In this document: piece by piece, positions 1-64,000 of the stretch
How positions within the stretch are numbered: the first letter of the stretch is position 1
Layout: each line of letters opens with the position of its first letter
NCBI RefSeq assembly: GCF_030812595.1
Contig: NZ_JAUSSZ010000003.1
Span: forward strand, 307,505-371,504
Length of the DNA stretch: 64,000 nucleotides
Direction: 5' to 3'
DNA from: Arthrobacter bambusae
GTDB lineage: Bacteria > Actinomycetota > Actinomycetes > Actinomycetales > Micrococcaceae
Notes under the pieces: generated by a model
The model's input: only the letters and a program-made list of their open reading frames with translations
What the model was told of the DNA's origin: nothing
The model's database searches: none
Made by a program: the position numbers and the translations under genes

Positions 1-1418
1 TCCGAACGCACCTTGCTGAACGGCTGTCCCTTGTACTGGTCCGGGATCAAGTCGATGGTCTCGGGGGTGGGCGTCGGAGTGGCCGAGGTCTCCGTGGGGC
101 TCGGAGTTGCCGAGGTTGGCGGTGCGCTTGAGACCTGGGCCGGAGGAGTGGTTGTGGCCGGTGCCGGGCTGCTGGGGGAGAACAGCCCGGACTGGGTCAG
201 GATCGCCCCAACCAAGGCGAGAAGCACGAGCGCGATCAACGCAATGAGCGGCCACGTCCAAGGGCTGCGCTTCCGCCGTTGTGGCTCCTCCTGGTACTCC
301 TCTTCCTCATGGATGTACTGGTTGTGCTCGTCGGCCTGGTCCAAACTGCGTTCGGCGGCCAAGGCATTGGCGCGGGCCAGGGCGTTCCCACCTTCGGCAG
401 CAGCGCCTACCGCCGCTGCACCCGCTGCGGCGGCGCCGACCACCGGGAGCGCCGACGTCGACGTCGAACGTGCTTCCCTGCCGTACGGCGAGGCGACAAT
501 GCCGGTGGGTGCGGTCGCGATGTTGGTTGGCGCAGTGATGGGGCCCGTTGCTGCCTCGAAGAGCAACATTCCCGGTACAGCGCGGTGAGCCGCGGCAATA
601 TCGCCTGCGCGGATCGCTTCTGCGCCCTCAGCCAGCTTGATGGCATCCGCAGGACGGTTCTTCGGATCCTTGGCGAGCATCGACATGAGCAGCGCGCGTA
701 CCGGAGTGGGCAGGCTTTCCGGCAGCGGAGGCGGAGCGTCGTTGACCTGGGCCAGCGCGATGGCGATCTGGGATTCGCCGGAGAACGGACGATGCCCCGT
801 CAGGCACTCATAGCCAATAACCCCGAGGGAATATATGTCCGAGGCGCCCGTGGCGGTCTGGCCCGTGGCCTGCTCCGGAGCCAGGTACTGGGCCGTACCC
901 ATGACCTGGCCGGTCTGCGTGAGCGGGACCTGGTCAGCCAAGCGCGCGATGCCGAAGTCGGTGACCTTCACACGGAAGTCAGGCGTGATCAGGAGGTTGC
1001 CCGGTTTGATGTCCCGGTGCACCAGGCCCTGGGCATGCGCGGGGGCGAGGGCCCGGGCGGTCTGGGAAATGATGGACAGGGTGCGGTCCGGCGAAAGGAC
1101 CTGTTCGTGTTCCAGGATGCTGCTCAACGGTTGACCGGGAACCAATTCCATGACTAAGTAGGCCGAGCCGTCTTCCTCGCCGTAATCGAAGACGTTGGCG
1201 ATCCCCACGTGGTTAAGCAACGCGGTGTGGCGGGCCTCGGCTCGGAACCGCTGGAGGAAGCCGGGGTCACCCGTGTATTCCTCTTTAAGTACCTTGATGG
1301 CGACGATCCGGCCAAGGATTTGGTCTTTGGCCCTCCAGACCTCTCCCATGCCGCCAATCGCAATGCGACTGGTCAGCTGGAACCTGCCGCCGAGGGTGAT
1401 TCCTGACGTAGGCCTCAC
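1..1418 (-). CDS. pknA: Serine/threonine protein kinase (PknA-like), C-terminus cut by window edge
   Basis: This is a membrane Hanks-type Ser/Thr kinase that phosphorylates cell-wall and division proteins. The N-terminal kinase domain has the glycine loop IGGMGEV (about 21-27), the catalytic lysine in VAIKVLK (K42), the HRDIKPGN catalytic loop (134-141) and DFG (154-156). An Ala-rich linker and a basic stretch lead to one membrane helix, then an extracellular Pro/Thr/Ser-rich stretch that enters what could be a PASTA-like repeat where the window ends. The GTG start overlaps the pbpA stop as GTGA, and the N-terminal context resembles mycobacterial PknA. It is the last visible gene of the fhaA-fhaB-pstP-rodA-pbpA operon, and a second kinase (pknB) would be expected beyond the edge. 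The PknA rather than PknB assignment rests on gene order. Confidence 0.93.
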
Positions 1419-2872
1419 TTATTCAACACCGCCTCAAAAATCTTCTTTGCGTTCGGACTGGTTAGCTTTGCGCCGGTAGACACATCGACGCCTTCCATGA
1501 CAATGGTGACGGCTACCTGCGGGTCGTTGGCCGGGGCAAACCCGGTGAACCACGAGTTGTTCAAGCCTGAGTCGCCGAGTTGCGCCGTGCCGGTCTTGCC
1601 GGCCACTTGGATCCCCGGTACCGCGGCACCGCTCGCGATGCCCTGGGATACGACGTCGCTCATCCACTGCGTGATCTGGCTGGCGATATCGGGCGTGGTG
1701 GATGTACGCAGCGCCTCGGGCTTGGGCTCATTGATGACACGCAGGTCAGGCGCCCGGACGGTCTTGATGAGGTTCGGCTTCATCTGGACGCCCTTATTGG
1801 CAATAGCCGCAGTCATCATCGCGATTTGGAGCGGAGTGGCCCTTACGTCACGCTGTCCGACGGCGGACTGGGCCAGTGCTGCCTGGTCCAGATCCTTGGG
1901 GAAGACACTGACCGCGGACTGAAGCTTGAGCTGGTCCCCGAAATCCTGCCCGAAGCCAAACTTGCTGGCCTGGTCCGCGATGGCCTTCTGGCCCAGGTCC
2001 AGGGCGATGCTGGCGAAGGGCGTGTTGCACGACTGCTCCAAGGCGAAAGCGAAATCGGCAGTGTTGCGGGTTGAGCAGTTGCCGCCGGCATAGTTGGGCA
2101 GCGAGGCGCTCGAACCGGGCAACGGCAGGCTCTCCGGGTTCGGCAAGACACTGTCCTTGTTGTACTTGCCGGAGTTCAAGGCGGCGGCTGTATCGACGAG
2201 CTTGAACACGGAACCGGGCGCCAACAGCTGACCAGTGGGTCCGCTCACGGACTGGTTGAGGTTGATGCCGGGGACCTGGTTGATTTGGTCGTAGGCGGCC
2301 TTTTCCTTGGCCGGATCGTGCGTGGCAATGAGGTTCGGATCATAGGACGGCTTGGAGACCATCGCGATGATGGCGCCCGTTTTCGGGTTGGTGACGACAA
2401 TCGAGCCGCGCTGCCCGTCAGGAATGAGGTCGTAGGCGAGCTTCTGGATCACGGGATCGAGGGTCAATTCCACCGAAGCGCCCTTCGGCTGGCTGCCGAG
2501 GAAAATCTGGCTCACACGGTCCAGGAAGAGTTGGTCCGAGCTGCCGGCCAGCTCATCCCGGAGCTGCTGCTCAAGCCCGGTGGAGCCATAGGTCCTGGAG
2601 AAGTAGCCTGTGATCCCGGCGTAGAGCTCCGGCTGGGGATACCTGCGTTGGTACTTACAGGTTTCGTCCCCGGGAACAGACTCGGCAATCGGCTTGCCGG
2701 CCACGATGATGGCACCGCGGTCGTTGCAGTAGTTCGCCAAAACGGCGCGCTGGTTCCACGGATTGTCATTGAGGTCGTTGGCGCCGATGACCTGGACGTA
2801 GCTGATCGCGCCAAAAAGCAGGGCGAACATGGCAACAGCGGCCATCCACGAATTGCGTATGGAATGGTTCAA
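1415..2872 (-). CDS. pbpA: Penicillin-binding protein 2 family transpeptidase (PbpA)
   Basis: This 485-residue class B penicillin-binding protein cross-links peptidoglycan outside the membrane. It has a short cytoplasmic N-terminus, one anchor helix (about 9-30) and a transpeptidase domain with SVFK (221-224), SCN (281-283) and KTG (426-428), so all three active-site motifs are intact. An open frame continues upstream inside rodA, but the family's N-terminus and the operon layout support the TTG at 2872, which overlaps the rodA stop as TTGA and implies translational coupling. It sits between its likely glycosyltransferase partner RodA and the kinase, matching the mycobacterial pbpA locus. Confidence 0.95.
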
Positions 2873-4236
2873 GAGGTCTGCACCGCCTCCGTGGGGGCAT
2901 GGGTAATGGGCGTAGTGTCCACCGGGCCGCGCGCGGTGTTCGAAATCGTGAGCAGCAAGCCCACGATGATCCAGTTGGCAAGCAAGGAGGAACCGCCCGC
3001 CGCAAGGAAGGGAGTGGTGAGCCCCGTCAGCGGGATCAGCCTGGTGACACCGCCGATCACAACAAAGCACTGCAAGGCTATGGCAAAGGACAGGCCACAA
3101 GCCAAGAGCTTGCCGAACGCGTCCCGCGCGCCAAGAGCCGCGCGGAACCCGCGGGTGAAGAGCAACATGTAGAGCATCACGACGGCAAACAGGCCGATCA
3201 GTCCCAGTTCCTCACCGATGAGGGCTACGATCATGTCGCTGTTCGCGAACGGCACCAAATCCGGCCGGCCTTGTCCGAGGCCCGTGCCTCCAAGGCCGCC
3301 GTTGGCCATGCCGAAGAGGCCTTGGACGATCTGCCCGCTGCCGCCCGGGGACCGGTCGAAGACCTCCGGGGTGAAGGCGTTCCACCAGCTGTCCAGGCGG
3401 AACGCGACGTGCGAGAAGAACCTGGACGCCAGGAATCCTCCGCCAAGGATCAATGCGGCGCCGATGACCACCCAGCTGATCCGGCTGGTTGCCACGTAGA
3501 TGATGACGATGAACAAGCCGAAGAAAAGGACCGAGGTGCCGAGGTCCCGCTGAAAGACAAGGATGCCGATGCTCACGAGCCAGGCCGTGATCATGGGGCC
3601 AAGGTCCTTGAAGCGCGGCAATTGCATCGGCCCGATTTTGCGGCCGGCAAGGAGGATGAGGTCCCGGTTGGAGGAAAGATAACCTGCGAAGAAAATGGCG
3701 AGGGTGATCTTGGCGATTTCGCCGGGCTGGAAAGTCATGGGGCCGAGCCGGACCCAGACGCTGGCGCCCAGCACCTCGCCCGCCGAGATACCGGGAACGA
3801 GCGGCAGCACAAGGAGAAATGCGCTGGCCGCGAGTGAGATAAACGTAAAGCGGCGAAGCAGGCGGTGGTCCTTCAGGAACCAGACCACGACGATTGCCAC
3901 GGCCATGGCCAAAAGGGTCCAGCGCAGCTGGTTGTTACCCGTGTCCTCGCCCGGCTGGTCCATGCGATGGATAAAGGCCAATCCCAAGCCGTTGAGGGCA
4001 ACGACGATCGGAAGCATGATCGGATCGGCATATTTCGCGCGGAACCTGAGGATCATGTGGAAAGCGAATGCGGCGACGACCAAAAGGCTCGACTGGAACC
4101 AGAAATCGCGATCGAAAGCGGACGCGCTGTTGAGGCCGACCATGGCGCTGGCGCCGATTCCTACAGCAAGTGCGAGGACCAGCAGGACGAGCTCGACGTT
4201 GCGGCGCGGCATGGGTGTGGCTATGGCCGGAATCAT
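2869..4236 (-). CDS. rodA: FtsW/RodA/SpoVE family peptidoglycan glycosyltransferase
   Basis: This is a polytopic SEDS-family protein of 455 residues that polymerises glycan strands from lipid II, presumably with the PbpA encoded immediately downstream. The sequence is mostly hydrophobic segments consistent with about ten to twelve membrane helices, with the conserved SEDS loop region near GMANGGLGGTGLGQGRP. The frame is open further upstream inside pstP, but the ATG at 4236 overlaps the pstP stop as ATGA and gives a normal N-terminus, so I chose it. RodA is preferred over FtsW because of its position in the pknB-type operon rather than the division cluster. Confidence 0.94.
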   Translation of the reverse strand: MIPAIATPMPRRNVELVLLVLALAVGIGASAMVGLNSASAFDRDFWFQSSLLVVAAFAFHMILRFRAKYADPIMLPIVVALNGLGLAFIHRMDQPGEDTGNNQLRWTLLAMAVAIVVVWFLKDHRLLRRFTFISLAASAFLLVLPLVPGISAGEVLGASVWVRLGPMTFQPGEIAKITLAIFFAGYLSSNRDLILLAGRKIGPMQLPRFKDLGPMITAWLVSIGILVFQRDLGTSVLFFGLFIVIIYVATSRISWVVIGAALILGGGFLASRFFSHVAFRLDSWWNAFTPEVFDRSPGGSGQIVQGLFGMANGGLGGTGLGQGRPDLVPFANSDMIVALIGEELGLIGLFAVVMLYMLLFTRGFRAALGARDAFGKLLACGLSFAIALQCFVVIGGVTRLIPLTGLTTPFLAAGGSSLLANWIIVGLLLTISNTARGPVDTTPITHAPTEAVQTS

Positions 4237-5990
4237 GGGGACACCGCGCACGAAGGGACCGGCGTGGACGTTGGTGACGATGTTGGCCGGTTTGAAGTAC
4301 TCGGACTTGCCGCAGGTGTGGGGCTTGCCGTGGTGCTGCCACTTGCCGTCGGCCTGCCACTTGCCGTCGGCCTGGCCGTGCCCGTGGGGCAATTGGCCGG
4401 CAGCCCGGTGGTGCCGTTCTCCTGGAGGCTTTTCACAATCTGCTGCGCATCGGCGAGGTCCCGTGCCGGGACGGTCTGGCGAACCGTTTGTTGTGTGTAT
4501 TCAGGCAAAGAGTCCATGCGGATATTCGTCGTGGCCTCGACTTTCGAGAGCTGGAACGGGCCAAGGCTCTGCGAAATGCCGTTGAAAATTGCGACGTGCT
4601 GGTTGAATTCACCGACGTAGTAGCGTGTCTGGGTCCACGCATAACCGAGCCACAGCCCGGCGATCACGAGAATGGCCAAGACCGCGGCAATAGCCGGTGT
4701 CAACCAGCGCCGCTTCGGGGCAACGAGCGCCTGTGAATCCTGTCGGTCCTGTTCAGCCTTGTGTGTCAGCACGGTGGCAGCGCGGCGTGCAACGCTGCGT
4801 CCGGCTACGGTGGGGATCGAACCCGTCTCGGCCGCGGTTGCGGCTGCACCCACCAGTTCGTGCGGACGGCTTGAAAGCTCTTCGCGGAGGATCTCCGCCG
4901 ACAAGTGCTCGCCGAGGTGCGGGTCTGTCGCCGTCGGGGGCTCAGTGGCCACGCCCGGTTTTGCGGAATCCGCCGCGCCGGGAGCCTGCATGACGGCGGC
5001 GGCGGACTCTACTGCGGCGGCGGGGGCCCCGGCGTCGGACGTTGTTTCCCGGGGCGTTGCGCTTGCTGCTGCGGGACTTTTGTCGCCTTGTTCTGTGGCC
5101 GGGGCCTTCGCATCGCCGCCGTGCCCGTCCTTGCCCGGGGCCGCCCGTGCCGCCTCGGGCGTTTTCGCTTGGGTTGGCGCTTCCGGGACGACGTCGACGG
5201 CGGCCGTGCTGAGGTTGTCGCCGGTCTCTTCCACGATTTCCAACAGCACTACGGTGACGTTGTCCGGAGCGCCGTTGGCGAGCGTGAGCTCAATGAGGAG
5301 CTCGGCGCATTCGGCAAGATCCTTCGTTTCGCGGACTACTTGCTCCACAACGGCGCCTTGGACGTAGTTCAGGCCATCGGAACAGAGGAGCCAGCGTTCG
5401 CCTGGTTCGACGTCGAGTTCGTTCAGGTCCAGCTCGGGGCTGGCGTCCACATCACCAAGAACGCGCATGAGGACGTTCTTGTGCGGGTGTGTTTCGGCTT
5501 CCTCCGGGCGCAGCCGGCCTTCGTCGATCAGCCTCTGGACAAAAGTATGGTCCACGCTGATCTGCTCGAATTTTCCATTGCGCAGGCGGTAGGCGCGGGA
5601 ATCGCCGATGTGGGCAAAGTGCAGTCTCCTGCCTTCGAGCAGCAGGGCGGTGACGGTCGTGCCCATGCCTGCGAGCTTCGGGTCTACGTGGACCAGCTCG
5701 GAGAGGAGGGAATTGGCGGTCTGGATTTCGTCCGCCAGGACTGTTTCCGCGCCGTCCGGGTAGGAATCATGATCGAGGTGGATCATGTCCAGCACGGTGG
5801 ATGCTGACGCGACGTCCCCACCCGCATGGCCGCCCATGCCGTCCGCGACGACGGCAAGATACCGGCCGGCATACGCGGAGTCGTCGTTCTTCGAGCGGAC
5901 ACGCCCGACGTCGGACCGCGCCGCGTAGCGCATGATCAGGGGGAGTTCCGGAGGCATTGGCTTGCCATCGGAAGGCTGGGGGGAAGCCAT
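4233..5990 (-). CDS. pstP: PP2C-family Ser/Thr phosphatase (PstP/Stp)
   Basis: This is a metal-dependent PP2C phosphatase of 585 residues that counteracts the operon's kinases. Metal-binding and catalytic motifs are present: DGMGGH (50-55), GDSRAY (129-134), SDG (204-206) and APDN (241-244). A long Ala/Pro/Glu-rich linker (about 260-425) leads to a single transmembrane helix (about 430-451) and an extracellular tail. That tail ends in a Pro/Ser/Thr-rich low-complexity stretch with an internal PTASG duplication, visible as an 18-21 base direct repeat near 4336-4376. The start lies 3 bases after the fhaB stop. The linker and tail are longer than in mycobacterial PstP. Confidence 0.95.
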   Translation of the reverse strand: MASPQPSDGKPMPPELPLIMRYAARSDVGRVRSKNDDSAYAGRYLAVVADGMGGHAGGDVASASTVLDMIHLDHDSYPDGAETVLADEIQTANSLLSELVHVDPKLAGMGTTVTALLLEGRRLHFAHIGDSRAYRLRNGKFEQISVDHTFVQRLIDEGRLRPEEAETHPHKNVLMRVLGDVDASPELDLNELDVEPGERWLLCSDGLNYVQGAVVEQVVRETKDLAECAELLIELTLANGAPDNVTVVLLEIVEETGDNLSTAAVDVVPEAPTQAKTPEAARAAPGKDGHGGDAKAPATEQGDKSPAAASATPRETTSDAGAPAAAVESAAAVMQAPGAADSAKPGVATEPPTATDPHLGEHLSAEILREELSSRPHELVGAAATAAETGSIPTVAGRSVARRAATVLTHKAEQDRQDSQALVAPKRRWLTPAIAAVLAILVIAGLWLGYAWTQTRYYVGEFNQHVAIFNGISQSLGPFQLSKVEATTNIRMDSLPEYTQQTVRQTVPARDLADAQQIVKSLQENGTTGLPANCPTGTARPTASGRPTASGSTTASPTPAASPSTSNRPTSSPTSTPVPSCAVSP

Positions 5991-5993
5991 GGG

Positions 5994-6485
5994 CTACGCC
6001 CTCAATTCGATGACCGTCTTGCCGATCCTCACGGGGACGCCAAGCTCCACCGGCAGGGCGCGGGTCAATTGCTGATCGGCGAGGTAGGTGCCGTTGGTGG
6101 AGCCTAGATCTTCGATGAACCATCGGCTGCCTTGGGGGAACAAGCGCGCGTGCCTGCCCGAAGCATAATCATCCTCGAGGACCAGCGTGGCCTCTTGGGC
6201 GCGGCCCAGCAGAATAGGGCTCGCGGCCAATGGAACCGTTGTCCCTTTGAGCGGACCCTCGACGACGACGAGCTGGTGCGCCTGCTGCTTCACGGGCTGG
6301 GGTGGCGCCGGGGCGAGTTCCGGATGCTTGCGCAATTCGCGGGCTGTCGGAGTTCCCATTGCTGCTTTGCGGCCGATCACGAGATCGCGACGCATGGTCG
6401 AGACGATGCTGAAGATCAGTATCCACAGCAACAGGAGGAAGCCGAAGCGGAGTGCTGTGATTGTCAGTTCGCTGATGTCGCTCAC
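5994..6485 (-). CDS. fhaB: FHA-domain membrane protein (FhaB/FipA-like)
   Basis: This 163-residue protein has one N-terminal transmembrane helix (about 12-28) and a C-terminal forkhead-associated domain (about 75-163) carrying the phosphothreonine-binding signature GR...RHARL and the GSTNGTY loop. In mycobacteria the equivalent FhaB/FipA binds phosphorylated kinases and FtsZ/FtsQ complexes, and the same role is inferred here from position and architecture. The GTG start overlaps the fhaA stop as GTGA. Confidence 0.92.
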   Translation of the reverse strand: MSDISELTITALRFGFLLLLWILIFSIVSTMRRDLVIGRKAAMGTPTARELRKHPELAPAPPQPVKQQAHQLVVVEGPLKGTTVPLAASPILLGRAQEATLVLEDDYASGRHARLFPQGSRWFIEDLGSTNGTYLADQQLTRALPVELGVPVRIGKTVIELRA

Positions 6486-7225
6486 GGGCGCCCACCGGAG
6501 GACTGGGGGAGAAGTCTGAAGATGATCTTGGTCCGTCCCATAGTGATGGTGGATCCGTCAGTAAGTTCCACGCTGCCGTCCACTTTGTGGCCGTTGACGT
6601 AGCTGCCGTTGGTCGAACCGAGGTCGACGGCGCGGATGGTTCCTTCCGCCGTCTGGATTTCCAGGTGCTTACGCGAGACGCCGGTATCGTCCACCAGGAT
6701 GTCGGCCTCGGATGACCTGCCCAGCACGATGGAAGGCGCGTTGAGGGAATAGCGTTGTCCGCCTATGTCCAGGACAGGTTGGAGCCGTGTGGGTTCGCGG
6801 CTTGGCGCCGCGGGGACAACGGGCCGCGGAGCTGCAGGCGCGGCAGTCCCGTTGGATCTCTCAGTGCTGGATGTGATTTCGAAGTGGCCTTCGCGCTGGG
6901 CTTCGTCGTGACGGAAGGAGATCCGCACCGGGCCCTGGAGAATGTAACCCTGGCTGCGTACGTGTTGGATGACGACGTCGCACAATTCTTCGGCCAGGGG
7001 CGTTCCCCACTCTTGCGCCCGCGCGAAGTCTTCATTGCTCAAGAGGACATCGAAGACGTTGGGAGCCAAAGTACGGCCGGCCGAGAGAGTGATGGACTTG
7101 TTGTCCAGCTCGCGGCGAAGCTTGCTGGCTATCTCCACGGGCTCCACCCGTGCCCGCGAACCGGTGGAGAAGACGCCGCGGACGGCCTTTTCGAGGCCGC
7201 GTTCAACCCTGTCAAGCAAGCCCAT
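6482..7225 (-). CDS. fhaA: FhaA-like protein (DUF3662 + FHA domain)
   Basis: This is a cytoplasmic 247-residue adaptor. Residues 1-120 form the FhaA N-terminal domain (DUF3662, beginning MGLLDRVERGLEKAVRG), and a C-terminal FHA domain from about 160 carries VLGRSSEADI, SRKHLEI and GSTNGSY. In mycobacteria FhaA binds phosphorylated MviN/MurJ and links kinase signalling to lipid II export. That role is inferred here. An open frame runs 25 codons further upstream, but ATG 7225 has a good ribosome site (AAGGAGAAGG) and starts the family N-terminus. It is the first gene of the minus-strand operon. Confidence 0.93.
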   Translation of the reverse strand: MGLLDRVERGLEKAVRGVFSTGSRARVEPVEIASKLRRELDNKSITLSAGRTLAPNVFDVLLSNEDFARAQEWGTPLAEELCDVVIQHVRSQGYILQGPVRISFRHDEAQREGHFEITSSTERSNGTAAPAAPRPVVPAAPSREPTRLQPVLDIGGQRYSLNAPSIVLGRSSEADILVDDTGVSRKHLEIQTAEGTIRAVDLGSTNGSYVNGHKVDGSVELTDGSTITMGRTKIIFRLLPQSSGGRP

Positions 7226-7587
7226 GGTCCTTCTCCTTTCGTTTCGTTGACCCTGCGGTATCAGTAGCCAAGACGGATCCCTGCAGTGGTTCAAGCGCAC
7301 GCAGGGAGCCTGTCTTCAACCCCGATACTACTGGGCAAGACTGGGAATGGCCTTAATCCACAACGCCTGGAACGCCGGAAAAGTTCGCCGCATTGCGTCA
7401 TTTCGGGAGCTCCCTCGCGTCATTTCCGCATCATGTGAGGGCTGAAAATACGTGGCGTCCAAGGGTTTTTGCGGGCCGGTCCTTGGTCGATTGGCGTTTT
7501 CAACGGGATGTCCGTTATGCTTGATCTCGCTGCTTTCGCAGGGGTCAGGCCGGGGAAACCTGGTACAGACCTGGCGAAAGAAGTTGC
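7226..7587. other. Intergenic region between fhaA and tRNA-Leu
   Basis: This 362-base gap carries no convincing gene. It should hold the promoter of the minus-strand fhaA-pknA operon and the promoter of the tRNA. A direct repeat of CGCGTCATTTC with a GGGAGCTCCC palindrome between the copies lies near 7394-7427 and could be a regulatory site. Nothing else stands out. Confidence 0.5.
7491..7520 (+). promoter_or_regulatory. Candidate promoter of tRNA-Leu
   Basis: TTGGCG (7491-7496) and TTATGC (7515-7520) are separated by 18 bases and lie about 70 bases before the tRNA. They fit an actinobacterial housekeeping-sigma promoter loosely. The assignment is by eye. Confidence 0.35.
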
Positions 7588-7670
7588 GCGCGAGTGGCGG
7601 AACGGCAGACGCGCTGGCTTCAGGTGCCAGTATCCGAAAGGGTGTGGGGGTTCAAATCCCCCCTCGCGCA
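7588..7670 (+). tRNA. tRNA-Leu (anticodon CAG)
   Basis: An 83-base class II tRNA can be folded by hand. The acceptor stem is GCGCGAG (7588-7594) with CTCGCGC (7663-7669) and discriminator A at 7670. The anticodon stem CTGGC/GCCAG encloses loop TTCAGGT, with anticodon CAG at 7621-7623, and there is a long variable arm and a T-arm with GGTTCAAATC. The 3' CCA is not encoded. A leucine tRNA next to the fha/kinase operon is also found in mycobacteria. Confidence 0.97.
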
Positions 7671-7678
7671 CGCAATTG

Positions 7679-7716
7679 AAAGGAACCCCGGTCTTCGGAC
7701 CGGGGTTCCTTTTGTT
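7679..7716 (+). terminator. Rho-independent terminator after tRNA-Leu
   Basis: A perfect 15-base-pair stem (7679-7693 with 7698-7712) is capped by a TTCG tetraloop and followed by a T-rich tract (TTTTGTTT). It lies 8 bases after the tRNA, and the stem also faces the convergent TetR gene. Confidence 0.92.
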
Positions 7717-7743
7717 TAACTCCCCGGGTTGCACCCTTAGCTG

Positions 7744-8430
7744 TTAACTCCCGGGTTGCTCCCGTAGCGCTCCGAGCCCCGTGATGAGCGCATCCAAGCC
7801 CATGGTGAATGCAAGATCGGACGGATAGTTGTTCCGCTCGGGTCCCAAGCTGCGGACCGCCGAGGTGAAGTGCGGCGTGGAGTCTGCCAAGCGGCCGGAA
7901 TCGAAAATGTCCGCCGGAGCGTTCGCGTCGAAGGCGGCGCCGAAAATATAGGCTTCCAGGGCCACGATGCTCGGGATGATCTGCTTTTCCGGGAAGCCCG
8001 CACGGAGGAATCCCTCGGTAACGGCTTCGTACATGGCGAGCGTCTGTGGGGCGTCCGTCACGGGAAGAACCGCGATGACAGAGATCAGCGGGGTGTGCCG
8101 TGCGAAGATGCCGCGGTAGGAATAGGCCCATTGCCGGACAGCCTCCTCCCAGGGGAGGGTGCTGAAGCCGCCGAAGTCGACCTTGGACATCAGATCCTCT
8201 TCCACGAGCTTGAGGACGTCGTCCTTGGAAGATACGTGGTTGTAAAGGGCCGACGGAGCCACACCCAGGGAGCGCGCGAGTGCGGCCATGGTCAGGCCGT
8301 CGTACCCCTTTTTGCTGATCAGTTCCAGCGCCGCTGCAGTGATGCCGTCCTGGTCCAGGATCGCCGCCATTGGCCGACCTGCCCTGCGACGCGCCTTGGT
8401 CTCGCCGGGAACGGGGGTGGGTTCGGGCAT
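7744..8430 (-). CDS. TetR/AcrR family transcriptional regulator
   Basis: This is a 228-residue one-component repressor. The N-terminal helix-turn-helix lies around residues 25-70 (MAALARSLGVAPSALYNHV), and the C-terminal ligand domain resembles the TetR_C subfamily with the GRL...TPHF region. It is transcribed divergently from the flavin amine oxidase at 8570 with a palindrome between the two, so it likely represses that gene and itself. An upstream TTG at 8457 is in frame, but ATG 8430 has a better ribosome site (GAAAGG, 6 bases spacing). The effector is unknown; an amine or polyamine is a reasonable guess from the neighbour. Confidence 0.9.
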   Translation of the reverse strand: MPEPTPVPGETKARRRAGRPMAAILDQDGITAAALELISKKGYDGLTMAALARSLGVAPSALYNHVSSKDDVLKLVEEDLMSKVDFGGFSTLPWEEAVRQWAYSYRGIFARHTPLISVIAVLPVTDAPQTLAMYEAVTEGFLRAGFPEKQIIPSIVALEAYIFGAAFDANAPADIFDSGRLADSTPHFTSAVRSLGPERNNYPSDLAFTMGLDALITGLGALREQPGS

Positions 8431-8510
8431 CGCGGACCTTTCTGGAGGCTGTGTCAAAGCATTATTCCATTTGGGTCTTCACAGCCGGGACCAAGCCAGC
8501 TACAGTTGAG

Positions 8511-8533
8511 ATAAATGAACGTCATTCATTTAT
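8511..8533. promoter_or_regulatory. Palindromic operator candidate for the divergent TetR regulator
   Basis: The inverted repeat ATAAATGA (8511-8518) / TCATTTAT (8526-8533) has a 7-base spacer. A second overlapping register, AATGA-ACG-TCATT, shares the centre. It is AT-rich against a GC-rich background, lies midway between the two divergent starts and has the size of a TetR operator. Confidence 0.65.
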
Positions 8534-8569
8534 TGGTCAGCCAACGGGGGCGGCCACAGAAAGGACATC

Positions 8570-9961
8570 ATGTTGAATCTTGATCGCGACGTCGTCATTG
8601 TCGGTGCCGGTCCGTCGGGGCTGACGGCCGCGCGCGAATTGAAAAAGTCCGGGCTCAGCGTTGCCGTGCTTGAAGCACGCGACCGCGTCGGCGGCCGCAC
8701 ATGGACCGACACCATTGACGGAGCCATGCTCGAAATCGGTGGACAATGGGTGTCCCCGGACCAGACCGCCCTCATCGAACTCCTGGACGAACTGGGCTTG
8801 AAGACGTACTCGCGCTACCGCGACGGCGAATCTGTGTACCTCGGGCCGGACGGCAGCCGCATCCGCTACACCGGCGCTTCCTTCCCGGTAAGCGAAACGA
8901 CTGCCGCCGAGATGGACAAGCTGACAGCAATCCTGGACGGCCTCGCCGCCGAGATCGGCCCGGAGGAGCCCTGGGCCCACCCCAAGGCCCGCGAGCTGGA
9001 CACCGTGTCCTTCCACCACTGGCTGCGCCAGAACTCCACGGACGAGGAAGCCTGCAACAACATCGGCCTCTTCATCGCCGGCGGCATGCTGACCAAGCCA
9101 GCCCACGCATTCTCGGCGCTGCAGGCGGTGCTGATGGCAGCGTCGGCGGGTTCCTTCTCCAACCTGACGGACGAAGACTTTATCCTGGACAAGCGGGTGG
9201 TCGGCGGCATGCAACAGGTCTCCCTGCTGATCGCCGCGGAACTGGGTGCGGACGTCGTCCTTAACAGCCCGGTCCGCACCATCAATTGGGAGCCGGCCGG
9301 CGAAGGCCACCGGGTCGCCGTTGAATCCGAGCGCGCAACAGTCAACGCACGATTCGTGATCATGGCCGTCCCGCCGAACCTCTACTCCCGTGTCTCCTAC
9401 AACCCGCCCCTGCCGCGCCGCCAGCACCAGATGCACCAGCATCAGTCCCTGGGCCTTGTCATTAAGGTCCACGCCGTCTACAGCACGCCGTTCTGGCGTG
9501 AAGACGGCCTGTCCGGCACCGGCTTCGGGGCTGACGCCTTGGTCCAGGAGGTGTACGACAACACCAACTACGGAGACACCCGCGGGACCTTGGTGGGCTT
9601 CATCTCGGACGAAAAGGCAGACGCCGTCTTCGAGCTCAGCGCCGAGGACCGCAAGAAGAAGGTCCTTGAGTCGATTGCGAGCTTCCTGGGCGACAAGGCG
9701 CTGGATGCCGAGGTCTACTACGAATCCGATTGGGGTTCGGAGGAGTGGACCCGCGGGGCCTACGCGGCCAGCTACGACCTGGGCGGTTTGCACCGCTACG
9801 GCAAGGACCAGCGCGCCAACGTCGGGCCCATTTACTGGTCCTCCTCCGATTTGGCTGCGGAAGGCTACCAGCACGTGGATGGCGCAGTCCGGATGGGCCA
9901 GGAAACAGCCGCCAGGATCGTCAGCGCCCACAACCGCTTAGCTGCGGTACCGGTGGCCTAG
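8570..9961 (+). CDS. Flavin monoamine oxidase, putrescine-oxidase type
   Basis: This FAD-dependent amine oxidase of 463 residues probably oxidises putrescine or a related primary amine to an aminoaldehyde, ammonia and hydrogen peroxide. The dinucleotide-binding fold starts at residue 8 (VIVGAGPSGLTAAREL) and is followed by the EARDRVGGRT signature. The C-terminal FAD-contact region GYQHVDGAVRMGQETA is complete. No signal peptide is visible, so it is cytoplasmic. From recall, the sequence resembles actinobacterial (Kocuria/Rhodococcus) putrescine oxidases more than tyramine oxidases, but substrate identity is inferred. A good ribosome site (AAAGGA) precedes ATG 8570. It is divergent from the TetR gene. 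Confidence 0.88.
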   Translation: MLNLDRDVVIVGAGPSGLTAARELKKSGLSVAVLEARDRVGGRTWTDTIDGAMLEIGGQWVSPDQTALIELLDELGLKTYSRYRDGESVYLGPDGSRIRYTGASFPVSETTAAEMDKLTAILDGLAAEIGPEEPWAHPKARELDTVSFHHWLRQNSTDEEACNNIGLFIAGGMLTKPAHAFSALQAVLMAASAGSFSNLTDEDFILDKRVVGGMQQVSLLIAAELGADVVLNSPVRTINWEPAGEGHRVAVESERATVNARFVIMAVPPNLYSRVSYNPPLPRRQHQMHQHQSLGLVIKVHAVYSTPFWREDGLSGTGFGADALVQEVYDNTNYGDTRGTLVGFISDEKADAVFELSAEDRKKKVLESIASFLGDKALDAEVYYESDWGSEEWTRGAYAASYDLGGLHRYGKDQRANVGPIYWSSSDLAAEGYQHVDGAVRMGQETAARIVSAHNRLAAVPVA

Positions 9962-9982
9962 GAACGGGTACTAAATCCACAC

Positions 9983-10027
9983 GTGAGGTCTCGACTCTTT
10001 CACCGGCTGAAAGGGGCGAGACCTCAC
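9983..10027. terminator. Bidirectional hairpin between convergent genes
   Basis: GTGAGGTCTCG (9983-9993) pairs with CGAGACCTCAC (10017-10027), and a nested CTTTC/GAAAG stem lies inside. It sits between the convergent oxidase and the minus-strand membrane protein. The T-tract is poor on both sides. Confidence 0.6.
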
Positions 10028-10049
10028 TTATGGAATCCCGGCGACAGGC

Positions 10050-10667
10050 CTACTGGGCAGAAACGCCCGCAGCGGCTTCGGCTTCGGCCATCGCAACATC
10101 CAATCGTTCGACGGCGCGGGCATAGTCGGTCCCCGCGCTGAGGCGGCAGCGTTGCGCCTCCTGCAGCGCGCGGACCAGGGCGGCGGTTTGCGGAACGTTG
10201 ACGTCGCTCATCCCGGGAAAGTCAATGCCCTTGGCGGGATCCAGTTCATACCCTTGCCATCGAGCGAGGAGGACGTCATGACGGGCTGCCGCTTCCGTGA
10301 AACCGCTGCGGTCTTGACGCTTCTGCTCCAGTTTCCGGCCGACAGCAAACGCGGCAACAGCGGCACCGACACCGAGGAAGAGCATCAAGAGTCCGACGGC
10401 GGGCGAGGCCAGCGCGGGGATGACCACCGCGGGGACAATCACCACGAGTCCGGCGAAGATGTTCCAGAAGGTGGCGTCGGGCTCATTGACCAGGTCACGA
10501 TCACGTTGGCCGAGCGGCCCTTGCAAGGCGACGCCGCCGCCGTCGGAGGTTCCGTGGATGACCGTTTTCCGGACAGCGTTGACCGTGAGGGCCACCGCGC
10601 ACATGAGCAAAACCGCCCACAGCCCGATCTCCCAGACAGTCAGCTGGATTCCAGTTGTGGCGGGCAA
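10050..10667 (-). CDS. Hypothetical membrane protein
   Basis: I do not recognise a named family. The product has a hydrophobic helix near the N-terminus, two closely spaced hydrophobic segments in the middle (around the FWNIFAGLVVIVPAVV stretch), then a charged, soluble C-terminal half rich in Ala, Glu and Arg. The start is uncertain. TTG 10667 has a strong GGAGG eight bases upstream, giving 205 residues, while a GTG at 10694 adds nine residues but has its GAAGG too close. It stands alone between two hairpins. Confidence 0.7.
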   Translation of the reverse strand: MPATTGIQLTVWEIGLWAVLLMCAVALTVNAVRKTVIHGTSDGGGVALQGPLGQRDRDLVNEPDATFWNIFAGLVVIVPAVVIPALASPAVGLLMLFLGVGAAVAAFAVGRKLEQKRQDRSGFTEAAARHDVLLARWQGYELDPAKGIDFPGMSDVNVPQTAALVRALQEAQRCRLSAGTDYARAVERLDVAMAEAEAAAGVSAQ

Positions 10668-10769
10668 TCGGACCACCTCCACGCGAATGCGCACCCTTCA
10701 AATTCAGTATGCGCCGAGGGAGGCGTGGAGGCGAGGGCCCGATTTGGGCGTGAGCTGGGCGTGAACGCA

Positions 10770-10806
10770 GGAAGGCAGCCACCCTGGACATGGGTGGCTG
10801 CCTTCC
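10770..10806 (-). terminator. Hairpin terminator after the DUF5997 gene
   Basis: A perfect 15-base-pair stem (10770-10784 with 10792-10806) has a 7-base loop and lies 20 bases after the stop of the minus-strand gene at 10826. It has no T-tract. Confidence 0.7.
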
Positions 10807-10825
10807 GCGGAAGTCCGGTGGGAGC

Positions 10826-11275
10826 CTAGGCGTGGTCCCGCTTGGATGCCTTGGGTGCGTCCCGCTTGGCAGTGGCGTTCGCCTTGGCGTCCTTCGCCGC
10901 CTGCTTCTTGGCTGCCTCTTCCCTGATGCGCTTTGCCTCGGAGCGTACGGCTGCGTGCGTGGCGCGTTCGACGACGAGCCACTGCGGGGGAGCGGCCAGC
11001 AGTTCGGTGATCTCCGCCGTCGTCAGGGGCTCGGTGATTCCGCCGCGGGCGAGGCCGCTGATGGAGATATTCAGCTTCTGTGCCACCACGGGACGCGGGT
11101 GCGGACCCGTGCGGCGGAGCTCGGCGAGCCACTCCGGGGCGTTGGCCTGGAGCTCGGCGAAATCGGCGCGGGTGATTTCCGAATCCTGGAACTCCTGGGG
11201 TGTTGCAGGCAGGTAGATGCCAAGTTTCTTGGCAACGGTGGCCGGCTTCATGGACTGGGAGTTTGCAGAGGTCAT
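10826..11275 (-). CDS. DUF5997 family protein
   Basis: This is a 149-residue actinobacterial protein of unknown function. The conserved core includes KPATVAKKLGIYLPATP near the N-terminus and the PHPRPVVAQKLNIS and GLARGGITEPLTTAEI segments, followed by a Lys/Ala-rich basic tail that could bind nucleic acid. In other actinobacteria this family often lies next to a LysR-effector-domain protein. Here that partner is at 13322, separated by modBC, which suggests the transporter genes were inserted between a once adjacent pair (inference). Confidence 0.85.
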   Translation of the reverse strand: MTSANSQSMKPATVAKKLGIYLPATPQEFQDSEITRADFAELQANAPEWLAELRRTGPHPRPVVAQKLNISISGLARGGITEPLTTAEITELLAAPPQWLVVERATHAAVRSEAKRIREEAAKKQAAKDAKANATAKRDAPKASKRDHA

Positions 11276-11334
11276 GGTTCAAGGGTATCCGCCACCGCAG
11301 GGAAGTGGCACAGCCGCTGTTCTAGGATGAATCC

Positions 11335-11409
11335 ATGCAGCACATACGAGTCGCCGGGGCCGCCCGCAAAGTCCTGGTGACGCAAGCCCTGCCGCACCGT
11401 AAGCGTTGA
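11335..11409 (+). CDS. Possible 24-residue leader peptide or gene remnant upstream of modB
   Basis: A short frame beginning [15 protein letters not shown] ends in a TGA that overlaps the modB ATG as TGATG. A weak AGGA lies before its ATG. It could couple translation into modB, or it could be what is left of a deleted upstream gene such as modA. The sequence shows no ModA features. Coding status is unproven. Confidence 0.35.
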
Positions 11410-12212
11410 TGAACTTCAGCGGGATTCCACGGTGGGTCTATGGCCTTGCGGTTGTGGGAGGCCTGTTCGTCCTGTTGCCCCTGGCGGCGATGGTCGCAAA
11501 GGTCAACTGGGCGCAGTTCATCCCGCTGGTGACCTCTGATTCCTCGCTGACGGCCCTGGGACTCAGCCTCCGTACTTCTGCCGCGAGCACCGCGCTCTGC
11601 ATTGTCCTGGGCATCCCCTTGGCGCTTGTCCTTGCCCGACGGCCCTTCCGCGGCCAGCGGCTCCTCCGTGCCTTTGTCCTCCTGCCCTTGGTGCTTCCGC
11701 CGGTGGTGGGCGGCATTGCACTGCTCTACACCTTCGGGCGCCAAGGCCTTCTGGGTAAAAGCCTCGAAATCGCGGGCATCCAGATCGCCTTTTCAACGAC
11801 GGCGGTGGTCCTGGCCCAGACCTTTGTTGCCTTGCCGTTCCTGGTGGTCAGCCTCGAAGGCGCCTTGCGGACGGCCGGCAATCGCTACGAAGCGGTTGCC
11901 GCGACGCTCGGCGCCCGCCCCACCACCATCCTTCGGCGCGTGACCGTACCGATGGTCCTTCCCGGGCTCGCCTCCGGGGCGGTGCTGTCCTTTGCCCGCA
12001 GCCTGGGTGAGTTCGGGGCCACGCTGACTTTCGCAGGGAGCTTGCAAGGCGTCACCCGGACATTGCCCTTGGAAATCTACCTGCAACGCGAGACCGACGC
12101 GGACGCCGCAGTAGCCCTTTCGCTGGTGCTCGTAGCGGTGGCGGTGATCGTGGTGGGCCTCTCTTACCGGCGTCCGCACCGCGCCGACATTCCCGCGGAG
12201 GCGGCGGCATGA
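11409..12212 (+). CDS. modB: Molybdate-type ABC transporter permease
   Basis: This 267-residue inner-membrane permease has five or six hydrophobic helices and a good EAA loop ([21 protein letters not shown]), typical of ModB/CysT permeases. It makes an ATP-driven importer with the ATPase encoded next, coupled as ATGA. The N-terminus could start at TTG 11406 or ATG 11409. No periplasmic binding protein gene is next to it, although modA normally lies directly upstream. Molybdate is the best guess from the ModB/ModC pairing, and sulfate or tungstate is possible. Confidence 0.87.
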
Positions 12213-13273
12213 GTTTCCACATCGACGCCACTGTCCGCGCCCGCAACCTGGACGTGTCATTGAGCATCGGGCAAGCGGAGACCGTGGCGATCCTCGGACC
12301 CAACGGGGCCGGCAAGTCGACGCTCCTTTCCGTCGCGGCGGGACTCTTGCGGCCCGATGCCGGCTCAGCCCGGCTAGGGGATCAGCTTCTCTTCAACATG
12401 GACGGCGGCAGCCGGGTATGGACCCCTCCGCACCTTCGCAATACAGCACTGTTGGCCCAGGAACCTTTGCTTTTCCCGCATCTGAGTGTCCTGGACAACG
12501 TGGCTTTCGGCCCGCGCAGCGCAGGCGCTTCACGGACGGAATCACGCGGAATTGCCCGGCACTGGCTGGGCGAAGTCGACGTCGTGGAGTTTGCCGGGCG
12601 GAAGCCCGGGCACTTGTCCGGGGGACAAGCCCAGCGTGTGGCGGTGGCCCGGGCCCTGGCAGCCAGCCCCGAGTTGCTGCTCCTCGACGAGCCGATGTCC
12701 GCGCTGGACATCCACGCCGCCCCGCACTTGCGCCGACTCCTCAAACGCGTCCTGTCCGGGCGCCGCGCCCTGATCATTACCCACGACGTCCTGGATGCCC
12801 TCATGCTCGCGGACCGCGTCATCGTCATGGAAAAGGGCAGGATCGTGGAGGAAGGCCCCACCCGTGAGGTGTTCCGGCGTCCGCGAAGCCAATTCGCCGC
12901 AGCCCTGGCCGGCGTGAACCTCATGTCGGGCACCGTTACGCAGGATGGACTCAGGACCTTGGCCACCCCCGAGCTTCCCGGCCTGCACGTCGCGGGACAC
13001 CTTGATGACGAAGCGGAACCGGGGCGGCCCGGCGTCGCCGCCTTCCCGCCGTCGGCCGTTTCCATCTTCCTGGACGCGGCGCACGGCAGCCCGCGCAACT
13101 CCTTCCCCGTGGCCATCACGGATCTCGAACCGCATGGGGACTACATCCGGGTCCGGGCCGGCGATCTGGCAGCGGACATCACGCCCTCCGCGTCGGCCGA
13201 GCTGGGACTGGAGCCCGGCTCCCGCGCCTACTTCGTGGTCAAGGCCACGGCGGTCCAGGTCTACGCGGCGTAA
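12209..13273 (+). CDS. modC: Molybdate-type ABC transporter ATP-binding protein with TOBE-like tail
   Basis: This is a 354-residue ABC ATPase with Walker [10 protein letters not shown] (about 30-38), the signature [15 protein letters not shown], Walker B LLLLDEP and the switch histidine in IITHD. The C-terminal 130 residues resemble the oxyanion-binding TOBE/MOP region of ModC and include the typical FPPSAVSIF and [15 protein letters not shown] segments. The start overlaps the modB stop as ATGA. It would drive uptake with ModB. Confidence 0.9.
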
Positions 13274-13321
13274 CGTGGGCAGGCGCTGCGTTGGCTACCG
13301 CCAGCGCGGTACTGTGAACTG

Positions 13322-14077
13322 GTGCCATCCGATCAAGAATCCCCGCCCGCCGTCGGCACACCCGACGGTTCGGACGCTGAAACCAGCGGCCCCCGAGGGC
13401 TCACTTTCGCCTACGTCGCCGGCGTGACGCCCGGGAAATGGATCCGGCGCTGGGAAGAGCGCATGCCCGACGTTCCACTGCACTCGTTCATGTCCGACGA
13501 CGGCGCGCAGTTGGGGGTTCTGCGCGATGGTTCCGCGGATCTCAGCTTTGTGCGCTTGCCGGTGGATCGCGATGGATTACACGTCATCCCGCTCTACGAA
13601 GAGCAGCCGGTGGTGGTGGCCCCGAAGCGTCACGAAATCTCGGTATTCGAAGAGGTGGCGCTGGAGGATCTCGCTGAGGAGAACTTCCTGGATGTCGCCG
13701 GGATGGGCGGACCGGAGATGGCCATGCAGGTGGTGGCCTCGGGAGCCGGCCTGGTGATCCTGCCGATGTCCGTGGCCCGGCACTTCAATGTCAAGGACAC
13801 GGTAGCGCGTCGCCTGACCGGTGCCGAAGGTACGCAGATTGCCCTTGCGTGGCCGAGCGACTCCAGGAGCGAGGTCATCGAGGAATTCATTGGCATTGTC
13901 CGTGGCCGGACTGCCCAGAGTTCGCGGCAGCCTTCAGCACAGAAGGAGAAGCCCAAGAAGGCACCCAAACCGGACCGGCGGGGCACCGGCGCCAAGAAGC
14001 CCGCGGTCGCCCAGCGCTATGCGCCGAACCCGGACAAGGGCCGGGGCAAAGGCTCCCGCAAGAAGGGAAAGCGCTAG
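13322..14077 (+). CDS. LysR substrate-binding-domain protein without DNA-binding domain
   Basis: This 251-residue protein carries a compact LysR-type effector domain (about 25-185: LTFAYVAGVTPGKWIRRWEE, GSADLSFVRLPVDRDGL, VASGAGLVILPMSVARHF). It has no helix-turn-helix. The last 60 residues are a Lys/Arg-rich basic tail resembling a nucleic-acid-binding extension. The function is unknown, and a role as a partner of the DUF5997 protein is suggested by conserved proximity in other actinobacteria. The start is GTG 13322. Confidence 0.82.
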   Translation: MPSDQESPPAVGTPDGSDAETSGPRGLTFAYVAGVTPGKWIRRWEERMPDVPLHSFMSDDGAQLGVLRDGSADLSFVRLPVDRDGLHVIPLYEEQPVVVAPKRHEISVFEEVALEDLAEENFLDVAGMGGPEMAMQVVASGAGLVILPMSVARHFNVKDTVARRLTGAEGTQIALAWPSDSRSEVIEEFIGIVRGRTAQSSRQPSAQKEKPKKAPKPDRRGTGAKKPAVAQRYAPNPDKGRGKGSRKKGKR

Positions 14078-14080
14078 GCC

Positions 14081-14710
14081 ATGGGACTTGGAGCGAAGCC
14101 GACCATCCGGGACGTCGCCAAGAGCGCCGGCGTTTCCCTCACTACGGTGTCCTATGTTTTGTCAGGGCGCCTCGGTGGCACCACCCGCATCAGCGAAGCG
14201 ACACAAGAGCGTGTCCAGGCCGCAGCCAAGGAACTTGGTTACGTACCTAATCAGGCGGCCCGCGGAATGCGTCGCGGCAAGACCGACCTCGTGGCGATTG
14301 CCATTGGCGACCTGGAATGGCCGTGGGACAGGGCTTTGGCCACGGCTGCGGCACGCATATTGCCCCAGCACGGCTACCAGCCCGTGATCCTGATCGGCGA
14401 CGGGTGGCGGCGGTTCATGCTCTCGGGCGGGGCCGACGGCGCCATCATCGGGGCTCTTCCGCCAGGCACCCTTCTTGACCTCACGGTGGGCGAGCTGGCC
14501 CGGCGTGGAGTGGCCCAAGTGGTCATTTCCGACACGATGCAGCCCGCCGGCTTCGATGTCCTGGCACCCGGAACCGCGGGAGGGACCCCGGAACCGGAAG
14601 CCCTCGAAGGCGCCGTCACACTGCTTCTGGACCGGCTCGCAGGCCGCACGATCGGCGCGGGAACCACGAAGGCCGCGCCTTGGGAATTCGCGCCTAAGGA
14701 ATTCAAGTAG
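14081..14710 (+). CDS. Short LacI-family regulator with reduced effector domain
   Basis: The N-terminus is a normal LacI helix-turn-helix (TIRDVAKSAGVSLTTVSYVLSG, with the hinge region ELGYVPNQAARGMRRGKTD). The effector part is only about 140 residues, against about 280 in the family. It keeps the first core strands (DLVAIAIGD, GYQPVILIGD, ADGAIIGALP, VAQVVISD) and then jumps to a segment resembling the far C-terminus (EALEGAVTLLLDRLAGR). No missing part is visible in other frames, so this is an internally shortened protein rather than a simple frameshift. DNA binding is likely; sugar sensing is doubtful. Confidence 0.8.
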   Translation: MGLGAKPTIRDVAKSAGVSLTTVSYVLSGRLGGTTRISEATQERVQAAAKELGYVPNQAARGMRRGKTDLVAIAIGDLEWPWDRALATAAARILPQHGYQPVILIGDGWRRFMLSGGADGAIIGALPPGTLLDLTVGELARRGVAQVVISDTMQPAGFDVLAPGTAGGTPEPEALEGAVTLLLDRLAGRTIGAGTTKAAPWEFAPKEFK

Positions 14711-14730
14711 CTGCCCGGGTGTCAGGCACC

Positions 14731-15834
14731 TTAGCTTTTGGTCAGGCGGTACCGCTCGATCTGCTTGAGACGCCGCTGGAGGCTGTCCCGCCGGGGGTGG
14801 GGGACGACGTCGGGCGCCTCAGCGGTGAGGTCGATGTGTTCAGTGCCGTACTGCCACAGCAGGAGGTCATCCAGGAGGCGGTCCGGTCCAGGGGAGTAGC
14901 GGTGGTCCAGGGCTTTGCGGACCTCGGTAATCCGGTTGGCGCTGAGGAGCCCTGCGAGTTCCACGGTCTTGTTCAGTCCGTGGGCCGCAAGAAGCTCCGC
15001 AGCCCAACCCCAGTCGTCATCAACTTTACGGTCGACATGCGGAAGCAGCGTCCGCCAGACGTCCCGCACACGGTTGGGCGTCAAGGGCAGGGAACCTTCA
15101 CCGTCGAGATCCCAGTAGCCGCGGACCTCCTCATAGCGTTCGTGGAGATCGGCGAAGGCGCTCTCCACGGTTTCCAGCATTGCCGCCGTTGCGGTGAACT
15201 GGCGGTCGAAATGCGGAGTCCAAGCGCGCGGATCCTCGGCTTTGAATCGGATGTCGTGTTCGATCTCGCTCCAGGCGTGGGCAAAGACCGTACGGATCTG
15301 GCATTCGAAGAAGTAGCTGCCATTGGGCGGGATGTCCGGATTGAAGACCTGCTGGTACGCCTTCACGGACTCGTTCTGGATGGTGCGCAGGATGAGGTGG
15401 CGGCTCGAATATCCGTAGGTGCCTGACTCGATGGAGCCGATGTCCTTCTCAAGGTCGCCGCGGCAATCGAAAAGCTGGCGTTGGCGCTTGATCAGGTTGG
15501 CAACGGCGGCATTCTCGGCCGGAAGCTTGGTGATGACCCGCAGGCCCACCATGTCGTTCAGGGTCCGGAATGGGTCCGGGAACTTGAGCACCCGCGGTCC
15601 GCCCTCCAGGGGCACCTCGGTCCGTGAGATCTTCTCCCGGAAGGATTCGACCGTCTTGGTGCGTCCTGTGACGAAGAGGGGCACGGACTCGCTGTTCTTG
15701 AGCATGTCCCGCAGGGTCAAGAGGACGTCGCGGGTCACGAGTTTCAGGGCGGGCCGGACGCGTTCGTAGAGCTCCACATTCGCTTGGACCGATTCGCGCA
15801 GCTGAGGATCCAAGCTGTCCCAATTGCTAGCCAT
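14731..15834 (-). CDS. RelA/SpoT synthetase-domain protein
   Basis: This 367-residue protein has a (p)ppGpp synthetase-type nucleotidyltransferase domain (about 60-200). It carries the RVLKFPDPFRTLNDMVGLRVI segment with the metal-binding acidic residue, GYSSRHLIL, and the ECQIRTVFAHAWSEIEHD stretch with the catalytic Gln/Glu. No HD hydrolase, TGS or ACT domain is present, so it is unlike the long Rel enzyme. The C-terminal 170 residues look helical and are not recognised. It could make alarmones or modify nucleotides or tRNA ends, as some toxSAS proteins do. GGAGG lies very close to the ATG. Confidence 0.85.
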   Translation of the reverse strand: MASNWDSLDPQLRESVQANVELYERVRPALKLVTRDVLLTLRDMLKNSESVPLFVTGRTKTVESFREKISRTEVPLEGGPRVLKFPDPFRTLNDMVGLRVITKLPAENAAVANLIKRQRQLFDCRGDLEKDIGSIESGTYGYSSRHLILRTIQNESVKAYQQVFNPDIPPNGSYFFECQIRTVFAHAWSEIEHDIRFKAEDPRAWTPHFDRQFTATAAMLETVESAFADLHERYEEVRGYWDLDGEGSLPLTPNRVRDVWRTLLPHVDRKVDDDWGWAAELLAAHGLNKTVELAGLLSANRITEVRKALDHRYSPGPDRLLDDLLLWQYGTEHIDLTAEAPDVVPHPRRDSLQRRLKQIERYRLTKS

Positions 15835-15987
15835 GCCTCCAGCTTACGGCGGAGCGCCGACAGTGAAGCGGAGCCGGTCCGGGCCACACGCCGTCTGGCG
15901 CTCCTTTGACCGTATCGGGTCGGAAACCGCGACGGCTCCCGTCCCGCGGCGCTCCTCCGCGATAGGCTCGGCACAAAGGAGGACACG

Positions 15988-16800
15988 ATGAAGCGGCACA
16001 AGTACTACTACGGCCAGCACTCCAGCCAATGGGGCGAGCTGTTCGTACCAGACAATTCGCTACAGTCACACCGCAGCCGGCCCGACGGCGTGGTGGTGGT
16101 GATCCACGGAGGCTATTGGCGCTCCCAGTACGGCGCGGAACTCGGTGAGCCGATTGCCAGGGACCTCGCTGCGCATGGAATAGCCGCCTGGAACCTGGAG
16201 TACCGGAGGGCAGGAAACGGTGGCGGCTGGCCGCACACGTTCGAGGATGTCCTCGATGGGATCGATTACCTGGGCGAGATTGCCGGCAAGCATGAGCTCA
16301 ATCTGAACAAAGTGGTGGCGCTGGGACACTCCGCCGGCGGCCATCTCGCGGTCTGGGCAGCCGGGCGGGAAAAGCTCTCCAAGATTGGCGCTCCGGACGC
16401 CGACCGGCAGCTCCATCGGCATGACAACGGAGCGGCAGTGCGGCTGACCAGCGTCGTGAGCCAATCGGGTCTGCTCAACCTGGCGGACGCCGAGCGGCTC
16501 AATCTGAGCAACGGCGCCGTCGACAACCTCATGGGCGGCGATTCGGTGAGATTCCCCAAGCGGCATATCTATGCGGACCCCATGAACTCAGTCCCTCTTG
16601 ACGTCCCGGTCTTCGCCGTACACGCTGCATCGGACGAGGATGTGCCGTGCAGCCAGTCCGAGGCCTATGTTGCCGCATCCACCGCTTCCGGGGGAGCGGC
16701 GCAGCTCCTCAAGGTGCCCGGCGACCATTTCGACCTGATCGACCCCCGGGCAGTTGCCTACAAGAAGTGCCGGGAGTTGGTACAGCGGCTGCTGGTGTGA
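15988..16800 (+). CDS. Alpha/beta hydrolase, kynurenine-formamidase/BD-FAE-like
   Basis: This 270-residue cytoplasmic hydrolase has the oxyanion-hole motif HGGYW (40-44) and the nucleophile elbow GHSAGGH (Ser115). A candidate catalytic Asp occurs in ASDEDVPCSQS and a candidate His in PGDHFDLIDP. The HGGYW motif is typical of kynurenine formamidases and related carboxylesterases, but no tryptophan-degradation genes lie nearby, so the substrate is open. AAAGGAGG precedes the ATG at good spacing. Confidence 0.85.
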   Translation: MKRHKYYYGQHSSQWGELFVPDNSLQSHRSRPDGVVVVIHGGYWRSQYGAELGEPIARDLAAHGIAAWNLEYRRAGNGGGWPHTFEDVLDGIDYLGEIAGKHELNLNKVVALGHSAGGHLAVWAAGREKLSKIGAPDADRQLHRHDNGAAVRLTSVVSQSGLLNLADAERLNLSNGAVDNLMGGDSVRFPKRHIYADPMNSVPLDVPVFAVHAASDEDVPCSQSEAYVAASTASGGAAQLLKVPGDHFDLIDPRAVAYKKCRELVQRLLV

Positions 16801-16869
16801 CGGATTGCGGACAAATTCACCAGCTGTCATCGCGAGACGCGCACCACATCCGCGTGGCAGAGTGGTCCC

Positions 16870-17844
16870 ATGCTGACAGTCATAGGTGAAGCGCTGGTTG
16901 ATGTCGTCCAGCGTTCTTCGGGAGTCGACGCCCACGTGGGCGGCAGTCCGCTCAACGTCGCCGTGGGCCTGGCCAGGCTGGACCACGCGGTCCAGTTCAT
17001 TGGCCGCTTCGGCAAGGACGCCTATGGAGAATCGATCGCGGCCCATCTGCGCTCGAGTTCCGTTATGGTTCCGCTGCCGCCGGACGAGGGTCCCACCAGC
17101 GTGGCCACCGCGCTGATCGACGACGACGGCGCTGCCAGCTACGCCTTCGACCTCGCCTGGGACCTTCCCGGACTCGCCGCGCGCTTGCCCTTCATGCTCC
17201 AGGGGACCTACCTCCTGCACACGGGTTCCATTGCCACTATGTTGGAGCCTGGCGCAACCGAGGTCCTTGCCGCCGTCGAGCATGCCCATCCGAACGCGAC
17301 TATCAGCTTCGATCCCAACTGCCGGCCCAGCATCATCAAGGATCGCGACTATGCCCGCAAGCAGGTGGAGCGTTTCGTGGCCCTTGCCGACGTGGTCAAG
17401 GCATCGGATGAGGACCTCGAGTGGCTCTATCCAGGCGTCGATGTCTTGGAATCGGCCCGCCGCTGGCTGCGCTTGGGCGGCAGCGCGGGTCCCGCCGTCG
17501 TGGTGGTCACTCGGGGCGTGGACGGCCCATGGGGCGTCACGGCCGCTGGTGAAGCCCAGGTGGATGCCCCGAAGGTAGAGGTGGCGGATACGGTTGGCGC
17601 CGGAGATTCCTTCATGGCGGCGCTGCTCTCGGGGATCGTTGACCACGGATTGGCAGGTGCCCAAAACAGGGATGAGTTGCGTGCCATGCCCACCGAAGTG
17701 CTCGAGGGGATCCTCAGCCATGCGGCGCGCGCCGCGGCAATCACGGTCTCCCGGCCGGGCGCGAATCCGCCGACCCGCGCCGAACTCAACGCCCTGGGCG
17801 TCCCGGAGACCGGAGCAAGCATCGAAATCGAGAGGCAGCCATGA
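16870..17844 (+). CDS. PfkB-family carbohydrate kinase (fructokinase-like)
   Basis: This is a ribokinase-fold sugar kinase of 324 residues. The N-terminal substrate region has GEALVDVV and GGSPLNVAVGLARLD, and the C-terminal signature is DTVGAGDSF, with the catalytic aspartate. The closest named type by appearance is bacterial fructokinase, which phosphorylates fructose at O-6, but ribose or another sugar cannot be excluded. It is coupled with the PEBP gene downstream (ATGA overlap). Confidence 0.88.
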   Translation: MLTVIGEALVDVVQRSSGVDAHVGGSPLNVAVGLARLDHAVQFIGRFGKDAYGESIAAHLRSSSVMVPLPPDEGPTSVATALIDDDGAASYAFDLAWDLPGLAARLPFMLQGTYLLHTGSIATMLEPGATEVLAAVEHAHPNATISFDPNCRPSIIKDRDYARKQVERFVALADVVKASDEDLEWLYPGVDVLESARRWLRLGGSAGPAVVVVTRGVDGPWGVTAAGEAQVDAPKVEVADTVGAGDSFMAALLSGIVDHGLAGAQNRDELRAMPTEVLEGILSHAARAAAITVSRPGANPPTRAELNALGVPETGASIEIERQP

Positions 17845-18365
17845 GCTACGCCGACCTTCCACAAGTCCCTTCGTTCGATGTCACCAGCGCTTCGCTGAAG
17901 GACGGTGACGCACTCAGCAGCGCCCAGGCCAGCAAGCGCTTTGGCGTGGCGGGCGGGAAGGACGAATCCCCGCAACTGGACTGGAGCGGAGCCCCGGCAG
18001 GTACCAAGGGCTACGCCATCACCGTCTTCGATCCCGATGCCCCCAGGGCCGGCGGCTTCTGGCACTGGGCCGTAGTGAACATCCCCGCCCGTACGAATTC
18101 CTTGCCTGCAGGCGCCGGCGTTGAGGGCGGCTCGCACTTGCCAGCCGGTGCGATTCAGCTCAAGAACGACGCCGGGTTCCCCGGTTATCTGGGTGCCGCG
18201 CCTCCGCCCGGGCACGGCCCGCACCGGTACATTGTTGCCGTGCACGCCGTCGACGTCGAAGAACTGGGCCTCGACGCGGGTGCCTCCACGGAAGCGCTCG
18301 TCCGCAAGCTGGCCGCGCACACCTTGGGCCGCGCCGTCATCACGGGCCACTTCGAGAGGCACTAG
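17841..18365 (+). CDS. YbhB/YbcL family (PEBP, Raf-kinase-inhibitor-like) protein
   Basis: This 174-residue phosphatidylethanolamine-binding-fold protein has the typical FDPDAPRAGGFWHWAVVNIP segment, with the DPDAP ligand-pocket residues, and PPPGHGPHRYIVAVHAVD. No signal peptide is visible. The biological role of the bacterial family is poorly defined. The start overlaps the sugar kinase stop as ATGA, so the two are co-translated. Confidence 0.9.
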   Translation: MSYADLPQVPSFDVTSASLKDGDALSSAQASKRFGVAGGKDESPQLDWSGAPAGTKGYAITVFDPDAPRAGGFWHWAVVNIPARTNSLPAGAGVEGGSHLPAGAIQLKNDAGFPGYLGAAPPPGHGPHRYIVAVHAVDVEELGLDAGASTEALVRKLAAHTLGRAVITGHFERH

Positions 18366-18406
18366 CTTTGGGGCGCGGTCGAGGGGCTGCCCCCACGTAG
18401 ACTGAC

Positions 18407-19219
18407 ATGATGCGGCTCGTAGCAAGTGACATTGACGGCACCATCCTTGGGCACGACGGCAAGATCAGCAGCCGCACCATCCGCGCTTTCCATGCTTGCC
18501 GTGACGCGGGCATCGATGTGGTGTTCGTGACTGGGCGCCCGCCGCGCTGGCTCTACCCCCTCCGCGAGCAGATCGGCCACAGCGGCATCGTGATTTGCTC
18601 CAACGGGGCCGTGGTCTGGGACCTTGAAGCGGAGAAGCTGATTTCGGCCAATGCGCTGGGCATGGAATCTGTGCTCGAAGCCCGCCGGATCATCAAGCAG
18701 CTCCAGCCCGACGCCTTGTTCGCAGCCGAAACACTGACGGGATTCCACCTCGAGCCGGGGTTCATCGAGAACGAGACCAGTGAGCTTCTGGCCGAGTTCA
18801 CACCCGCTTGGCTGGACGAAACGCTGACCGCGGACGACGCCGTCGTGAAGTTCCTTGCCGTGACCCGCAGCGGCACCCCGGACGATTTCCTCGCGGAGGT
18901 GCAGCCCGCCGTCGCGCATCTCGTGGAGACGACCCACTCGGCGCCGAGGACCGCACTCCTGGAAATGTCAGCCCCCGGTATCAACAAGGCCGTCACCCTC
19001 GCTGAATATGCGGCGTCCCGCGGGATCGACGCCGCGGATGTGGTGGCTTTCGGTGACATGCCCAACGACGTCGAGATGCTGCGCTGGGCGGGCGACGGCT
19101 ACGCGATGGCCAGCGGCCACCCTCAGGCGATCAGCGCCGCCGGCCAGCAAGCACCCCATTTCGACGACGACGGTGTGGCCCAGATCCTCGAAGCAAAGCT
19201 GGCAGCCCTGCGCGTCTAG
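18407..19219 (+). CDS. Cof-type HAD-superfamily phosphatase
   Basis: This 270-residue phosphatase has HAD motif I DIDGTIL (nucleophile Asp about residue 8), motif II in FVTGRPP, a C2-type cap, a lysine in the INKAV segment and motif IV GDMPNDVEML. Family members dephosphorylate sugar phosphates, flavin or PLP intermediates. Tandem ATG codons at 18407 and 18410 are both possible starts. A paralogue of the same family lies at 41073. Confidence 0.9.
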   Translation: MMRLVASDIDGTILGHDGKISSRTIRAFHACRDAGIDVVFVTGRPPRWLYPLREQIGHSGIVICSNGAVVWDLEAEKLISANALGMESVLEARRIIKQLQPDALFAAETLTGFHLEPGFIENETSELLAEFTPAWLDETLTADDAVVKFLAVTRSGTPDDFLAEVQPAVAHLVETTHSAPRTALLEMSAPGINKAVTLAEYAASRGIDAADVVAFGDMPNDVEMLRWAGDGYAMASGHPQAISAAGQQAPHFDDDGVAQILEAKLAALRV

Positions 19220-19248
19220 CCAGCCCTGTACCGGGCCGCTCGCGGGAA

Positions 19249-20553
19249 CTAGCCCTGAGCCCGCAGCCCGTGGCTGTGGGCCAAGGCAATGGCCTCTGTT
19301 CGTGAATTGACGCCGAGTTTCCTGAAAATATTCCTGATATGGAATTTAACGGTGTTTTCGCTGATGTGGAGCTTGGCGGAGATGGCTCGGTTGCGCTGTC
19401 CGGCCGCCAACAGTTGAAGCACTTCCATTTCGCGCTCGGCCAGGCCCCAGCCACCGACATCGCCCACGGGGGCTGACGGCGGGTCCAATGGCAGCACCAC
19501 TTGGACGTCGGCGCCCCAGCCTGCCATGACTTCGACGTTCATCCGGCCGTCCAGAGCTGCCACCCTGGCGTTGAGCCGGGCAATGTTGGGCGAATCCGCA
19601 GACAGTTCGCCGAGGCCGTCGTCGCGCACGTTGACGAGGAGGTTCACGCCGTCGCAATCCCATTGCACCCGGACACGGCGCACCTGCGGCTGCTCCACGA
19701 TGGCAAGCACCAGACCCCGTACGAGCGCCCGGGCGGCGTGGGCGACTTCGCCGGGCAACGCGCGGCCGTTTACTGGTGGCTCGATGAACTGGACGTCGAG
19801 CCCGCTGAAGTGCATGAGTGGCCGCAAGTCCTCACGCAGGCGCTCGAACGCTGTGGCGACAGGTTCTTCGACGAGGTCCGTGGTGCGGTCGCTGAGCGTC
19901 CGTAGGTTGACGAGCGAGGTCGCGGCGAGATCGGTGACGGCTTTGCGCGCCGTGGCGTCGTCGAGGGTGCTTGACCGCAACGCCGCGAGCAACGTCTCCA
20001 GGGTGGTGGAGTGCCGGTCCACGAGTTCGGCCGTGACGCGGAGGCGCTCCGCCGATGCGGCCCGGGATTCCAAGAGGTACGACGGCGGCGCGTCCGCCAC
20101 TTTTTCCTGGATGCGGCGGGCCGTGAGCCCCCACAGGTACTCAAGCATCCGTAGCGAGGACTCGCGCGCCGCCGGTTCCGAGGGTAGGGCGGGTTCGGTG
20201 AGCGTAAGGAGGGCGTTGGTCTCGGATGTCAGTGCAAGGACATGCCGCTGCGCTCCGGCGATTGTCGCCTCTCCCTGCCACGGTTGGCTTTCCGTGACCC
20301 TGGCCCGCAACTGGTCCAGTTCGGGAATGGAAACCCGGCTGATGACGGCTTCCAACCCGGCCTTCTTCTGTGGGCGTCCGGTGCAATCCTCGGTGAAGAT
20401 GACCAGGGCGCTGCTGCCGACGTACGGCAGGCTCGCTTCACGAAGCCGCTCGGCGATGCTCATGAGGGGAGCGTCGACCAACGCTGCGACGGACTTCAGC
20501 AGGTTCCACGTGTCGGTTTGCGTGCTGCTTAGGGCGCCGGTGGGGGATGTCAT
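19249..20553 (-). CDS. LuxR-type transcriptional regulator with HATPase-like domain, divergent from hxlBA
   Basis: This is a 434-residue regulator. The C-terminal 65 residues form a LuxR/GerE helix-turn-helix ([20 protein letters not shown] ... [18 protein letters not shown]). The middle and upstream part (about 170-345) looks like a DHp plus degenerate GHKL/HATPase unit, with [11 protein letters not shown] resembling the G1 box, so it may be a one-protein fusion of histidine-kinase-like sensing and DNA binding. The N-terminal 150 residues look GAF-like. The divergent hxlB-hxlA genes are the probable target, with formaldehyde or a hexulose phosphate as possible signals (inference). Confidence 0.82.
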
Positions 20554-20592
20554 CCCGCCACCTTAGCGCCTCCTCCTTTAGCCAGCTACCCA

Positions 20593-20638
20593 AACGGGTG
20601 GCAAAGACTGCCCATGATCGTCGTTACCCCTACCCGTT
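20593..20638. promoter_or_regulatory. Inverted-repeat operator candidate in the hxlB/LuxR intergenic region
   Basis: AACGGGT (20593-20599) and ACCCGTT (20632-20638) form an inverted repeat with a 32-base spacer in the 137-base divergent region. A shorter palindrome, ACCC-AAAC-GGGT, overlaps the first half. Both are candidate LuxR-type binding sites. Confidence 0.4.
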
Positions 20639-20690
20639 GAAAGCCGGACGATTGATTTACGTCGAAGTTTTCCACGAAGAGGAGCAAGAC

Positions 20691-21326
20691 ATGGCCATTA
20701 CCGCGGATGCCGTTCAAGCCAAGTCCGGCAGCGGCCACGTCAATGGCCCCGGCGCCGATGATGTTGCCGGGAACCTGGCACTCGTCGGTAGCGAGATCGC
20801 GGAAACGGCCGCAGAAGTGGACCCCGGACAGCTGTCGCGCCTGGCGGGCGAGATCCTGGCCGCAGGGCAATCCGATGGTGGGCGCATCTTCGTTGCCGGA
20901 GCCGGCCGCAGCGGACTGGTGCTACGGATGGCCGCGATGCGGCTGATGCACCTCGGTTTCGATGTCCACATCGCGGGGGACACCACGACGCCGGCCATCC
21001 GCTCGGGCGATCTCCTCCTTGTCGCTTCGGGCTCGGGGACGACCTCCGGAGTGGTGCGCGCGGCAGGGACGGCCGCCAAAGCCGGCGCCAGAATCGCCGT
21101 CTACACCACCAACGCGAGGTCCCCCCTCGCGGAACTTGCCGACGTCGTCGTCATCATCCCGGCCGTCCAGAAAACGGATCATGGCTCCACTTTGTCCCGT
21201 CAGTACTCCGGGAGCCTGTTCGAGCAGGTGCTGTTCCTCGTCGCAGAAGCAGTTTTCCAGACGCTCTGGGACAACGACGCCACGCCCGCCGAGGAACTTT
21301 GGCTACGTCACGCAAACCTCGAATAG
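20691..21326 (+). CDS. hxlB: 6-phospho-3-hexuloisomerase
   Basis: This 211-residue SIS-domain isomerase converts 3-hexulose-6-phosphate to fructose-6-phosphate in the ribulose monophosphate pathway for formaldehyde fixation or detoxification. The SIS core shows GRIFVAGAGRSGLVLRMAAMR and the family segment LLVASGSGTTSGVV, and the C-terminal part contains the conserved SLFEQVLFLVAEA. An open frame runs 48 codons upstream, but ATG 20691 has GAGGAG in front and starts a typical N-terminus. It is followed by hxlA after 48 bases. Confidence 0.94.
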   Translation: MAITADAVQAKSGSGHVNGPGADDVAGNLALVGSEIAETAAEVDPGQLSRLAGEILAAGQSDGGRIFVAGAGRSGLVLRMAAMRLMHLGFDVHIAGDTTTPAIRSGDLLLVASGSGTTSGVVRAAGTAAKAGARIAVYTTNARSPLAELADVVVIIPAVQKTDHGSTLSRQYSGSLFEQVLFLVAEAVFQTLWDNDATPAEELWLRHANLE

Positions 21327-21374
21327 TCCGAATTACATCCTTCCGGTCAAAAACAACAACGAAAAGAGAACCCC

Positions 21375-21998
21375 TTGAAACTGCAAGTCGCCATCGACGT
21401 CCTCACCACCGAAGCCGCGCTCGACATCGCCGGCAAGGTCGCGGAATACGTTGACATCATCGAACTCGGCACCCCGCTCGTGAAGAGCGAAGGACTTTCC
21501 GCGATCACTGCCATGAAAACGGCCCACCCGGAGAAGATTGTCTTCGCCGACCTCAAGACCATGGACGCAGGCGAGCTCGAAGCCGACATCGCATTCAAGG
21601 CCGGCGCGGACCTGGTTTCCGTCTTGGGCGGTGCCGACGACTCCACCATTGCCGGCGCCGTCAAGGCGGCCAAGGCCCACAACAAGGGCATCGTGGTGGA
21701 CTTGATCGGCGTCGAGGACAAGGTTTCCCGTGCAAAGGAAGCCCGTGCCATCGGAGCCAAGTTCATCGAGTTCCACGCCGGCCTGGATGAGCAGGCAAAG
21801 CCGGGCTACAAGCTGGACGTCCTGCTGAGCGCCGGCGAGGAAGCCCGCGTACCGTTCTCTGTTGCCGGAGGCGTGAACCTGTCCACGATCGGCGCCGTGC
21901 AGCGCGCGGGCGCGGACGTCGCCGTCGTCGGGGGCTCCATCTATGGTGCGGACGACCCCGCCCTGGCCGCGAAGGAACTCCGCGCCGCGATCATCTAA
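21375..21998 (+). CDS. hxlA: 3-hexulose-6-phosphate synthase
   Basis: This 207-residue TIM-barrel enzyme of the OMP decarboxylase superfamily condenses formaldehyde with ribulose-5-phosphate. Visible motifs are KLQVAIDVLTTEAAL at the N-terminus, the metal-binding DLKTMDAGE region, FIEFHAGLDEQA and the phosphate-binding VAGGVN and GGSIYGA loops. The start is TTG 21375 behind an AAGAGAA stretch. Together with hxlB it forms a complete two-enzyme formaldehyde module. In a non-methylotroph its likely role is detoxifying formaldehyde from methylated substrates. Confidence 0.95.
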   Translation: MKLQVAIDVLTTEAALDIAGKVAEYVDIIELGTPLVKSEGLSAITAMKTAHPEKIVFADLKTMDAGELEADIAFKAGADLVSVLGGADDSTIAGAVKAAKAHNKGIVVDLIGVEDKVSRAKEARAIGAKFIEFHAGLDEQAKPGYKLDVLLSAGEEARVPFSVAGGVNLSTIGAVQRAGADVAVVGGSIYGADDPALAAKELRAAII

Positions 21999-22181
21999 CG
22001 CCCACTTTCCAGCCGGGCGGTCCCAAGAGCCTCGCAGCAAACGCCGTTTTCAGGCCCTTCGGCGACAACAATTGCGGGCTAACTGGGACCGCTCACTCAT
22101 TACACAGGTTCAGTCCAACTGTTGTTCAACTTCCCTCCATAGGCTTTTGCCATCGTCGGGATTGAGCAGCAGGGGGACATA

Positions 22182-22430
22182 ATGGCCAAAAGGAAGACAA
22201 CCGGGTGGATCGACACCCCGGTTCGCCGTGCAGAGCCGGCGGAGCATTGGAAGCAGTTGCGGCGCGGCGACCGAGTACGCGTTACGCTGGCGCCCGGGTT
22301 CGAGAACCCCGGCCAAATCGACGCCGTTTCCGGGGACCACAGCGTGGTCTGGGTAAATCTCGACGGCGGCCGTGGCCGCACGCTGGTGCACTGCGGCGAC
22401 GGCGTGGAGATCGTCCCGCAGGAATCCTGA
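22182..22430 (+). CDS. Small conserved hypothetical protein
   Basis: This is an 82-residue protein with no family I can name. It begins MAKRKTTGWIDTPVRR and contains an SH3/beta-barrel-like pattern (GDRVRVTLAPGFENPGQID ... VWVNLDGGRGRTLVHCGDG), which suggests a small beta-rich fold. AGGGGGA lies 7-8 bases before the ATG, supporting translation. It lies alone between hxlA and the phosphodiesterase. Confidence 0.65.
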   Translation: MAKRKTTGWIDTPVRRAEPAEHWKQLRRGDRVRVTLAPGFENPGQIDAVSGDHSVVWVNLDGGRGRTLVHCGDGVEIVPQES

Positions 22431-22467
22431 CGGGCCGCGGGCGGCGCGGCAGGGTTACGCTACCGGT

Positions 22468-23253
22468 GTGAGTTCGCACTTGCCTTTCTTCCGCCGCCCG
22501 GACGGACGGTCAGCGCCGCTTGCCTTCGCGCACCGCGGATTTTCACTGGACGGCCTTGAAAATTCGGCCGCGGCGTTCCGGGCCGCGCTCGAGCTTGGCT
22601 ACACGCACCTTGAAACCGATGCGCGCACCAGCGCCGACGGAGTTGTGCTCCTTTTCCACGACGACACCTTGGACCGCGTCACGGATGCCCATGGCCCGGT
22701 ATCCAAAGTCGGCGCCGCCGAGATTGCCAAAGCCCGGATCGGCGGTCGCGAAGCCATTCCCCACTTGGCAGACCTCCTGACGGAATTCCCCGGGGCGCGG
22801 CTGAACATCGACGTCAAGGACTGGCATACCGTCAAGGCCCTCGCAGCGGTCATCGATCAACTCGACGCCCACGACCGCGTGTTGATCGCGAGCTTCTCCG
22901 ACCGACGCCGTCGGGCGGTCCTGCGCCTGCTTGGCCGGCGCACGGCGTCGTCGGCCGGAATCGCCTGCATCGCTGCATTCACGCTTCTGGGACCGCTCCT
23001 TCCCGACGGCTGGCTGCGGAGGATCGTGCACGACGTCGATGCACTCCAGGTGCCGGCACGATACGGACCCTTGAGGGTCGTGACACCGGGGTTCCTTAGG
23101 CGCGCGCATCGGCTCGGGCTGCAGGTTCACGTCTGGACGGTCAACGACTCCGCCGAAATGGCCATGCTGCTCGACATGGGCGTGGACGGCCTCGTCACCG
23201 ACCGGGCTGATCGTCTGAAGTCTGTGCTTCAGGCCCGGGGCCAGTGGTGGTGA
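22468..23253 (+). CDS. Glycerophosphodiester phosphodiesterase
   Basis: This 261-residue GDPD TIM-barrel enzyme hydrolyses glycerophosphodiesters to glycerol-3-phosphate and an alcohol. The signature residues are present: FAHRG near residue 20, the metal ligands in HLETDARTSADGVVLLFHDD, and the C-terminal VWTVND segment. No signal peptide is evident, so it is probably cytoplasmic. GTG 22468 is chosen because the upstream in-frame stretch overlaps the previous gene and is unlike the family. Its last 59 bases overlap the convergent sigma-factor gene. Confidence 0.9.
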   Translation: MSSHLPFFRRPDGRSAPLAFAHRGFSLDGLENSAAAFRAALELGYTHLETDARTSADGVVLLFHDDTLDRVTDAHGPVSKVGAAEIAKARIGGREAIPHLADLLTEFPGARLNIDVKDWHTVKALAAVIDQLDAHDRVLIASFSDRRRRAVLRLLGRRTASSAGIACIAAFTLLGPLLPDGWLRRIVHDVDALQVPARYGPLRVVTPGFLRRAHRLGLQVHVWTVNDSAEMAMLLDMGVDGLVTDRADRLKSVLQARGQWW

Positions 23254-24484
23254 GCGCCCGGATGCGCCCCTCCAGGAAGTCTCGCTCGGCGTTGTTATTC
23301 GTACGCTCTCGCGCTGCCCGGTAGGCGGTGGCAGCTTCTTCAGCGCGTCCCAGTCGCCGGAGCAGATCCGCCCGCACGGCGTGGAACAGATAGTAGTTGC
23401 CCAATTCAAGGGCGTCGACGGCGGCAAGCCCAGCCGCGGGACCTTCCACCTCGGCGAGGGCAACCGCCCGGTTCAAGGCGACCACCGGGGTCGGCTCCAT
23501 AGCCAGAAGCTGCCCGTACAGCGCCAGGATCTGATGCCAATCGGTATCCGCAGCTTTTGCAGCGTCGCCGTGAACCGCGTTGATGGCAGCTTGGAGTTGG
23601 TACGGTCCGGGCTGGTTCCTCTTCAAGCATTGCCGCACCAACACTTGCCCCTCCGCGATTTCGTTCCTGTCCCAGAGGCTGCGGTCCTGGTCCGCGAGGA
23701 GCACCAGGCCGCCGTCGGAAGCTGTCCGGGCCGCGCGGCGGGCATCGAGGAGAAGCATGAGGGCCAGGAGCCCTTGGGCCTCGGGTTCATCAGGCATGAG
23801 TTCCGTGGTGAGCCTGCCCAGTCGTAAAGCCTCGTGGCAGAGGTCTTCGCGCACCAGCCCGGAGCCCGAGCTCGCTGCGTAACCTTCGTTGAAGATCAGA
23901 TAGACCACGGCCAGCACGGATTTCAACCTTTCGGGCAGCTCGGCCCCGCTTGGTACCCGGTAGGGGATGTTGGCGTCGCGGATCTTGCCTTTCGCCCGGA
24001 CGAGGCGCTGGGCCATGGTGGGCTCGGGGACGAGGAAAGCGTGGGCGATTTCGGCGGTCCCGAGCCCGCCCAGGAGCTTGAGTGTCAGGGCCACCTGTGC
24101 CGCCCTGTTGAGTGCGGGGTGGCAGCAGGTGAAGATCAGCCGGAGCCGCTCGTCTTCCACGGCGTCCGCCTCGATTCCTTCGGGTCCATTGGCGTGATCG
24201 CCGCCATGTTGATCGCCATGCAGGAGTACGGCCTGGGCGAGTTTCTCCCTGCCGGAGGCATCGCGACGGATCCGGTCGATGGCCCGGTTGCGGGCGGTGG
24301 TGATGATCCAGCCCGCGGGGCTCGGCGGCAGCCCGGCGTCGGGCCAACGCACAACGGCTTCGGTGAAGGCATCCTGGACCGCATCTTCGGCCGCCTCGAT
24401 GCTGCCCAAAACGCGGACCAGGACGGCCACGGAGCGTCCATACTCTTCGCGGAATATTTCTCCGATTTCCGAAATATGGACCAT
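23195..24484 (-). CDS. ECF-type RNA polymerase sigma factor, YCII-associated (DUF6596 C-terminal domain)
   Basis: This is a 429-residue sigma factor of the long group. Region 2 (IFREEYGRSVAVLVRVLGS, EDAVQDAFTEAV, DRIRRD) and region 4 (LGGLGTAEIAHAFLV, TMAQRLVRAKGKIR) occupy the first 190 residues. A large C-terminal domain of about 230 residues follows, with the typical FNEGYAASSG, EALRLGRLTTELMPDEPEAQGLLALML and TPVVALNRAVA segments. Seven bases separate it from the upstream YCII gene, the usual partner of this ECF class. Its targets are unknown. The 3' end overlaps the convergent GDPD gene by 59 bases. Confidence 0.92.
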   Translation of the reverse strand: MVHISEIGEIFREEYGRSVAVLVRVLGSIEAAEDAVQDAFTEAVVRWPDAGLPPSPAGWIITTARNRAIDRIRRDASGREKLAQAVLLHGDQHGGDHANGPEGIEADAVEDERLRLIFTCCHPALNRAAQVALTLKLLGGLGTAEIAHAFLVPEPTMAQRLVRAKGKIRDANIPYRVPSGAELPERLKSVLAVVYLIFNEGYAASSGSGLVREDLCHEALRLGRLTTELMPDEPEAQGLLALMLLLDARRAARTASDGGLVLLADQDRSLWDRNEIAEGQVLVRQCLKRNQPGPYQLQAAINAVHGDAAKAADTDWHQILALYGQLLAMEPTPVVALNRAVALAEVEGPAAGLAAVDALELGNYYLFHAVRADLLRRLGRAEEAATAYRAARERTNNNAERDFLEGRIRALTTTGPGPEAQTSDDQPGR

Positions 24485-24491
24485 TGGGCGG

Positions 24492-24842
24492 CTAGTCCCG
24501 GTACCCCGCGAACGGCCGGACCTCGATAGGAAGCGTGGTGGCTTGGGCGGCTTTGCGTCCCCAGCCAAGTGCCGCGTCCAGGTCCGAGGCTTCGATCACC
24601 CAAAGGCCGCCCACGTGTTCCTTGGCCTCGGTGAAGGGGCCGTCCGTGGTGAGTACTACGCCGTCGTTCACACGCACAACCGTGGAGGTGCTGGCGGGAT
24701 GCAGCCCACCCGTGAAAACCCAGGCGCCGGCGTCGCGCATTTCCTGGTTCAGGACGTCAAGGTCCGCCATGATTTTGTTGAGGACTTCGGGTTCCGGGAC
24801 GGGGCCGTCGGGCTGGTAGATGCTGAGCAGATAGCGTGGCAT
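24492..24842 (-). CDS. YCII-related protein paired with an ECF sigma factor
   Basis: This is a 116-residue DGPF/YCII-fold protein with the characteristic MPRYLLSIYQPDG start, GGLHPASTSTVVR, TDGPFTEAKEHVGGLWVIEA and IEVRPF. Such proteins are encoded directly before long ECF sigma factors and are thought to act in their signalling, but the mechanism is unproven. ATG 24842 follows AAGGAGGAA. An upstream in-frame extension of 16 codons is not supported. Confidence 0.92.
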   Translation of the reverse strand: MPRYLLSIYQPDGPVPEPEVLNKIMADLDVLNQEMRDAGAWVFTGGLHPASTSTVVRVNDGVVLTTDGPFTEAKEHVGGLWVIEASDLDAALGWGRKAAQATTLPIEVRPFAGYRD

Positions 24843-24974
24843 GACTGTTCCTCCTTGGGATGTGGCGCCGGCTCCTTGCCCGCGTCTCACCCTCTACACG
24901 AACGGCGTGGGCTGTTTTCGACATCTCCGCACGCGAATCTGCGAAAAGCTTAGCCCCGCTGGCAGGATGGGGGC

Positions 24975-26117
24975 ATGCGCATCCTGATTGCCCCGGACAA
25001 GTTCAAAGGTTCCCTCACCGCAGCCGAAGCAGCCTCGGCGATGGCCGAAGGGGCATTGCGCGTGTATCCGGATGCCGTGGTGACCCAGTTTCCCATCGCG
25101 GACGGTGGCGAAGGAACACTGGAAGCAGCCGTGGCGGCCGGCTACGAAGAGCGGATCAATGCCGTCGTCGGCCCAATTCTCAGGCCCGTGGGCGCGGCGT
25201 GGGCCATCCGGCAAAACGCTTTCGGGGGAGCGACTGCGGTGATCGAAACTGCGCAAGCGTCCGGCCTGGCACACATGGAGCCCACCCCGGAAAACGCCCT
25301 GCGCGCCCACAGCTACGGTTGCGGCCAGCTCATCGCCGCGGCCCTCGACGCCGGAGCTACCGAGATTGTGCTCGGCGTGGGCGGCTCCGCGATGTCGGAC
25401 GGCGGCAGCGGCGCCCTGCGTGCCCTCGGACTGAAGCCCTTGGATGTTGCCGGAAACGTTGTTCCGCTCGGCGGCGGCTCGCTCGCCGACGTTGTGTCCC
25501 TCGACGTCTCCGGGCTCGATCCACGCCTGACCGCTGTGAGGTTACGGATCGCCGTCGACGTCCAGAATCCCCTCTTTGGCAGCGACGGTGCCGCGCATGT
25601 TTTCGGCCCGCAAAAGGGTGCGGACGAGGACGCGGTGGAACTGCTCGACGCCGGCCTGCGCAACTGGGCGTCGCTCCTTCGGGAAGCGACGGGCCAGGAT
25701 GTCAACGTTCCCGGCGCCGGCGCGGCCGGAGGATTCCCGGCGTCGTTCCTGGCTTTCACCCAGGCGACGCTGGAAGGCGGGTTTGCCCTCGTTGCGGGAC
25801 TCACTGGGCTTCCTGAACAGCTGGGCGGCGCGGACCTGGTGATCACCGGCGAAGGGTCCATGGACTCGCAATCGCTGACCGGCAAGGCGCCCATCGCCTT
25901 GGCCGATTCGGCTCACGGGCAAGGCATTCCGGTGATTGTGGTGGCCGGCAGGATCCTGGTGACCCCCGAGGAACTCGCCGGCCACGGCGTGGTTGCCGCG
26001 GCGCAGCTGCTTGATGTCGCGCAGCGTCGGGATGGCGTGCCCGACCCCGCCGACGCCGTGGCGAACGCCGCCAAGTACCTCGCGTGGGCTACGAGCCAGG
26101 TGCTTGAAGGGGCCTGA
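24975..26117 (+). CDS. Glycerate kinase (GlxK/GarK family)
   Basis: This 380-residue type I glycerate kinase phosphorylates D-glycerate, giving 2- or 3-phosphoglycerate. It begins with the family hallmark APDKFKGSLTAAEAA and contains PIADGGEGTLEA, the GVGGSAMSDGGSG loop, GPQKGA and the ITGEGSMDSQSLTGKAP segment. The length is normal. It stands alone, so its metabolic source of glycerate is not shown here. Confidence 0.95.
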   Translation: MRILIAPDKFKGSLTAAEAASAMAEGALRVYPDAVVTQFPIADGGEGTLEAAVAAGYEERINAVVGPILRPVGAAWAIRQNAFGGATAVIETAQASGLAHMEPTPENALRAHSYGCGQLIAAALDAGATEIVLGVGGSAMSDGGSGALRALGLKPLDVAGNVVPLGGGSLADVVSLDVSGLDPRLTAVRLRIAVDVQNPLFGSDGAAHVFGPQKGADEDAVELLDAGLRNWASLLREATGQDVNVPGAGAAGGFPASFLAFTQATLEGGFALVAGLTGLPEQLGGADLVITGEGSMDSQSLTGKAPIALADSAHGQGIPVIVVAGRILVTPEELAGHGVVAAAQLLDVAQRRDGVPDPADAVANAAKYLAWATSQVLEGA

Positions 26118-26156
26118 GCTCCACTGCTCCAGGGGACATGCCCCCCGCTGGGTGCG

Positions 26157-26189
26157 AGGAGTGGACATAGTGCGAATATGTCCACTCCT
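26157..26189. repeat. Inverted repeat, copy 1 of an intergenic family
   Basis: Perfect 13-base arms AGGAGTGGACATA / TATGTCCACTCCT (26157-26169, 26177-26189) enclose a 7-base spacer. It is closely related to the repeat at 26272, with matching GGACATA cores. It lies between the convergent glycerate kinase and uracil permease genes and could act as a terminator, but it has no T-tract. Confidence 0.75.
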
Positions 26190-26271
26190 GACTGCTCAGA
26201 GGGGGCATGCTCTGTGTCCGCGGATGGCTGCCGCGCAGGTGGTAGAGAGAGCATGCTCTGCCTTGGCCACG

Positions 26272-26304
26272 AGGAACGGACATAACAGCGATATGTCCGT
26301 TCCT
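26272..26304. repeat. Inverted repeat, copy 2 of the same family
   Basis: Perfect 13-base arms AGGAACGGACATA / TATGTCCGTTCCT (26272-26284, 26292-26304) enclose a 7-base spacer. It has the same architecture and GGACATA core as copy 1 at 26157. GGGGCATGCTC-like boxes flank both copies (near 26202 and 26317). Confidence 0.75.
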
Positions 26305-26325
26305 TAAACCCAAGAGGGGGCATGC

Positions 26326-27680
26326 TCAGGGCTTTTTCTTCCCGGCCCGCTTCGCCGCCGCGTTCATCGCAGCCTTCGCGGCCGGAGGGAGTCCGGCGGT
26401 TTCCACCTCCGGTTCGGCAACCGTCCCGCGCCAACGGGCCAGGCCCTTCATGCCGTGATACACCGCCAGGGCAGCCGCCGAACCCAGCGCGATGCCCGTG
26501 AACTTCAGTTCACCGATCGTCCAGGTGTAATCCGCGATCCCGATAATCAGTGCGACGGCGGCCGTGGTCAGGTTGATCGGGTTCGAGAAGTTGACCTTGT
26601 TCTGCACCCAGATCTTCACGCCCAGGACGCCGATCATGCCGTAGAGCATGGTCGCGGCACCGCCCAGCACGCCCGCGGGAACGGTGGCAATCAGTTCGCC
26701 GAACTTCGGGGAGAAACTCAGGATGATGGCGAAGGTTCCGGCAACCCAGTAGGCCGCCGTCGAGTAGACCTTCGTGGCTGCCATCACGCCGATGTTCTCG
26801 GCATACGTCGTGGTGCCCGAGCCGCCGCCGAGTCCGGCGAGAACCGTCGCGACGCCGTCGGCCATCAACGCGCGGCCGGACACGTCATCGAGGTTGCGTC
26901 CAGTCATCGCTGCCACGGACTTCACGTGTCCTACGTTCTCGGCCACGAGCACCAACACGACCGGGACGAACAAGCCCACGACGCCGAGGTGGAACTCCGG
27001 AGCCTGGAAATGCGGGAGTCCGATCCACGAGGCCGAGTCCATCTTGGAGTAGTCCACTTCGCCGCGCGTCATGGCGGTGAGGTAGCCCACCACCACGCCC
27101 ACCAGGATGCTCAGCGCCCCAGAATGCCGCGGAAGAGGACGCTCACCAGGATGATCGTCACCAGTGTCACGAGGGCGGTCACCGGGGCCTTGTCGAAGTT
27201 CGCTTTTGCCGCCGGCGCCAAGTTCAGTCCGATCAGGGCAACGATGGCGCCGGTGACAATAGGCGGCATTGTCCGGTTGATCCACTCAGCGCCGAACTTT
27301 TGCACCACTGCGCCGACAAGCGCCAGTACGACGCCGGCAAGCACCACTCCGCCCAGCGCGCCCGGAATGCCGAACTGCTGCTGGGACGCCAGGATGGGGG
27401 CAATGAAGGCAAAGCTCGAACCAAGGTAGCTCGGCACGCGGCCCTTGGTAATGACCAGGAACAACAGGGTGCCGATGCCGGAAAAGAGCAGTGTGGTGCC
27501 CGGCGGCATGCCGGTGATGATGGGTACCAGGAAGGTGGCTCCGAACATCGCGACGACGTGCTGCATACCGACGCCGATGGTCAGCGGCCACGCCAGCCGT
27601 TCCTCGGGTGCCACCACGGTTCCGGGCCGGATCGACTTGCCGTCGCCGTGCAGCTTCCATTTGGTTCCGAGCATGCTCAT
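26326..27680 (-). pseudogene. uraA: Uracil/xanthine permease (NCS2), one-base frameshift
   Basis: This is a nucleobase:cation symporter-2 permease for uracil or xanthine, split by a frameshift. The N-terminal part (27680-27111) begins MSMLGTKWKLHGDGK and contains GVGMQHVVAMFGATFLVP, ending early after FRGILGR. The rest (about 27116-26326) continues in another frame with SILVGVVVGYL, AENVGHV, the GLGGGSGTTTYAENIGV motif and NPINL. A single G missing from the run at 27117-27120 would restore one continuous protein. It is a real pseudogene if the base is truly absent, and an intact uraA if this is a sequencing or assembly error. It is divergent from the RutE-like gene. Confidence 0.88.
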
Positions 27681-27865
27681 CTACGGGAGCCTTCCCTGAA
27701 AGTTGTGATTGTCCGGGTGCAACCTTACCGCCCGGGAGGCCTGCCGATTCCGCTGTGTGGAACATCACGTGGATAGCGGGAAGACGCGACGGGAAGTTGA
27801 AGTTGCAACCATGGAAAGCATAAGCGCCCGGCCCCATGGCTGCGGGCACAGCGAAAGGTACGCGA

Positions 27866-28471
27866 ATGACAATCGCCCACGAAGAAGCAGTGATTGACGC
27901 CGCAGCAGTCGACGCCATCTTTGCCGAAGCCCGCACCGCCAACTCTTTTGCCGGTGAGGTCTCCGATGAGCAAGCACAGGCGATCTACGAACTGACCAAG
28001 TTCGGCCCGACGGCGTTCAACTCGCAGCCCCTGCGCGTCACCTACGTCCGTTCGGACGAGGCCCGCGCCAAGCTGGTGGAAACCCTTTCTCCGGGCAACA
28101 AGGCCAAGACCGCCTCTGCTCCGTTGGTCGCCGTGCTCTCCTACGACACCGACTGGCACGGCCAGTGGGACAACTTCCTCCCGGGCTACAACGCCCCGAA
28201 GGCGATGTATGACGCCAACCCGGAGTTCGCTGCGATCACCGGCAACAACAATGCCCACCTGCAGGCCGGCTACTTCATCCTTGCGGTCCGCTCCCTCGGT
28301 TTCGCTGCAGGCCCCATGACGGGCGCAGACTTCGCAGCTATCGACGCCGCATTCTTCCCTGCCGGGGACCAGAAGAGCTTCCTGGTGGTCAACATCGGCC
28401 AGCCCGGTCCGGACGCCTTCGGCGAAGCCAAGCCGAAGTTCGCCTACGAAGACGTCGTCCGCACCGTCTAA
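27866..28471 (+). CDS. rutE: Malonic semialdehyde reductase-like nitroreductase (RutE family)
   Basis: This is a 201-residue FMN-dependent nitroreductase-fold protein. The segments FGPTAFNSQPLRVTYVRS, NNNAHLQAGYFILAVRSLG, AAGPMTGAD and FLVVNIGQPG match the RutE/HadB-like group, which reduces malonic semialdehyde to 3-hydroxypropionate at the end of the Rut uracil-degradation pathway. No other rut genes are nearby except the divergent uracil permease, so a general reductase role is equally possible. ATG 27866 has GAAAGG upstream. Confidence 0.85.
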   Translation: MTIAHEEAVIDAAAVDAIFAEARTANSFAGEVSDEQAQAIYELTKFGPTAFNSQPLRVTYVRSDEARAKLVETLSPGNKAKTASAPLVAVLSYDTDWHGQWDNFLPGYNAPKAMYDANPEFAAITGNNNAHLQAGYFILAVRSLGFAAGPMTGADFAAIDAAFFPAGDQKSFLVVNIGQPGPDAFGEAKPKFAYEDVVRTV

Positions 28472-28521
28472 CGCTTCCGGCCCAGGTGACGCTCCCTCAC
28501 TTCCGGCGACCCTTTCACTAT

Positions 28522-28548
28522 CGCTCGCTCACCCTGGTGAGCGAGCGT
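28522..28548. repeat. Hairpin at the head of the 28.5 kb repeat region
   Basis: CGCTCGCTCACC and GGTGAGCGAGCG form a perfect 12-base stem with a 3-base loop about 50 bases after the rutE-like stop. It may terminate that gene. Its right arm is the start of the first tandem unit. Confidence 0.65.
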
Positions 28549-28647
28549 TGGTGTTTAAGCCCGGATATGTGAGCGAGCGTTGGGGTTTAAGGCCCCGTAT
28601 CTGACCGAGCGTCGGGGTTTAAGGCCCGGTATCTGACCGGGCGTCGG
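28537..28647. repeat. Tandem 32-33 base repeat, about 3.4 copies
   Basis: Units begin at 28537, 28569, 28602 and 28634 (partial). The shared core reads GAGCG-TCGGGG-TTTAAGGCCC with slight variation, and each later unit begins TGACC. Inverted copies of the TGACCGAGCGTC motif follow at 28656-28667 and 28688-28699 as GACGCTCGGTCA. There is no coding potential here. Confidence 0.8.
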
Positions 28648-28752
28648 TCTCGATCGACGCTCGGTCACCTTTAGCGGTTTTTTCATCGACGCTCGGTCAC
28701 CACTGCGGTAGGCGTCGCTGTGCGACGGGTGCCGCGGTGGCAAAATTTCCTT

Positions 28753-29253
28753 ATGCGGAACCTGATTCTGGTGGCGTTCGTCGAAGCCGTTGCTGACGGG
28801 ATGGTTTTTCCGCGTAGTGACTGGCCGCTGCACATCACCCTGTTGAGGTTCGACGTCGAGCCCTCCGATGGTGACGACGTCACCGTGCGCCTCAGCGAAC
28901 TCGTTACGGCTCCCGCGATGGGCGCCTTAGGGGCGGACCTCACCGTAGGGCCCGACGCCGGATTCGGTCACCAAGGATCGATCCCGGTCAGCCTCGTGGA
29001 GCACCATCCCCTTTTGCAGGGTTTGCATGAGGAATTGTTCGACGCCGTGGCAAGCGTTGGCGGGCGTGTGGCAACCCCGCACTACGTCATGGAGCACTAC
29101 CGTCCGCACATTTCGCATCACGACGGCAAGCGCCCCAAGCCGGGTGACGCCGTCGTGCTCAACCAGATCGCGCTCGTGGACATGGCGCCGGAAAGCAACC
29201 ACACCATTCGCCGAATCCTCAAGCTGTGGCGCCTCCCGGCGGAGCCAAACTAG
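28753..29253 (+). CDS. 2'-5' RNA ligase-like (2H phosphoesterase) protein
   Basis: This is a 166-residue protein with the paired 2H motifs, HIT in WPLHITLLRF and HIS in YRPHISHHD. They characterise the LigT/2H phosphoesterase fold acting on 2',3'-cyclic nucleotides or 2'-5' RNA bonds. The physiological substrate is unknown. ATG 28753 is chosen as the start of the hydrophobic strand NLILVAFVEA. A GTG at 28720 is in frame, and neither has a clear ribosome site. Confidence 0.82.
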   Translation: MRNLILVAFVEAVADGMVFPRSDWPLHITLLRFDVEPSDGDDVTVRLSELVTAPAMGALGADLTVGPDAGFGHQGSIPVSLVEHHPLLQGLHEELFDAVASVGGRVATPHYVMEHYRPHISHHDGKRPKPGDAVVLNQIALVDMAPESNHTIRRILKLWRLPAEPN

Positions 29254-29260
29254 GCAGGGG

Positions 29261-30919
29261 CTACGAAATCACGCCGTCCACGAGGGCCTTGGCCTCTTCC
29301 TGGACCTGCTTGAGGTGGTCGGCACCTTTGAAGGACTCGGCGTAGATCTTGTAGACGTCTTCCGTTCCCGACGGGCGGGCCGCGAACCAGGCGTTCTCGG
29401 TGACCACCTTGAGGCCTCCGATTGAAGCGCCGTTGCCGGGCGCCTCGGTCAGCTTGGCAGTGATTTCCTCGCCCGCAAGCGTGGTGGCAGTGACGTCCGC
29501 GGCCGAGAGTTTGCCGAGCTTGGCCTTTTGCTCACGCGTGGCAGCGGCGTCGATCCGGGCGTAGACGGGCGCGCCGAATTGGTCCGTGAGGCCCTTGTAC
29601 AGCTGGGACGGCGACTTGCCCGTGACTGCCGTGATCTCCGATGCCAGGAGGGCCAACAGGATGCCGTCCTTGTCGGTGGTCCAGACGCTTCCGTCGCGCT
29701 TGTTGAAGGAGGCGCCCGCGGATTCCTCGCCACCGAAGGCACCCTCGCCGGAGAGCAGGCCGGGAACGAACCATTTGAAGCCCACGGGAACTTCCACGAG
29801 TTTGCGGCCCAGTCCAGCAGCCACCCGGTCGATGATGGAGGAGGAGACGAGGGTCTTTCCGACCACTGACTCGGGGTTCCAACCGGTGCGGTTGCGGTAC
29901 AGGTAGTCGATCGCGACGGCGAGGTAGTGGTTCGGGTTCATCAGCCCGCCGTCCGGCGTCACGATGCCGTGGCGGTCGGCGTCGGCGTCGTTTCCGGTGG
30001 CGACGTCGTAGGCGCTGCCCGCGGCACTGTCAGACATGCGCTTGATGAGTGAGGCCATGGCCGACGGTGAGGAGCAGTCCATGCGGATCTTCTCATCCCA
30101 GTCGAGGGTCATGAATGCCCACTGCGGGTCTACGGTCGGGTTGACCACGGTCAGGTTGAGTTGGTGACGCTCGCCGATCTCACCCCAGTAGTCCACGGAT
30201 GCGCCACCCATGGGGTCCGCGCCAATACGGACGCCGGCGGTGCGGATCGCGTCGAGGTCAAGGACGGATGGGAGATCGTCCACGTAGCTGCTCAGGAAAT
30301 CGAACTTGCCCGTGGCATCCGCTTTGAGGGCATCGTTCAGGGGAATCCGCTTGACGCCGCGCAGCCCGTTTTCCAGGAGTTCGTTGGCGCGGTTGGCGAT
30401 CCAGCCGGTGGCATCCGTGTCGGCAGGGCCGCCGTGCGGGGGGTTGTACTTGAAACCGCCGTCGGCCGGAGGGTTGTGGCTCGGGGTGACGACGATGCCA
30501 TCCGCCTGCGGCTGGCCGGGGCCGGCTTCGTTGTTGTACTTGAGGATTGCGTGGCTCAGGGCCGGGGTGGGCGTGTAGCCGTGGCGTGCGTCGATCAGTA
30601 CGTTGACGCCATTGGCGGCAAGGACTTCAAGGGCGGAATTCTGTGCTGGTTCGCTCAGCCCGTGGGTGTCCTTTGCCAGGAAGAGTGGGCCCGTGATGCC
30701 CTGCCCGGCACGGTACTCCACAATCGCCTGGGTAATGGCGAGGATATGGCCTTCATTGAATGAGGCCTTGAGGCTGGACCCTCGGTGCCCGGAGGTGCCG
30801 AAGGCAACGCGTTGTGCGGGATCACTAAGATCCGGCGTCACGTCGTAGTACGCGTCGAGAAGAGCGGTGATGTCTACAAGGTCCTGGGGAAGGGCAACAG
30901 TGCCCGCACGACTAGCCAT
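29261..30919 (-). CDS. pgm: Phosphoglucomutase (alpha-D-glucose phosphate-specific)
   Basis: This 552-residue enzyme interconverts glucose-1-phosphate and glucose-6-phosphate for glycogen, cell-wall sugar and trehalose metabolism. The GTSGHRG motif (41-47), active-site phosphoserine loop TPSHNPP (Ser147), metal-binding loop DADADRHG and sugar-binding GGEESAG are all present. The length matches the bacterial Pgm family. It converges with the 2H protein across only 7 bases. Confidence 0.96.
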
Positions 30920-31129
30920 TGACCCAGCATGCCAGACCGTCCCGTGAGCTTGAAGAGAAAACCTGCTATTGCGGTGCCTGTGACTTCGTATTTCCGCTTG
31001 ATTGACGAAGATTCACTGCCCGTTTACCGGAGTGCTGCATGGGCCGGAGCCGCTCGGACCCACTCTGCTTATGTGCGCCAGCGCTCGGCGGTAGGCTGGG
31101 CACAAAGAGACTCGCAAGGGGGATATTCC

Positions 31130-31720
31130 ATGACCGACCAGCCAGCGAAACCCGGGAACACTCCCGAGGGCGGCGAACCGCCCAAGGGCAACGAGCCGCC
31201 GTCGTACATTCCGCCTGCACACGAACCCGGTGAGAACACGTACGGCGAGCAGCCGTTTGCCTCGCCGGCGGCGTCTGGCCCCTACGGCCAGTCCCAGCCG
31301 CGGGAAGCGTACGACCAGTCCCAGCCGCAGGCGCCCTATGCCCAGCAGCCTGCCGGCCCCTACGGACAGCCCCCTTCGCCGTACGGTCAACCTCCCCAGG
31401 CACCGCCGCCCGCATACGGCCAGCCCGCGAGCCCCTATGGCCAGCCGGCTTACTACGGCGTGGCTCCCGAGCCCAAGGGCCTGAGCATCGCGAGCATGTG
31501 CTGCGGGATCGCCGTTTTCGTGGGTCTTGGCTTCTTCGTCCTGCCGCAAATTGCCGCCGTGATCCTGGGCCACATGGGACTCAAGAAGGAGCCAGCCGGC
31601 AAGGGCATGGCCATCGCGGGCCTTGTCATGGGATACCTGGGCATTGTCGGCGTGATCATATTCTGGGTCCTCATCGCGATCTTTGCTGCGACCGCATCGC
31701 ATTACAACAACACCTACTAG
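31130..31720 (+). CDS. DUF4190-domain membrane protein with Pro/Gln/Tyr-rich N-terminus
   Basis: This is a 196-residue protein. The first 120 residues are a low-complexity cytoplasmic region with repeats of the type PYGQP. Two hydrophobic helices follow (about 125-150 and 165-190), with the DUF4190 pattern GLSIASMCCGIA ... LGHMGLKKEPAGKGMAIAGLVMGYLG. The function is unknown; such proteins are common in actinobacteria and often lie at the membrane. A GGGGGATA stretch precedes the ATG. Confidence 0.85.
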   Translation: MTDQPAKPGNTPEGGEPPKGNEPPSYIPPAHEPGENTYGEQPFASPAASGPYGQSQPREAYDQSQPQAPYAQQPAGPYGQPPSPYGQPPQAPPPAYGQPASPYGQPAYYGVAPEPKGLSIASMCCGIAVFVGLGFFVLPQIAAVILGHMGLKKEPAGKGMAIAGLVMGYLGIVGVIIFWVLIAIFAATASHYNNTY

Positions 31721-31726
31721 AAACGA

Positions 31727-31781
31727 CGACGGCGGCCGGTGCGTTTGGCGGGAAACCCACCGAACTCATCGGCCGCCGTCG
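31727..31781. terminator. Bidirectional hairpin between DUF4190 gene and peptide transporter
   Basis: CGACGGCGGCCG (31727-31738) pairs with CGGCCGCCGTCG (31770-31781) across a 31-base loop, between two convergent stops. It is followed by GCGGTTTATG. The long loop makes it a moderate candidate. Confidence 0.55.
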
Positions 31782-31801
31782 CGGTTTATGTCAGTTACGG
31801 A

Positions 31802-33280
<1,479 letters not shown>

Positions 33281-33330
33281 GGTGACATTGACTGAGCGCA
33301 TTGTCACATTTTTATAGGTGCCTCGGGCAA

Positions 33331-34788
33331 CTATATTCCGGGGTGCGATACCGCTTTTTGCTGCAGCTCAAGCTGGCGTGCGAGCCGCAGGAGCAGCATC
33401 TCGGAGCCCGGCTTTCCGATGAGCTGGATGCCCATCGGGAGCCCCGCCCCAGGCGTCGGACCGGTCCAATGAACCGGCACGGTGATCGCCGGCAGTCCGC
33501 ACACATTCACCATCGAGGACCAGGGCGCAAACTCGCATTGCTTGCGGTAGTCGTCGTCTGCGTCGCCCGGCCAGTCGGGGGCCGGCCATTGCTCGCCTCC
33601 GGGCATTGTCCCGGTGAACCAGCCGACCGGCCTTGGCGTTTGGGCCAGGGATGGTGTCAGGATGAGGTCCCACTGTGCGTATTGGGTGACGGTGTCGTGG
33701 GTGAACTGCCGCAGGAAGCCGATGGCCTCATTGACCTTGGCTGCGCTGCGCTGTTGCGCCCGACGCCGGAAGGTCCGGGTCAAGGGTGTCAGCAGGGCTT
33801 CGCGCTGCGGCAGGATCCGGGCGCTGCCGACGCCGGCAGTCCAGGCGGTGGTGAAGGCTTCCGGATAGCGGTTGTCATAGCGGATCTCGGCATCGAACAC
33901 AGAATGGCCCGCGCCCTTCAGCAGCTTGATGCCCTGAGCGAGGGCATCAAGGGCGGCTTGCTCGGTCGCGAAAGGAAAGCTGGCGGACCACGGACTATCC
34001 AGGCTCGCGCCGATACGCAACGCCGCGGGTGCTTCCTCAAGCCCGGCGAGGTAGCCCCCTTCCGGCCCGATTCCATGCGGCACCAGGGCATCCATCATGA
34101 GCGCTGCGTCGGGAGCGGAGCGCGCCAAGGGCCCCGCGACGACCAGCTGAGCCGCGTCGCCGACGCTTTCACCCGACGGCACCAGCCCCCGGCCCGGCTT
34201 CAACCCCAGCAGTCCACATGCCGCAGCGGGAATACGTATGGATCCGCCGCCGTCGCTCCCGGGCGCGAAGGGAACCAGACCCGCGGCAACCGCGGCAGCG
34301 CTGCCTCCCGACGATCCGCCGGAGCTGCGGCTCAAGGCGTGCGGATTGCGCGACGGCGGGGCGATGCGGTTTTCGCTGTAGGCCGTGAGTCCGAATTCCG
34401 GAACCTGGGTCTTCCCCAGCGAGATGGCCCCGGCGCCCTTGAGCACTGCGGCAAGGGCTCCGTCTTCCGGGGCGGGCTTGCGATCCAACGCTGCACTCCC
34501 GTGAGTGGTCACGACACCCGCAACATCGGTGAGGTCCTTGAAAGCCAGCGGCACGCCGTGCAGGAGGGGAAGCCCGGGATCCCCGCTGCGCCGGCGAACA
34601 AACTTTGCGTCGGCGGCCCTGGCGTCGAGCATGGCCTGTTCTGCCGTGACGGTGACGAAGGCGCCCAGCATACGGTTCAGCTCTTCTATCCTCGCGAGGA
34701 AGTGTTCCGTCGCCTCAGTTGCAGAGAGATGCCCGGCAGCCAGGGCCTGGCGCAACTCGACCGCGCCGAGTTCGTGGATGTCAGCCAA
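33331..34788 (-). CDS. Amidase signature family enzyme
   Basis: This is a 485-residue amidase with the Ser-cisSer-Lys triad: Lys84 in LAFKD, the GGSSGGSAAAVAAG stretch (Ser159/160) and GSDGGGSIR (Ser183). The substrate is unknown, and most such enzymes hydrolyse carboxamides. The frame is open far upstream inside the peptidase gene. TTG 34788, with a GGAG ten bases ahead, overlaps the end of the peptidase E gene by 8 bases and starts a family-like N-terminus (LADIHELGAVELRQAL), so translational coupling is likely. Confidence 0.88.
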   Translation of the reverse strand: MADIHELGAVELRQALAAGHLSATEATEHFLARIEELNRMLGAFVTVTAEQAMLDARAADAKFVRRRSGDPGLPLLHGVPLAFKDLTDVAGVVTTHGSAALDRKPAPEDGALAAVLKGAGAISLGKTQVPEFGLTAYSENRIAPPSRNPHALSRSSGGSSGGSAAAVAAGLVPFAPGSDGGGSIRIPAAACGLLGLKPGRGLVPSGESVGDAAQLVVAGPLARSAPDAALMMDALVPHGIGPEGGYLAGLEEAPAALRIGASLDSPWSASFPFATEQAALDALAQGIKLLKGAGHSVFDAEIRYDNRYPEAFTTAWTAGVGSARILPQREALLTPLTRTFRRRAQQRSAAKVNEAIGFLRQFTHDTVTQYAQWDLILTPSLAQTPRPVGWFTGTMPGGEQWPAPDWPGDADDDYRKQCEFAPWSSMVNVCGLPAITVPVHWTGPTPGAGLPMGIQLIGKPGSEMLLLRLARQLELQQKAVSHPGI

Positions 34789-35530
34789 GGAAGCGGGACT
34801 CCAAGCGTTCCTCCACGGGAACGGCGTCGGCATCAGCCGAATCGCCGGGTGCCGCGGTGACGCGATAAGCAGCCTTGCCCCTGACTTCCGCAACCACGTC
34901 CACAAGTTCAGTGCCTCGGTAAACGAGCCCGACGCCGTCGTCGGTGCAGTGCGTTTCGCCCAGTACGCCCTTTGCGACCAGCTGGTGGACGAGCGGGCGG
35001 CGGCCCGGCTCGGAGTCGTAGTGGACACCGTTGGCATAGGGGAGGAAGCCAAGTCCGCCGGTTACGGCGCGCAATTCGGGGCCGTATGAATCCGTGGTGC
35101 CGCCCTGGAACCAACAAATCGAACCTGCGGACACTCCGGCCAGCACTACGCCCTGTTCCCAGACGCGCCTCAGGATGCGGTCCAGTCCGTGGGCTCGCCA
35201 TACGGCCAAAAGATTTACCACGGAACCACCGTTGACCCACACCACGTCCTGTTCCAGGAGGTACGCCTCTGGATCGCTGTAATTAGGCATCGTGAAAAGG
35301 TTGAGGTGGCTGAAATCGAAGCCCGAAACACGTGCGGCTTGGTCCAATTCGGCGGCGAACCAACGCTGGTCTCCTGAGGCCGTGCCAATGTGCGCCACCC
35401 GCGGCGCGCGTCCGCTCACCCCGGAGAGTTCGACGGCGTGGTGAACCAGCAGGTCGAACTCCATCCTGGTGCGATGTCCGGACTTATAGCCGCCGGAGGT
35501 TGCCAGGATGGTGGGCTCCGAAGCAGCCAT
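34781..35530 (-). CDS. Peptidase E (S51) family protein
   Basis: This 249-residue protein has the S51 dipeptidase E/cyanophycinase fold. The nucleophile elbow is AGVSAGSICWF (Ser134), and the segments ILATSGGY, HIGTASGD and VVWVNGGSVVNLLAVW are family-typical. It likely cleaves Asp-containing or otherwise unusual dipeptides, which together with the coupled amidase and the adjacent peptide transporter suggests a small peptide-salvage cluster (inference). ATG 35530 has GGGAGGAGG upstream. Confidence 0.88.
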   Translation of the reverse strand: MAASEPTILATSGGYKSGHRTRMEFDLLVHHAVELSGVSGRAPRVAHIGTASGDQRWFAAELDQAARVSGFDFSHLNLFTMPNYSDPEAYLLEQDVVWVNGGSVVNLLAVWRAHGLDRILRRVWEQGVVLAGVSAGSICWFQGGTTDSYGPELRAVTGGLGFLPYANGVHYDSEPGRRPLVHQLVAKGVLGETHCTDDGVGLVYRGTELVDVVAEVRGKAAYRVTAAPGDSADADAVPVEERLESRFLG

Positions 35531-35718
35531 GTGGCCTCCTCCCTGCCTAGGGCAGTCCCGCTCGCCACAACGGCGAACATTTAGCGCCAACACTAGTGCC
35601 GTGGCGGCGGAGTGCGGAAGCCGCGTAACCTGCCGCGCCGCACCGGTCTCGGCGGTGATCCCCGGAGCCCGCAGTATTAGGCTGGATTGGAGATCTGAAC
35701 CTACAGGAGGGAACCCAC

Positions 35719-36045
35719 GTGAGCGATTTCGAGACCGTGCCCGTCGGCGATGTTCCGGCCGACGCGAAAATCTTGGATGTCCGGGAGGATTACGAATGGG
35801 TAGCGGGCCACGCCGAGGGTGCGCTGCACATCCCGCTTGACCAGATCCCGGCCCGGCTTGACGAGCTTGACCCCGACGATGACCTTTATGTCATCTGCCG
35901 CACTGGCGGACGGTCCTTCCGCGCGGTTCAGTGGCTGGTAGGGCAGGGCTACACCGCCACCAATGTCGCCGGAGGCATGGACATGTGGTTTGAGACCGAC
36001 CGCCCGATGGTCTCGGAGAACGGCCTCAAGCCGGTCGTCCTGTAG
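35719..36045 (+). CDS. Rhodanese-like domain protein
   Basis: This is a 108-residue single-domain sulfurtransferase with the active-site loop CRTGGRS (Cys near residue 61) and a preceding DVREDYEWVAGHAEGA signature. It probably moves sulfane sulfur. The GTG start has an AGGAGGGAA ribosome site. It stands alone in front of pheA. Confidence 0.93.
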   Translation: MSDFETVPVGDVPADAKILDVREDYEWVAGHAEGALHIPLDQIPARLDELDPDDDLYVICRTGGRSFRAVQWLVGQGYTATNVAGGMDMWFETDRPMVSENGLKPVVL

Positions 36046-36075
36046 TCACACGCATACCATTTAAGGACTATGTAC

Positions 36076-37023
36076 ATGCCGGCATCCGCCCCCACCTACA
36101 CCTTCCTCGGCCCGGAAGGTACCTTCACCGAGGCCGCCCTCATGCAGGTCCCCGGCGCGGCCGATGCCAACAGGGTGCCCTGCACCAATGTGAATACAGC
36201 GTTGGAGAGGGTTCGCCAAGGCCAGGCAGATGCGGCGATGGTGCCGATCGAGAACTCGGTGGAAGGCGGCGTGACCGCCACCCTTGATGCCATCGCCACC
36301 GGAACCGAATTGCGGATCATCCGGGAAGCGCTCGTTCCCATCACTTTCGTGCTGGTGGCCCGCCCCGGCGTGGAGATCTCGGACATCCGTCGGATCTCCA
36401 CCCACGGTCATGCTTGGGCCCAGTGCCGCCTGTGGGTCGACGAAAATATCCCGAATGCGGAATACGTTCCTGGATCCTCAACGGCTGCAGCCGCCGTCGG
36501 GCTTCTCGACGGCGACGCGCACTATGACGCCGCCATCTGCGCACCGCTCGTCGCGGCCGAGCGGCCGGGCCTGAATATCCTTGCGGAGAATATCGGCGAC
36601 AACCCCGGCGCCGTTACCCGCTTCGTCCTGGTCAGCCGTCCCGGTGCACTGACTGAACGCACGGGCGCGGACAAGACCACCGTCGTCGTGCCCCTGCCTG
36701 AAGACCGCCCCGGCGCACTGATGGAAATCCTGGACCAGTTCGCCACCCGGGGAGTCAACCTCAGCCGCATCGAGTCCCGGCCCACCGGTCAGTATCTGGG
36801 TCACTACTTCTTCAGTATCGACGCCGACGGCCACGCGTCGGATGCCCGGGTAGCCGATGCCTTGGCAGGCCTGCACCGGATCAGCCCGGCCACGCGCTTC
36901 CTGGGTTCCTATGCGCGAGCTGATGAGCAAAAAGCCTTGGTTGCTCCGCACACCTCCGACGCTGCGTTCGCATCCGCCCACGCCTGGGTTCGTGGCATTC
37001 TCGGCGGCGAACCAAGCGTTTGA
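36076..37023 (+). CDS. pheA: Prephenate dehydratase
   Basis: This 315-residue enzyme converts prephenate to phenylpyruvate in phenylalanine synthesis. The catalytic half (about 1-190) has FLGPEGTFTEAAL, PIENSVEGGV and the TRF motif in NPGAVTRFVLV. The C-terminal ACT regulatory domain (about 205-280) contains the Phe-binding GAL and ESRP motifs. It is a monofunctional enzyme without chorismate mutase. ATG 36076 is preferred over ATG 36070 because AAGGA lies 8 bases before it. Confidence 0.96.
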   Translation: MPASAPTYTFLGPEGTFTEAALMQVPGAADANRVPCTNVNTALERVRQGQADAAMVPIENSVEGGVTATLDAIATGTELRIIREALVPITFVLVARPGVEISDIRRISTHGHAWAQCRLWVDENIPNAEYVPGSSTAAAAVGLLDGDAHYDAAICAPLVAAERPGLNILAENIGDNPGAVTRFVLVSRPGALTERTGADKTTVVVPLPEDRPGALMEILDQFATRGVNLSRIESRPTGQYLGHYFFSIDADGHASDARVADALAGLHRISPATRFLGSYARADEQKALVAPHTSDAAFASAHAWVRGILGGEPSV

Positions 37024-37152
37024 CCGCGTGGATCCGCTCTCGCCAAGCGATGGATGATTGACTCTTCAACCCCTATCGCGTGGATAAAACTGTGCGTATG
37101 CTTGCTTGATCCACAATTGATGGACGCATGCCCCTAACGGAGGGAGCGGGCC

Positions 37153-37416
37153 ATGTCGGGAAATAGCAATGACAGCAGCGGCCAGGGAATGATCGTCAAC
37201 CCCAAGCCCAAGGCAGACAACCAGGACTGGGACGGCGACGACGCCGACCGGGCCGATCGGCTGCGTTTTGAGGAAGAACAGGCCATGATTCGCGAGCAAT
37301 CGGAAGCGCGCGCAGCCGCCAAGGCTTTGGCGGAAAAGAAACTCGCTGAAAACAAACTCGCTGAAGGCGAAGTGACCGAACCCAAAGCAACGGAAGCGGC
37401 GAAGAACACCAAGTAG
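37153..37416 (+). CDS. Small acidic, coiled-coil-prone hypothetical protein
   Basis: This is an 87-residue hydrophilic protein with no membrane segment. The second half is an Ala/Glu/Lys-rich repeat-like helix (LAEKKLAENKLAEGEV), probably a coiled coil. GGAGGGAGCGGG precedes the ATG. No family is recognised. It lies between pheA and the lipid kinase on the opposite strand. Confidence 0.6.
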   Translation: MSGNSNDSSGQGMIVNPKPKADNQDWDGDDADRADRLRFEEEQAMIREQSEARAAAKALAEKKLAENKLAEGEVTEPKATEAAKNTK

Positions 37417-37468
37417 CCCGTCACGCTATTGCCGCGCAATTACGAGGGCCGCAATTACGAGGGCACAG

Positions 37469-38515
37469 TTACTGCACGCGCACGAGAAGAGAACGCGGCT
37501 CCACCTTCACGGTCACTTTTGTGGCCTCGCCCGAGGGATCACCGTCAAGTTGCGTGGCCATCGGTTCGCTGCTGCTAATGACCACTTTGCCTGAACGGTA
37601 GAAATTCATGACCGGCAGGTTCCGGTTGTGCTTGAACAAGATCTTGGCGTACATCGCGATCCAGCCGATGGCGCTACGGGGGCTCATGACCACGACGTCC
37701 AGGACGCCGTCGTCGATCATCGCACCCGGGATGAAGTCGATGCCCCCTGGAATCAGGCCGCAGTTGGCGAACAGGACGCTTCGGATTTTCCGGGATTGCT
37801 CGGGCTCGTCGTCCATGGCAATGGAGACCCTTTTGCGCCGGCCGGGCAGGTGCCGGACGCCCGCCTCGGTGTAAGCAAGCCAGCCGACCGCCTTCTTGAG
37901 GCCGTCGTTGGTATCGCCCACGACCTCCGCATCCAGGCCCATGCCGGCGATCACCAGGAAAGCATGCTCGGATGAGGTGCCCGTCTGCTCGTTGTGGATT
38001 GCCATCCGCGCGGTGTCGATGTATCGCTGGTGGCCGAAGAGTGCAGTGTGGACGTTGCCCCGAAGATCGTTGACATCCAGGTCCACGTTGCGTGCCAGCA
38101 GGTTTCCGGTTCCCAAGGGAATCAAGCCCATTGCAACGTTGGTATGCGCGAGGGCCTCCGCCACGACGCGCACGGTGCCGTCGCCGCCGCCGACGAGTAC
38201 GACGTCGGGCCTGTACGCAAGTGCCGCCTTGGCTTGCGAGTGGCCGGGGTCTTCCGCGGTGGTGTCGAAGAAGCGCGGTTCGTCCCATCCCGCAAGATTG
38301 CAGGCATCCCGGATGATCCTCCGAGCGTCCTCGGCCTTCGCCTTGACCGGGTTAAGGATCACGGCCACCCTTTGCAAGCCGGCTTCGGGCTTGTGTGCGT
38401 CTTCGTGCACGGCGCTGCGGGCATGCCTGGCTCTGAGCCGGCGCACGCCCCACCAACTGGAGACGGCGAAGACCACGCCCCCAGCCAGAATCACGTACAG
38501 GATCCAGTTGCTCAT
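37469..38515 (-). CDS. Diacylglycerol/lipid kinase family protein with N-terminal anchor
   Basis: This 348-residue kinase of the DagK/YegS family has an N-terminal transmembrane helix (about 5-24). The catalytic domain carries the nucleotide loop GGGDGTVR and LIPLGTGNLLARN, then PGGIDFIPGAMIDDGVLDVVV and QLDGDP near the C-terminus. It phosphorylates a membrane lipid, most likely diacylglycerol. A dagK-type gene next to serS and pheA is also seen in related genomes as far as I recall. Confidence 0.92.
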   Translation of the reverse strand: MSNWILYVILAGGVVFAVSSWWGVRRLRARHARSAVHEDAHKPEAGLQRVAVILNPVKAKAEDARRIIRDACNLAGWDEPRFFDTTAEDPGHSQAKAALAYRPDVVLVGGGDGTVRVVAEALAHTNVAMGLIPLGTGNLLARNVDLDVNDLRGNVHTALFGHQRYIDTARMAIHNEQTGTSSEHAFLVIAGMGLDAEVVGDTNDGLKKAVGWLAYTEAGVRHLPGRRKRVSIAMDDEPEQSRKIRSVLFANCGLIPGGIDFIPGAMIDDGVLDVVVMSPRSAIGWIAMYAKILFKHNRNLPVMNFYRSGKVVISSSEPMATQLDGDPSGEATKVTVKVEPRSLLVRVQ

Positions 38516-38626
38516 GGTGATTCAACCCTATCCCGGTGCGGGTACGGCAGTGCACGGTGACAGGGGGCGCCCGCCCCCGTCGGGCGTTGGCCGCGGAGCC
38601 GGGCGCTCATTCGATACTCTTGTCTG

Positions 38627-39907
38627 GTGATCGACGTAAAAGACCTCAGCGAAAACCCGGACAAGTTCCGTGCCAGCCAGCGCGCCCGCGGTGCGGACGA
38701 GTCCGTTGTGGACGCGATCATTTCCGCCGACGCAGACCGCCGCGCGGCTCTGATCCGCTACGAAAACCTCCGCGCGGAGCAGAACGCCTTCGGCAAGAAG
38801 GTGGCACAGGCCAAGGGCGAGGAAAAGCAAGCGCTCCTCGCCGAGGTCAAGGAATTGGCCAACTCGGTCAAGGCTGCCTCTGCCGAAGCCGACGCCGCCC
38901 AGGCCAAGCAGGAAGAGCTCCTCCGCGTCATCCCCAACCTGATCGTGGACGGCGTGCCCGAGGGCGGCGAGGACGATTTCGTCGTGGTCAAGACGGTCGG
39001 CACACCCCGCGAATTCCCTGACTTCGAGCCGAAGGACCACCTGGAAATCGGCGAACTCATTGGCGCGATCGACATGGAACGCGGTGCCAAGGTGTCGGGT
39101 GCGCGCTTCTATTTCCTTCGCGGCGTCGGTGCCCGCCTGGAGATGGCCCTCCTTAGAATGGCCATGGACCAAGCCATCGAGGCCGGCTTCGTGCCGATGA
39201 TCACGCCCACCCTTGTTCGACCGGAAACCATGCAAGGCACGGGCTTCGATGTGAAGCACGACGCCGAGATCTACCGTCTCGCTGAAGACGACCTTTACCT
39301 TGTGGGAACCTCGGAAGTCCCGCTCGCGGGCTACCACGCGGACGAGATCCTGGATCTTTCCGGCGGCCCCATCCGCTACGCCGGACAAAGTTCCTGCTAC
39401 CGTCGCGAAGCAGGTTCGCACGGCAAGGACACCCGCGGCATCATCCGCGTGCACCAGTTCAACAAGGTGGAGATGTTCATCTACACCACGGTTGAAGAGG
39501 CCGCTGCCGAGCATGAGCGCCTCCTGGCCTGGGAAGAGGAAATGCTGGCCAAGGTCGAGCTCCCGTACCGCGTGATCGATACTGCCGCGGGCGATCTGGG
39601 CATGTCCGCGGCCCGGAAGTTCGACTGCGAAGCCTGGGTCCCTACCCAGAACGCGTACCGCGAGCTCACCTCGACCTCCAACTGCACCACCTTCCAGGCC
39701 CGCCGCCTGAACATCCGTGAGCGTGTGGTCAACGAGGAAGGCGTCGCGAAGGGCACCCGTGCTGTCGCCACCCTCAACGGCACGCTGGCCACCACCCGTT
39801 GGATTGTGGCCATCCTGGAGCACCACCAGAACCCGGATGGCTCGGTCAACGTCCCCACGGCACTCCAGAAGTACATGGGAGGGCTCGAGGTCCTGCCCGT
39901 TCTGTAG
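38627..39907 (+). CDS. serS: Seryl-tRNA synthetase
   Basis: This class II synthetase of 426 residues charges tRNA-Ser with serine. The N-terminal 100 residues form the tRNA-binding antiparallel coiled coil. Class II motifs follow: motif 1 around [14 protein letters not shown], motif 2 [22 protein letters not shown] and motif 3 [18 protein letters not shown]. The length is normal. The start is GTG 38627. Confidence 0.97.
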
Positions 39908-39956
39908 GGACTTGTCCACATAGAGGCAAAGCACCGCTGACGCTGTGGGACGATCC

Positions 39957-40991
39957 ATGGATAGTCATTCCATGGATATCCCACCGCAACTCATTGTCTC
40001 CGCCGAACGGCTGGCTCTCACCGGCTCTACGGCTGGGATTCACCGGCCCTTCAAGGCGGGCCGTCTCGTCCGGCTAAGGCGCGGGTACTACGTGAAAACC
40101 TCAAGCTGGGTGGAAGCGACCCCTGCCCAGAGGTTCGAGTGGTCCGCGGCGGCGGTGGGTCTGGCGCTGGAGCAGCCCGTCTTTTGCGGTGAGTCGGCGG
40201 CTGTGGTGCTCGGCGTCCCCACTCTTCGCCCTCCGGAGTTCGTCGATCTAGCCACACCTTCGGAGCGAAGCACCGGGCGGCGGCCAGCAACGTTTGTGGT
40301 TCACGGAAACAGCGTGCTTGCCGAGAAGGCCCGGAATGCAGGCAACCATCCCCTGCGCTACGTCCTGCGGCGCGACGCGCAGGCCGTGGTTTCCGGCCAG
40401 TTTTCCTGCACGAGTCCGGTGCAGACGGCCATGGATGTCATGTGCGCTTCGTCCTTCAGCAGCGCGCTGGTTATCGCCGACGGAATCGCACGAATGCTTT
40501 GGAAACAGGGGTTGCTCGGGCAGGATGCCTGCTTGGCCGAACACCCTGCGATCGCCTCGGCTTTGGACGGGATATCCGCTGTTGCCACCAGGCACCGTGC
40601 AGCCCGCATCGCGGGCTTGGCGCACACGAAGGCCGAATCGGCAGGGGAGTCGTTCAGCAGGGCTGTCATCGAGCTGCTGGGCTTTGAGCAGCCGCTCCAG
40701 CAGCACACGATTGTCGACTCCGGCCGGTTCGTTGCCCGGACCGATTTCTGGTGGCCGGAGCAATCGATCGCGGGCGAATTCGATGGCAAACAAAAAGACG
40801 CGGACGAAAATATGCGCGGGGCGTGGAGCGCGGAGGAGGCCGTCTATCGGGAGAAGCTGCGTGAGGACAACATCCGGGGACTGGGGTTTACCGTAGTCAG
40901 GTGGAATTGGGCGGATCTGGAGCAGCCAGGCCGCCTTCGGATGAAGCTCCTGCGTGCCGGACTGCGGCCTCGGAGCCAATCCCGGCCCTAG
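39957..40991 (+). CDS. AbiEi-antitoxin-like hypothetical protein with nuclease-like C-terminus
   Basis: This is a 344-residue protein of the actinobacterial type often annotated as AbiEi-like. The N-terminal part looks like a winged-helix/AbiEi unit (LVRLRRGYYVK). The C-terminal part has a PD-(D/E)XK-like pattern: ARTDFWWPEQSIAGEFDGKQK, with acidic residues and Lys, then VYREKLREDNIRGLGFTVVRWNW. No toxin gene neighbours it. Whether it is a solitary antitoxin, a very short patch repair-like nuclease or neither is open. Start alternatives are GTG 39945 and ATG 39969. Confidence 0.7.
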   Translation: MDSHSMDIPPQLIVSAERLALTGSTAGIHRPFKAGRLVRLRRGYYVKTSSWVEATPAQRFEWSAAAVGLALEQPVFCGESAAVVLGVPTLRPPEFVDLATPSERSTGRRPATFVVHGNSVLAEKARNAGNHPLRYVLRRDAQAVVSGQFSCTSPVQTAMDVMCASSFSSALVIADGIARMLWKQGLLGQDACLAEHPAIASALDGISAVATRHRAARIAGLAHTKAESAGESFSRAVIELLGFEQPLQQHTIVDSGRFVARTDFWWPEQSIAGEFDGKQKDADENMRGAWSAEEAVYREKLREDNIRGLGFTVVRWNWADLEQPGRLRMKLLRAGLRPRSQSRP

Positions 40992-41072
40992 TTTTGGATA
41001 TTCACCGCCTGTTCATCGCCTACTGTGGCCTGTGTCCTAGCTGGTGTCGATGGGTTCTGCTTCACTAGTGCC

Positions 41073-41918
41073 ATGACTATTTTGACTGACACCTCAGTCG
41101 CTGGCATCGATGACCAGCGGAATTCGAATCACAAACTCATGGTCGCGTTGGACGTCGACGGAACCCTCGTGGACCACGATGGCCACATGTCGCCGGGCGT
41201 CCGCGACGCCGCAAGGGCAGTCATCGCCCACGGACACGATGTCCTGATCGCAACCGGGCGCTCGTTGAACGCCACCTTGCCCGTCATTGAGCAGATCGGG
41301 CTGGAGCGCGGGTATGCCGTGTGCTGCAATGGCGGCGTCACGTTGCGGCTCGACCCCGGGTTGGACGCAGGCTACGAGATCATTCACAAGGCAACTTTCG
41401 ATCCCGCCCCGGCGCTGATGGCCCTTCGCGAGCAGCTTCCGTCCGCCAAGTACGCGCTCGAGGACGAGGACGGGAATTTCCTCTCCACCGAGCGGTTCCA
41501 GGACGCCAGCTTCGGCGTTGAGGCAATCGGCGTCGATTTCCAGACAATGCTGGATGCCACTGCGGTGCGCGTGGTGGTGTTCAGCAGCGAAAATACGGCC
41601 GACGAATTTTCCACCGCCATCCGCAAGGTCGGACTCTCCGGGGTCACCTACTCCGTGGGCTGGACGGCCTGGCTGGATATTGCCGCTGCAGGGGTCACCA
41701 AGGCCAGCGCCTTGGAGCAGCTGCGACGGCGGCTCGGCACGCACCCCCGCCACACTGTGGCAGTGGGGGACGGCCGCAACGACATCGAGATGCTCAGCTG
41801 GGCCGGGCGCGGCGTCGCCATGGGCCAGGCGCCTGAGGAAGTCATCGCCGTGGCGGATGAGGTCACCGCTTCGGTGTACGACGACGGCGCGGCCGTCATC
41901 CTGCGTCGCCTGCTGTAA
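41073..41918 (+). CDS. Cof-type HAD-superfamily phosphatase (second copy)
   Basis: This 281-residue phosphatase has motif I DVDGTLVDHDG, motif II in IATGRSLN, the conserved Lys in VTKASAL and motif IV GDGRNDIEML. It belongs to the same family as the gene at 18407 but is clearly diverged. The substrate is unknown. ATG 41073 is preferred over an upstream in-frame extension that lacks family similarity. Confidence 0.9.
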   Translation: MTILTDTSVAGIDDQRNSNHKLMVALDVDGTLVDHDGHMSPGVRDAARAVIAHGHDVLIATGRSLNATLPVIEQIGLERGYAVCCNGGVTLRLDPGLDAGYEIIHKATFDPAPALMALREQLPSAKYALEDEDGNFLSTERFQDASFGVEAIGVDFQTMLDATAVRVVVFSSENTADEFSTAIRKVGLSGVTYSVGWTAWLDIAAAGVTKASALEQLRRRLGTHPRHTVAVGDGRNDIEMLSWAGRGVAMGQAPEEVIAVADEVTASVYDDGAAVILRRLL

Positions 41919-41995
41919 TCGCCTGCTGAAACAGCCCCCGCGCGGTGGCTAGGACCTCCGCACAGCAGGGCCGGCCGGCTGATGCTCACCACAGC

Positions 41996-43078
41996 TCAGG
42001 CGGCATCCGAGACCACGGTGATGATACGCCGCAGGCTCATGGCGACCGACGCGGTGGCGGTTACAGGCGCGTGGCCGGCGGCGGCTTCCGTGATGGTGTC
42101 GCTCAGCGCTGCCACGCTGTCATGAGCTTCGTCCAGGGCGCTCTTGAAGTCATCGGAGTCCGCATGCCGCCATTGGCTGATCGTTCGCGCAACGTCTTCG
42201 AGGGCCTCAGCCAAATTAGGCGGTACACCCTCCGGGATGACCGTTCCCGCGTTCTCTTCCCAGATCACGCTCGCCAGGATGTCCGTGATGTCCTGCACGT
42301 GGAAGGTCAGCCGTTCCACCACCTGCAAACCGGCCAGGTCGCCGGTCAGCCGCCTGGCCCGACGGCGGGACCGCGGATTCGCTTTGGCGCTCAACTTCGC
42401 GGCATGGACCGCTGCCCGGACCGCGGCGGCGGTGCGGGAGAGCTCGCCGCTACGGCTCGCCCATTCCTCGTGGTTCGGCGGCCAGGATTCCGTCATGGCG
42501 CTGGCCATGTCCCGGAGCTGCTTGGACAGCGCCTGTTGGTGCCCATCGATGGCAGGATCGATGCCTTCAAGATGCAGGGGAGGGAAGATCAGCCAGTTCA
42601 CTGCGAAACCGACGGTGACTCCCATGCCCATTTGCAGGACATACGCGAAAGAAAAGCCCTGCGCATTCGAATAACCCAGCACCAGCACGAACAACGCCGC
42701 CATGGGAACCCATTCGGAGGCGCTGCCGAGTCTTGGCAGGCCGCCGATGACGACCCCCAGGCCGACGACGACGGCGACCGCCAGCACGTTCGGGGTGGCG
42801 ACTGTGGTCACGGCGAAGGCCATGGCAATGCCCAATCCGAGACCCAGCAGGCTTTGCAGCCCGTGCTTGGCGGAATCCGCCACGGTGGGGTGCATGCTGA
42901 CCAGGACGCCCAAGGGCGCGTAGTAGGGGTACGCGGCGGCAGTCCCCGGCATGAACGGTGCGAGATACCAAGCCAGGCCGGCCGCGACCGCGGTCTTGGC
43001 AGCAAACAGGAGTCGGTGGCCTGTGACCGCCTGCCTGAGGGCGGGAAGAAGCCGGCTGGCCCTGGGCTTGGAGATCAT
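41996..43078 (-). CDS. FUSC/aromatic-acid-exporter-type membrane protein
   Basis: This 360-residue protein has about six N-terminal hydrophobic segments within the first 170 residues (AVAAGLAWYLAPF, YPYYAPLGVLVSM, SLLGLGLGIAMAF and others), followed by a soluble helical domain of about 190 residues. The layout matches half-size FUSC/ArAE proteins related to AaeB efflux components. The transported compound is unknown. Confidence 0.82.
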   Translation of the reverse strand: MISKPRASRLLPALRQAVTGHRLLFAAKTAVAAGLAWYLAPFMPGTAAAYPYYAPLGVLVSMHPTVADSAKHGLQSLLGLGLGIAMAFAVTTVATPNVLAVAVVVGLGVVIGGLPRLGSASEWVPMAALFVLVLGYSNAQGFSFAYVLQMGMGVTVGFAVNWLIFPPLHLEGIDPAIDGHQQALSKQLRDMASAMTESWPPNHEEWASRSGELSRTAAAVRAAVHAAKLSAKANPRSRRRARRLTGDLAGLQVVERLTFHVQDITDILASVIWEENAGTVIPEGVPPNLAEALEDVARTISQWRHADSDDFKSALDEAHDSVAALSDTITEAAAGHAPVTATASVAMSLRRIITVVSDAA

Positions 43079-43145
43079 GGACTCAAAATAGGCCGGGAGG
43101 ACTGGATGTGTCGAGGACGATATGCCTGGACGCGTTCCGGGGTAA

Positions 43146-43745
43146 TCAGTAGACCTCGAGGATCAATTGCAGCAAGCGGGCGGCGGCCGGCCTGGCGGCG
43201 TGCTCCTCTACCCATTGCGCCCGGGCGAGAGCCTTGCTCACTGCTTGGGTGCTGATCCCCAGCTCCTGGGCCACGGCCTTCTGTTGTCCACGGACACCAG
43301 GCGTCAGCAGGTCAAGGACGCGCCACTCGGCTACGCTCCGTTGCTGGACGATGTGCCCGAGGAGCCGTAGCACAGCCTCCGATTCGGCAGCGAGGGCAGC
43401 GATCGGCCCTTCGACGGCCACAGGGACCCGTTCCTTGCCATTGCGCAAGCGGTCCACGGCCCGGCGTGCATAGACCAGCCCGTGTCCGGAGGCGTCTTTG
43501 ATTTGGTTGGGCAGCGGTTCATTGACCGGTCCGACGCCGATTCCTACGTACCACTGTCCGCTCCGCAAGGCGATGAGCGCTGAATCGACGGCCAAGTGCG
43601 GGAACTCCACGATGCCTTGGACCTCGTCCTCCACCGAGCGGTCAAAGTCCAAGCACGCAGGGATATGGCGCAGGTCTTTGAGCAGCTGCGGTACGAGGTC
43701 ACCTTTGCCGCGGCTGTCGCGTTGGTTGATGGTCAGCGTGAACAT
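43146..43745 (-). CDS. SatD-like protein with C-terminal helix-turn-helix
   Basis: This is a 199-residue protein. The N-terminal half resembles the SatD family (a start with DSRGKGDLVPQLL, then FDRSVEDEVQGIVEF and WYVGIGVGPV). The C-terminal third carries a helix-turn-helix (GQQKAVAQELGISTQAVSKAL). In Streptococcus mutans satD lies in an acid-tolerance locus, but its biochemistry is unclear. The combination with a DNA-binding motif suggests a regulator. It is co-directional with the FUSC gene, 67 bases upstream of it. Confidence 0.65.
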   Translation of the reverse strand: MFTLTINQRDSRGKGDLVPQLLKDLRHIPACLDFDRSVEDEVQGIVEFPHLAVDSALIALRSGQWYVGIGVGPVNEPLPNQIKDASGHGLVYARRAVDRLRNGKERVPVAVEGPIAALAAESEAVLRLLGHIVQQRSVAEWRVLDLLTPGVRGQQKAVAQELGISTQAVSKALARAQWVEEHAARPAAARLLQLILEVY

Positions 43746-43870
43746 GGTGGATCAAACACTACCGGCAGGTAGCTGACTTTCAAGCGGTTAATCCGGAGCC
43801 AACTGCTCGTTACGAACGCGGATGCCCGGCGTGTGATGCGGTGGGTTCCAAGCAGCGGACCCGGCCATTG

Positions 43871-43919
43871 ACGACGGCGGCGGGTGCGGTTCGCACGGAA
43901 CCGCACCCGCCGCCGTCGT
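43871..43919. terminator. Very strong hairpin (22-base-pair perfect stem)
   Basis: Arms at 43871-43892 and 43898-43919 are perfectly complementary with a GCACG loop. It lies between the divergent SatD-like gene and the ppa 3' end, so it most likely ends ppa-strand readthrough. There is no T-tract. Confidence 0.7.
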
Positions 43920-43920
43920 G

Positions 43921-44036
43921 TGGGCCCACGCCGCCCGGGTTCCCTGGCCGAGGGGAGCGTGGCTAGGGTGGCGGTGGTTGGGCCCACGCCGCCCGGGTTC
44001 CCTGGCCGAGGGGAGCGTGGCTAGGGTGGCGGTGGG
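43921..44036. repeat. Two tandem direct repeats of 58 bases
   Basis: The units at 43921-43978 and 43979-44036 match over at least 57 bases and begin TGGGCCCACGCCGCCCGGG. They abut the ppa stop at 44039 and the hairpin at 43919. A recent duplication is implied. There is no coding potential. Confidence 0.9.
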
Positions 44037-44038
44037 GA

Positions 44039-44527
44039 TTAGTGGGAGGCCGGAACGTAACGCTTGATGGAAGCTTCCAGCTCGGCTTCGGCGGCTGCGC
44101 GGTCGGCCCAGCCTTCAGCCTTGACCCACTTGCCCGGCTCAAGGTCCTTGTAACGGGTGAAGAAGTGCTCGATTTCCTTGATCAGGAATTCGCTGACGTC
44201 CGAGATTTCCTGGATGTGGTCGAAGCGCGGGTCGGCCGGAACGCACAGGACCTTGGCGTCTCCGCCGCCGTCGTCGGTCATGTTGAAAACGCCGATGGGG
44301 CGCGCCTCGACGATGACGCCGGGGTACAGGTCGAAGTCCTGCAGGAGCACCAGTGCGTCCAGCGGGTCGCCGTCCTCGCCCAGGGTGTTCTCGAAGAACC
44401 CGTAGTGCGTGGGGTACTGCATGGAAGTGAACAGGACGCGGTCCAGGCGGACGCGGCCGGTCTCGTGGTCAACTTCGTACTTGACGCGCGACCCCTTGGG
44501 GATCTCGATCGTGACGTCGTGCTTCAT
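44039..44527 (-). CDS. ppa: Inorganic pyrophosphatase (family I)
   Basis: This 162-residue soluble enzyme hydrolyses pyrophosphate and pulls biosynthetic reactions forward. The family I signature [11 protein letters not shown] with its metal-binding aspartates is present, together with [15 protein letters not shown] and the YPTHYGF segment. ATG 44527 has AAGGAG in front. A 37-codon upstream extension is not supported. It is divergent from dacB. Confidence 0.97.
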
Positions 44528-44663
44528 GGAATGCTCCTTGACGGTATTGGCATGGGCGCGGCAACAGAGCAGCCGACGCCGCCGACTACTATTGAGGATA
44601 TAGCGAGAGGCCCAAGTTTCTTGAAACGGTGGGGACATTCAAGACTTTGAGGACTAAGGCTGC

Positions 44664-46232
44664 ATGAAGGGCGTTGACGAGGCGGGAGCTCAGCAGGCTC
44701 CGGAAAAGCAGGCTTCGGAACAGCAGGAGACTCCCGCTCTCAGGCCAAGGAGGCCCAGGCGCGGGAAACGCGGGAAAACTGTGTCGAAGGGCATCGTCCG
44801 TTTTCTGCCACTTCTCTTGTTGACCTTGGTCATCGCGGCCTTGGCCGTGCCGATGGGCTTCGGAGTCGCACCTGGGTTCTTCGGTCCCGCCGTTCCGGGG
44901 GTGGCCGGCACGCCTTCACCCAAGGTGCCGGCCTGGCAACAGGTCCCCAAGCAGCTGAGCCGCACCCAGATTGTTGCGCCTTTGGATGCTTCCGCGCCGG
45001 TCCCGCTGCCGGCCGACGTCACAAACCAGCTCAATGCCCTTCTGATGCCCGACGGCGGTGGAGACTTCACCGGCGTCGTTGAGGACGCGTTGACCGGGCT
45101 TCCGCTTTACGATCGCGACGGCGCCAAGAACCGGGTGCCGGCGTCCAACATGAAGCTGCTTACGGCGATCTCGGCGCTGCGGGCGATCGGCCCGGAGACA
45201 CGCTTCAGCACGAGGGTCCTGGCGGGGCCTTCGGCCTCGACCATCATCCTGAGCGCCGGAGGTGACGTCCTGCTTGGCGACGGCCCGTCCCAGCCAAACG
45301 GCGTGCTTGGCCATGCCGGTTTGGAGACGCTCGCAAGCGATGCGGCAAAAGCACTCCAGGACCGCGGCGTGAAGGGCCCGGTCACGGTGCAATTGGACGA
45401 TGGACTATTTACCGGTCCCGCCTTGAATCCGGCGTGGAGCCTCGACGATGTCGCTGCCGGCGAGACTGCGCCGATCTTTCCGATCGCCCTGAACTCGGCC
45501 CGCACCAGCCCGGGGGCAACCACCGGTCCGCGTCCGCAAGACGCCGCCCTCAGCGCCGCCGAGGCATTCGCGGGGAAGCTCCAGGCCGCGGGTGCCACTG
45601 CGGGATTCACGGTGGTCCCCGGCGTGGAACGCGCCACCGCTCCGGCCGGAAAGCAGGACGTCCTCGCGAGCGTTGTGTCTGCGACCGTCCGCGAGCAAGT
45701 GGATTTGATGCTCGAAACCTCGGATAACTACCTCGCGGAGGTCTTCGGCCGGATGGCCGCCCTGTCCCTGGGAAAGCCCGGATCCAATGATGGCGCGACG
45801 GCGGCTGTAAGCGCCCAAGTGGCGGAACTGGGGATCGCCACGGACTCCCTGCACTTGGCAGACGTGTCCGGCCTTGCCTTGGGAAACCAGGTGTCGGCGC
45901 GGGAGTTCGCGGATGTAGTGCGTGCCATCACGTCGGGGCCGGACACTCGTCTCCGTGCCGCACTCGCCGGCTTCCCCGTGGCCGGACTGACCGGCACGCT
46001 CGGCGACCGCTATGTAGACGCCAGCACCTCCGAAGGTGCGGGACTGGTGCGGGCCAAGACCGGCACCTTGAATTCGGTGATCGCTTTGAGCGGTTACGTG
46101 GTGGATGCGAACGGGCGCCTTCTGGTCTTTTCCTTCATCGGCAACGGGCTCACGCCGGGCGCAGCGGGAAACAAAGTGGCGTTGGACAGGGCCGCCACCG
46201 CACTCGCATCATGTGGTTGCTCGGGTCGTTGA
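44664..46232 (+). CDS. dacB: D-alanyl-D-alanine carboxypeptidase/endopeptidase (PBP4, S13)
   Basis: This 522-residue class C penicillin-binding protein trims peptidoglycan peptides. A cytoplasmic basic tail of about 40 residues precedes one helix (about 46-66), so it is either exported or membrane-anchored. The motifs are SNMK (161-164), SDN (about 352) and KTG (in VRAKTGTLNS). The long insert between the first two motifs is typical of PBP4. It is followed by the metalloprotease, tilS and hpt on the same strand. Confidence 0.93.
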   Translation: MKGVDEAGAQQAPEKQASEQQETPALRPRRPRRGKRGKTVSKGIVRFLPLLLLTLVIAALAVPMGFGVAPGFFGPAVPGVAGTPSPKVPAWQQVPKQLSRTQIVAPLDASAPVPLPADVTNQLNALLMPDGGGDFTGVVEDALTGLPLYDRDGAKNRVPASNMKLLTAISALRAIGPETRFSTRVLAGPSASTIILSAGGDVLLGDGPSQPNGVLGHAGLETLASDAAKALQDRGVKGPVTVQLDDGLFTGPALNPAWSLDDVAAGETAPIFPIALNSARTSPGATTGPRPQDAALSAAEAFAGKLQAAGATAGFTVVPGVERATAPAGKQDVLASVVSATVREQVDLMLETSDNYLAEVFGRMAALSLGKPGSNDGATAAVSAQVAELGIATDSLHLADVSGLALGNQVSAREFADVVRAITSGPDTRLRAALAGFPVAGLTGTLGDRYVDASTSEGAGLVRAKTGTLNSVIALSGYVVDANGRLLVFSFIGNGLTPGAAGNKVALDRAATALASCGCSGR

Positions 46233-46305
46233 CGTTCGCCGGTACCCGCCAAGGAACCAGGTGTGCATGCACGCACCCTCTGAGGACCCAAGCGCCCGTT
46301 GCACT

Positions 46306-46350
46306 GGGTGCGCCGGTCCTTATCGGGTGCGCCGGTCCTAAACGGGTGCG
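46306..46350. repeat. 19-base tandem repeat, 2.4 copies
   Basis: GGGTGCGCCGGTCCT recurs at 46306 and 46325, with a partial GGGTGCG at 46344 (period 19). It sits in the dacB-metalloprotease gap. No function is evident. Confidence 0.6.
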
Positions 46351-46373
46351 TGCCCCAGGTCTTTGAGCTTCGA

Positions 46374-46423
46374 GAATCTGCACCCTGACGTTCGCCGCTG
46401 AGCGAACTTAAGGGTGCAGATTC
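46374..46423. terminator. Long two-step hairpin before the DUF2342 gene
   Basis: GAATCTGCACCCT (46374-46386) pairs with AGGGTGCAGATTC (46411-46423), with an inner GTTCGC/GCGAAC stem (46390-46395 with 46402-46407). It ends 17 bases before the next ATG, so it could end dacB transcription or occlude the metalloprotease ribosome site. No T-tract is present. Confidence 0.55.
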
Positions 46424-46439
46424 AGCCGGTTGTGTTCTG

Positions 46440-47552
46440 ATGGTTCGTATGGAGTCTCAGCAGCAAGCCCAGTCCCTCATCAACTGGGAGCTGGCCGCCT
46501 CCACGGCTGCCCGGCTCGCTCCCCCCGGTCCATCACTGAGCCCGGCCCAGATCGGCAAAGCCGTGGACAGCCTGCGTCACAGCGCCGACAGCTCGGTACC
46601 GCATGTGCATGACATCACCGGTTTGGAAGCCGCGCGCGATCTCCGCGACTCCCACGTCCTGGTGGTCGACCGCGCGTCGTGGGCGAAGGCCAATACGCAA
46701 AGTTTTGCCGTGATGCTCCAGCCGGCACTTCAGCAAATGCTCGATTCCCGGCGCGGACCGGCGATGACGCCCGCCGCGGCCGCTGCGAGCGGCGCCATTA
46801 CCGGCAGCCAGCTCGGGGCTGTGCTTGCCTTCTTGTCGAGCAAGGTCCTGGGTCAATACGATCCCTTCGCGTCGCTCGCACCGGACTCGAAAGCGCCGCC
46901 TGCCGGGCGGCTCCTGCTGGTGGCCCCTAACATCATTTCCGTGGAGCGCGAACTCAACGTGGATCCGGACGATTTCCGGCTCTGGGTCTGCCTTCACGAG
47001 CAGACCCACCGGGTGCAATTCGCTGCGGCGCCTTGGCTCCGGACCCACATGCTTGAGGAAATCGAACGCCTCAGCGCCAATTTGCTGGGCAATGTGGACT
47101 CCATTATGGAGCGCGCCACGGCCGCCGCCCGGTCCTTGCGCGATCGCTCCGCCGGCGCCGTACCCCGCCGCGGGGCCATTTTGGACCTGCTGCAGAACCC
47201 CGAGGAGAAGGCGTCCCTCTCGCACCTCACAGCGGTCATGAGCTTGCTGGAAGGCCACGCCAATGTAGTGATGGACGCCGTCGATTCCACCCTGGTTCCG
47301 TCGGTGAAGACCATCAGGCAGCGCTTCAGCGCGCGGGGCAAGGACCGCGGCATGATCGAGAAATTCATCCGTAACATCCTCGGGCTGGATGCCAAGATGC
47401 GCCAGTACAGCGACGGAGCCAAGTTCGTCCGTGAGGTGGTTGCGGCCGCCGGCATGGAGGGCCTGAACCGGGTCTGGGAATCGGCCGAAAAACTGCCCAC
47501 CGAAGCCGAAATCCACGACTCCAAGCTGTGGCTTGAGCGGATGGGGCTGTGA
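46440..47552 (+). CDS. Zinc-dependent metalloprotease (DUF2342 family)
   Basis: This 370-residue actinobacterial protein has a HEQTH zinc motif (186-190), followed downstream by an Ala-rich helical region and the conserved SLLEGHANVVMDAVD segment that probably supplies further ligands. The family is sometimes labelled F420-associated, without biochemical proof. No signal peptide is present, so it acts in the cytosol. It ends in a GTGA overlap with tilS, a linkage common in actinobacteria. ATG 46449 is an alternative start. Confidence 0.88.
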   Translation: MVRMESQQQAQSLINWELAASTAARLAPPGPSLSPAQIGKAVDSLRHSADSSVPHVHDITGLEAARDLRDSHVLVVDRASWAKANTQSFAVMLQPALQQMLDSRRGPAMTPAAAAASGAITGSQLGAVLAFLSSKVLGQYDPFASLAPDSKAPPAGRLLLVAPNIISVERELNVDPDDFRLWVCLHEQTHRVQFAAAPWLRTHMLEEIERLSANLLGNVDSIMERATAAARSLRDRSAGAVPRRGAILDLLQNPEEKASLSHLTAVMSLLEGHANVVMDAVDSTLVPSVKTIRQRFSARGKDRGMIEKFIRNILGLDAKMRQYSDGAKFVREVVAAAGMEGLNRVWESAEKLPTEAEIHDSKLWLERMGL

Positions 47553-48676
47553 CCGCAGGTACCAGATCGGGCCCCGCGGCAAGCAGCGGACGACGGCGTC
47601 CCGGGCGTTTGGCGCCGGTCGTTGGCAAAGCGCGGAACATGTTGCAGGACGCGCTGGCATCCGCGGGCTATCCGGAGCGAATCCTGGTGGCCTGCAGCGG
47701 CGGGCCGGACTCCTTGGCCCTCGCTTCAGTGGCTGCCTACTTCGCCCGACGAGGCCATGTGCACGGCCACCCCGTGGGTGTTGCCGCCGTCGTCGTTGAC
47801 CACCAGCTGCAGGAGGGCTCCAGGGAGGTTGCGGCACGCACGGTGTCGATCCTGGAGGGGCTGGGCCTCTCGCCCGTCCAGCTGCGGACCGTGGATGTGG
47901 AGGCTACCGGTTTCGGGCCCGAGGCCGCGGCCCGGGACGCCCGGCACGCGGCCCTCGAAGCAGCAGCCACGGAACTCGGCTGCGGAGCAATCCTGCTCGG
48001 GCACACCCTGGACGACCAGGCCGAACAGGTGCTCTTGGGCCTGGCCCGGGGCTCGGGAACCCGCTCCCTCGCGGGAATGCGCCCCGCCCGCGGCAAGCTT
48101 CTTCGTCCCTTCCTCGGGCTTCGCCGCGCCGAAACCCTCGAGATCTGCGAGACCGAGGAACTCGAAACCTGGCACGATCCCAGTAACGCGGACCCAGCCT
48201 TCGCCCGCTCGCGGACCCGGGTGGAGGTGATGCCTTTGCTTGAAGACAAGTTGGGGCCCGGCGTCGCCGAATCGCTCGCCCGTACCGCCTCGATCCTGCA
48301 ACAGGATGCTGACTTCCTGGACCAGCTTGCCGCGGAGAGCTATGCGGGGCTCGTGAACCGGGCCGACGATGGAGTCTGGCTGCCCGAAGACCGCTTGAGG
48401 CAATTGCCTCCCGCGCTGAGGTTCCGGGTGATCGCCAAAGCAGCGGCCGACGTCGGGGGCCAACAGCCCGGATACGGGCGCCTCCAGGCCGCCGAGGCCT
48501 TACTGCGCCGGCAGGGATCGGCGGGTCCCGTGCAGCTTCCCGGAAACGTCAACGTCTACCGCGTATCCCTGAGCGAATTGGAACGGGAGGCCTCAGCAGG
48601 GCGACCAACCGTTCCCCGCGAAGGCGGCGGCTGTGGGAAGCTAGTATTCCGGCATCAAAGATCGCCCCAACACTAG
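47549..48676 (+). CDS. tilS: tRNA(Ile)-lysidine synthetase
   Basis: This 375-residue enzyme makes lysidine at the wobble position of tRNA-Ile(CAU) so that it reads AUA. The PP-loop motif SGGPDS lies at 50-55, followed by [32 protein letters not shown] and [10 protein letters not shown]. The start is GTG overlapping the previous stop. It lies upstream of hpt with a 31-base gap, the usual bacterial tilS-hpt-ftsH order. Confidence 0.95.
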
Positions 48677-48707
48677 CCGCACCCACGCATCAACACAGGA
48701 GCCATTG

Positions 48708-49259
48708 GTGGATTCAAACGACGTCCAGGCAGACCTCAAACACGTTCTCTACACCAAGGAGCAGATCCAGAAACGGATCGCCGAACTTGCTGCACAGATT
48801 GACAAGGACTACGAGGGCCGTGAGCTGCTGATCGTCGGCGTGCTCAAGGGTGCCGTCATGGTCATGGCAGACCTCGCCCGTGCGCTGCACAGCCACGTCA
48901 GCATGGACTGGATGGCGGTGTCTTCGTATGGATCCGGTACCCAGTCCTCGGGAGTGGTGCGCATCCTCAAGGACCTTGATACCGACCTCATGGGCAAGGA
49001 TGTCCTGATCGTCGAAGACATCATCGATTCCGGCCTGACCCTCTCCTGGCTCAAGACCAACCTCGAATCGCGGGGCACCGCTTCCGTGGAAATCTGCACG
49101 GCTTTCCGCAAGCCTACGGCCGCCAAGGTCGAGATTGACGTCAAGTACGTCGGCTATGACATTCCCAACGAATTCGTCGTTGGCTACGGACTGGATTACG
49201 CCGAGAAATACCGCAACTTGGACTTCGTGGGAACCCTCGCCCCGCACGTCTACGAATAG
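48708..49259 (+). CDS. hpt: Hypoxanthine phosphoribosyltransferase
   Basis: This 183-residue purine salvage enzyme converts hypoxanthine or guanine with PRPP to the nucleotide. The PRPP loop [17 protein letters not shown] is complete, with [17 protein letters not shown] upstream and [11 protein letters not shown] at the C-terminus. GTG 48708 is favoured over TTG 48705 by spacing from CACAGGA. A terminator follows, separating it from the exported-protein cluster. Confidence 0.96.
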
Positions 49260-49295
49260 CCTTTTCGCGCTGCGGCATTGCCGCGAATGAAAGCG

Positions 49296-49338
49296 AGAGA
49301 GGTCGGCCGTCCCCTTGGGAGGCCGACCTTCTCTTTTT
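49296..49338 (+). terminator. Rho-independent terminator after hpt
   Basis: AGAGAGGTCGGCC pairs with GGCCGACC-T-TCTCT with one bulge and a 12-base loop, followed by a TTTTT tract. It lies 37 bases after the hpt stop. Confidence 0.9.
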
Positions 49339-49426
49339 AACTCATTCGGGGAGGGCTGGCGATGTTGGGCAATTCGCGTGTTAGCGTTCAGCTCATTAGT
49401 TGCTTACTTGACCTGTGGGGGGCATT

Positions 49427-50032
49427 TTGAGTATCGATTCTGTTTCGGCGTCAAAGCGGGGAAAAGTCCGGGCGCTTCTGGCTGGTGGATTGGTCCTGGG
49501 GGTCGGCGCCGCAGCGGTGTTGGCCGCGTGGAATGACTCCGAGTTCGCCACCGGAACATTCACGGCGGGCACCTTCAATCTTCAAGGAAGCACCGACGGG
49601 ACGTCCTATTCGGAGCACTCTGCTTCCCCTGGAGCCGCCCTGCCATTCACCCTCAACCCATCCAACCTGGCGCAAGGGGACACTGTCTACGCACCCTTCG
49701 CGGTTCGGTTGGCGGCCAATACCAGCACGGGGTCAACGGTCACGGTACACACAGCCGCCGCCACCGGCTCGGTCGCGAACCTGAGCTTCGAGCTCGTTGA
49801 ACCCACTTCCTTCGGATGCTCCAGCGCCACTACGGGAACCCAATTGGTGCCCGCGGGTACCGCTCTCGACGGAACGCTGAGCGGAGTTACCTTCACGCTC
49901 AACGCCGGCAGCCCCCCGAGCGATCCTGGTGATGCGGTCTTCCTCTGCTTCAAAGTGACGGCGGCCACGGGCTTGGTCCAAGGGCAAAGCGGTACGGCGA
50001 CGTGGCAGTTCGCTGCGGCATCCACCTCCTGA
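49427..50032 (+). CDS. Secreted protein with SipW-dependent (TasA/CalY-type) leader
   Basis: This is a 201-residue predicted exported protein. The N-terminus is a basic region (ASKRGKVR), a hydrophobic core (ALLAGGLVLGVGAAAVLAAW) and then the alternate signal motif NDSEFATGTFTAGTF, which marks SipW-processed TasA/CalY-type proteins. The mature part is beta-rich, Ser/Thr/Gly-rich and has two cysteines (FGC and FLCF) that could pair. TTG 49427 has GGGGGG five bases before it, while a GTG at 49415 would be an alternative. It is the first gene of a five-gene cluster, with no homologue of known fold certain by eye. Confidence 0.8.
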   Translation: MSIDSVSASKRGKVRALLAGGLVLGVGAAAVLAAWNDSEFATGTFTAGTFNLQGSTDGTSYSEHSASPGAALPFTLNPSNLAQGDTVYAPFAVRLAANTSTGSTVTVHTAAATGSVANLSFELVEPTSFGCSSATTGTQLVPAGTALDGTLSGVTFTLNAGSPPSDPGDAVFLCFKVTAATGLVQGQSGTATWQFAAASTS

Positions 50033-50041
50033 CCAGCCACG

Positions 50042-50674
50042 ATGACCGGACGCAGGGCGACTCGTCGGGCTGAGGGGGGCCGACAACGCTTCCTTCGTGT
50101 GCGCGCCATCTTGGCCGGAGGCCTGGTTCTCGGTGTTGGGTGCACATTCACGCTCGCTGCCTGGAACGATTCAGAGTTCGCGGCGGGAACGTTCACGGCC
50201 AGCTCGTTCCAGCTCGAATCCTCCGTCAATTCAGGAGGCGCATGGCTGGCGCACCCCACTTCGGGATCTGGCGCCACCATGGCGTTCAATGCGGCAGGAA
50301 TGTCACCAAGCACCGTCAACTACGCTCCCATCTGGATCCGGACTACGGCGGGATCGCTTTCCGGGACTTTGACTCTCCAGGGAGCCAGCAACGACAACGC
50401 CGCCTTGGCCGCTGCCTTGGCCTATCGCGTGGTCCGGTACTCGTCCGGAACGTGCGACTCGAGCCAGTTCACGGCGGGTGCCAGCTACCTCGTCGGTACC
50501 TCGGCATCGAAGGTGCCACTGACGACGTCCGGCGCCGCAACAGCGGTGGCCGCGAACTCGCTGAGCCCTACGCAGCTGTGCTTTGAGATCACCATGCTTG
50601 CCTCGGCGGACAATTCCCTGCAGGGGACCAACGTGACGGCAACGTGGGAAATCAGGGGGGCGTCGGACTCGTGA
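50042..50674 (+). CDS. Second SipW-dependent-type secreted protein, paralogue of the first
   Basis: This is a 210-residue predicted exported protein sharing the leader of the upstream gene almost exactly (AILAGGLVLGVG, then WNDSEFAAGTFTAS). The mature part is a Ser/Thr/Ala-rich beta-type domain with two cysteines (GTC and LCFE) at similar relative places. This suggests tandem duplication. It starts 9 bases after the preceding stop and overlaps the signal peptidase start as GTGA. It is probably a fibre or matrix subunit (inference). Confidence 0.8.
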   Translation: MTGRRATRRAEGGRQRFLRVRAILAGGLVLGVGCTFTLAAWNDSEFAAGTFTASSFQLESSVNSGGAWLAHPTSGSGATMAFNAAGMSPSTVNYAPIWIRTTAGSLSGTLTLQGASNDNAALAAALAYRVVRYSSGTCDSSQFTAGASYLVGTSASKVPLTTSGAATAVAANSLSPTQLCFEITMLASADNSLQGTNVTATWEIRGASDS

Positions 50675-51255
50675 CTGTGGTGCTGAAGCGGGCCGCGTCC
50701 CGACCACGGGGAGCCAGCGACCGCCGGCGCCTCGGCGACGCCGTGCGCGAGACGTTGCTTAACCTCGCGGCGGTCGGCGGCGCGATCTGCATACTCCTGA
50801 CCTTGGCGGCAGTGTTTTTCCACATCACGCTCATCATGTTCAAGACCGGCTCGATGTCTCCGACTATCCCTGCTGGATCGCTCGCGGTGGTGCGGGAGGT
50901 CCCGGTGTCGGAGGTCCGGATCGGAGACATTGTGACCGTGGACCGGCCGGGGCAGTTGCCCGTCACCCACCGGGTCACATCCTCCCGGATGATCGACGGC
51001 ACCACCGCCGTCCTCACGCTCAAAGGCGACGCCAACCGGGTGGAGGATCCCGCACCGTACACCGTCTCCAAAGTCCGCACGGTGCTCTATTCGGTGCCGG
51101 GTATTGCCTACCTCGTTGCGGGAGCATCGAACCCCTGGGTGCTCGGCGGCACCACGCTTGCCGTCTCCGCCTTGGTGACCTGGGCGCTGTGGCCCCGGCA
51201 GGAGAGCGCCCGTCCGGAGAGAGACCAGCGGGCGCGGCACAAGGCGAGGGCATGA
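50671..51255 (+). CDS. sipW: Signal peptidase I, ER/archaeal-type (SipW-like)
   Basis: This 194-residue membrane protease is predicted to cut the leaders of the flanking exported proteins. It has an N-terminal helix (about 31-52) followed by the nucleophile motif GSMSPTI (Ser61), then THRV (His100, where ordinary bacterial enzymes have Lys) and GDANRVED (Asp120). The Ser/His/Asp set is the ER-type S26B arrangement seen in Bacillus SipW. A second helix lies at about 148-174, followed by a basic tail. The GTG start overlaps the previous stop. Confidence 0.88.
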   Translation: MTVVLKRAASRPRGASDRRRLGDAVRETLLNLAAVGGAICILLTLAAVFFHITLIMFKTGSMSPTIPAGSLAVVREVPVSEVRIGDIVTVDRPGQLPVTHRVTSSRMIDGTTAVLTLKGDANRVEDPAPYTVSKVRTVLYSVPGIAYLVAGASNPWVLGGTTLAVSALVTWALWPRQESARPERDQRARHKARA

Positions 51256-51965
51256 CCGGCTACCTAAGCCGCCGGGGTCACGCGGCAACAGCCACCTTGG
51301 TATCGCTGAGTCTGCTGGGCGCCGCTCCGGCGTCTGCCGCCGCAGACGGGCCGGACCTGATCCTGACGCACGGCGGCAACAATCCGCCTACCGTCCTTGC
51401 GCCCGGATCGACCAACAGGTGGAGTATCGGGGTGACCACCAGGGCAGTGACGCTGCGCGATTTGAGGCTGCGGCTGCTTGCGGAGGGCGCGCTCGCGCAG
51501 TTTGACGCTTCCGACCCGGCGGCGCGACTAGTCACGGTGAGCGTCCGAAGCTGCGCCACCGCCTGGACGGCCGAGGCCTGCCGGTCCGGCGAAAAGACCG
51601 TCATCCCGGCGACGACCCTTTCCGCTTTGGGCGGCACAACCAGTCTTGCGAACCCCGACGGCGGAATCCCTGCCGGCGTCGAACTGCTGCTTGAGGTGGC
51701 GCTTTCGCCGTCGGCGGGCAACAGCGCGCAGGGCCTTTCAGCCACAATTACCGCACGGGTTGATGCCGCGGGAGAGCCCGTGTCGGCGCTGGACATCCCC
51801 GCTGCCGGCCTCCCTGACACAGGATTCCGCCTCGGCATCTTTGCGCTTCTGGGCCTTGGTGCCGTCCTGGTGGGGGCTGTCGCGTCGAGGTTCGCCGGCG
51901 CCCGTGCCGTCGCCACCGCCGATCGAATCGTGCCCGCCCGTGATCCGGGTGGGGATCGATGCTAA
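51252..51965 (+). CDS. Secreted LPDTG-motif protein, possible sortase substrate
   Basis: This 237-residue protein begins with an ordinary Sec signal peptide ending in APASAA (about 30), unlike its neighbours. It has a beta-rich middle (residues 35-180), then LPDTG (187-191), a hydrophobic helix (about 194-211) and a 26-residue Arg-containing tail. Tails of sortase substrates are normally only a few residues, so this could instead be a C-terminal membrane anchor. No sortase gene lies in the window. ATG 51252 overlaps the sipW stop as ATGA. It may display or tether the fibre proteins (inference). Confidence 0.78.
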   Translation: MTGYLSRRGHAATATLVSLSLLGAAPASAAADGPDLILTHGGNNPPTVLAPGSTNRWSIGVTTRAVTLRDLRLRLLAEGALAQFDASDPAARLVTVSVRSCATAWTAEACRSGEKTVIPATTLSALGGTTSLANPDGGIPAGVELLLEVALSPSAGNSAQGLSATITARVDAAGEPVSALDIPAAGLPDTGFRLGIFALLGLGAVLVGAVASRFAGARAVATADRIVPARDPGGDRC

Positions 51966-52489
51966 GACCCCCGACGCCGCGCAGGCTAAGGTCGCTGCTC
52001 GCGGTGGCCGTGGTCGCGTCCGCTCTCTTGGTGGTCCCGGATGGAACCGGGACGACGGACGCGAGCTGGACCGCCTCCGAATTCGGCTCCGGAACACTGA
52101 AAGCGTTCAAGGTTCCGGCGCCCGTCATGATCAGCCCGTGCACTCTCAGCACGGGCTTTGCCGGGGCCGACCCCGTGATTACTGTTAACTGGCAGTTCCC
52201 CGCGGGAACCGGGTATGTGGCACCCGCCAACGTCAATTACTACGTAGCCAGCGGCGGGTTGCTTTCAAACCTGACTCCCGTGACCGTTGGAAGCAGCCTG
52301 GCCACCACGGGCCCAGTAAATGGGATATATACGACGCAGTTCAAGTCAGGCATCCTGAGCGGACTGCTCGGCGGATCCTACGGCGTCTATCTGCAGACGA
52401 AGGACGGCTCGGGGTGGGTCTCCACCCTGGCCACGGCAAACGCGTCCATGGGCCTGGCCGGCATCAACCCGGTATGTACTGTGCAGTAG
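51959..52489 (+). CDS. Third small exported protein of the cluster (SipW-type-like leader)
   Basis: This is a 176-residue protein. A basic start (RPPTPRRLRS) and a hydrophobic stretch (LLAVAVVASALLVV) are followed by TTDASWTASEFGSGTLKAF, which resembles the W..SEF..GT pattern of the two proteins above. Two cysteines, one of them near the C-terminus (NPVCTVQ), are present. The rest is Gly/Ser/Thr/Tyr-rich and probably beta-structured. It overlaps the preceding stop by 7 bases. It could be a capping or minor component. Confidence 0.76.
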   Translation: MLRPPTPRRLRSLLAVAVVASALLVVPDGTGTTDASWTASEFGSGTLKAFKVPAPVMISPCTLSTGFAGADPVITVNWQFPAGTGYVAPANVNYYVASGGLLSNLTPVTVGSSLATTGPVNGIYTTQFKSGILSGLLGGSYGVYLQTKDGSGWVSTLATANASMGLAGINPVCTVQ

Positions 52490-52738
52490 TCGCAACCGTA
52501 GTCGCAACCGCTACGCGCTTGAGTGCGACTCGCAACACGGGGTTCCCGAAAGAACCATGTATTTCCCCGGGAGCTTCCGGAATTGCCTGTTCATGTACGC
52601 CTAGAGGGAACTTTTGCCCATCACTGTGCGTGAATCACTCCGAACGGTGTAAAGCTAGAAACTGACGCAGCACCACACGCGCGCAGAAGCTGCGCCGTGC
52701 AGCACTACCAGGAGGGACGGGGCGGAGCCCCCGAACAG

Positions 52739-54808
52739 ATGAAAGCTAAGAGTTTCTTCAAGGGCCCGGGCATCTGGATTGTTGTCGTAGTCGGCTTGCT
52801 CCTGGTGGCATTTGCAACCCTTGCCCCCGGCGGATCCACGCGCATCGACACCGACAAGGGCCTCGCGGTCCTCGCCCAGAGCGGCAAGGTGGACCAGGCA
52901 AAGATCTACGACGCCGAGAACCGCGTCGACCTGACGCTGAAAGACAACCTCGTCATCGATGGCCAGGACAAGGGCAAGAACGTCCAGTTCTTCTACGTCA
53001 CCGCACGGGCCGGGGACGTCGTCAAGGCCGTCACCAACGCCCAACCGTCCGGTGGCTTCACGGACCAGCCGGTCGAGAACAACTGGTTCTCCGGACTGTT
53101 CTCCCTCCTCGTCCCCGTGCTCCTTCTCGGTGTGCTTTTCTGGTTCCTGCTCTCGCGCATGCAAGGCGGCGGTTCCAAGGTGATGCAGTTCGGCAAGTCG
53201 AAGGCCAAGTTGGTCAACAAGGACATGCCGCAGGTCACCTTCGCGGACGTCGCCGGAGCGGATGAAGCCGTCGAGGAACTCCAGGAAATCAAGGAATTCC
53301 TCGCAGAACCGGCAAAGTTCCAAGCGGTTGGCGCAAAGATTCCCAAGGGCGTGCTGCTCTACGGCCCTCCCGGTACCGGCAAGACGCTCCTGGCCCGCGC
53401 CGTCGCAGGCGAGGCCGGCGTCCCGTTCTTCTCGATCTCGGGCTCGGACTTCGTCGAAATGTTCGTCGGCGTCGGTGCTTCCCGCGTCCGCGACCTTTTC
53501 GAACAGGCCAAGTCCAACGCGCCCGCCATCATCTTCGTTGACGAAATCGACGCCGTCGGCCGTCACCGTGGCGCCGGTATTGGCGGCGGCAACGACGAGC
53601 GCGAACAGACCCTCAACCAGCTCCTGGTCGAAATGGACGGCTTTGACGTCAAGACCAACGTCATCCTGATCGCGGCAACCAACCGTCCGGACGTCCTGGA
53701 CCCTGCCCTGCTCCGTCCTGGCCGCTTCGACCGCCAGATCACCGTGGAAGCACCGGACCTTATTGGTCGCGAACAGATCCTGCAGGTCCACGCCAAGGGC
53801 AAGCCGATGGCCCATGGGGTCGACCTAAAGGCCGTCGCGAAGAAGACTCCTGGTTACACCGGCGCTGACCTTGCCAACGTGCTCAACGAGGCCGCCCTCC
53901 TGACTGCCAGGTCCAACGCCAACCTGATTGACGACCGCGCCCTGGACGAGGCAATCGACCGCGTCATGGCCGGTCCGCAGAAGCGCAGCCGCGTCATGAA
54001 GGAAATGGAGCGGAAGATCACGGCCTACCACGAGGGTGGCCACGCCCTGGTGGCGGCAGCACTGCGCAATTCCGCCCCTGTCACGAAGATCACCATCCTG
54101 CCCCGCGGCCGCGCCCTTGGCTACACCATGGTTGTCCCGGAGGACGACAAGTACTCGATCACGCGCAACGAACTCCTGGACCAGATGGCCTACGCCATGG
54201 GTGGCCGCGTTGCGGAGGAAATCGTCTTCCACGACCCCTCCACGGGAGCCTCGAACGATATCGAAAAGGCCACCGGAACGGCCCGGAAGATGGTCACCCA
54301 ATTCGGCATGAGCGAACGCATCGGCGCCGTGAAGCTTGGCGCAGGCGGCGGCGAGCCGTTCCTGGGCCGGGACATGGCCCAGGAACGGAACTACTCGGAC
54401 TCGGTGGCGTACATCGTTGACGAGGAAGTGCGCCGCCTGATCGATCAGGCCCACGATGAGGCCTATGCGATCCTGACCGAGAACCGCGACGTCCTGGACC
54501 AGTTGGCCCTGGAACTGCTGGAGCGCGAAACGCTGAATCAGGCCGAGATCGCCCACATCTTCCGCGACATCCGCAAGCGCGACTTCCGCGAGGTCTGGCT
54601 GTCCAAGGAGTCCCGTCCGGTCCAGACCATCCCGCCGGTGGAAACCCGCGCGGAGAAGGCAGAGCGCGAAGCACGGGAACAAGCCAAGGCAGCCCGCCTT
54701 GACGAGCCCCTCGACGCCCAGCCCCCGCACCCGCAGGGAGTCAGCAGCCAGGAGTCATTCACCGGCCAAGGACCTGACGCGGGCACCGACGTTTCGCATC
54801 AAGGCTAA
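52739..54808 (+). CDS. ftsH: ATP-dependent zinc metalloprotease FtsH
   Basis: This 689-residue membrane AAA protease degrades misfolded and short-lived membrane and cytosolic proteins. It has two helices (about 11-28 and 118-138), an AAA module with Walker A GPPGTGKT (209-216), Walker B IIFVDEID (264-271) and the arginine-finger region GRFDRQ, then the zinc motif HEGGH (431-435). The tail after residue 610 is hydrophilic and Ala/Glu-rich. ATG 52739 is preferred to GTG 52697. FolE follows after 10 bases. Confidence 0.96.
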
Positions 54809-54818
54809 GCTTTCTGCT

Positions 54819-55487
54819 GTGACTCACATCGACGACGACGACTTCAGCGGTGCCGCCAGTGATGCAATCGGCGGCACCTCCGGGGGGACGCCAGACGGAC
54901 ACGGCCACGGGCACCACTCATATAAGGTCGACCGCCCCCGCATTGAGGCGGCCGTCCGCGAGATCCTCATTGCCGTGGGGGAGGACCCTGACCGTGGCGG
55001 ACTCCTGGATACGCCAAAGCGGGTTGCCAAGGCTTACGCCGAGGTGTTCGCGGGCCTGCACCAGGATCCTGAGCATGTCCTCTCCACCACGTTCGACCTC
55101 GACCACGAGGAACTCGTGCTGGTCAAGGACATCCCGTTCTATTCCACGTGCGAGCACCATTTGGTACCGTTCCACGGCGTCGCGCACGTTGGATACATTC
55201 CTTCCCACGACGGCAAAGTGACGGGACTGAGCAAGCTGGCCCGACTAGTGGACATTTATGCCCGCAGGCCCCAGGTCCAGGAACGCCTGACCACCCAGAT
55301 CGTCGAAGCGCTTGTTACCCACCTCAAGCCGCGGGGCGCGATCGTCGTCGTCGAATGCGAACACATGTGCATGTCCATGCGTGGCATCCGCAAGCCCGGC
55401 GCCAAGACCGTCACCAGCGCAGTGCGCGGGCAACTTCATGACCCGGCCACCCGTGCCGAAGCCATGAGCCTCATACTCGGAAGGTAA
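54819..55487 (+). CDS. folE: GTP cyclohydrolase I
   Basis: This 222-residue enzyme converts GTP to dihydroneopterin triphosphate, the first step of folate synthesis. The zinc cysteine/histidine set is visible in [14 protein letters not shown] and in [12 protein letters not shown], and [14 protein letters not shown] is typical. The N-terminal 40 residues are an acidic and His/Gly-rich extension beyond the core. GTG 54819 is chosen as the first in-frame start after the ftsH stop; its ribosome site is weak. Confidence 0.95.
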
Positions 55488-55494
55488 CAAGACC

Positions 55495-56400
55495 ATGGAT
55501 TCCCTCGCAGCAGCACCAGGAACGGGCCCGGCTACCAGCCCGTTGCCCATTCTCCGCAAACCCCGTCCAGCCGCGCGCTTCGCGGACCTGCCGGCCGACC
55601 GCACGCTTGTCATGGGAATTCTGAACGTCACGCCGGATTCATTCAGCGACGGCGGCAAGCACCCCACGGCCGATACCGCCATCGCGCACGGCTTGCGCAT
55701 GTTGTACGCCGGAGCGGACATCATCGACGTCGGCGGCGAATCGACCCGCCCGGGTGCCGAACCCGTCTCCCCGGAAGAGGAACAACGCCGGGTCCTGCCG
55801 GTGATTCAGGCACTCGTGAAGGCCGGGGCGCTCGTCAGTATCGACACGACGCACGCATCGACGGCGGCGGCGGCCGTGGAAGCCGGTGCCGCAATCATCA
55901 ACGACGTCTCAGGTTTGAGCATGGAACCTGAGATGGCCGAACTCGTTGCACGCACGAAGGTGCCCTACGTCCTGACCCATCGCCGGGGCGACGCCGAGAC
56001 CATGAGCAGCCTTGCCGACTACGAAAATGTCGTGGAGGAAGTCATCGAGGAGCTCAAGGGCGTCCGCGACAAGCTCTACGCGGCAGGCGTCACACCTGAA
56101 CAAATCATCGTGGATCCGGGCCTGGGCTTTTCCAAGGACGAGGAGCAGAACTGGCAACTTCTCAAGCACATCGGCAGGCTGGATGAACTTGGGCACAAGG
56201 TCTTGATCGGCGCTTCCCGCAAGCGGTTCCTTGGGACGCTCCTGACCGTGGCCGGCAAGGCCGCGGCACCACAGGAGCGGGACCACGCCACAGCTGCCAT
56301 CACGGCGATCAGCGCCGCGAATGGCGCCTGGGCCGTGCGCGTACACGACGTCGGCCCCAGCCTTGACGCCGTCAAGGTTGCGGCGCGCATCAGACACTAA
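55495..56400 (+). CDS. folP: Dihydropteroate synthase
   Basis: This 301-residue TIM-barrel enzyme joins the pterin to p-aminobenzoate and is the sulfonamide target. The signature GILNVTPDSFSDGG lies near residue 41, DIIDVGGESTRPGA follows, and IVDPGLGFSK and GASRKRFLG are present. The N-terminal 30 residues are a Pro/Ala-rich extension. It is 7 bases after folE. Confidence 0.96.
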   Translation: MDSLAAAPGTGPATSPLPILRKPRPAARFADLPADRTLVMGILNVTPDSFSDGGKHPTADTAIAHGLRMLYAGADIIDVGGESTRPGAEPVSPEEEQRRVLPVIQALVKAGALVSIDTTHASTAAAAVEAGAAIINDVSGLSMEPEMAELVARTKVPYVLTHRRGDAETMSSLADYENVVEEVIEELKGVRDKLYAAGVTPEQIIVDPGLGFSKDEEQNWQLLKHIGRLDELGHKVLIGASRKRFLGTLLTVAGKAAAPQERDHATAAITAISAANGAWAVRVHDVGPSLDAVKVAARIRH

Positions 56401-56429
56401 GCTTCGTGAACAGAGGGGGAGGGACCGGT

Positions 56430-56789
56430 TTGGACAAGATCACACTGACCGGCGTGACCGCCGTCGGGCATCACGGCGTCTTCGACTTCGAGCGGCGGGA
56501 CGGACAGCCGTTCGTCGTCGACGCAGTGCTGCACACCGATTTCAGCAAGGCCGCGGAAACGGATGACCTGCAGTTCACCGCACACTACGGTGAAGTGGCC
56601 GAATTCATCACATCCCTCATTTCGGGCGAGCCATTCAACCTGATCGAAGCCCTCGCAGTGCGGATCGCCGAGGGGATCCTGGCTGGCTTCAACGTCGCCG
56701 CCGTCGATGTCACAATCCACAAACCCAAGGCTCCCATCGAGGTGCCCTTCGGTGACGTCGCTGTCAGTGTCCACAGGGAGCGTGCATGA
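56430..56789 (+). CDS. folB: Dihydroneopterin aldolase
   Basis: This 119-residue enzyme cleaves dihydroneopterin to 6-hydroxymethyl-dihydropterin. The typical VTAVGHHGVFDFERRDGQPFVVD start, the YGEVAEF catalytic region and the IHKPKAPIEVPFGDV end are present. TTG 56430 is preferred to GTG 56406 because a strong GGGGGAGGG lies six bases before it. It overlaps folK as ATGA. Confidence 0.94.
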   Translation: MDKITLTGVTAVGHHGVFDFERRDGQPFVVDAVLHTDFSKAAETDDLQFTAHYGEVAEFITSLISGEPFNLIEALAVRIAEGILAGFNVAAVDVTIHKPKAPIEVPFGDVAVSVHRERA

Positions 56790-57325
56790 GCTCCCGTTTC
56801 ACAAAAGCCATCCTGGCCCTCGGCAGCAACCTGGGGGAGCGGAACGACACCCTGTCCACCGCCGTTGCCGACCTCGTTGACCGGCCTGAAATCCGCCTGC
56901 TCGGAGTCTCTCCCGTGGTGCAGAGCAAAGCTGTGGGCGGGCCCGTGGGGCAACCGGATTTCCTCAACATGGTGATCGCCATCGAGACCACCCTTGCGCC
57001 ACTTGACCTCTTGCAGCACTGCCACGACGTCGAACAGTTGCACCACCGGGTACGGGAGGTCCGCTGGGGGCCCCGCACTTTGGACGTGGACATCATTGTC
57101 TATGGCGATCTCACAAGCGACGAGGAAACCCTGACCCTGCCGCATCCGCGGGCCGCCGAGCGGGCCTTCGTGCTCTATCCGTGGGCCCTTCTGGACCCCG
57201 CGGCGCGGCTCAACGGTGAGAGCGTCGCCGAACTGGCCACCCGGGCAGAGGACTTTCCCGGACTTCGGCCTTTCGACGGCTTCGACGGATCCGGCAGCGT
57301 CGCTGCCGCGGGAGCGGTGGAATAG
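56786..57325 (+). CDS. folK: 2-amino-4-hydroxy-6-hydroxymethyldihydropteridine pyrophosphokinase
   Basis: This 179-residue enzyme transfers pyrophosphate from ATP to 6-hydroxymethyl-dihydropterin. It shows LALGSNLGER, PDFLNMVIAIET, the signature RWGPRTLDVDII (metal-binding Asp pair) and LPHPRAAERAFVL. It completes folE-folP-folB-folK as a contiguous folate block. Confidence 0.95.
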   Translation: MSSRFTKAILALGSNLGERNDTLSTAVADLVDRPEIRLLGVSPVVQSKAVGGPVGQPDFLNMVIAIETTLAPLDLLQHCHDVEQLHHRVREVRWGPRTLDVDIIVYGDLTSDEETLTLPHPRAAERAFVLYPWALLDPAARLNGESVAELATRAEDFPGLRPFDGFDGSGSVAAAGAVE

Positions 57326-57328
57326 CCC

Positions 57329-57850
57329 ATGAAGGCCATGCGTCCGCTCTTGTTGGCGATCATCGCCGTCGTCCTTGCGGCAATCGGCTGGCTGGCCACT
57401 GTGCTCACTACGCGCTACAGCATGGCGACGCCGGTGCTTCCTCCTTCCGCGCTGGTAACCATGGGCTTTATCGCCGTGCTCACGCTGATCATGGGCATCC
57501 GCGTCCTGCGCTGGCGCAACGGCAAGAAGAAGGCCATGCTCAACCCGATCCTGGCCGCGCGAACCTTGGTCCTCGCCCAGGCCTGCGCCTATGCGGGAAC
57601 CGTGCTGCTGGGCTGGCATGTTGGAATCGCGATTGAGCAACTCCGGCTTTGGAATTTCCGCAGCGACCAAGGCATCTTGTGGCTCGCGCTCATCATGGGC
57701 GGCGGCGGGGTCATCATGACCATCGTGGGCTTCGTCGTGGAGCGGTTCTGCCGGATCCCTCCGGAAGACTTGGAAGGCGGCCCCGGTGTCGGGGATTCAC
57801 GCCGTGGCGAGGCCAAGGGCGAAGGCGAATATGCATACCGCGGCGATTGA
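57329..57850 (+). CDS. DUF3180 family membrane protein
   Basis: This is a 173-residue actinobacterial protein with four predicted membrane helices (starting LLLAIIAVVLAAIGWLATVL; then LVTMGFIAVLTLIMGI; VLAQACAYAGTVLLGW; and LIMGGGGVIMTIVGF) and a short charged tail. A DUF3180 gene directly after folK is a common actinobacterial arrangement, but no biochemical role is known. Confidence 0.88.
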   Translation: MKAMRPLLLAIIAVVLAAIGWLATVLTTRYSMATPVLPPSALVTMGFIAVLTLIMGIRVLRWRNGKKKAMLNPILAARTLVLAQACAYAGTVLLGWHVGIAIEQLRLWNFRSDQGILWLALIMGGGGVIMTIVGFVVERFCRIPPEDLEGGPGVGDSRRGEAKGEGEYAYRGD

Positions 57851-58343
57851 TCCTCCGGGCATCCAGTGGCTGCGCCTTTCGCCGAAATACGTGTCGGTGC
57901 GGCTCGTGGAGTGGGCCATCGGCAACGTGATCACGATCGGCCTGTTCAGCCTGCCCTTGCTCTTCGTGGAACTGGGTTGGTGGAAGTGGCCACCGCTATG
58001 GCTGGCCGTCGCCCTTCCCGCGGCCTTTTTGCTGCTTGCCCTTTGGCGGCTCGTATTGATCCCGAGGCAAGTGAGGGCCATCGGCTACGCGGAACGCGAC
58101 GACGATCTTTTGGTCCGCCGCGGCATCTTCTTCCAGCGGACCATGGTGGTTCCCTATGGTCGGATGCAGTTCGTCGACGTAACGGTCGGACCCGTCGAAC
58201 GGCTCCTGGGCTTGTGCACCGTCAAACTCCACACCGCATCGGCTGGAACCAACGCCCGCCTTCCCGGACTTCCCGCCGCTGAAGGCGCACGGCTGCGCGA
58301 GCAGCTTTCGGCCCGCGGCGAAGCGAGGCTGGCAGGGCTGTGA
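57831..58343 (+). CDS. PH-domain membrane protein (YdbS-like)
   Basis: This 170-residue protein has two helices (about 27-48 and 54-74) followed by a bacterial PH (DUF304) domain containing the family hallmarks RRGIFFQRTMVVPYGRMQFV and the GLCTVKLHTASAG segment. It overlaps the preceding gene by 20 bases. GAAGG lies 5 bases before ATG 57831. It is paired with the longer YdbT-like protein downstream; the Bacillus pair is implicated in membrane and export stress. Confidence 0.86.
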   Translation: MHTAAIDPPGIQWLRLSPKYVSVRLVEWAIGNVITIGLFSLPLLFVELGWWKWPPLWLAVALPAAFLLLALWRLVLIPRQVRAIGYAERDDDLLVRRGIFFQRTMVVPYGRMQFVDVTVGPVERLLGLCTVKLHTASAGTNARLPGLPAAEGARLREQLSARGEARLAGL

Positions 58344-59848
58344 CCCAGGAACGGACCGTGGTCGACGGCGACTGGCACCGCGTCCATCCGGCGTCGCCGT
58401 TCGTGCGGGGCTGGGTGGCCCTCGCTGCGATCGTCTACTTCTTTGGCCGCGACACCTTCGAGCGGACGCTCCAGGGCCGCGGAACCATCGGCGACAACCT
58501 CAACGAGCGCACCCTGTGGCTGCTTGCCGGGGGCGGCGTCTTCCTGTTGCTGGCCTTGGGCTCCTTTGTCCTTAGCTGGTATTTCACCCGATACCAGCTC
58601 GCCGAGGGGTATGTCAGGGTCAACACCGGGTTTTTGTTCAAACAGCAGCGCCAGGCGCGGCTCGACCGGGTCCAGGCCATCGACATCGTGCAGCCCCTCC
58701 TTGCCCGTATTTTCGGGCTCGCGGAGTTGAAATTCGAGGTGGCCGACGCCGGCCACTCGGCCGTGCGGCTCTCTTACCTGAGGCTTGAGCAAGCCAAGCA
58801 GCTCCGTGCCACCATACTGGGCAGGGCCGCCGGCATTGCTGACGGGAGCGAAACGGTCCAAGTGCCCGAGGCACCCGAGCAGGTAGTGCTCTACGTGCCG
58901 CCGGGAAGGCTTGTCGGGTCCCTGATCCTGAGCGAGCAGAGCTTCTTCATTGTGCTCAGCGCCATCGCGTCGGTGCTGGTGTCAGTGCTGACCGAGTCCC
59001 GAGCCTTCATCCTGTACTTGATTCCGGCAATCCTCGGCTTGGGAACGGCCTACTGGCGCTCGTTCAACACGGGCTACAACTTTACGGCGGCAATCTCCCC
59101 TGACGGCATCCGCTTGCGCTACGGACTCCTGGATACCCGGGCCCAGACCGTGCCTCCCGGGCGTATCCAGGCCCTCAAGGTCACGCAGCCGCCGCTGTGG
59201 CGCCTTCTCGGCTGGTATCGGATCCACGTGAACGTTGCCGGTTACGGCGAACACCACCGCAGCGAAGGCGAGCACCGGACCATGCTGCTTCCCGTCGGCC
59301 GGAAGCCCGAGGTGATGGTGATGCTCTCGCTCGTCCTGCCCGACCCCGGTACGGCCGACCCTGAGCGCGTGTTCACGGCCGGGCTGACCGGCCTGGATTC
59401 CGGCGCCGGCTTCGTCACCACCCCCAAGCGTGCCTGGATCCTTTCTCCGTTGGGCTGGCGACGCAACGGCTTCCTTTCAACGGATACGGCCCTGCTGCTG
59501 CGCTCCGGACGTTTGTGGCGGAAGCTGGTGATGGTCCCGCATCAGCGAACCCAGTCCATCGCACTCCACCAAGGTCCCTTGGCCCGGCTCTTCGGGGTGG
59601 CCGACCTTGTGTTGCATACGACTCCAGGTCCGGTGGCGCCCCGGCTCATCCAAGCCGCCGCCGGGGAAGCACTCGGCTTGTTCGACCAGCAGGCGGCCCG
59701 GGCCCGGGAAGCCCGCAAACTGCAGAACCTGGCACAGGACAATTCCGAGCAATGGCTCCCGCAGCGACGGACAGCGCCAGTGCCTGCGCCGACAACCACG
59801 CATCCCATGCAACACGCATCGACCCAGGAGGAACCCGACCATGGCTAG
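58340..59848 (+). CDS. PH-domain membrane protein (YdbT-like)
   Basis: This 502-residue protein carries several membrane helices and three bacterial PH-like (DUF304) segments recognisable by repeated motifs (KQQRQARLDRVQAIDIVQP; RYGLLDTRAQTVPPGRIQAL; RSGRLWRKLVMVPHQRTQSI). It is encoded immediately after its short partner with a GTGA overlap. Its molecular function is unknown. Confidence 0.88.
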   Translation: MTQERTVVDGDWHRVHPASPFVRGWVALAAIVYFFGRDTFERTLQGRGTIGDNLNERTLWLLAGGGVFLLLALGSFVLSWYFTRYQLAEGYVRVNTGFLFKQQRQARLDRVQAIDIVQPLLARIFGLAELKFEVADAGHSAVRLSYLRLEQAKQLRATILGRAAGIADGSETVQVPEAPEQVVLYVPPGRLVGSLILSEQSFFIVLSAIASVLVSVLTESRAFILYLIPAILGLGTAYWRSFNTGYNFTAAISPDGIRLRYGLLDTRAQTVPPGRIQALKVTQPPLWRLLGWYRIHVNVAGYGEHHRSEGEHRTMLLPVGRKPEVMVMLSLVLPDPGTADPERVFTAGLTGLDSGAGFVTTPKRAWILSPLGWRRNGFLSTDTALLLRSGRLWRKLVMVPHQRTQSIALHQGPLARLFGVADLVLHTTPGPVAPRLIQAAAGEALGLFDQQAARAREARKLQNLAQDNSEQWLPQRRTAPVPAPTTTHPMQHASTQEEPDHG

Positions 59849-60791
59849 GCCAGGACGTCTCGGCGTAGGAATCATCGGCGCCGGCAAGGTGGGGGCCGTG
59901 TTGGGTGCGGCCCTGCGCGCGGCCGAGCACGCCGTCGTCGGGGTTTCCGCCGTATCCGAGGCGAGCCGGGAGCGGGCGGAGACGCTGCTGCCGGGTGTCC
60001 CGGTCCTCGAAATCCAGGAAATCGTGGAGCGGTCCGAATTGGTGCTCGTCGCTGTTCCGGATGATGCCCTCGGCGAACTCGTGGCAGGACTCGCCAAACT
60101 GGGAGCATGGCAGCCCGGCCAACTCGTGGCGCACACGTCCGGCCGCTTCGGCGTCGGAATACTGAAGCCGGTCCGCGCGGCAGGTGCCATTCCGCTTGCG
60201 CTGCACCCCGCCATGACGTTTACGGGCATGAGCCTGGACCTGACCCGGCTCATGGACTGCACCTTCGGGGTTACCGCCGACGCCGCGATGTTGCCCATCG
60301 CCCAAGCCCTCGTTGTGGAAATGGGTGCCGAGCCGGTGGCCATTGCCGAGGCCGATCGCACGCTTTACCACGCAGCGCTCGCGCACAGTTCAAACCATTT
60401 GGTCACCCTCGTGGCCCAGTCATCCCAGCTGCTTCGGGACATCGGCGTCGACGCACCAGAGCGCATGCTCGGCCCCTTGCTCCGCGCCACCTTGGAGAAC
60501 GCGCTGGCCTCCGGCGAGTCCGCGCTGACCGGGCCCGTGGCCCGCGGAGATGTGGGGACCGTCGCCGCCCATTCGGAGGCCCTCAAAGAGTACGACGGCG
60601 GTGCCGGCGGCGATGTCCTCGCGGCGTACCAGGCCATGGCACGCGCCACGGCCCGCCGGGCAGTCAATCGCGGACTGCTCAAGCAGGGCCAGTTGGGCGA
60701 CATCAACAACGCCTTGGACGGCCCAGGTACGCCGGACAACGGTGAAGACCGTCCAGGCGACGACACTGCCGGGGCGCAGGAAGGAAACTGA
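59841..60791 (+). CDS. Rossmann-fold and DUF2520 domain protein
   Basis: This is a 316-residue protein. A Rossmann NAD(P)-binding start ([19 protein letters not shown]) is followed by the [19 protein letters not shown] pattern. The C-terminal DUF2520 domain has [10 protein letters not shown] and [19 protein letters not shown]. It is directly before panC with a 2-base gap, a widespread pairing. It is unproven whether it is a pantothenate-pathway enzyme. AGGAGG precedes the ATG. Confidence 0.88.
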
Positions 60792-60793
60792 GA

Positions 60794-61696
60794 ATGACCA
60801 TCAAACTTGTGACCACCGCAGCGGAACTGCGGGCCGAAAGTGCGCGGTTGCTCGCGGAAAAGCGCGGCAGCTCGCTAGGCCTTGTCCCCACGATGGGAGC
60901 GCTGCACACCGGCCACGCGGCGTTGGCCCGGACCGCCGTCGAGCAGAACGACGTCGTGGTGGCCTCCATATTCGTGAATCCCCTGCAGTTCGGCGAGGCC
61001 GCGGATCTCGAGCGCTACCCCCGCACGCTTGATGCGGATATGGCTCTCTTGGACGCGGAGGGCGTGGATCTCGTCTTCGCACCGTCCGTTGACGAGGTAT
61101 ACCCCGGTGGGGAGCCCTTGGTCCGGGTGACCTCGGGACCGTTGGGCGAGAAATGGGAGGGCGCGTCGCGTCCTGGCCACTTTGACGGCGCCCTCACAGT
61201 GGTCGCCAAACTGCTGCACTACGGGCTGCCCGGCGGTCCAGCCGTCGACGGCGGTGCTGCCGCGTACCGCGCGTATTTCGGTCAGAAGGATGCCCAGCAG
61301 TTGGCCCTCGTGAAGCGCATGGTGGCCGATCTCAGCTTCCCCGTGGACATCGTGGCCGTGCCTACCGTGCGCGATGAGGAGGGCCTGGCGCTTTCCAGCC
61401 GGAACCGTTTCCTTTCCGAAGAAGAGCGAGAAGCAGCCCTGGTGCTGTCCCGCGCCCTCCGCCTTCTTGAGTCCCGCGCCTTGGCGAACGAGCCGCTCGA
61501 GCTGGACTCCGCCGTCGCGCTCGTTGAATCGCAACCCCTCGTGAAGCTGGACTACTTCGACGTCGTCGACCCCCGCACACTGGAACCGCTCGCCGAAAAC
61601 TGCAAGGAAACTCCGTTCCGGGGTGAAGGCCTTGCCATCATTGCGGCGAAGGTCGGCCCTGTGCGGTTGATCGACAACGTGCCGCTGAGTTCCTGA
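60794..61696 (+). CDS. panC: Pantothenate synthetase
   Basis: This 300-residue enzyme ligates pantoate and beta-alanine. The nucleotide-binding motif appears as [15 protein letters not shown], a HxGH variant. [50 protein letters not shown] and LSSRNRFLS are all present. It ends the plus-strand run that began with ftsH. Confidence 0.95.
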
Positions 61697-61834
61697 GCAC
61701 TCTTAACTTTCGGATTCCCGCACGCAAACGTTTGGATTAAGCTGCTGACGGGAATGCGGCGGAGGCTTAGACTGTTGGAGTCTTCACCGGTGTCGAGCGC
61801 CGGACACTATCGCACCCAAAGCCGAGGGATCCTC

Positions 61835-63283
61835 ATGTCTACCGACGTCACATCAGGCGCGACCGGTGGCCCCGTACCGGAAACGGGGACACAACAATCC
61901 AGCGACAGGATGTCGCGGGAGTCTGTCACCGTCATCGTCACTCTACTCGTGGCCACCTTCGTGGTGATCCTCAACGAGACCATCATGAACGTCGCGTTGC
62001 AGCGGCTCATGACGGACCTCAACGTCGACGCACCCACAGTCCAGTGGCTCTCCACTGGATTCATGCTGACCATGGCGGTGGTCATCCCCACCACCGGCTT
62101 CATCCTCCAGAGACTCACCACTCGAGCGGCGTTCCTCCTGGCAATCGGACTGTTCAGCAGCGGCACGCTGCTCGCCGCGCTAGCCCCGGGTTTCGGAGTG
62201 CTCCTGTTGGCGCGCATCGTCCAAGCGGGCGGCACTGCGATCATGCTCCCGCTGCTGATGACAACCATCTTGACCTTGGTTCCCCTGTCCCGCCGAGGTG
62301 CGGTAATGGGTAACGTGACCATCGCGATTTCGGTTGCGCCAGCCTTGGGCCCCACGGTTTCCGGCATCATCCTTGACCATTTCTCGTGGCGATTCATGTT
62401 CGTCTTCGTGCTGCCGGTGGCCCTGTTGGCCATGGGCCTCGGTGCAAGGTTCCTCACCAACGTCGGCGAGCGAGGCAGCGTGCGGCTCGACTTCCTCTCG
62501 GTGGTCCTGACCGTTCCTGCCTTCGGCGGGTTGGTCTATGGATTGAGCCAGATCGGCGGCCACGGCGGAGTCGCTGCCGCGCCGATCGCTGCGCTGGTGA
62601 TCGGTGTCCTGTGCATGGCGGCGTTCGTCTTCCGCCAGCTCAGCTTGCAGAAGTCCGACGCACCCTTGCTGGACCTCAGGGCATTCAACTTCCGCATGTT
62701 CACGGTGTCGGTCCTGCTCATGGTGGTCGCCATGATGGCCCTGTTCGGCGGAGTGATCCTCCTGCCGCTCTACCTGCAGAACGTCCTCCACCTGCAGCCG
62801 ATGGAGACCGGCCTGGCGCTTCTTCCCGGGGGCTTGGCGATGGGGCTCCTCGGCCCGGTTGTCGGCAGGTTGTTCGACAAGATCGGTCCGCTCCCGCTGA
62901 CTGTGACAGGTTCAATCCTGCTGGTGCTCACACTGTGGCAGTTCTCGATGCTCAACGCGGATAGTCCCCTGTGGTGGGTCGTGGTCCTTTACGCAGTACT
63001 TAGCCTGGGACTCGCGTTGCTGTTCACGCCGGCGTTCACCACAGGCCTCAACCCGCTTCCGCCCCACCTCTATTCGCATGGCTCGGCCATCATGAGCACG
63101 CTTCAGCAGGTGGCGGGGGCCGCAGGGACCGCACTCCTGGTTTCGATCTTCGCCGTCGTGGCTGCCGGGTCCGGCTTTGTTGCCGGGATGCAGGCCGCGT
63201 TCCTGACAGCCACTTTGATTGCAGTGGTTGCCGTAGTGCTGTCCACCATGATGCGCAAGACCGAGGGGGCAGCCGGGCACTAG
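61835..63283 (+). CDS. DHA2-family (14-TMS) MFS multidrug transporter
   Basis: This 482-residue major facilitator has 14 expected helices. The LNETIMNVALQRLM segment and the WLSTGFMLTMAVVIPTTGFI stretch are typical of EmrB/QacA-like proton antiporters, as is the motif-C-like ISVAPALGPTVSGIILD. It probably exports hydrophobic drugs. No regulator is adjacent. GAGGGAT precedes ATG 61835. Confidence 0.9.
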   Translation: MSTDVTSGATGGPVPETGTQQSSDRMSRESVTVIVTLLVATFVVILNETIMNVALQRLMTDLNVDAPTVQWLSTGFMLTMAVVIPTTGFILQRLTTRAAFLLAIGLFSSGTLLAALAPGFGVLLLARIVQAGGTAIMLPLLMTTILTLVPLSRRGAVMGNVTIAISVAPALGPTVSGIILDHFSWRFMFVFVLPVALLAMGLGARFLTNVGERGSVRLDFLSVVLTVPAFGGLVYGLSQIGGHGGVAAAPIAALVIGVLCMAAFVFRQLSLQKSDAPLLDLRAFNFRMFTVSVLLMVVAMMALFGGVILLPLYLQNVLHLQPMETGLALLPGGLAMGLLGPVVGRLFDKIGPLPLTVTGSILLVLTLWQFSMLNADSPLWWVVVLYAVLSLGLALLFTPAFTTGLNPLPPHLYSHGSAIMSTLQQVAGAAGTALLVSIFAVVAAGSGFVAGMQAAFLTATLIAVVAVVLSTMMRKTEGAAGH

Positions 63284-63336
63284 CCCGCTTGCGGTTGCTC
63301 GTTCGGTTGTGTTTCCTGGCTGGTCGCTTGCTTGGG

Positions 63337-63388
63337 CGGGGGCGTGTGACCTGGCCGGGGGCGTGTGACTTGGCCGGGGGCGTGTGAC
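63337..63388. repeat. 19-base tandem repeat, about 2.7 copies
   Basis: CGGGGGCGTGTGAC recurs at 63337, 63356 and 63375 (period 19), with CTGGC/TTGGC between. It lies about 50 bases after the efflux-pump stop. No function is evident. Confidence 0.65.
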
Positions 63389-63501
63389 GCACGGCATGTT
63401 TCTGGCTTGTGCCCGAAAGGCCTCCATTCTGGCGGGGATTGAGGCCGAAACCGCCGTGTTGTAGAGGGTTTTGGACTACGGGATGGTGGTGTCGGCGTGA
63501 T

Positions 63502-63530
63502 TTGCGTGGGGTGTTGGGGGTGTGTAGAGT
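63502..63530 (+). promoter_or_regulatory. Candidate rRNA promoter
   Basis: TTGCGT (63502-63507) and TAGAGT (63525-63530) are separated by exactly 17 bases. They fit the housekeeping-sigma consensus and lie about 420 bases before the 16S gene, as in other actinobacterial rrn operons. Confidence 0.6.
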
Positions 63531-63763
63531 AGTTCGAGTCGCCGCCGCTGAAGCGGAAAGATAGCGACCGACCCCCTTTCAAATGGAAACCAATTTTCTT
63601 GGTTCGCTTTGGTGTGTTCCGGTGTGGTTTCCGGGGTCGTGGACGGTGTTTGTCCGGTGTGGTTCCTGGTTTCGGGAGTTGTGCGGGGCGGGCGGGTCTG
63701 GTAAGTTTGGAAAGTTGCTCCGGAGCGAGTCTGGCCTTGTGGTTGGGTGGTGCCGGGTGTGTC

Positions 63764-63795
63764 TGTTGTTTGAGAACTCAATAGTGTGCCAAGTT
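63764..63795 (+). promoter_or_regulatory. rRNA leader antitermination/processing motif (boxA-like)
   Basis: TGTTGTTTGAGAACTCAATA followed by GTGTGCCAAGTTT closely resembles the conserved leader element (boxA/boxC region) before actinobacterial 16S genes. It supports reading the region as an rrn leader. Confidence 0.7.
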
Positions 63796-63952
63796 TGTTG
63801 ATACCGATTTTTTTGTTGAATTGGTTGAATTTTTGCTGGATTGCTGCGCACCCCCGTGTGTGGTGGTCTGGTTTTCAGCTGGTTTCAGATTTTGCAGTCG
63901 TCTTTTGCCGTTATTTCCGGTGGGGATGGTTGTGTTCGTTTTTGTTTTTACT

Positions 63953-64000
<48 letters not shown>

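Follow-up and report, generated by a model that had tools for sequence, protein, structure and literature searches.

A five-gene SipW-type block in Arthrobacter bambusae predicted to make a TasA-like surface fibre with a likely sortase-type anchor

The window, i.e. the whole stretch of 64,000 nucleotides that was analysed, contains the order hpt, a terminator, five genes termed here P1 to P5, and then ftsH. P1 (49427..50032) encodes a candidate fibre subunit and P2 (50042..50674) its paralogue, a candidate second subunit. P3 (50671..51255) encodes a SipW-like signal peptidase of the ER/archaeal type, P4 (51252..51965) a secreted protein with an LPDTG motif, and P5 (51959..52489) a TapA-like initiator candidate. 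All five open reading frames are on the plus strand, intact and complete, and together span 49427-52489. P1 starts with TTG, and an alternative GTG start at 49415 is possible. A 9-base gap separates P1 and P2, and the following genes overlap by 4 bases (GTGA, P2/P3), 4 bases (ATGA, P3/P4) and 7 bases (ATGCTAA, P4/P5). Upstream lies the plus-strand terminator of hpt (49295..49340), a hairpin with a core stem at 49317-49333 and a subsequent T run; its fold reached -30.9 kcal/mol (z -5.42), and 0 of 200 shuffles were as stable. Four terminator-like sites were found in the region compared with 2.6 expected. No sigma-70-like promoter was found for the block, an absence that says little in this bacterial group. 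The sequence-only reading had described five tightly coupled genes with these very overlaps between hpt and ftsH behind a terminator, and this layout was confirmed. The five genes are a real block, tightly overlapped and conserved as a unit in many Actinomycetota. In a Pfam scan of P1 to P5, the S26 domain on P3 was the sole match above cut-off.

P3 was assigned by alignment and by its match to TIGR02228 (archaeal/ER-type signal peptidase), which it passes with 59.6 bits against a cut-off of 51.85. Ser61, His100 and Asp120 are invariant among seven aligned SipW proteins, so the ER-type Ser/His/Asp set that had been read from the sequence was recovered. The suggested SipW profile check succeeded in part: TIGR02228 was passed, and NF046067, the model of the Bacillus SipW equivalog, gave 36.7 bits, far under its cut-off of 190. 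Judged by these profiles, P3 is SipW-like and not the Bacillus SipW equivalog.

Both P1 and P2 pass the NCBIfam model TIGR04088 for the SipW-dependent-type signal peptide (33.8 and 24.3 bits, respectively; cut-off 19), and homology of P2 to the P1 family extends along its length (186 columns, 99.8%). The claim of two paralogous proteins with SipW-type leaders was thereby borne out. TIGR04088 is matched by 71/71 members of the P1 alignment, window P1 included (E<=0.01), and in the bacterium's own genome by only three proteins, namely P1, P2 and a contig-25 camelysin. The P1 leader is likely cleaved near A33/A34, and the hydrophobic residues W35, F40, F45 and F50 follow. The mature domain of P1 measures about 165 residues and its AF2 model shows a beta-sandwich body (pLDDT 71.7), for which FimG and the TasA fibre are the nearest folds. 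In the suggested check for TasA-like jelly-roll folds, P1 received a TasA-like fold prediction, with moderate scores. The proposed check with PF12389 (TasA/camelysin) turned out negative for both P1 and P2, and 11 of the 71 alignment members match the family weakly (E<=0.1; best 0.004). P1 and P2 are therefore not classed as members of PF12389, and the assignment of P1 as a PF12389 camelysin was rejected. A PDB sequence search with the P1 profile and the P1 leader gave no significant match to solved fibre structures, TasA included.

In their source, relatives of P1 bear the name "predicted ribosomally synthesized peptide with SipW-like signal peptide". Taken from this name only, P1 would be a secreted peptide natural product, a notion made very improbable indeed by mature domains of such length with a beta-sandwich model, and by the fact that no modification enzyme was recognised in the block.

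The donor strand of TasA is described as residues 28-38, with contacts at F29, I32 and F39 (PMC9674648). Its step of 10 residues from F29 to F39 equals the step from the leader Trp to position +10 in P1. Hydrophobic residues were found in the P1 family at Trp +5 in 71/71 sequences and at +10 and +15 in 68/71 each, with 0/71 at positions +1 to +4, +8, +9 and +12 to +14. Position +10 was also hydrophobic in 86 of 96 P2-labelled ORFs (10 further ORFs had no anchor, and some loci are represented twice) and in 26 of 31 P5 ORFs (4 further ones had no anchor). On the basis of this residue spacing, the N-terminal segment is predicted to play a donor-like role.

P5 carries a SipW-like leader and donor-like segment followed by a complete Ig/FN3-like domain. 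The related leader that had been noticed in P5 was supported by profile alignment, as it matches the P1 profile over the leader only (hhalign 96.1%, E 3.2e-9), and found no support from TIGR04088, which does not match P5. The AF2 model of P5 (pLDDT 81.2) matches Ig/FN3 folds. As a prediction only, P5 shows the published layout of TapA, in which a SipW-type leader and a donor-like segment precede an Ig-like domain that is complete. TapA is absent from the P5 fold matches listed, which excludes nothing. The P5 profile gave nothing significant against PDB sequences, and Pfam returned scattered weak single matches only.

P4 was found by eye to end in an LPDTG motif followed by a hydrophobic stretch and then a basic tail, in agreement with the LPDTG protein reported before, and to possess an ordinary signal peptide and no donor-like segment. 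The suggested LPXTG profile check failed for the window protein, which has no match to the curated model TIGR01167; two of the four P4-type relatives tested passed it (L188, 19.7; L112, 17.0; cut-off 15.9). From its sequence, P4 is called LPXTG-like. The P4 profile retrieved nothing significant from PDB sequences, and, as a separate matter, P4 as a paralogue of P1 was ruled out (hhalign 0.5%). A loose L-x-x-T/S/A-G motif occurs near the end of 62 of 63 P4 ORFs (best 80 of 243 GTDB loci plus the window), a count that includes one broken case, L128, which is the same locus as L084 of genome G141. The commonest sorting motifs are LADTG, LPDTG, LPATG and LPRTG.

Among the 34 genomes of the genus whose block is a close orthologue, 33 have a PF04203 sortase. 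Across these 34 genomes, 24 P4 tails were read, 7 genomes had no P4 found and 3 were outside the scan; a strict motif stands at the sorting position in 22 of the 24 tails. The tail of G080 was unreadable as the chosen frame runs on. In G141 (L084/L128, an Arthrobacter cupressi contig), SPDTV replaces LADTG, i.e. the sorting motif is destroyed, and an LAATG sits inside the hydrophobic stretch, away from the sorting position. G141 is also the sole carrier among the 34 without a detectable sortase (two models). This joint loss of sortase and motif is a single case and hence suggestive only. P4 is likely a sortase-type wall anchor, and this role is less certain than the fibre itself.

A search with P3 in 198 genomes of the genus gave 145 matches (E<=0.001), of which 34 are close orthologues with at least 57% identity. 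The two subunits, SipW and P5 were present in all 31 domain-scanned orthologous genus loci, and P4 in 24 of them. GTDB contigs were then covered by a profile scan with the P1-family alignment, which found 243 relatives; the best 80 were kept, all carrying P1 by selection, some on short contigs, and 17 of them being genus loci already in the genus set. Domain-level profiles were used, since whole-ORF profiles mixed SipW and P4 as fused ORFs entered both. These best 80 of 243 loci span at least 17 named actinobacterial genera, including Arthrobacter, Leifsonia, Microbacterium, Agreia, Brevibacterium, Brachybacterium, Nakamurella and Micromonospora. SipW was found in 79/80, a P5-labelled ORF in 75/80, at least two subunits in 72/80, P4 in 62/80, and all components together in 53/80. 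Because only 15 of the 80 adjoin hpt/ftsH or purA-type genes, these shared surroundings do not explain the co-conservation. The genes thus co-occur across genus and actinobacterial loci as one conserved unit. Among sampled genomes of the order, the P1 family is present in 39 of 248, representing 15 of 85 genera.

These counts bear on another explanation, in which P1 and P2, once exported through SipW, stay monomeric as adhesins or camelysin-like enzymes, whether at the surface or secreted, and P4 and P5 are independent surface proteins that use the same export route. Neither P1 nor P2 has an HExxH motif, the hydrophobic spacing of the donor-like segment is fixed in P1, P2 and P5, and most of the best 80 of 243 loci hold two or more subunit genes. 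All of this argues against monomers, and we regard that explanation as unlikely.

SipW and P4 are encoded in a single ORF in 33 of the best 80 of 243 loci, among them that of G187 (L129), whose SipW is 86% identical to P3 of the window; Microbacterium offers a further example of a fused SipW-P4 chain. With genus loci included, 37 distinct SipW fusions were obtained, 35 with P4 and 2 with P5. A hydrophobic stretch and then an AxA-like site occur at the joint of every distinct fusion (39/39 rows by a loose criterion, two rows being repeats). Hence, the fused chain could be cut apart, and from the joint sequences we infer that it is cleaved there.

The fusions also touch on the division of roles between P4 and P5. 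P5 might be a tip adhesin or cargo instead of a TapA-like initiator, with P4 as the assembly factor; its domain is indeed a generic Ig/FN3 fold, and fusions to SipW involve P4 more often than any other element. However, a leader of the subunit type and a donor-like segment are retained in P5, both of which P4, with its ordinary signal peptide, lacks by eye, and fusions of SipW to P5 occur as well. This exchange of roles is thus doubtful, and P5 is treated below as the initiator candidate and P4 as the likely anchor.

By chromosomal place, the 34 genus blocks comprise 10 at hpt/ftsH, 16 at purA and 8 elsewhere. The block of G187, counted with the ten, adjoins ftsH, and hpt lies some 16 kb from ftsH. 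The hpt-ftsH interval ranges from 168 bp to 16 kb in the genus; among 113 paired genomes, the gap is below 500 bp in 47, 500-1000 bp in 6, 1-3 kb in 45, 3-4 kb in 6 and above that in 9. Given the 47 short gaps, the cluster is not a fixed component of the hpt-ftsH interval, so the refuting case that the sequence-only reading had named did not arise. Nine other hpt-ftsH intervals of 1.2-12.2 kb (L211-L218, L220) contain no gene for any of P1 to P5. In a FastTree tree built on SipW and P1 of the 34 genus blocks, the ten hpt/ftsH copies group in a single clade (support 0.958), and the 16 purA copies are set apart from the rest by one split (support 0.951). Short hpt-ftsH sites that lack the block occur in six close relatives. 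In G067, a scar between hpt and ftsH (L209, 610-885) holds two remnants, one of about 120 bp with an 83% match to the P4 sorting region and one of 34 bp with an 82% match to the end of P5. The block was therefore once present there and then deleted, and loss at hpt-ftsH is shown once, in G067.

A mobile cassette that hopped into hpt-ftsH would fit the occurrence of the block in at least three chromosomal settings across the genus, the tight and compact block and the short block-free sites of close relatives. The tree fits it poorly, with the hpt/ftsH copies in one clade and the purA copies split off; the G067 scar shows loss, and no transposase ORF was noticed at the block (no model-based search). 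We thus consider such a cassette quite improbable. As the local copies belong to a single clade and the operon was lost in at least one neighbour, the earlier description of the block as "inserted" is too simple, and an insertion at this site is not supported.

The model proposed here starts from what was observed, namely the genes with their leaders, the catalytic residues and the sorting motif, the co-conservation and the fusions, and the folds as predicted. P1 and P2 would be exported via Sec and their leaders removed by the SipW-like P3. Leader removal would free the N-terminal segment W-x4-F-x4-F-x4-F, which may fill the open groove of the next subunit and thus polymerise the chain by donor-strand exchange. 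In P5, the same kind of segment would sit on a domain complete in itself, so that P5 could donate but not accept a strand; its place would be at the start or the end of the chain, comparable to the role of TapA towards TasA. P4 would be made beside SipW or in one chain with it. After release at its own signal peptide, it would be attached to peptidoglycan by a sortase whose gene lies elsewhere, and so hold the fibre base.

Taken together, we judge it reasonably probable that the block makes a SipW-processed, TasA-like surface fibre, likely tied to the wall by a sortase-type anchor. Fibre formation is predicted as the likely outcome, and by analogy the block likely works like the SipW fibre systems of Bacillus and Clostridium; biofilm, adhesion or cell-cell contact may be its role. 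A bolder and more tentative reading, which we hold possible but do not favour, is a distinct actinobacterial class of fimbria: a two-subunit donor-strand fibre, started by P5, with P4 covalently on peptidoglycan and a SipW-anchor polyprotein cut at its internal leader. If true, such a polyprotein in many genera would couple export, assembly start and wall attachment one to one.

The B. subtilis operon is described as tapA-sipW-tasA (PMC9674648, PMC10151520). As described there, it resembles the window block in its SipW-type leaders with a dedicated signal peptidase. Two further resemblances are, for the window block, predictions: a subunit of the beta-sandwich type that bears a donor-like segment at its N-terminus, and a small partner in which such a segment accompanies a complete Ig-like domain. 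The window block differs in having two subunits instead of one plus an LPXTG-type protein, in the order P1-P2-SipW-P4-P5, and in lacking a PF12389 match and a TasA sequence match in the PDB. The B. cereus system sipW-tasA-capP-calY likewise has two subunits, SipW and an assembly factor, but is described as sortase-independent, unlike the block with P4; CapP also differs from P5, since its N-domain is described as having a helical region, by prediction, and its C-domain as disordered (PMC13082335). In C. perfringens, sipW-bsaABCRSD shares a SipW-dependent filament-forming subunit and accessory exported proteins, whereas its operon holds a two-component system, BsaA is described as having no LPXTG motif, and a nearby sortase as dispensable (PMC7395162). 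Chaperone-usher pili (FimG/FimA) are alike in the fold-level match of P1 and the donor-strand exchange proposed here; the window block uses SipW-type export, with no chaperone or usher recognised.

What is new relative to known SipW fibre systems is the conserved sorting-motif protein, its fusion to SipW, and the phylum. A sorting-motif anchor like P4 does not appear in the accounts given of Bacillus and Clostridium fibres (PMC9674648, PMC10151520, PMC13082335, PMC7395162), and the actinobacterial P4 contrasts with the B. cereus and C. perfringens fibres, for which sortase is described as not required (PMC13082335, PMC7395162). Among the matches listed in the literature on SipW, TasA or camelysin in actinobacteria, no title or opening describes such a system. 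An actinobacterial version would carry matrix-fibre biology into a second large Gram-positive phylum, and its own sorting-motif protein, which is often part of the same chain as the protease, would offer a simple test of how the fibre is attached to the cell.

A second SipW locus exists in the same genome (G000:C25, L036 6550-8830), with a PF12389 camelysin, SipW and a small leader-bearing protein in a row; the last has 159 aa and a SipW-like leader on a small domain. Compared with the block, this locus has one subunit and no LPXTG protein seen. Its SipW, unlike P3, has an HPt-like C-terminal part (23.4 bits, just under the cut-off of 24.6), and its camelysin gave nothing significant against PDB sequences.

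Two further observations were made on related loci. At L081 (G145), tilS, ftsH, P1, P4 and P5 all align in broken pieces, and the breaks look like sequencing errors in the assembly, not decay of the block. In ten genus loci (L109-L118), a related block lacks P5 and consists of SipW, P4 and a single P2-like subunit; in the two examined, L109 and L112, a protein of 563-575 aa comes next, which has a SipW-like leader and matches the NCBIfam model choice-of-anchor G.
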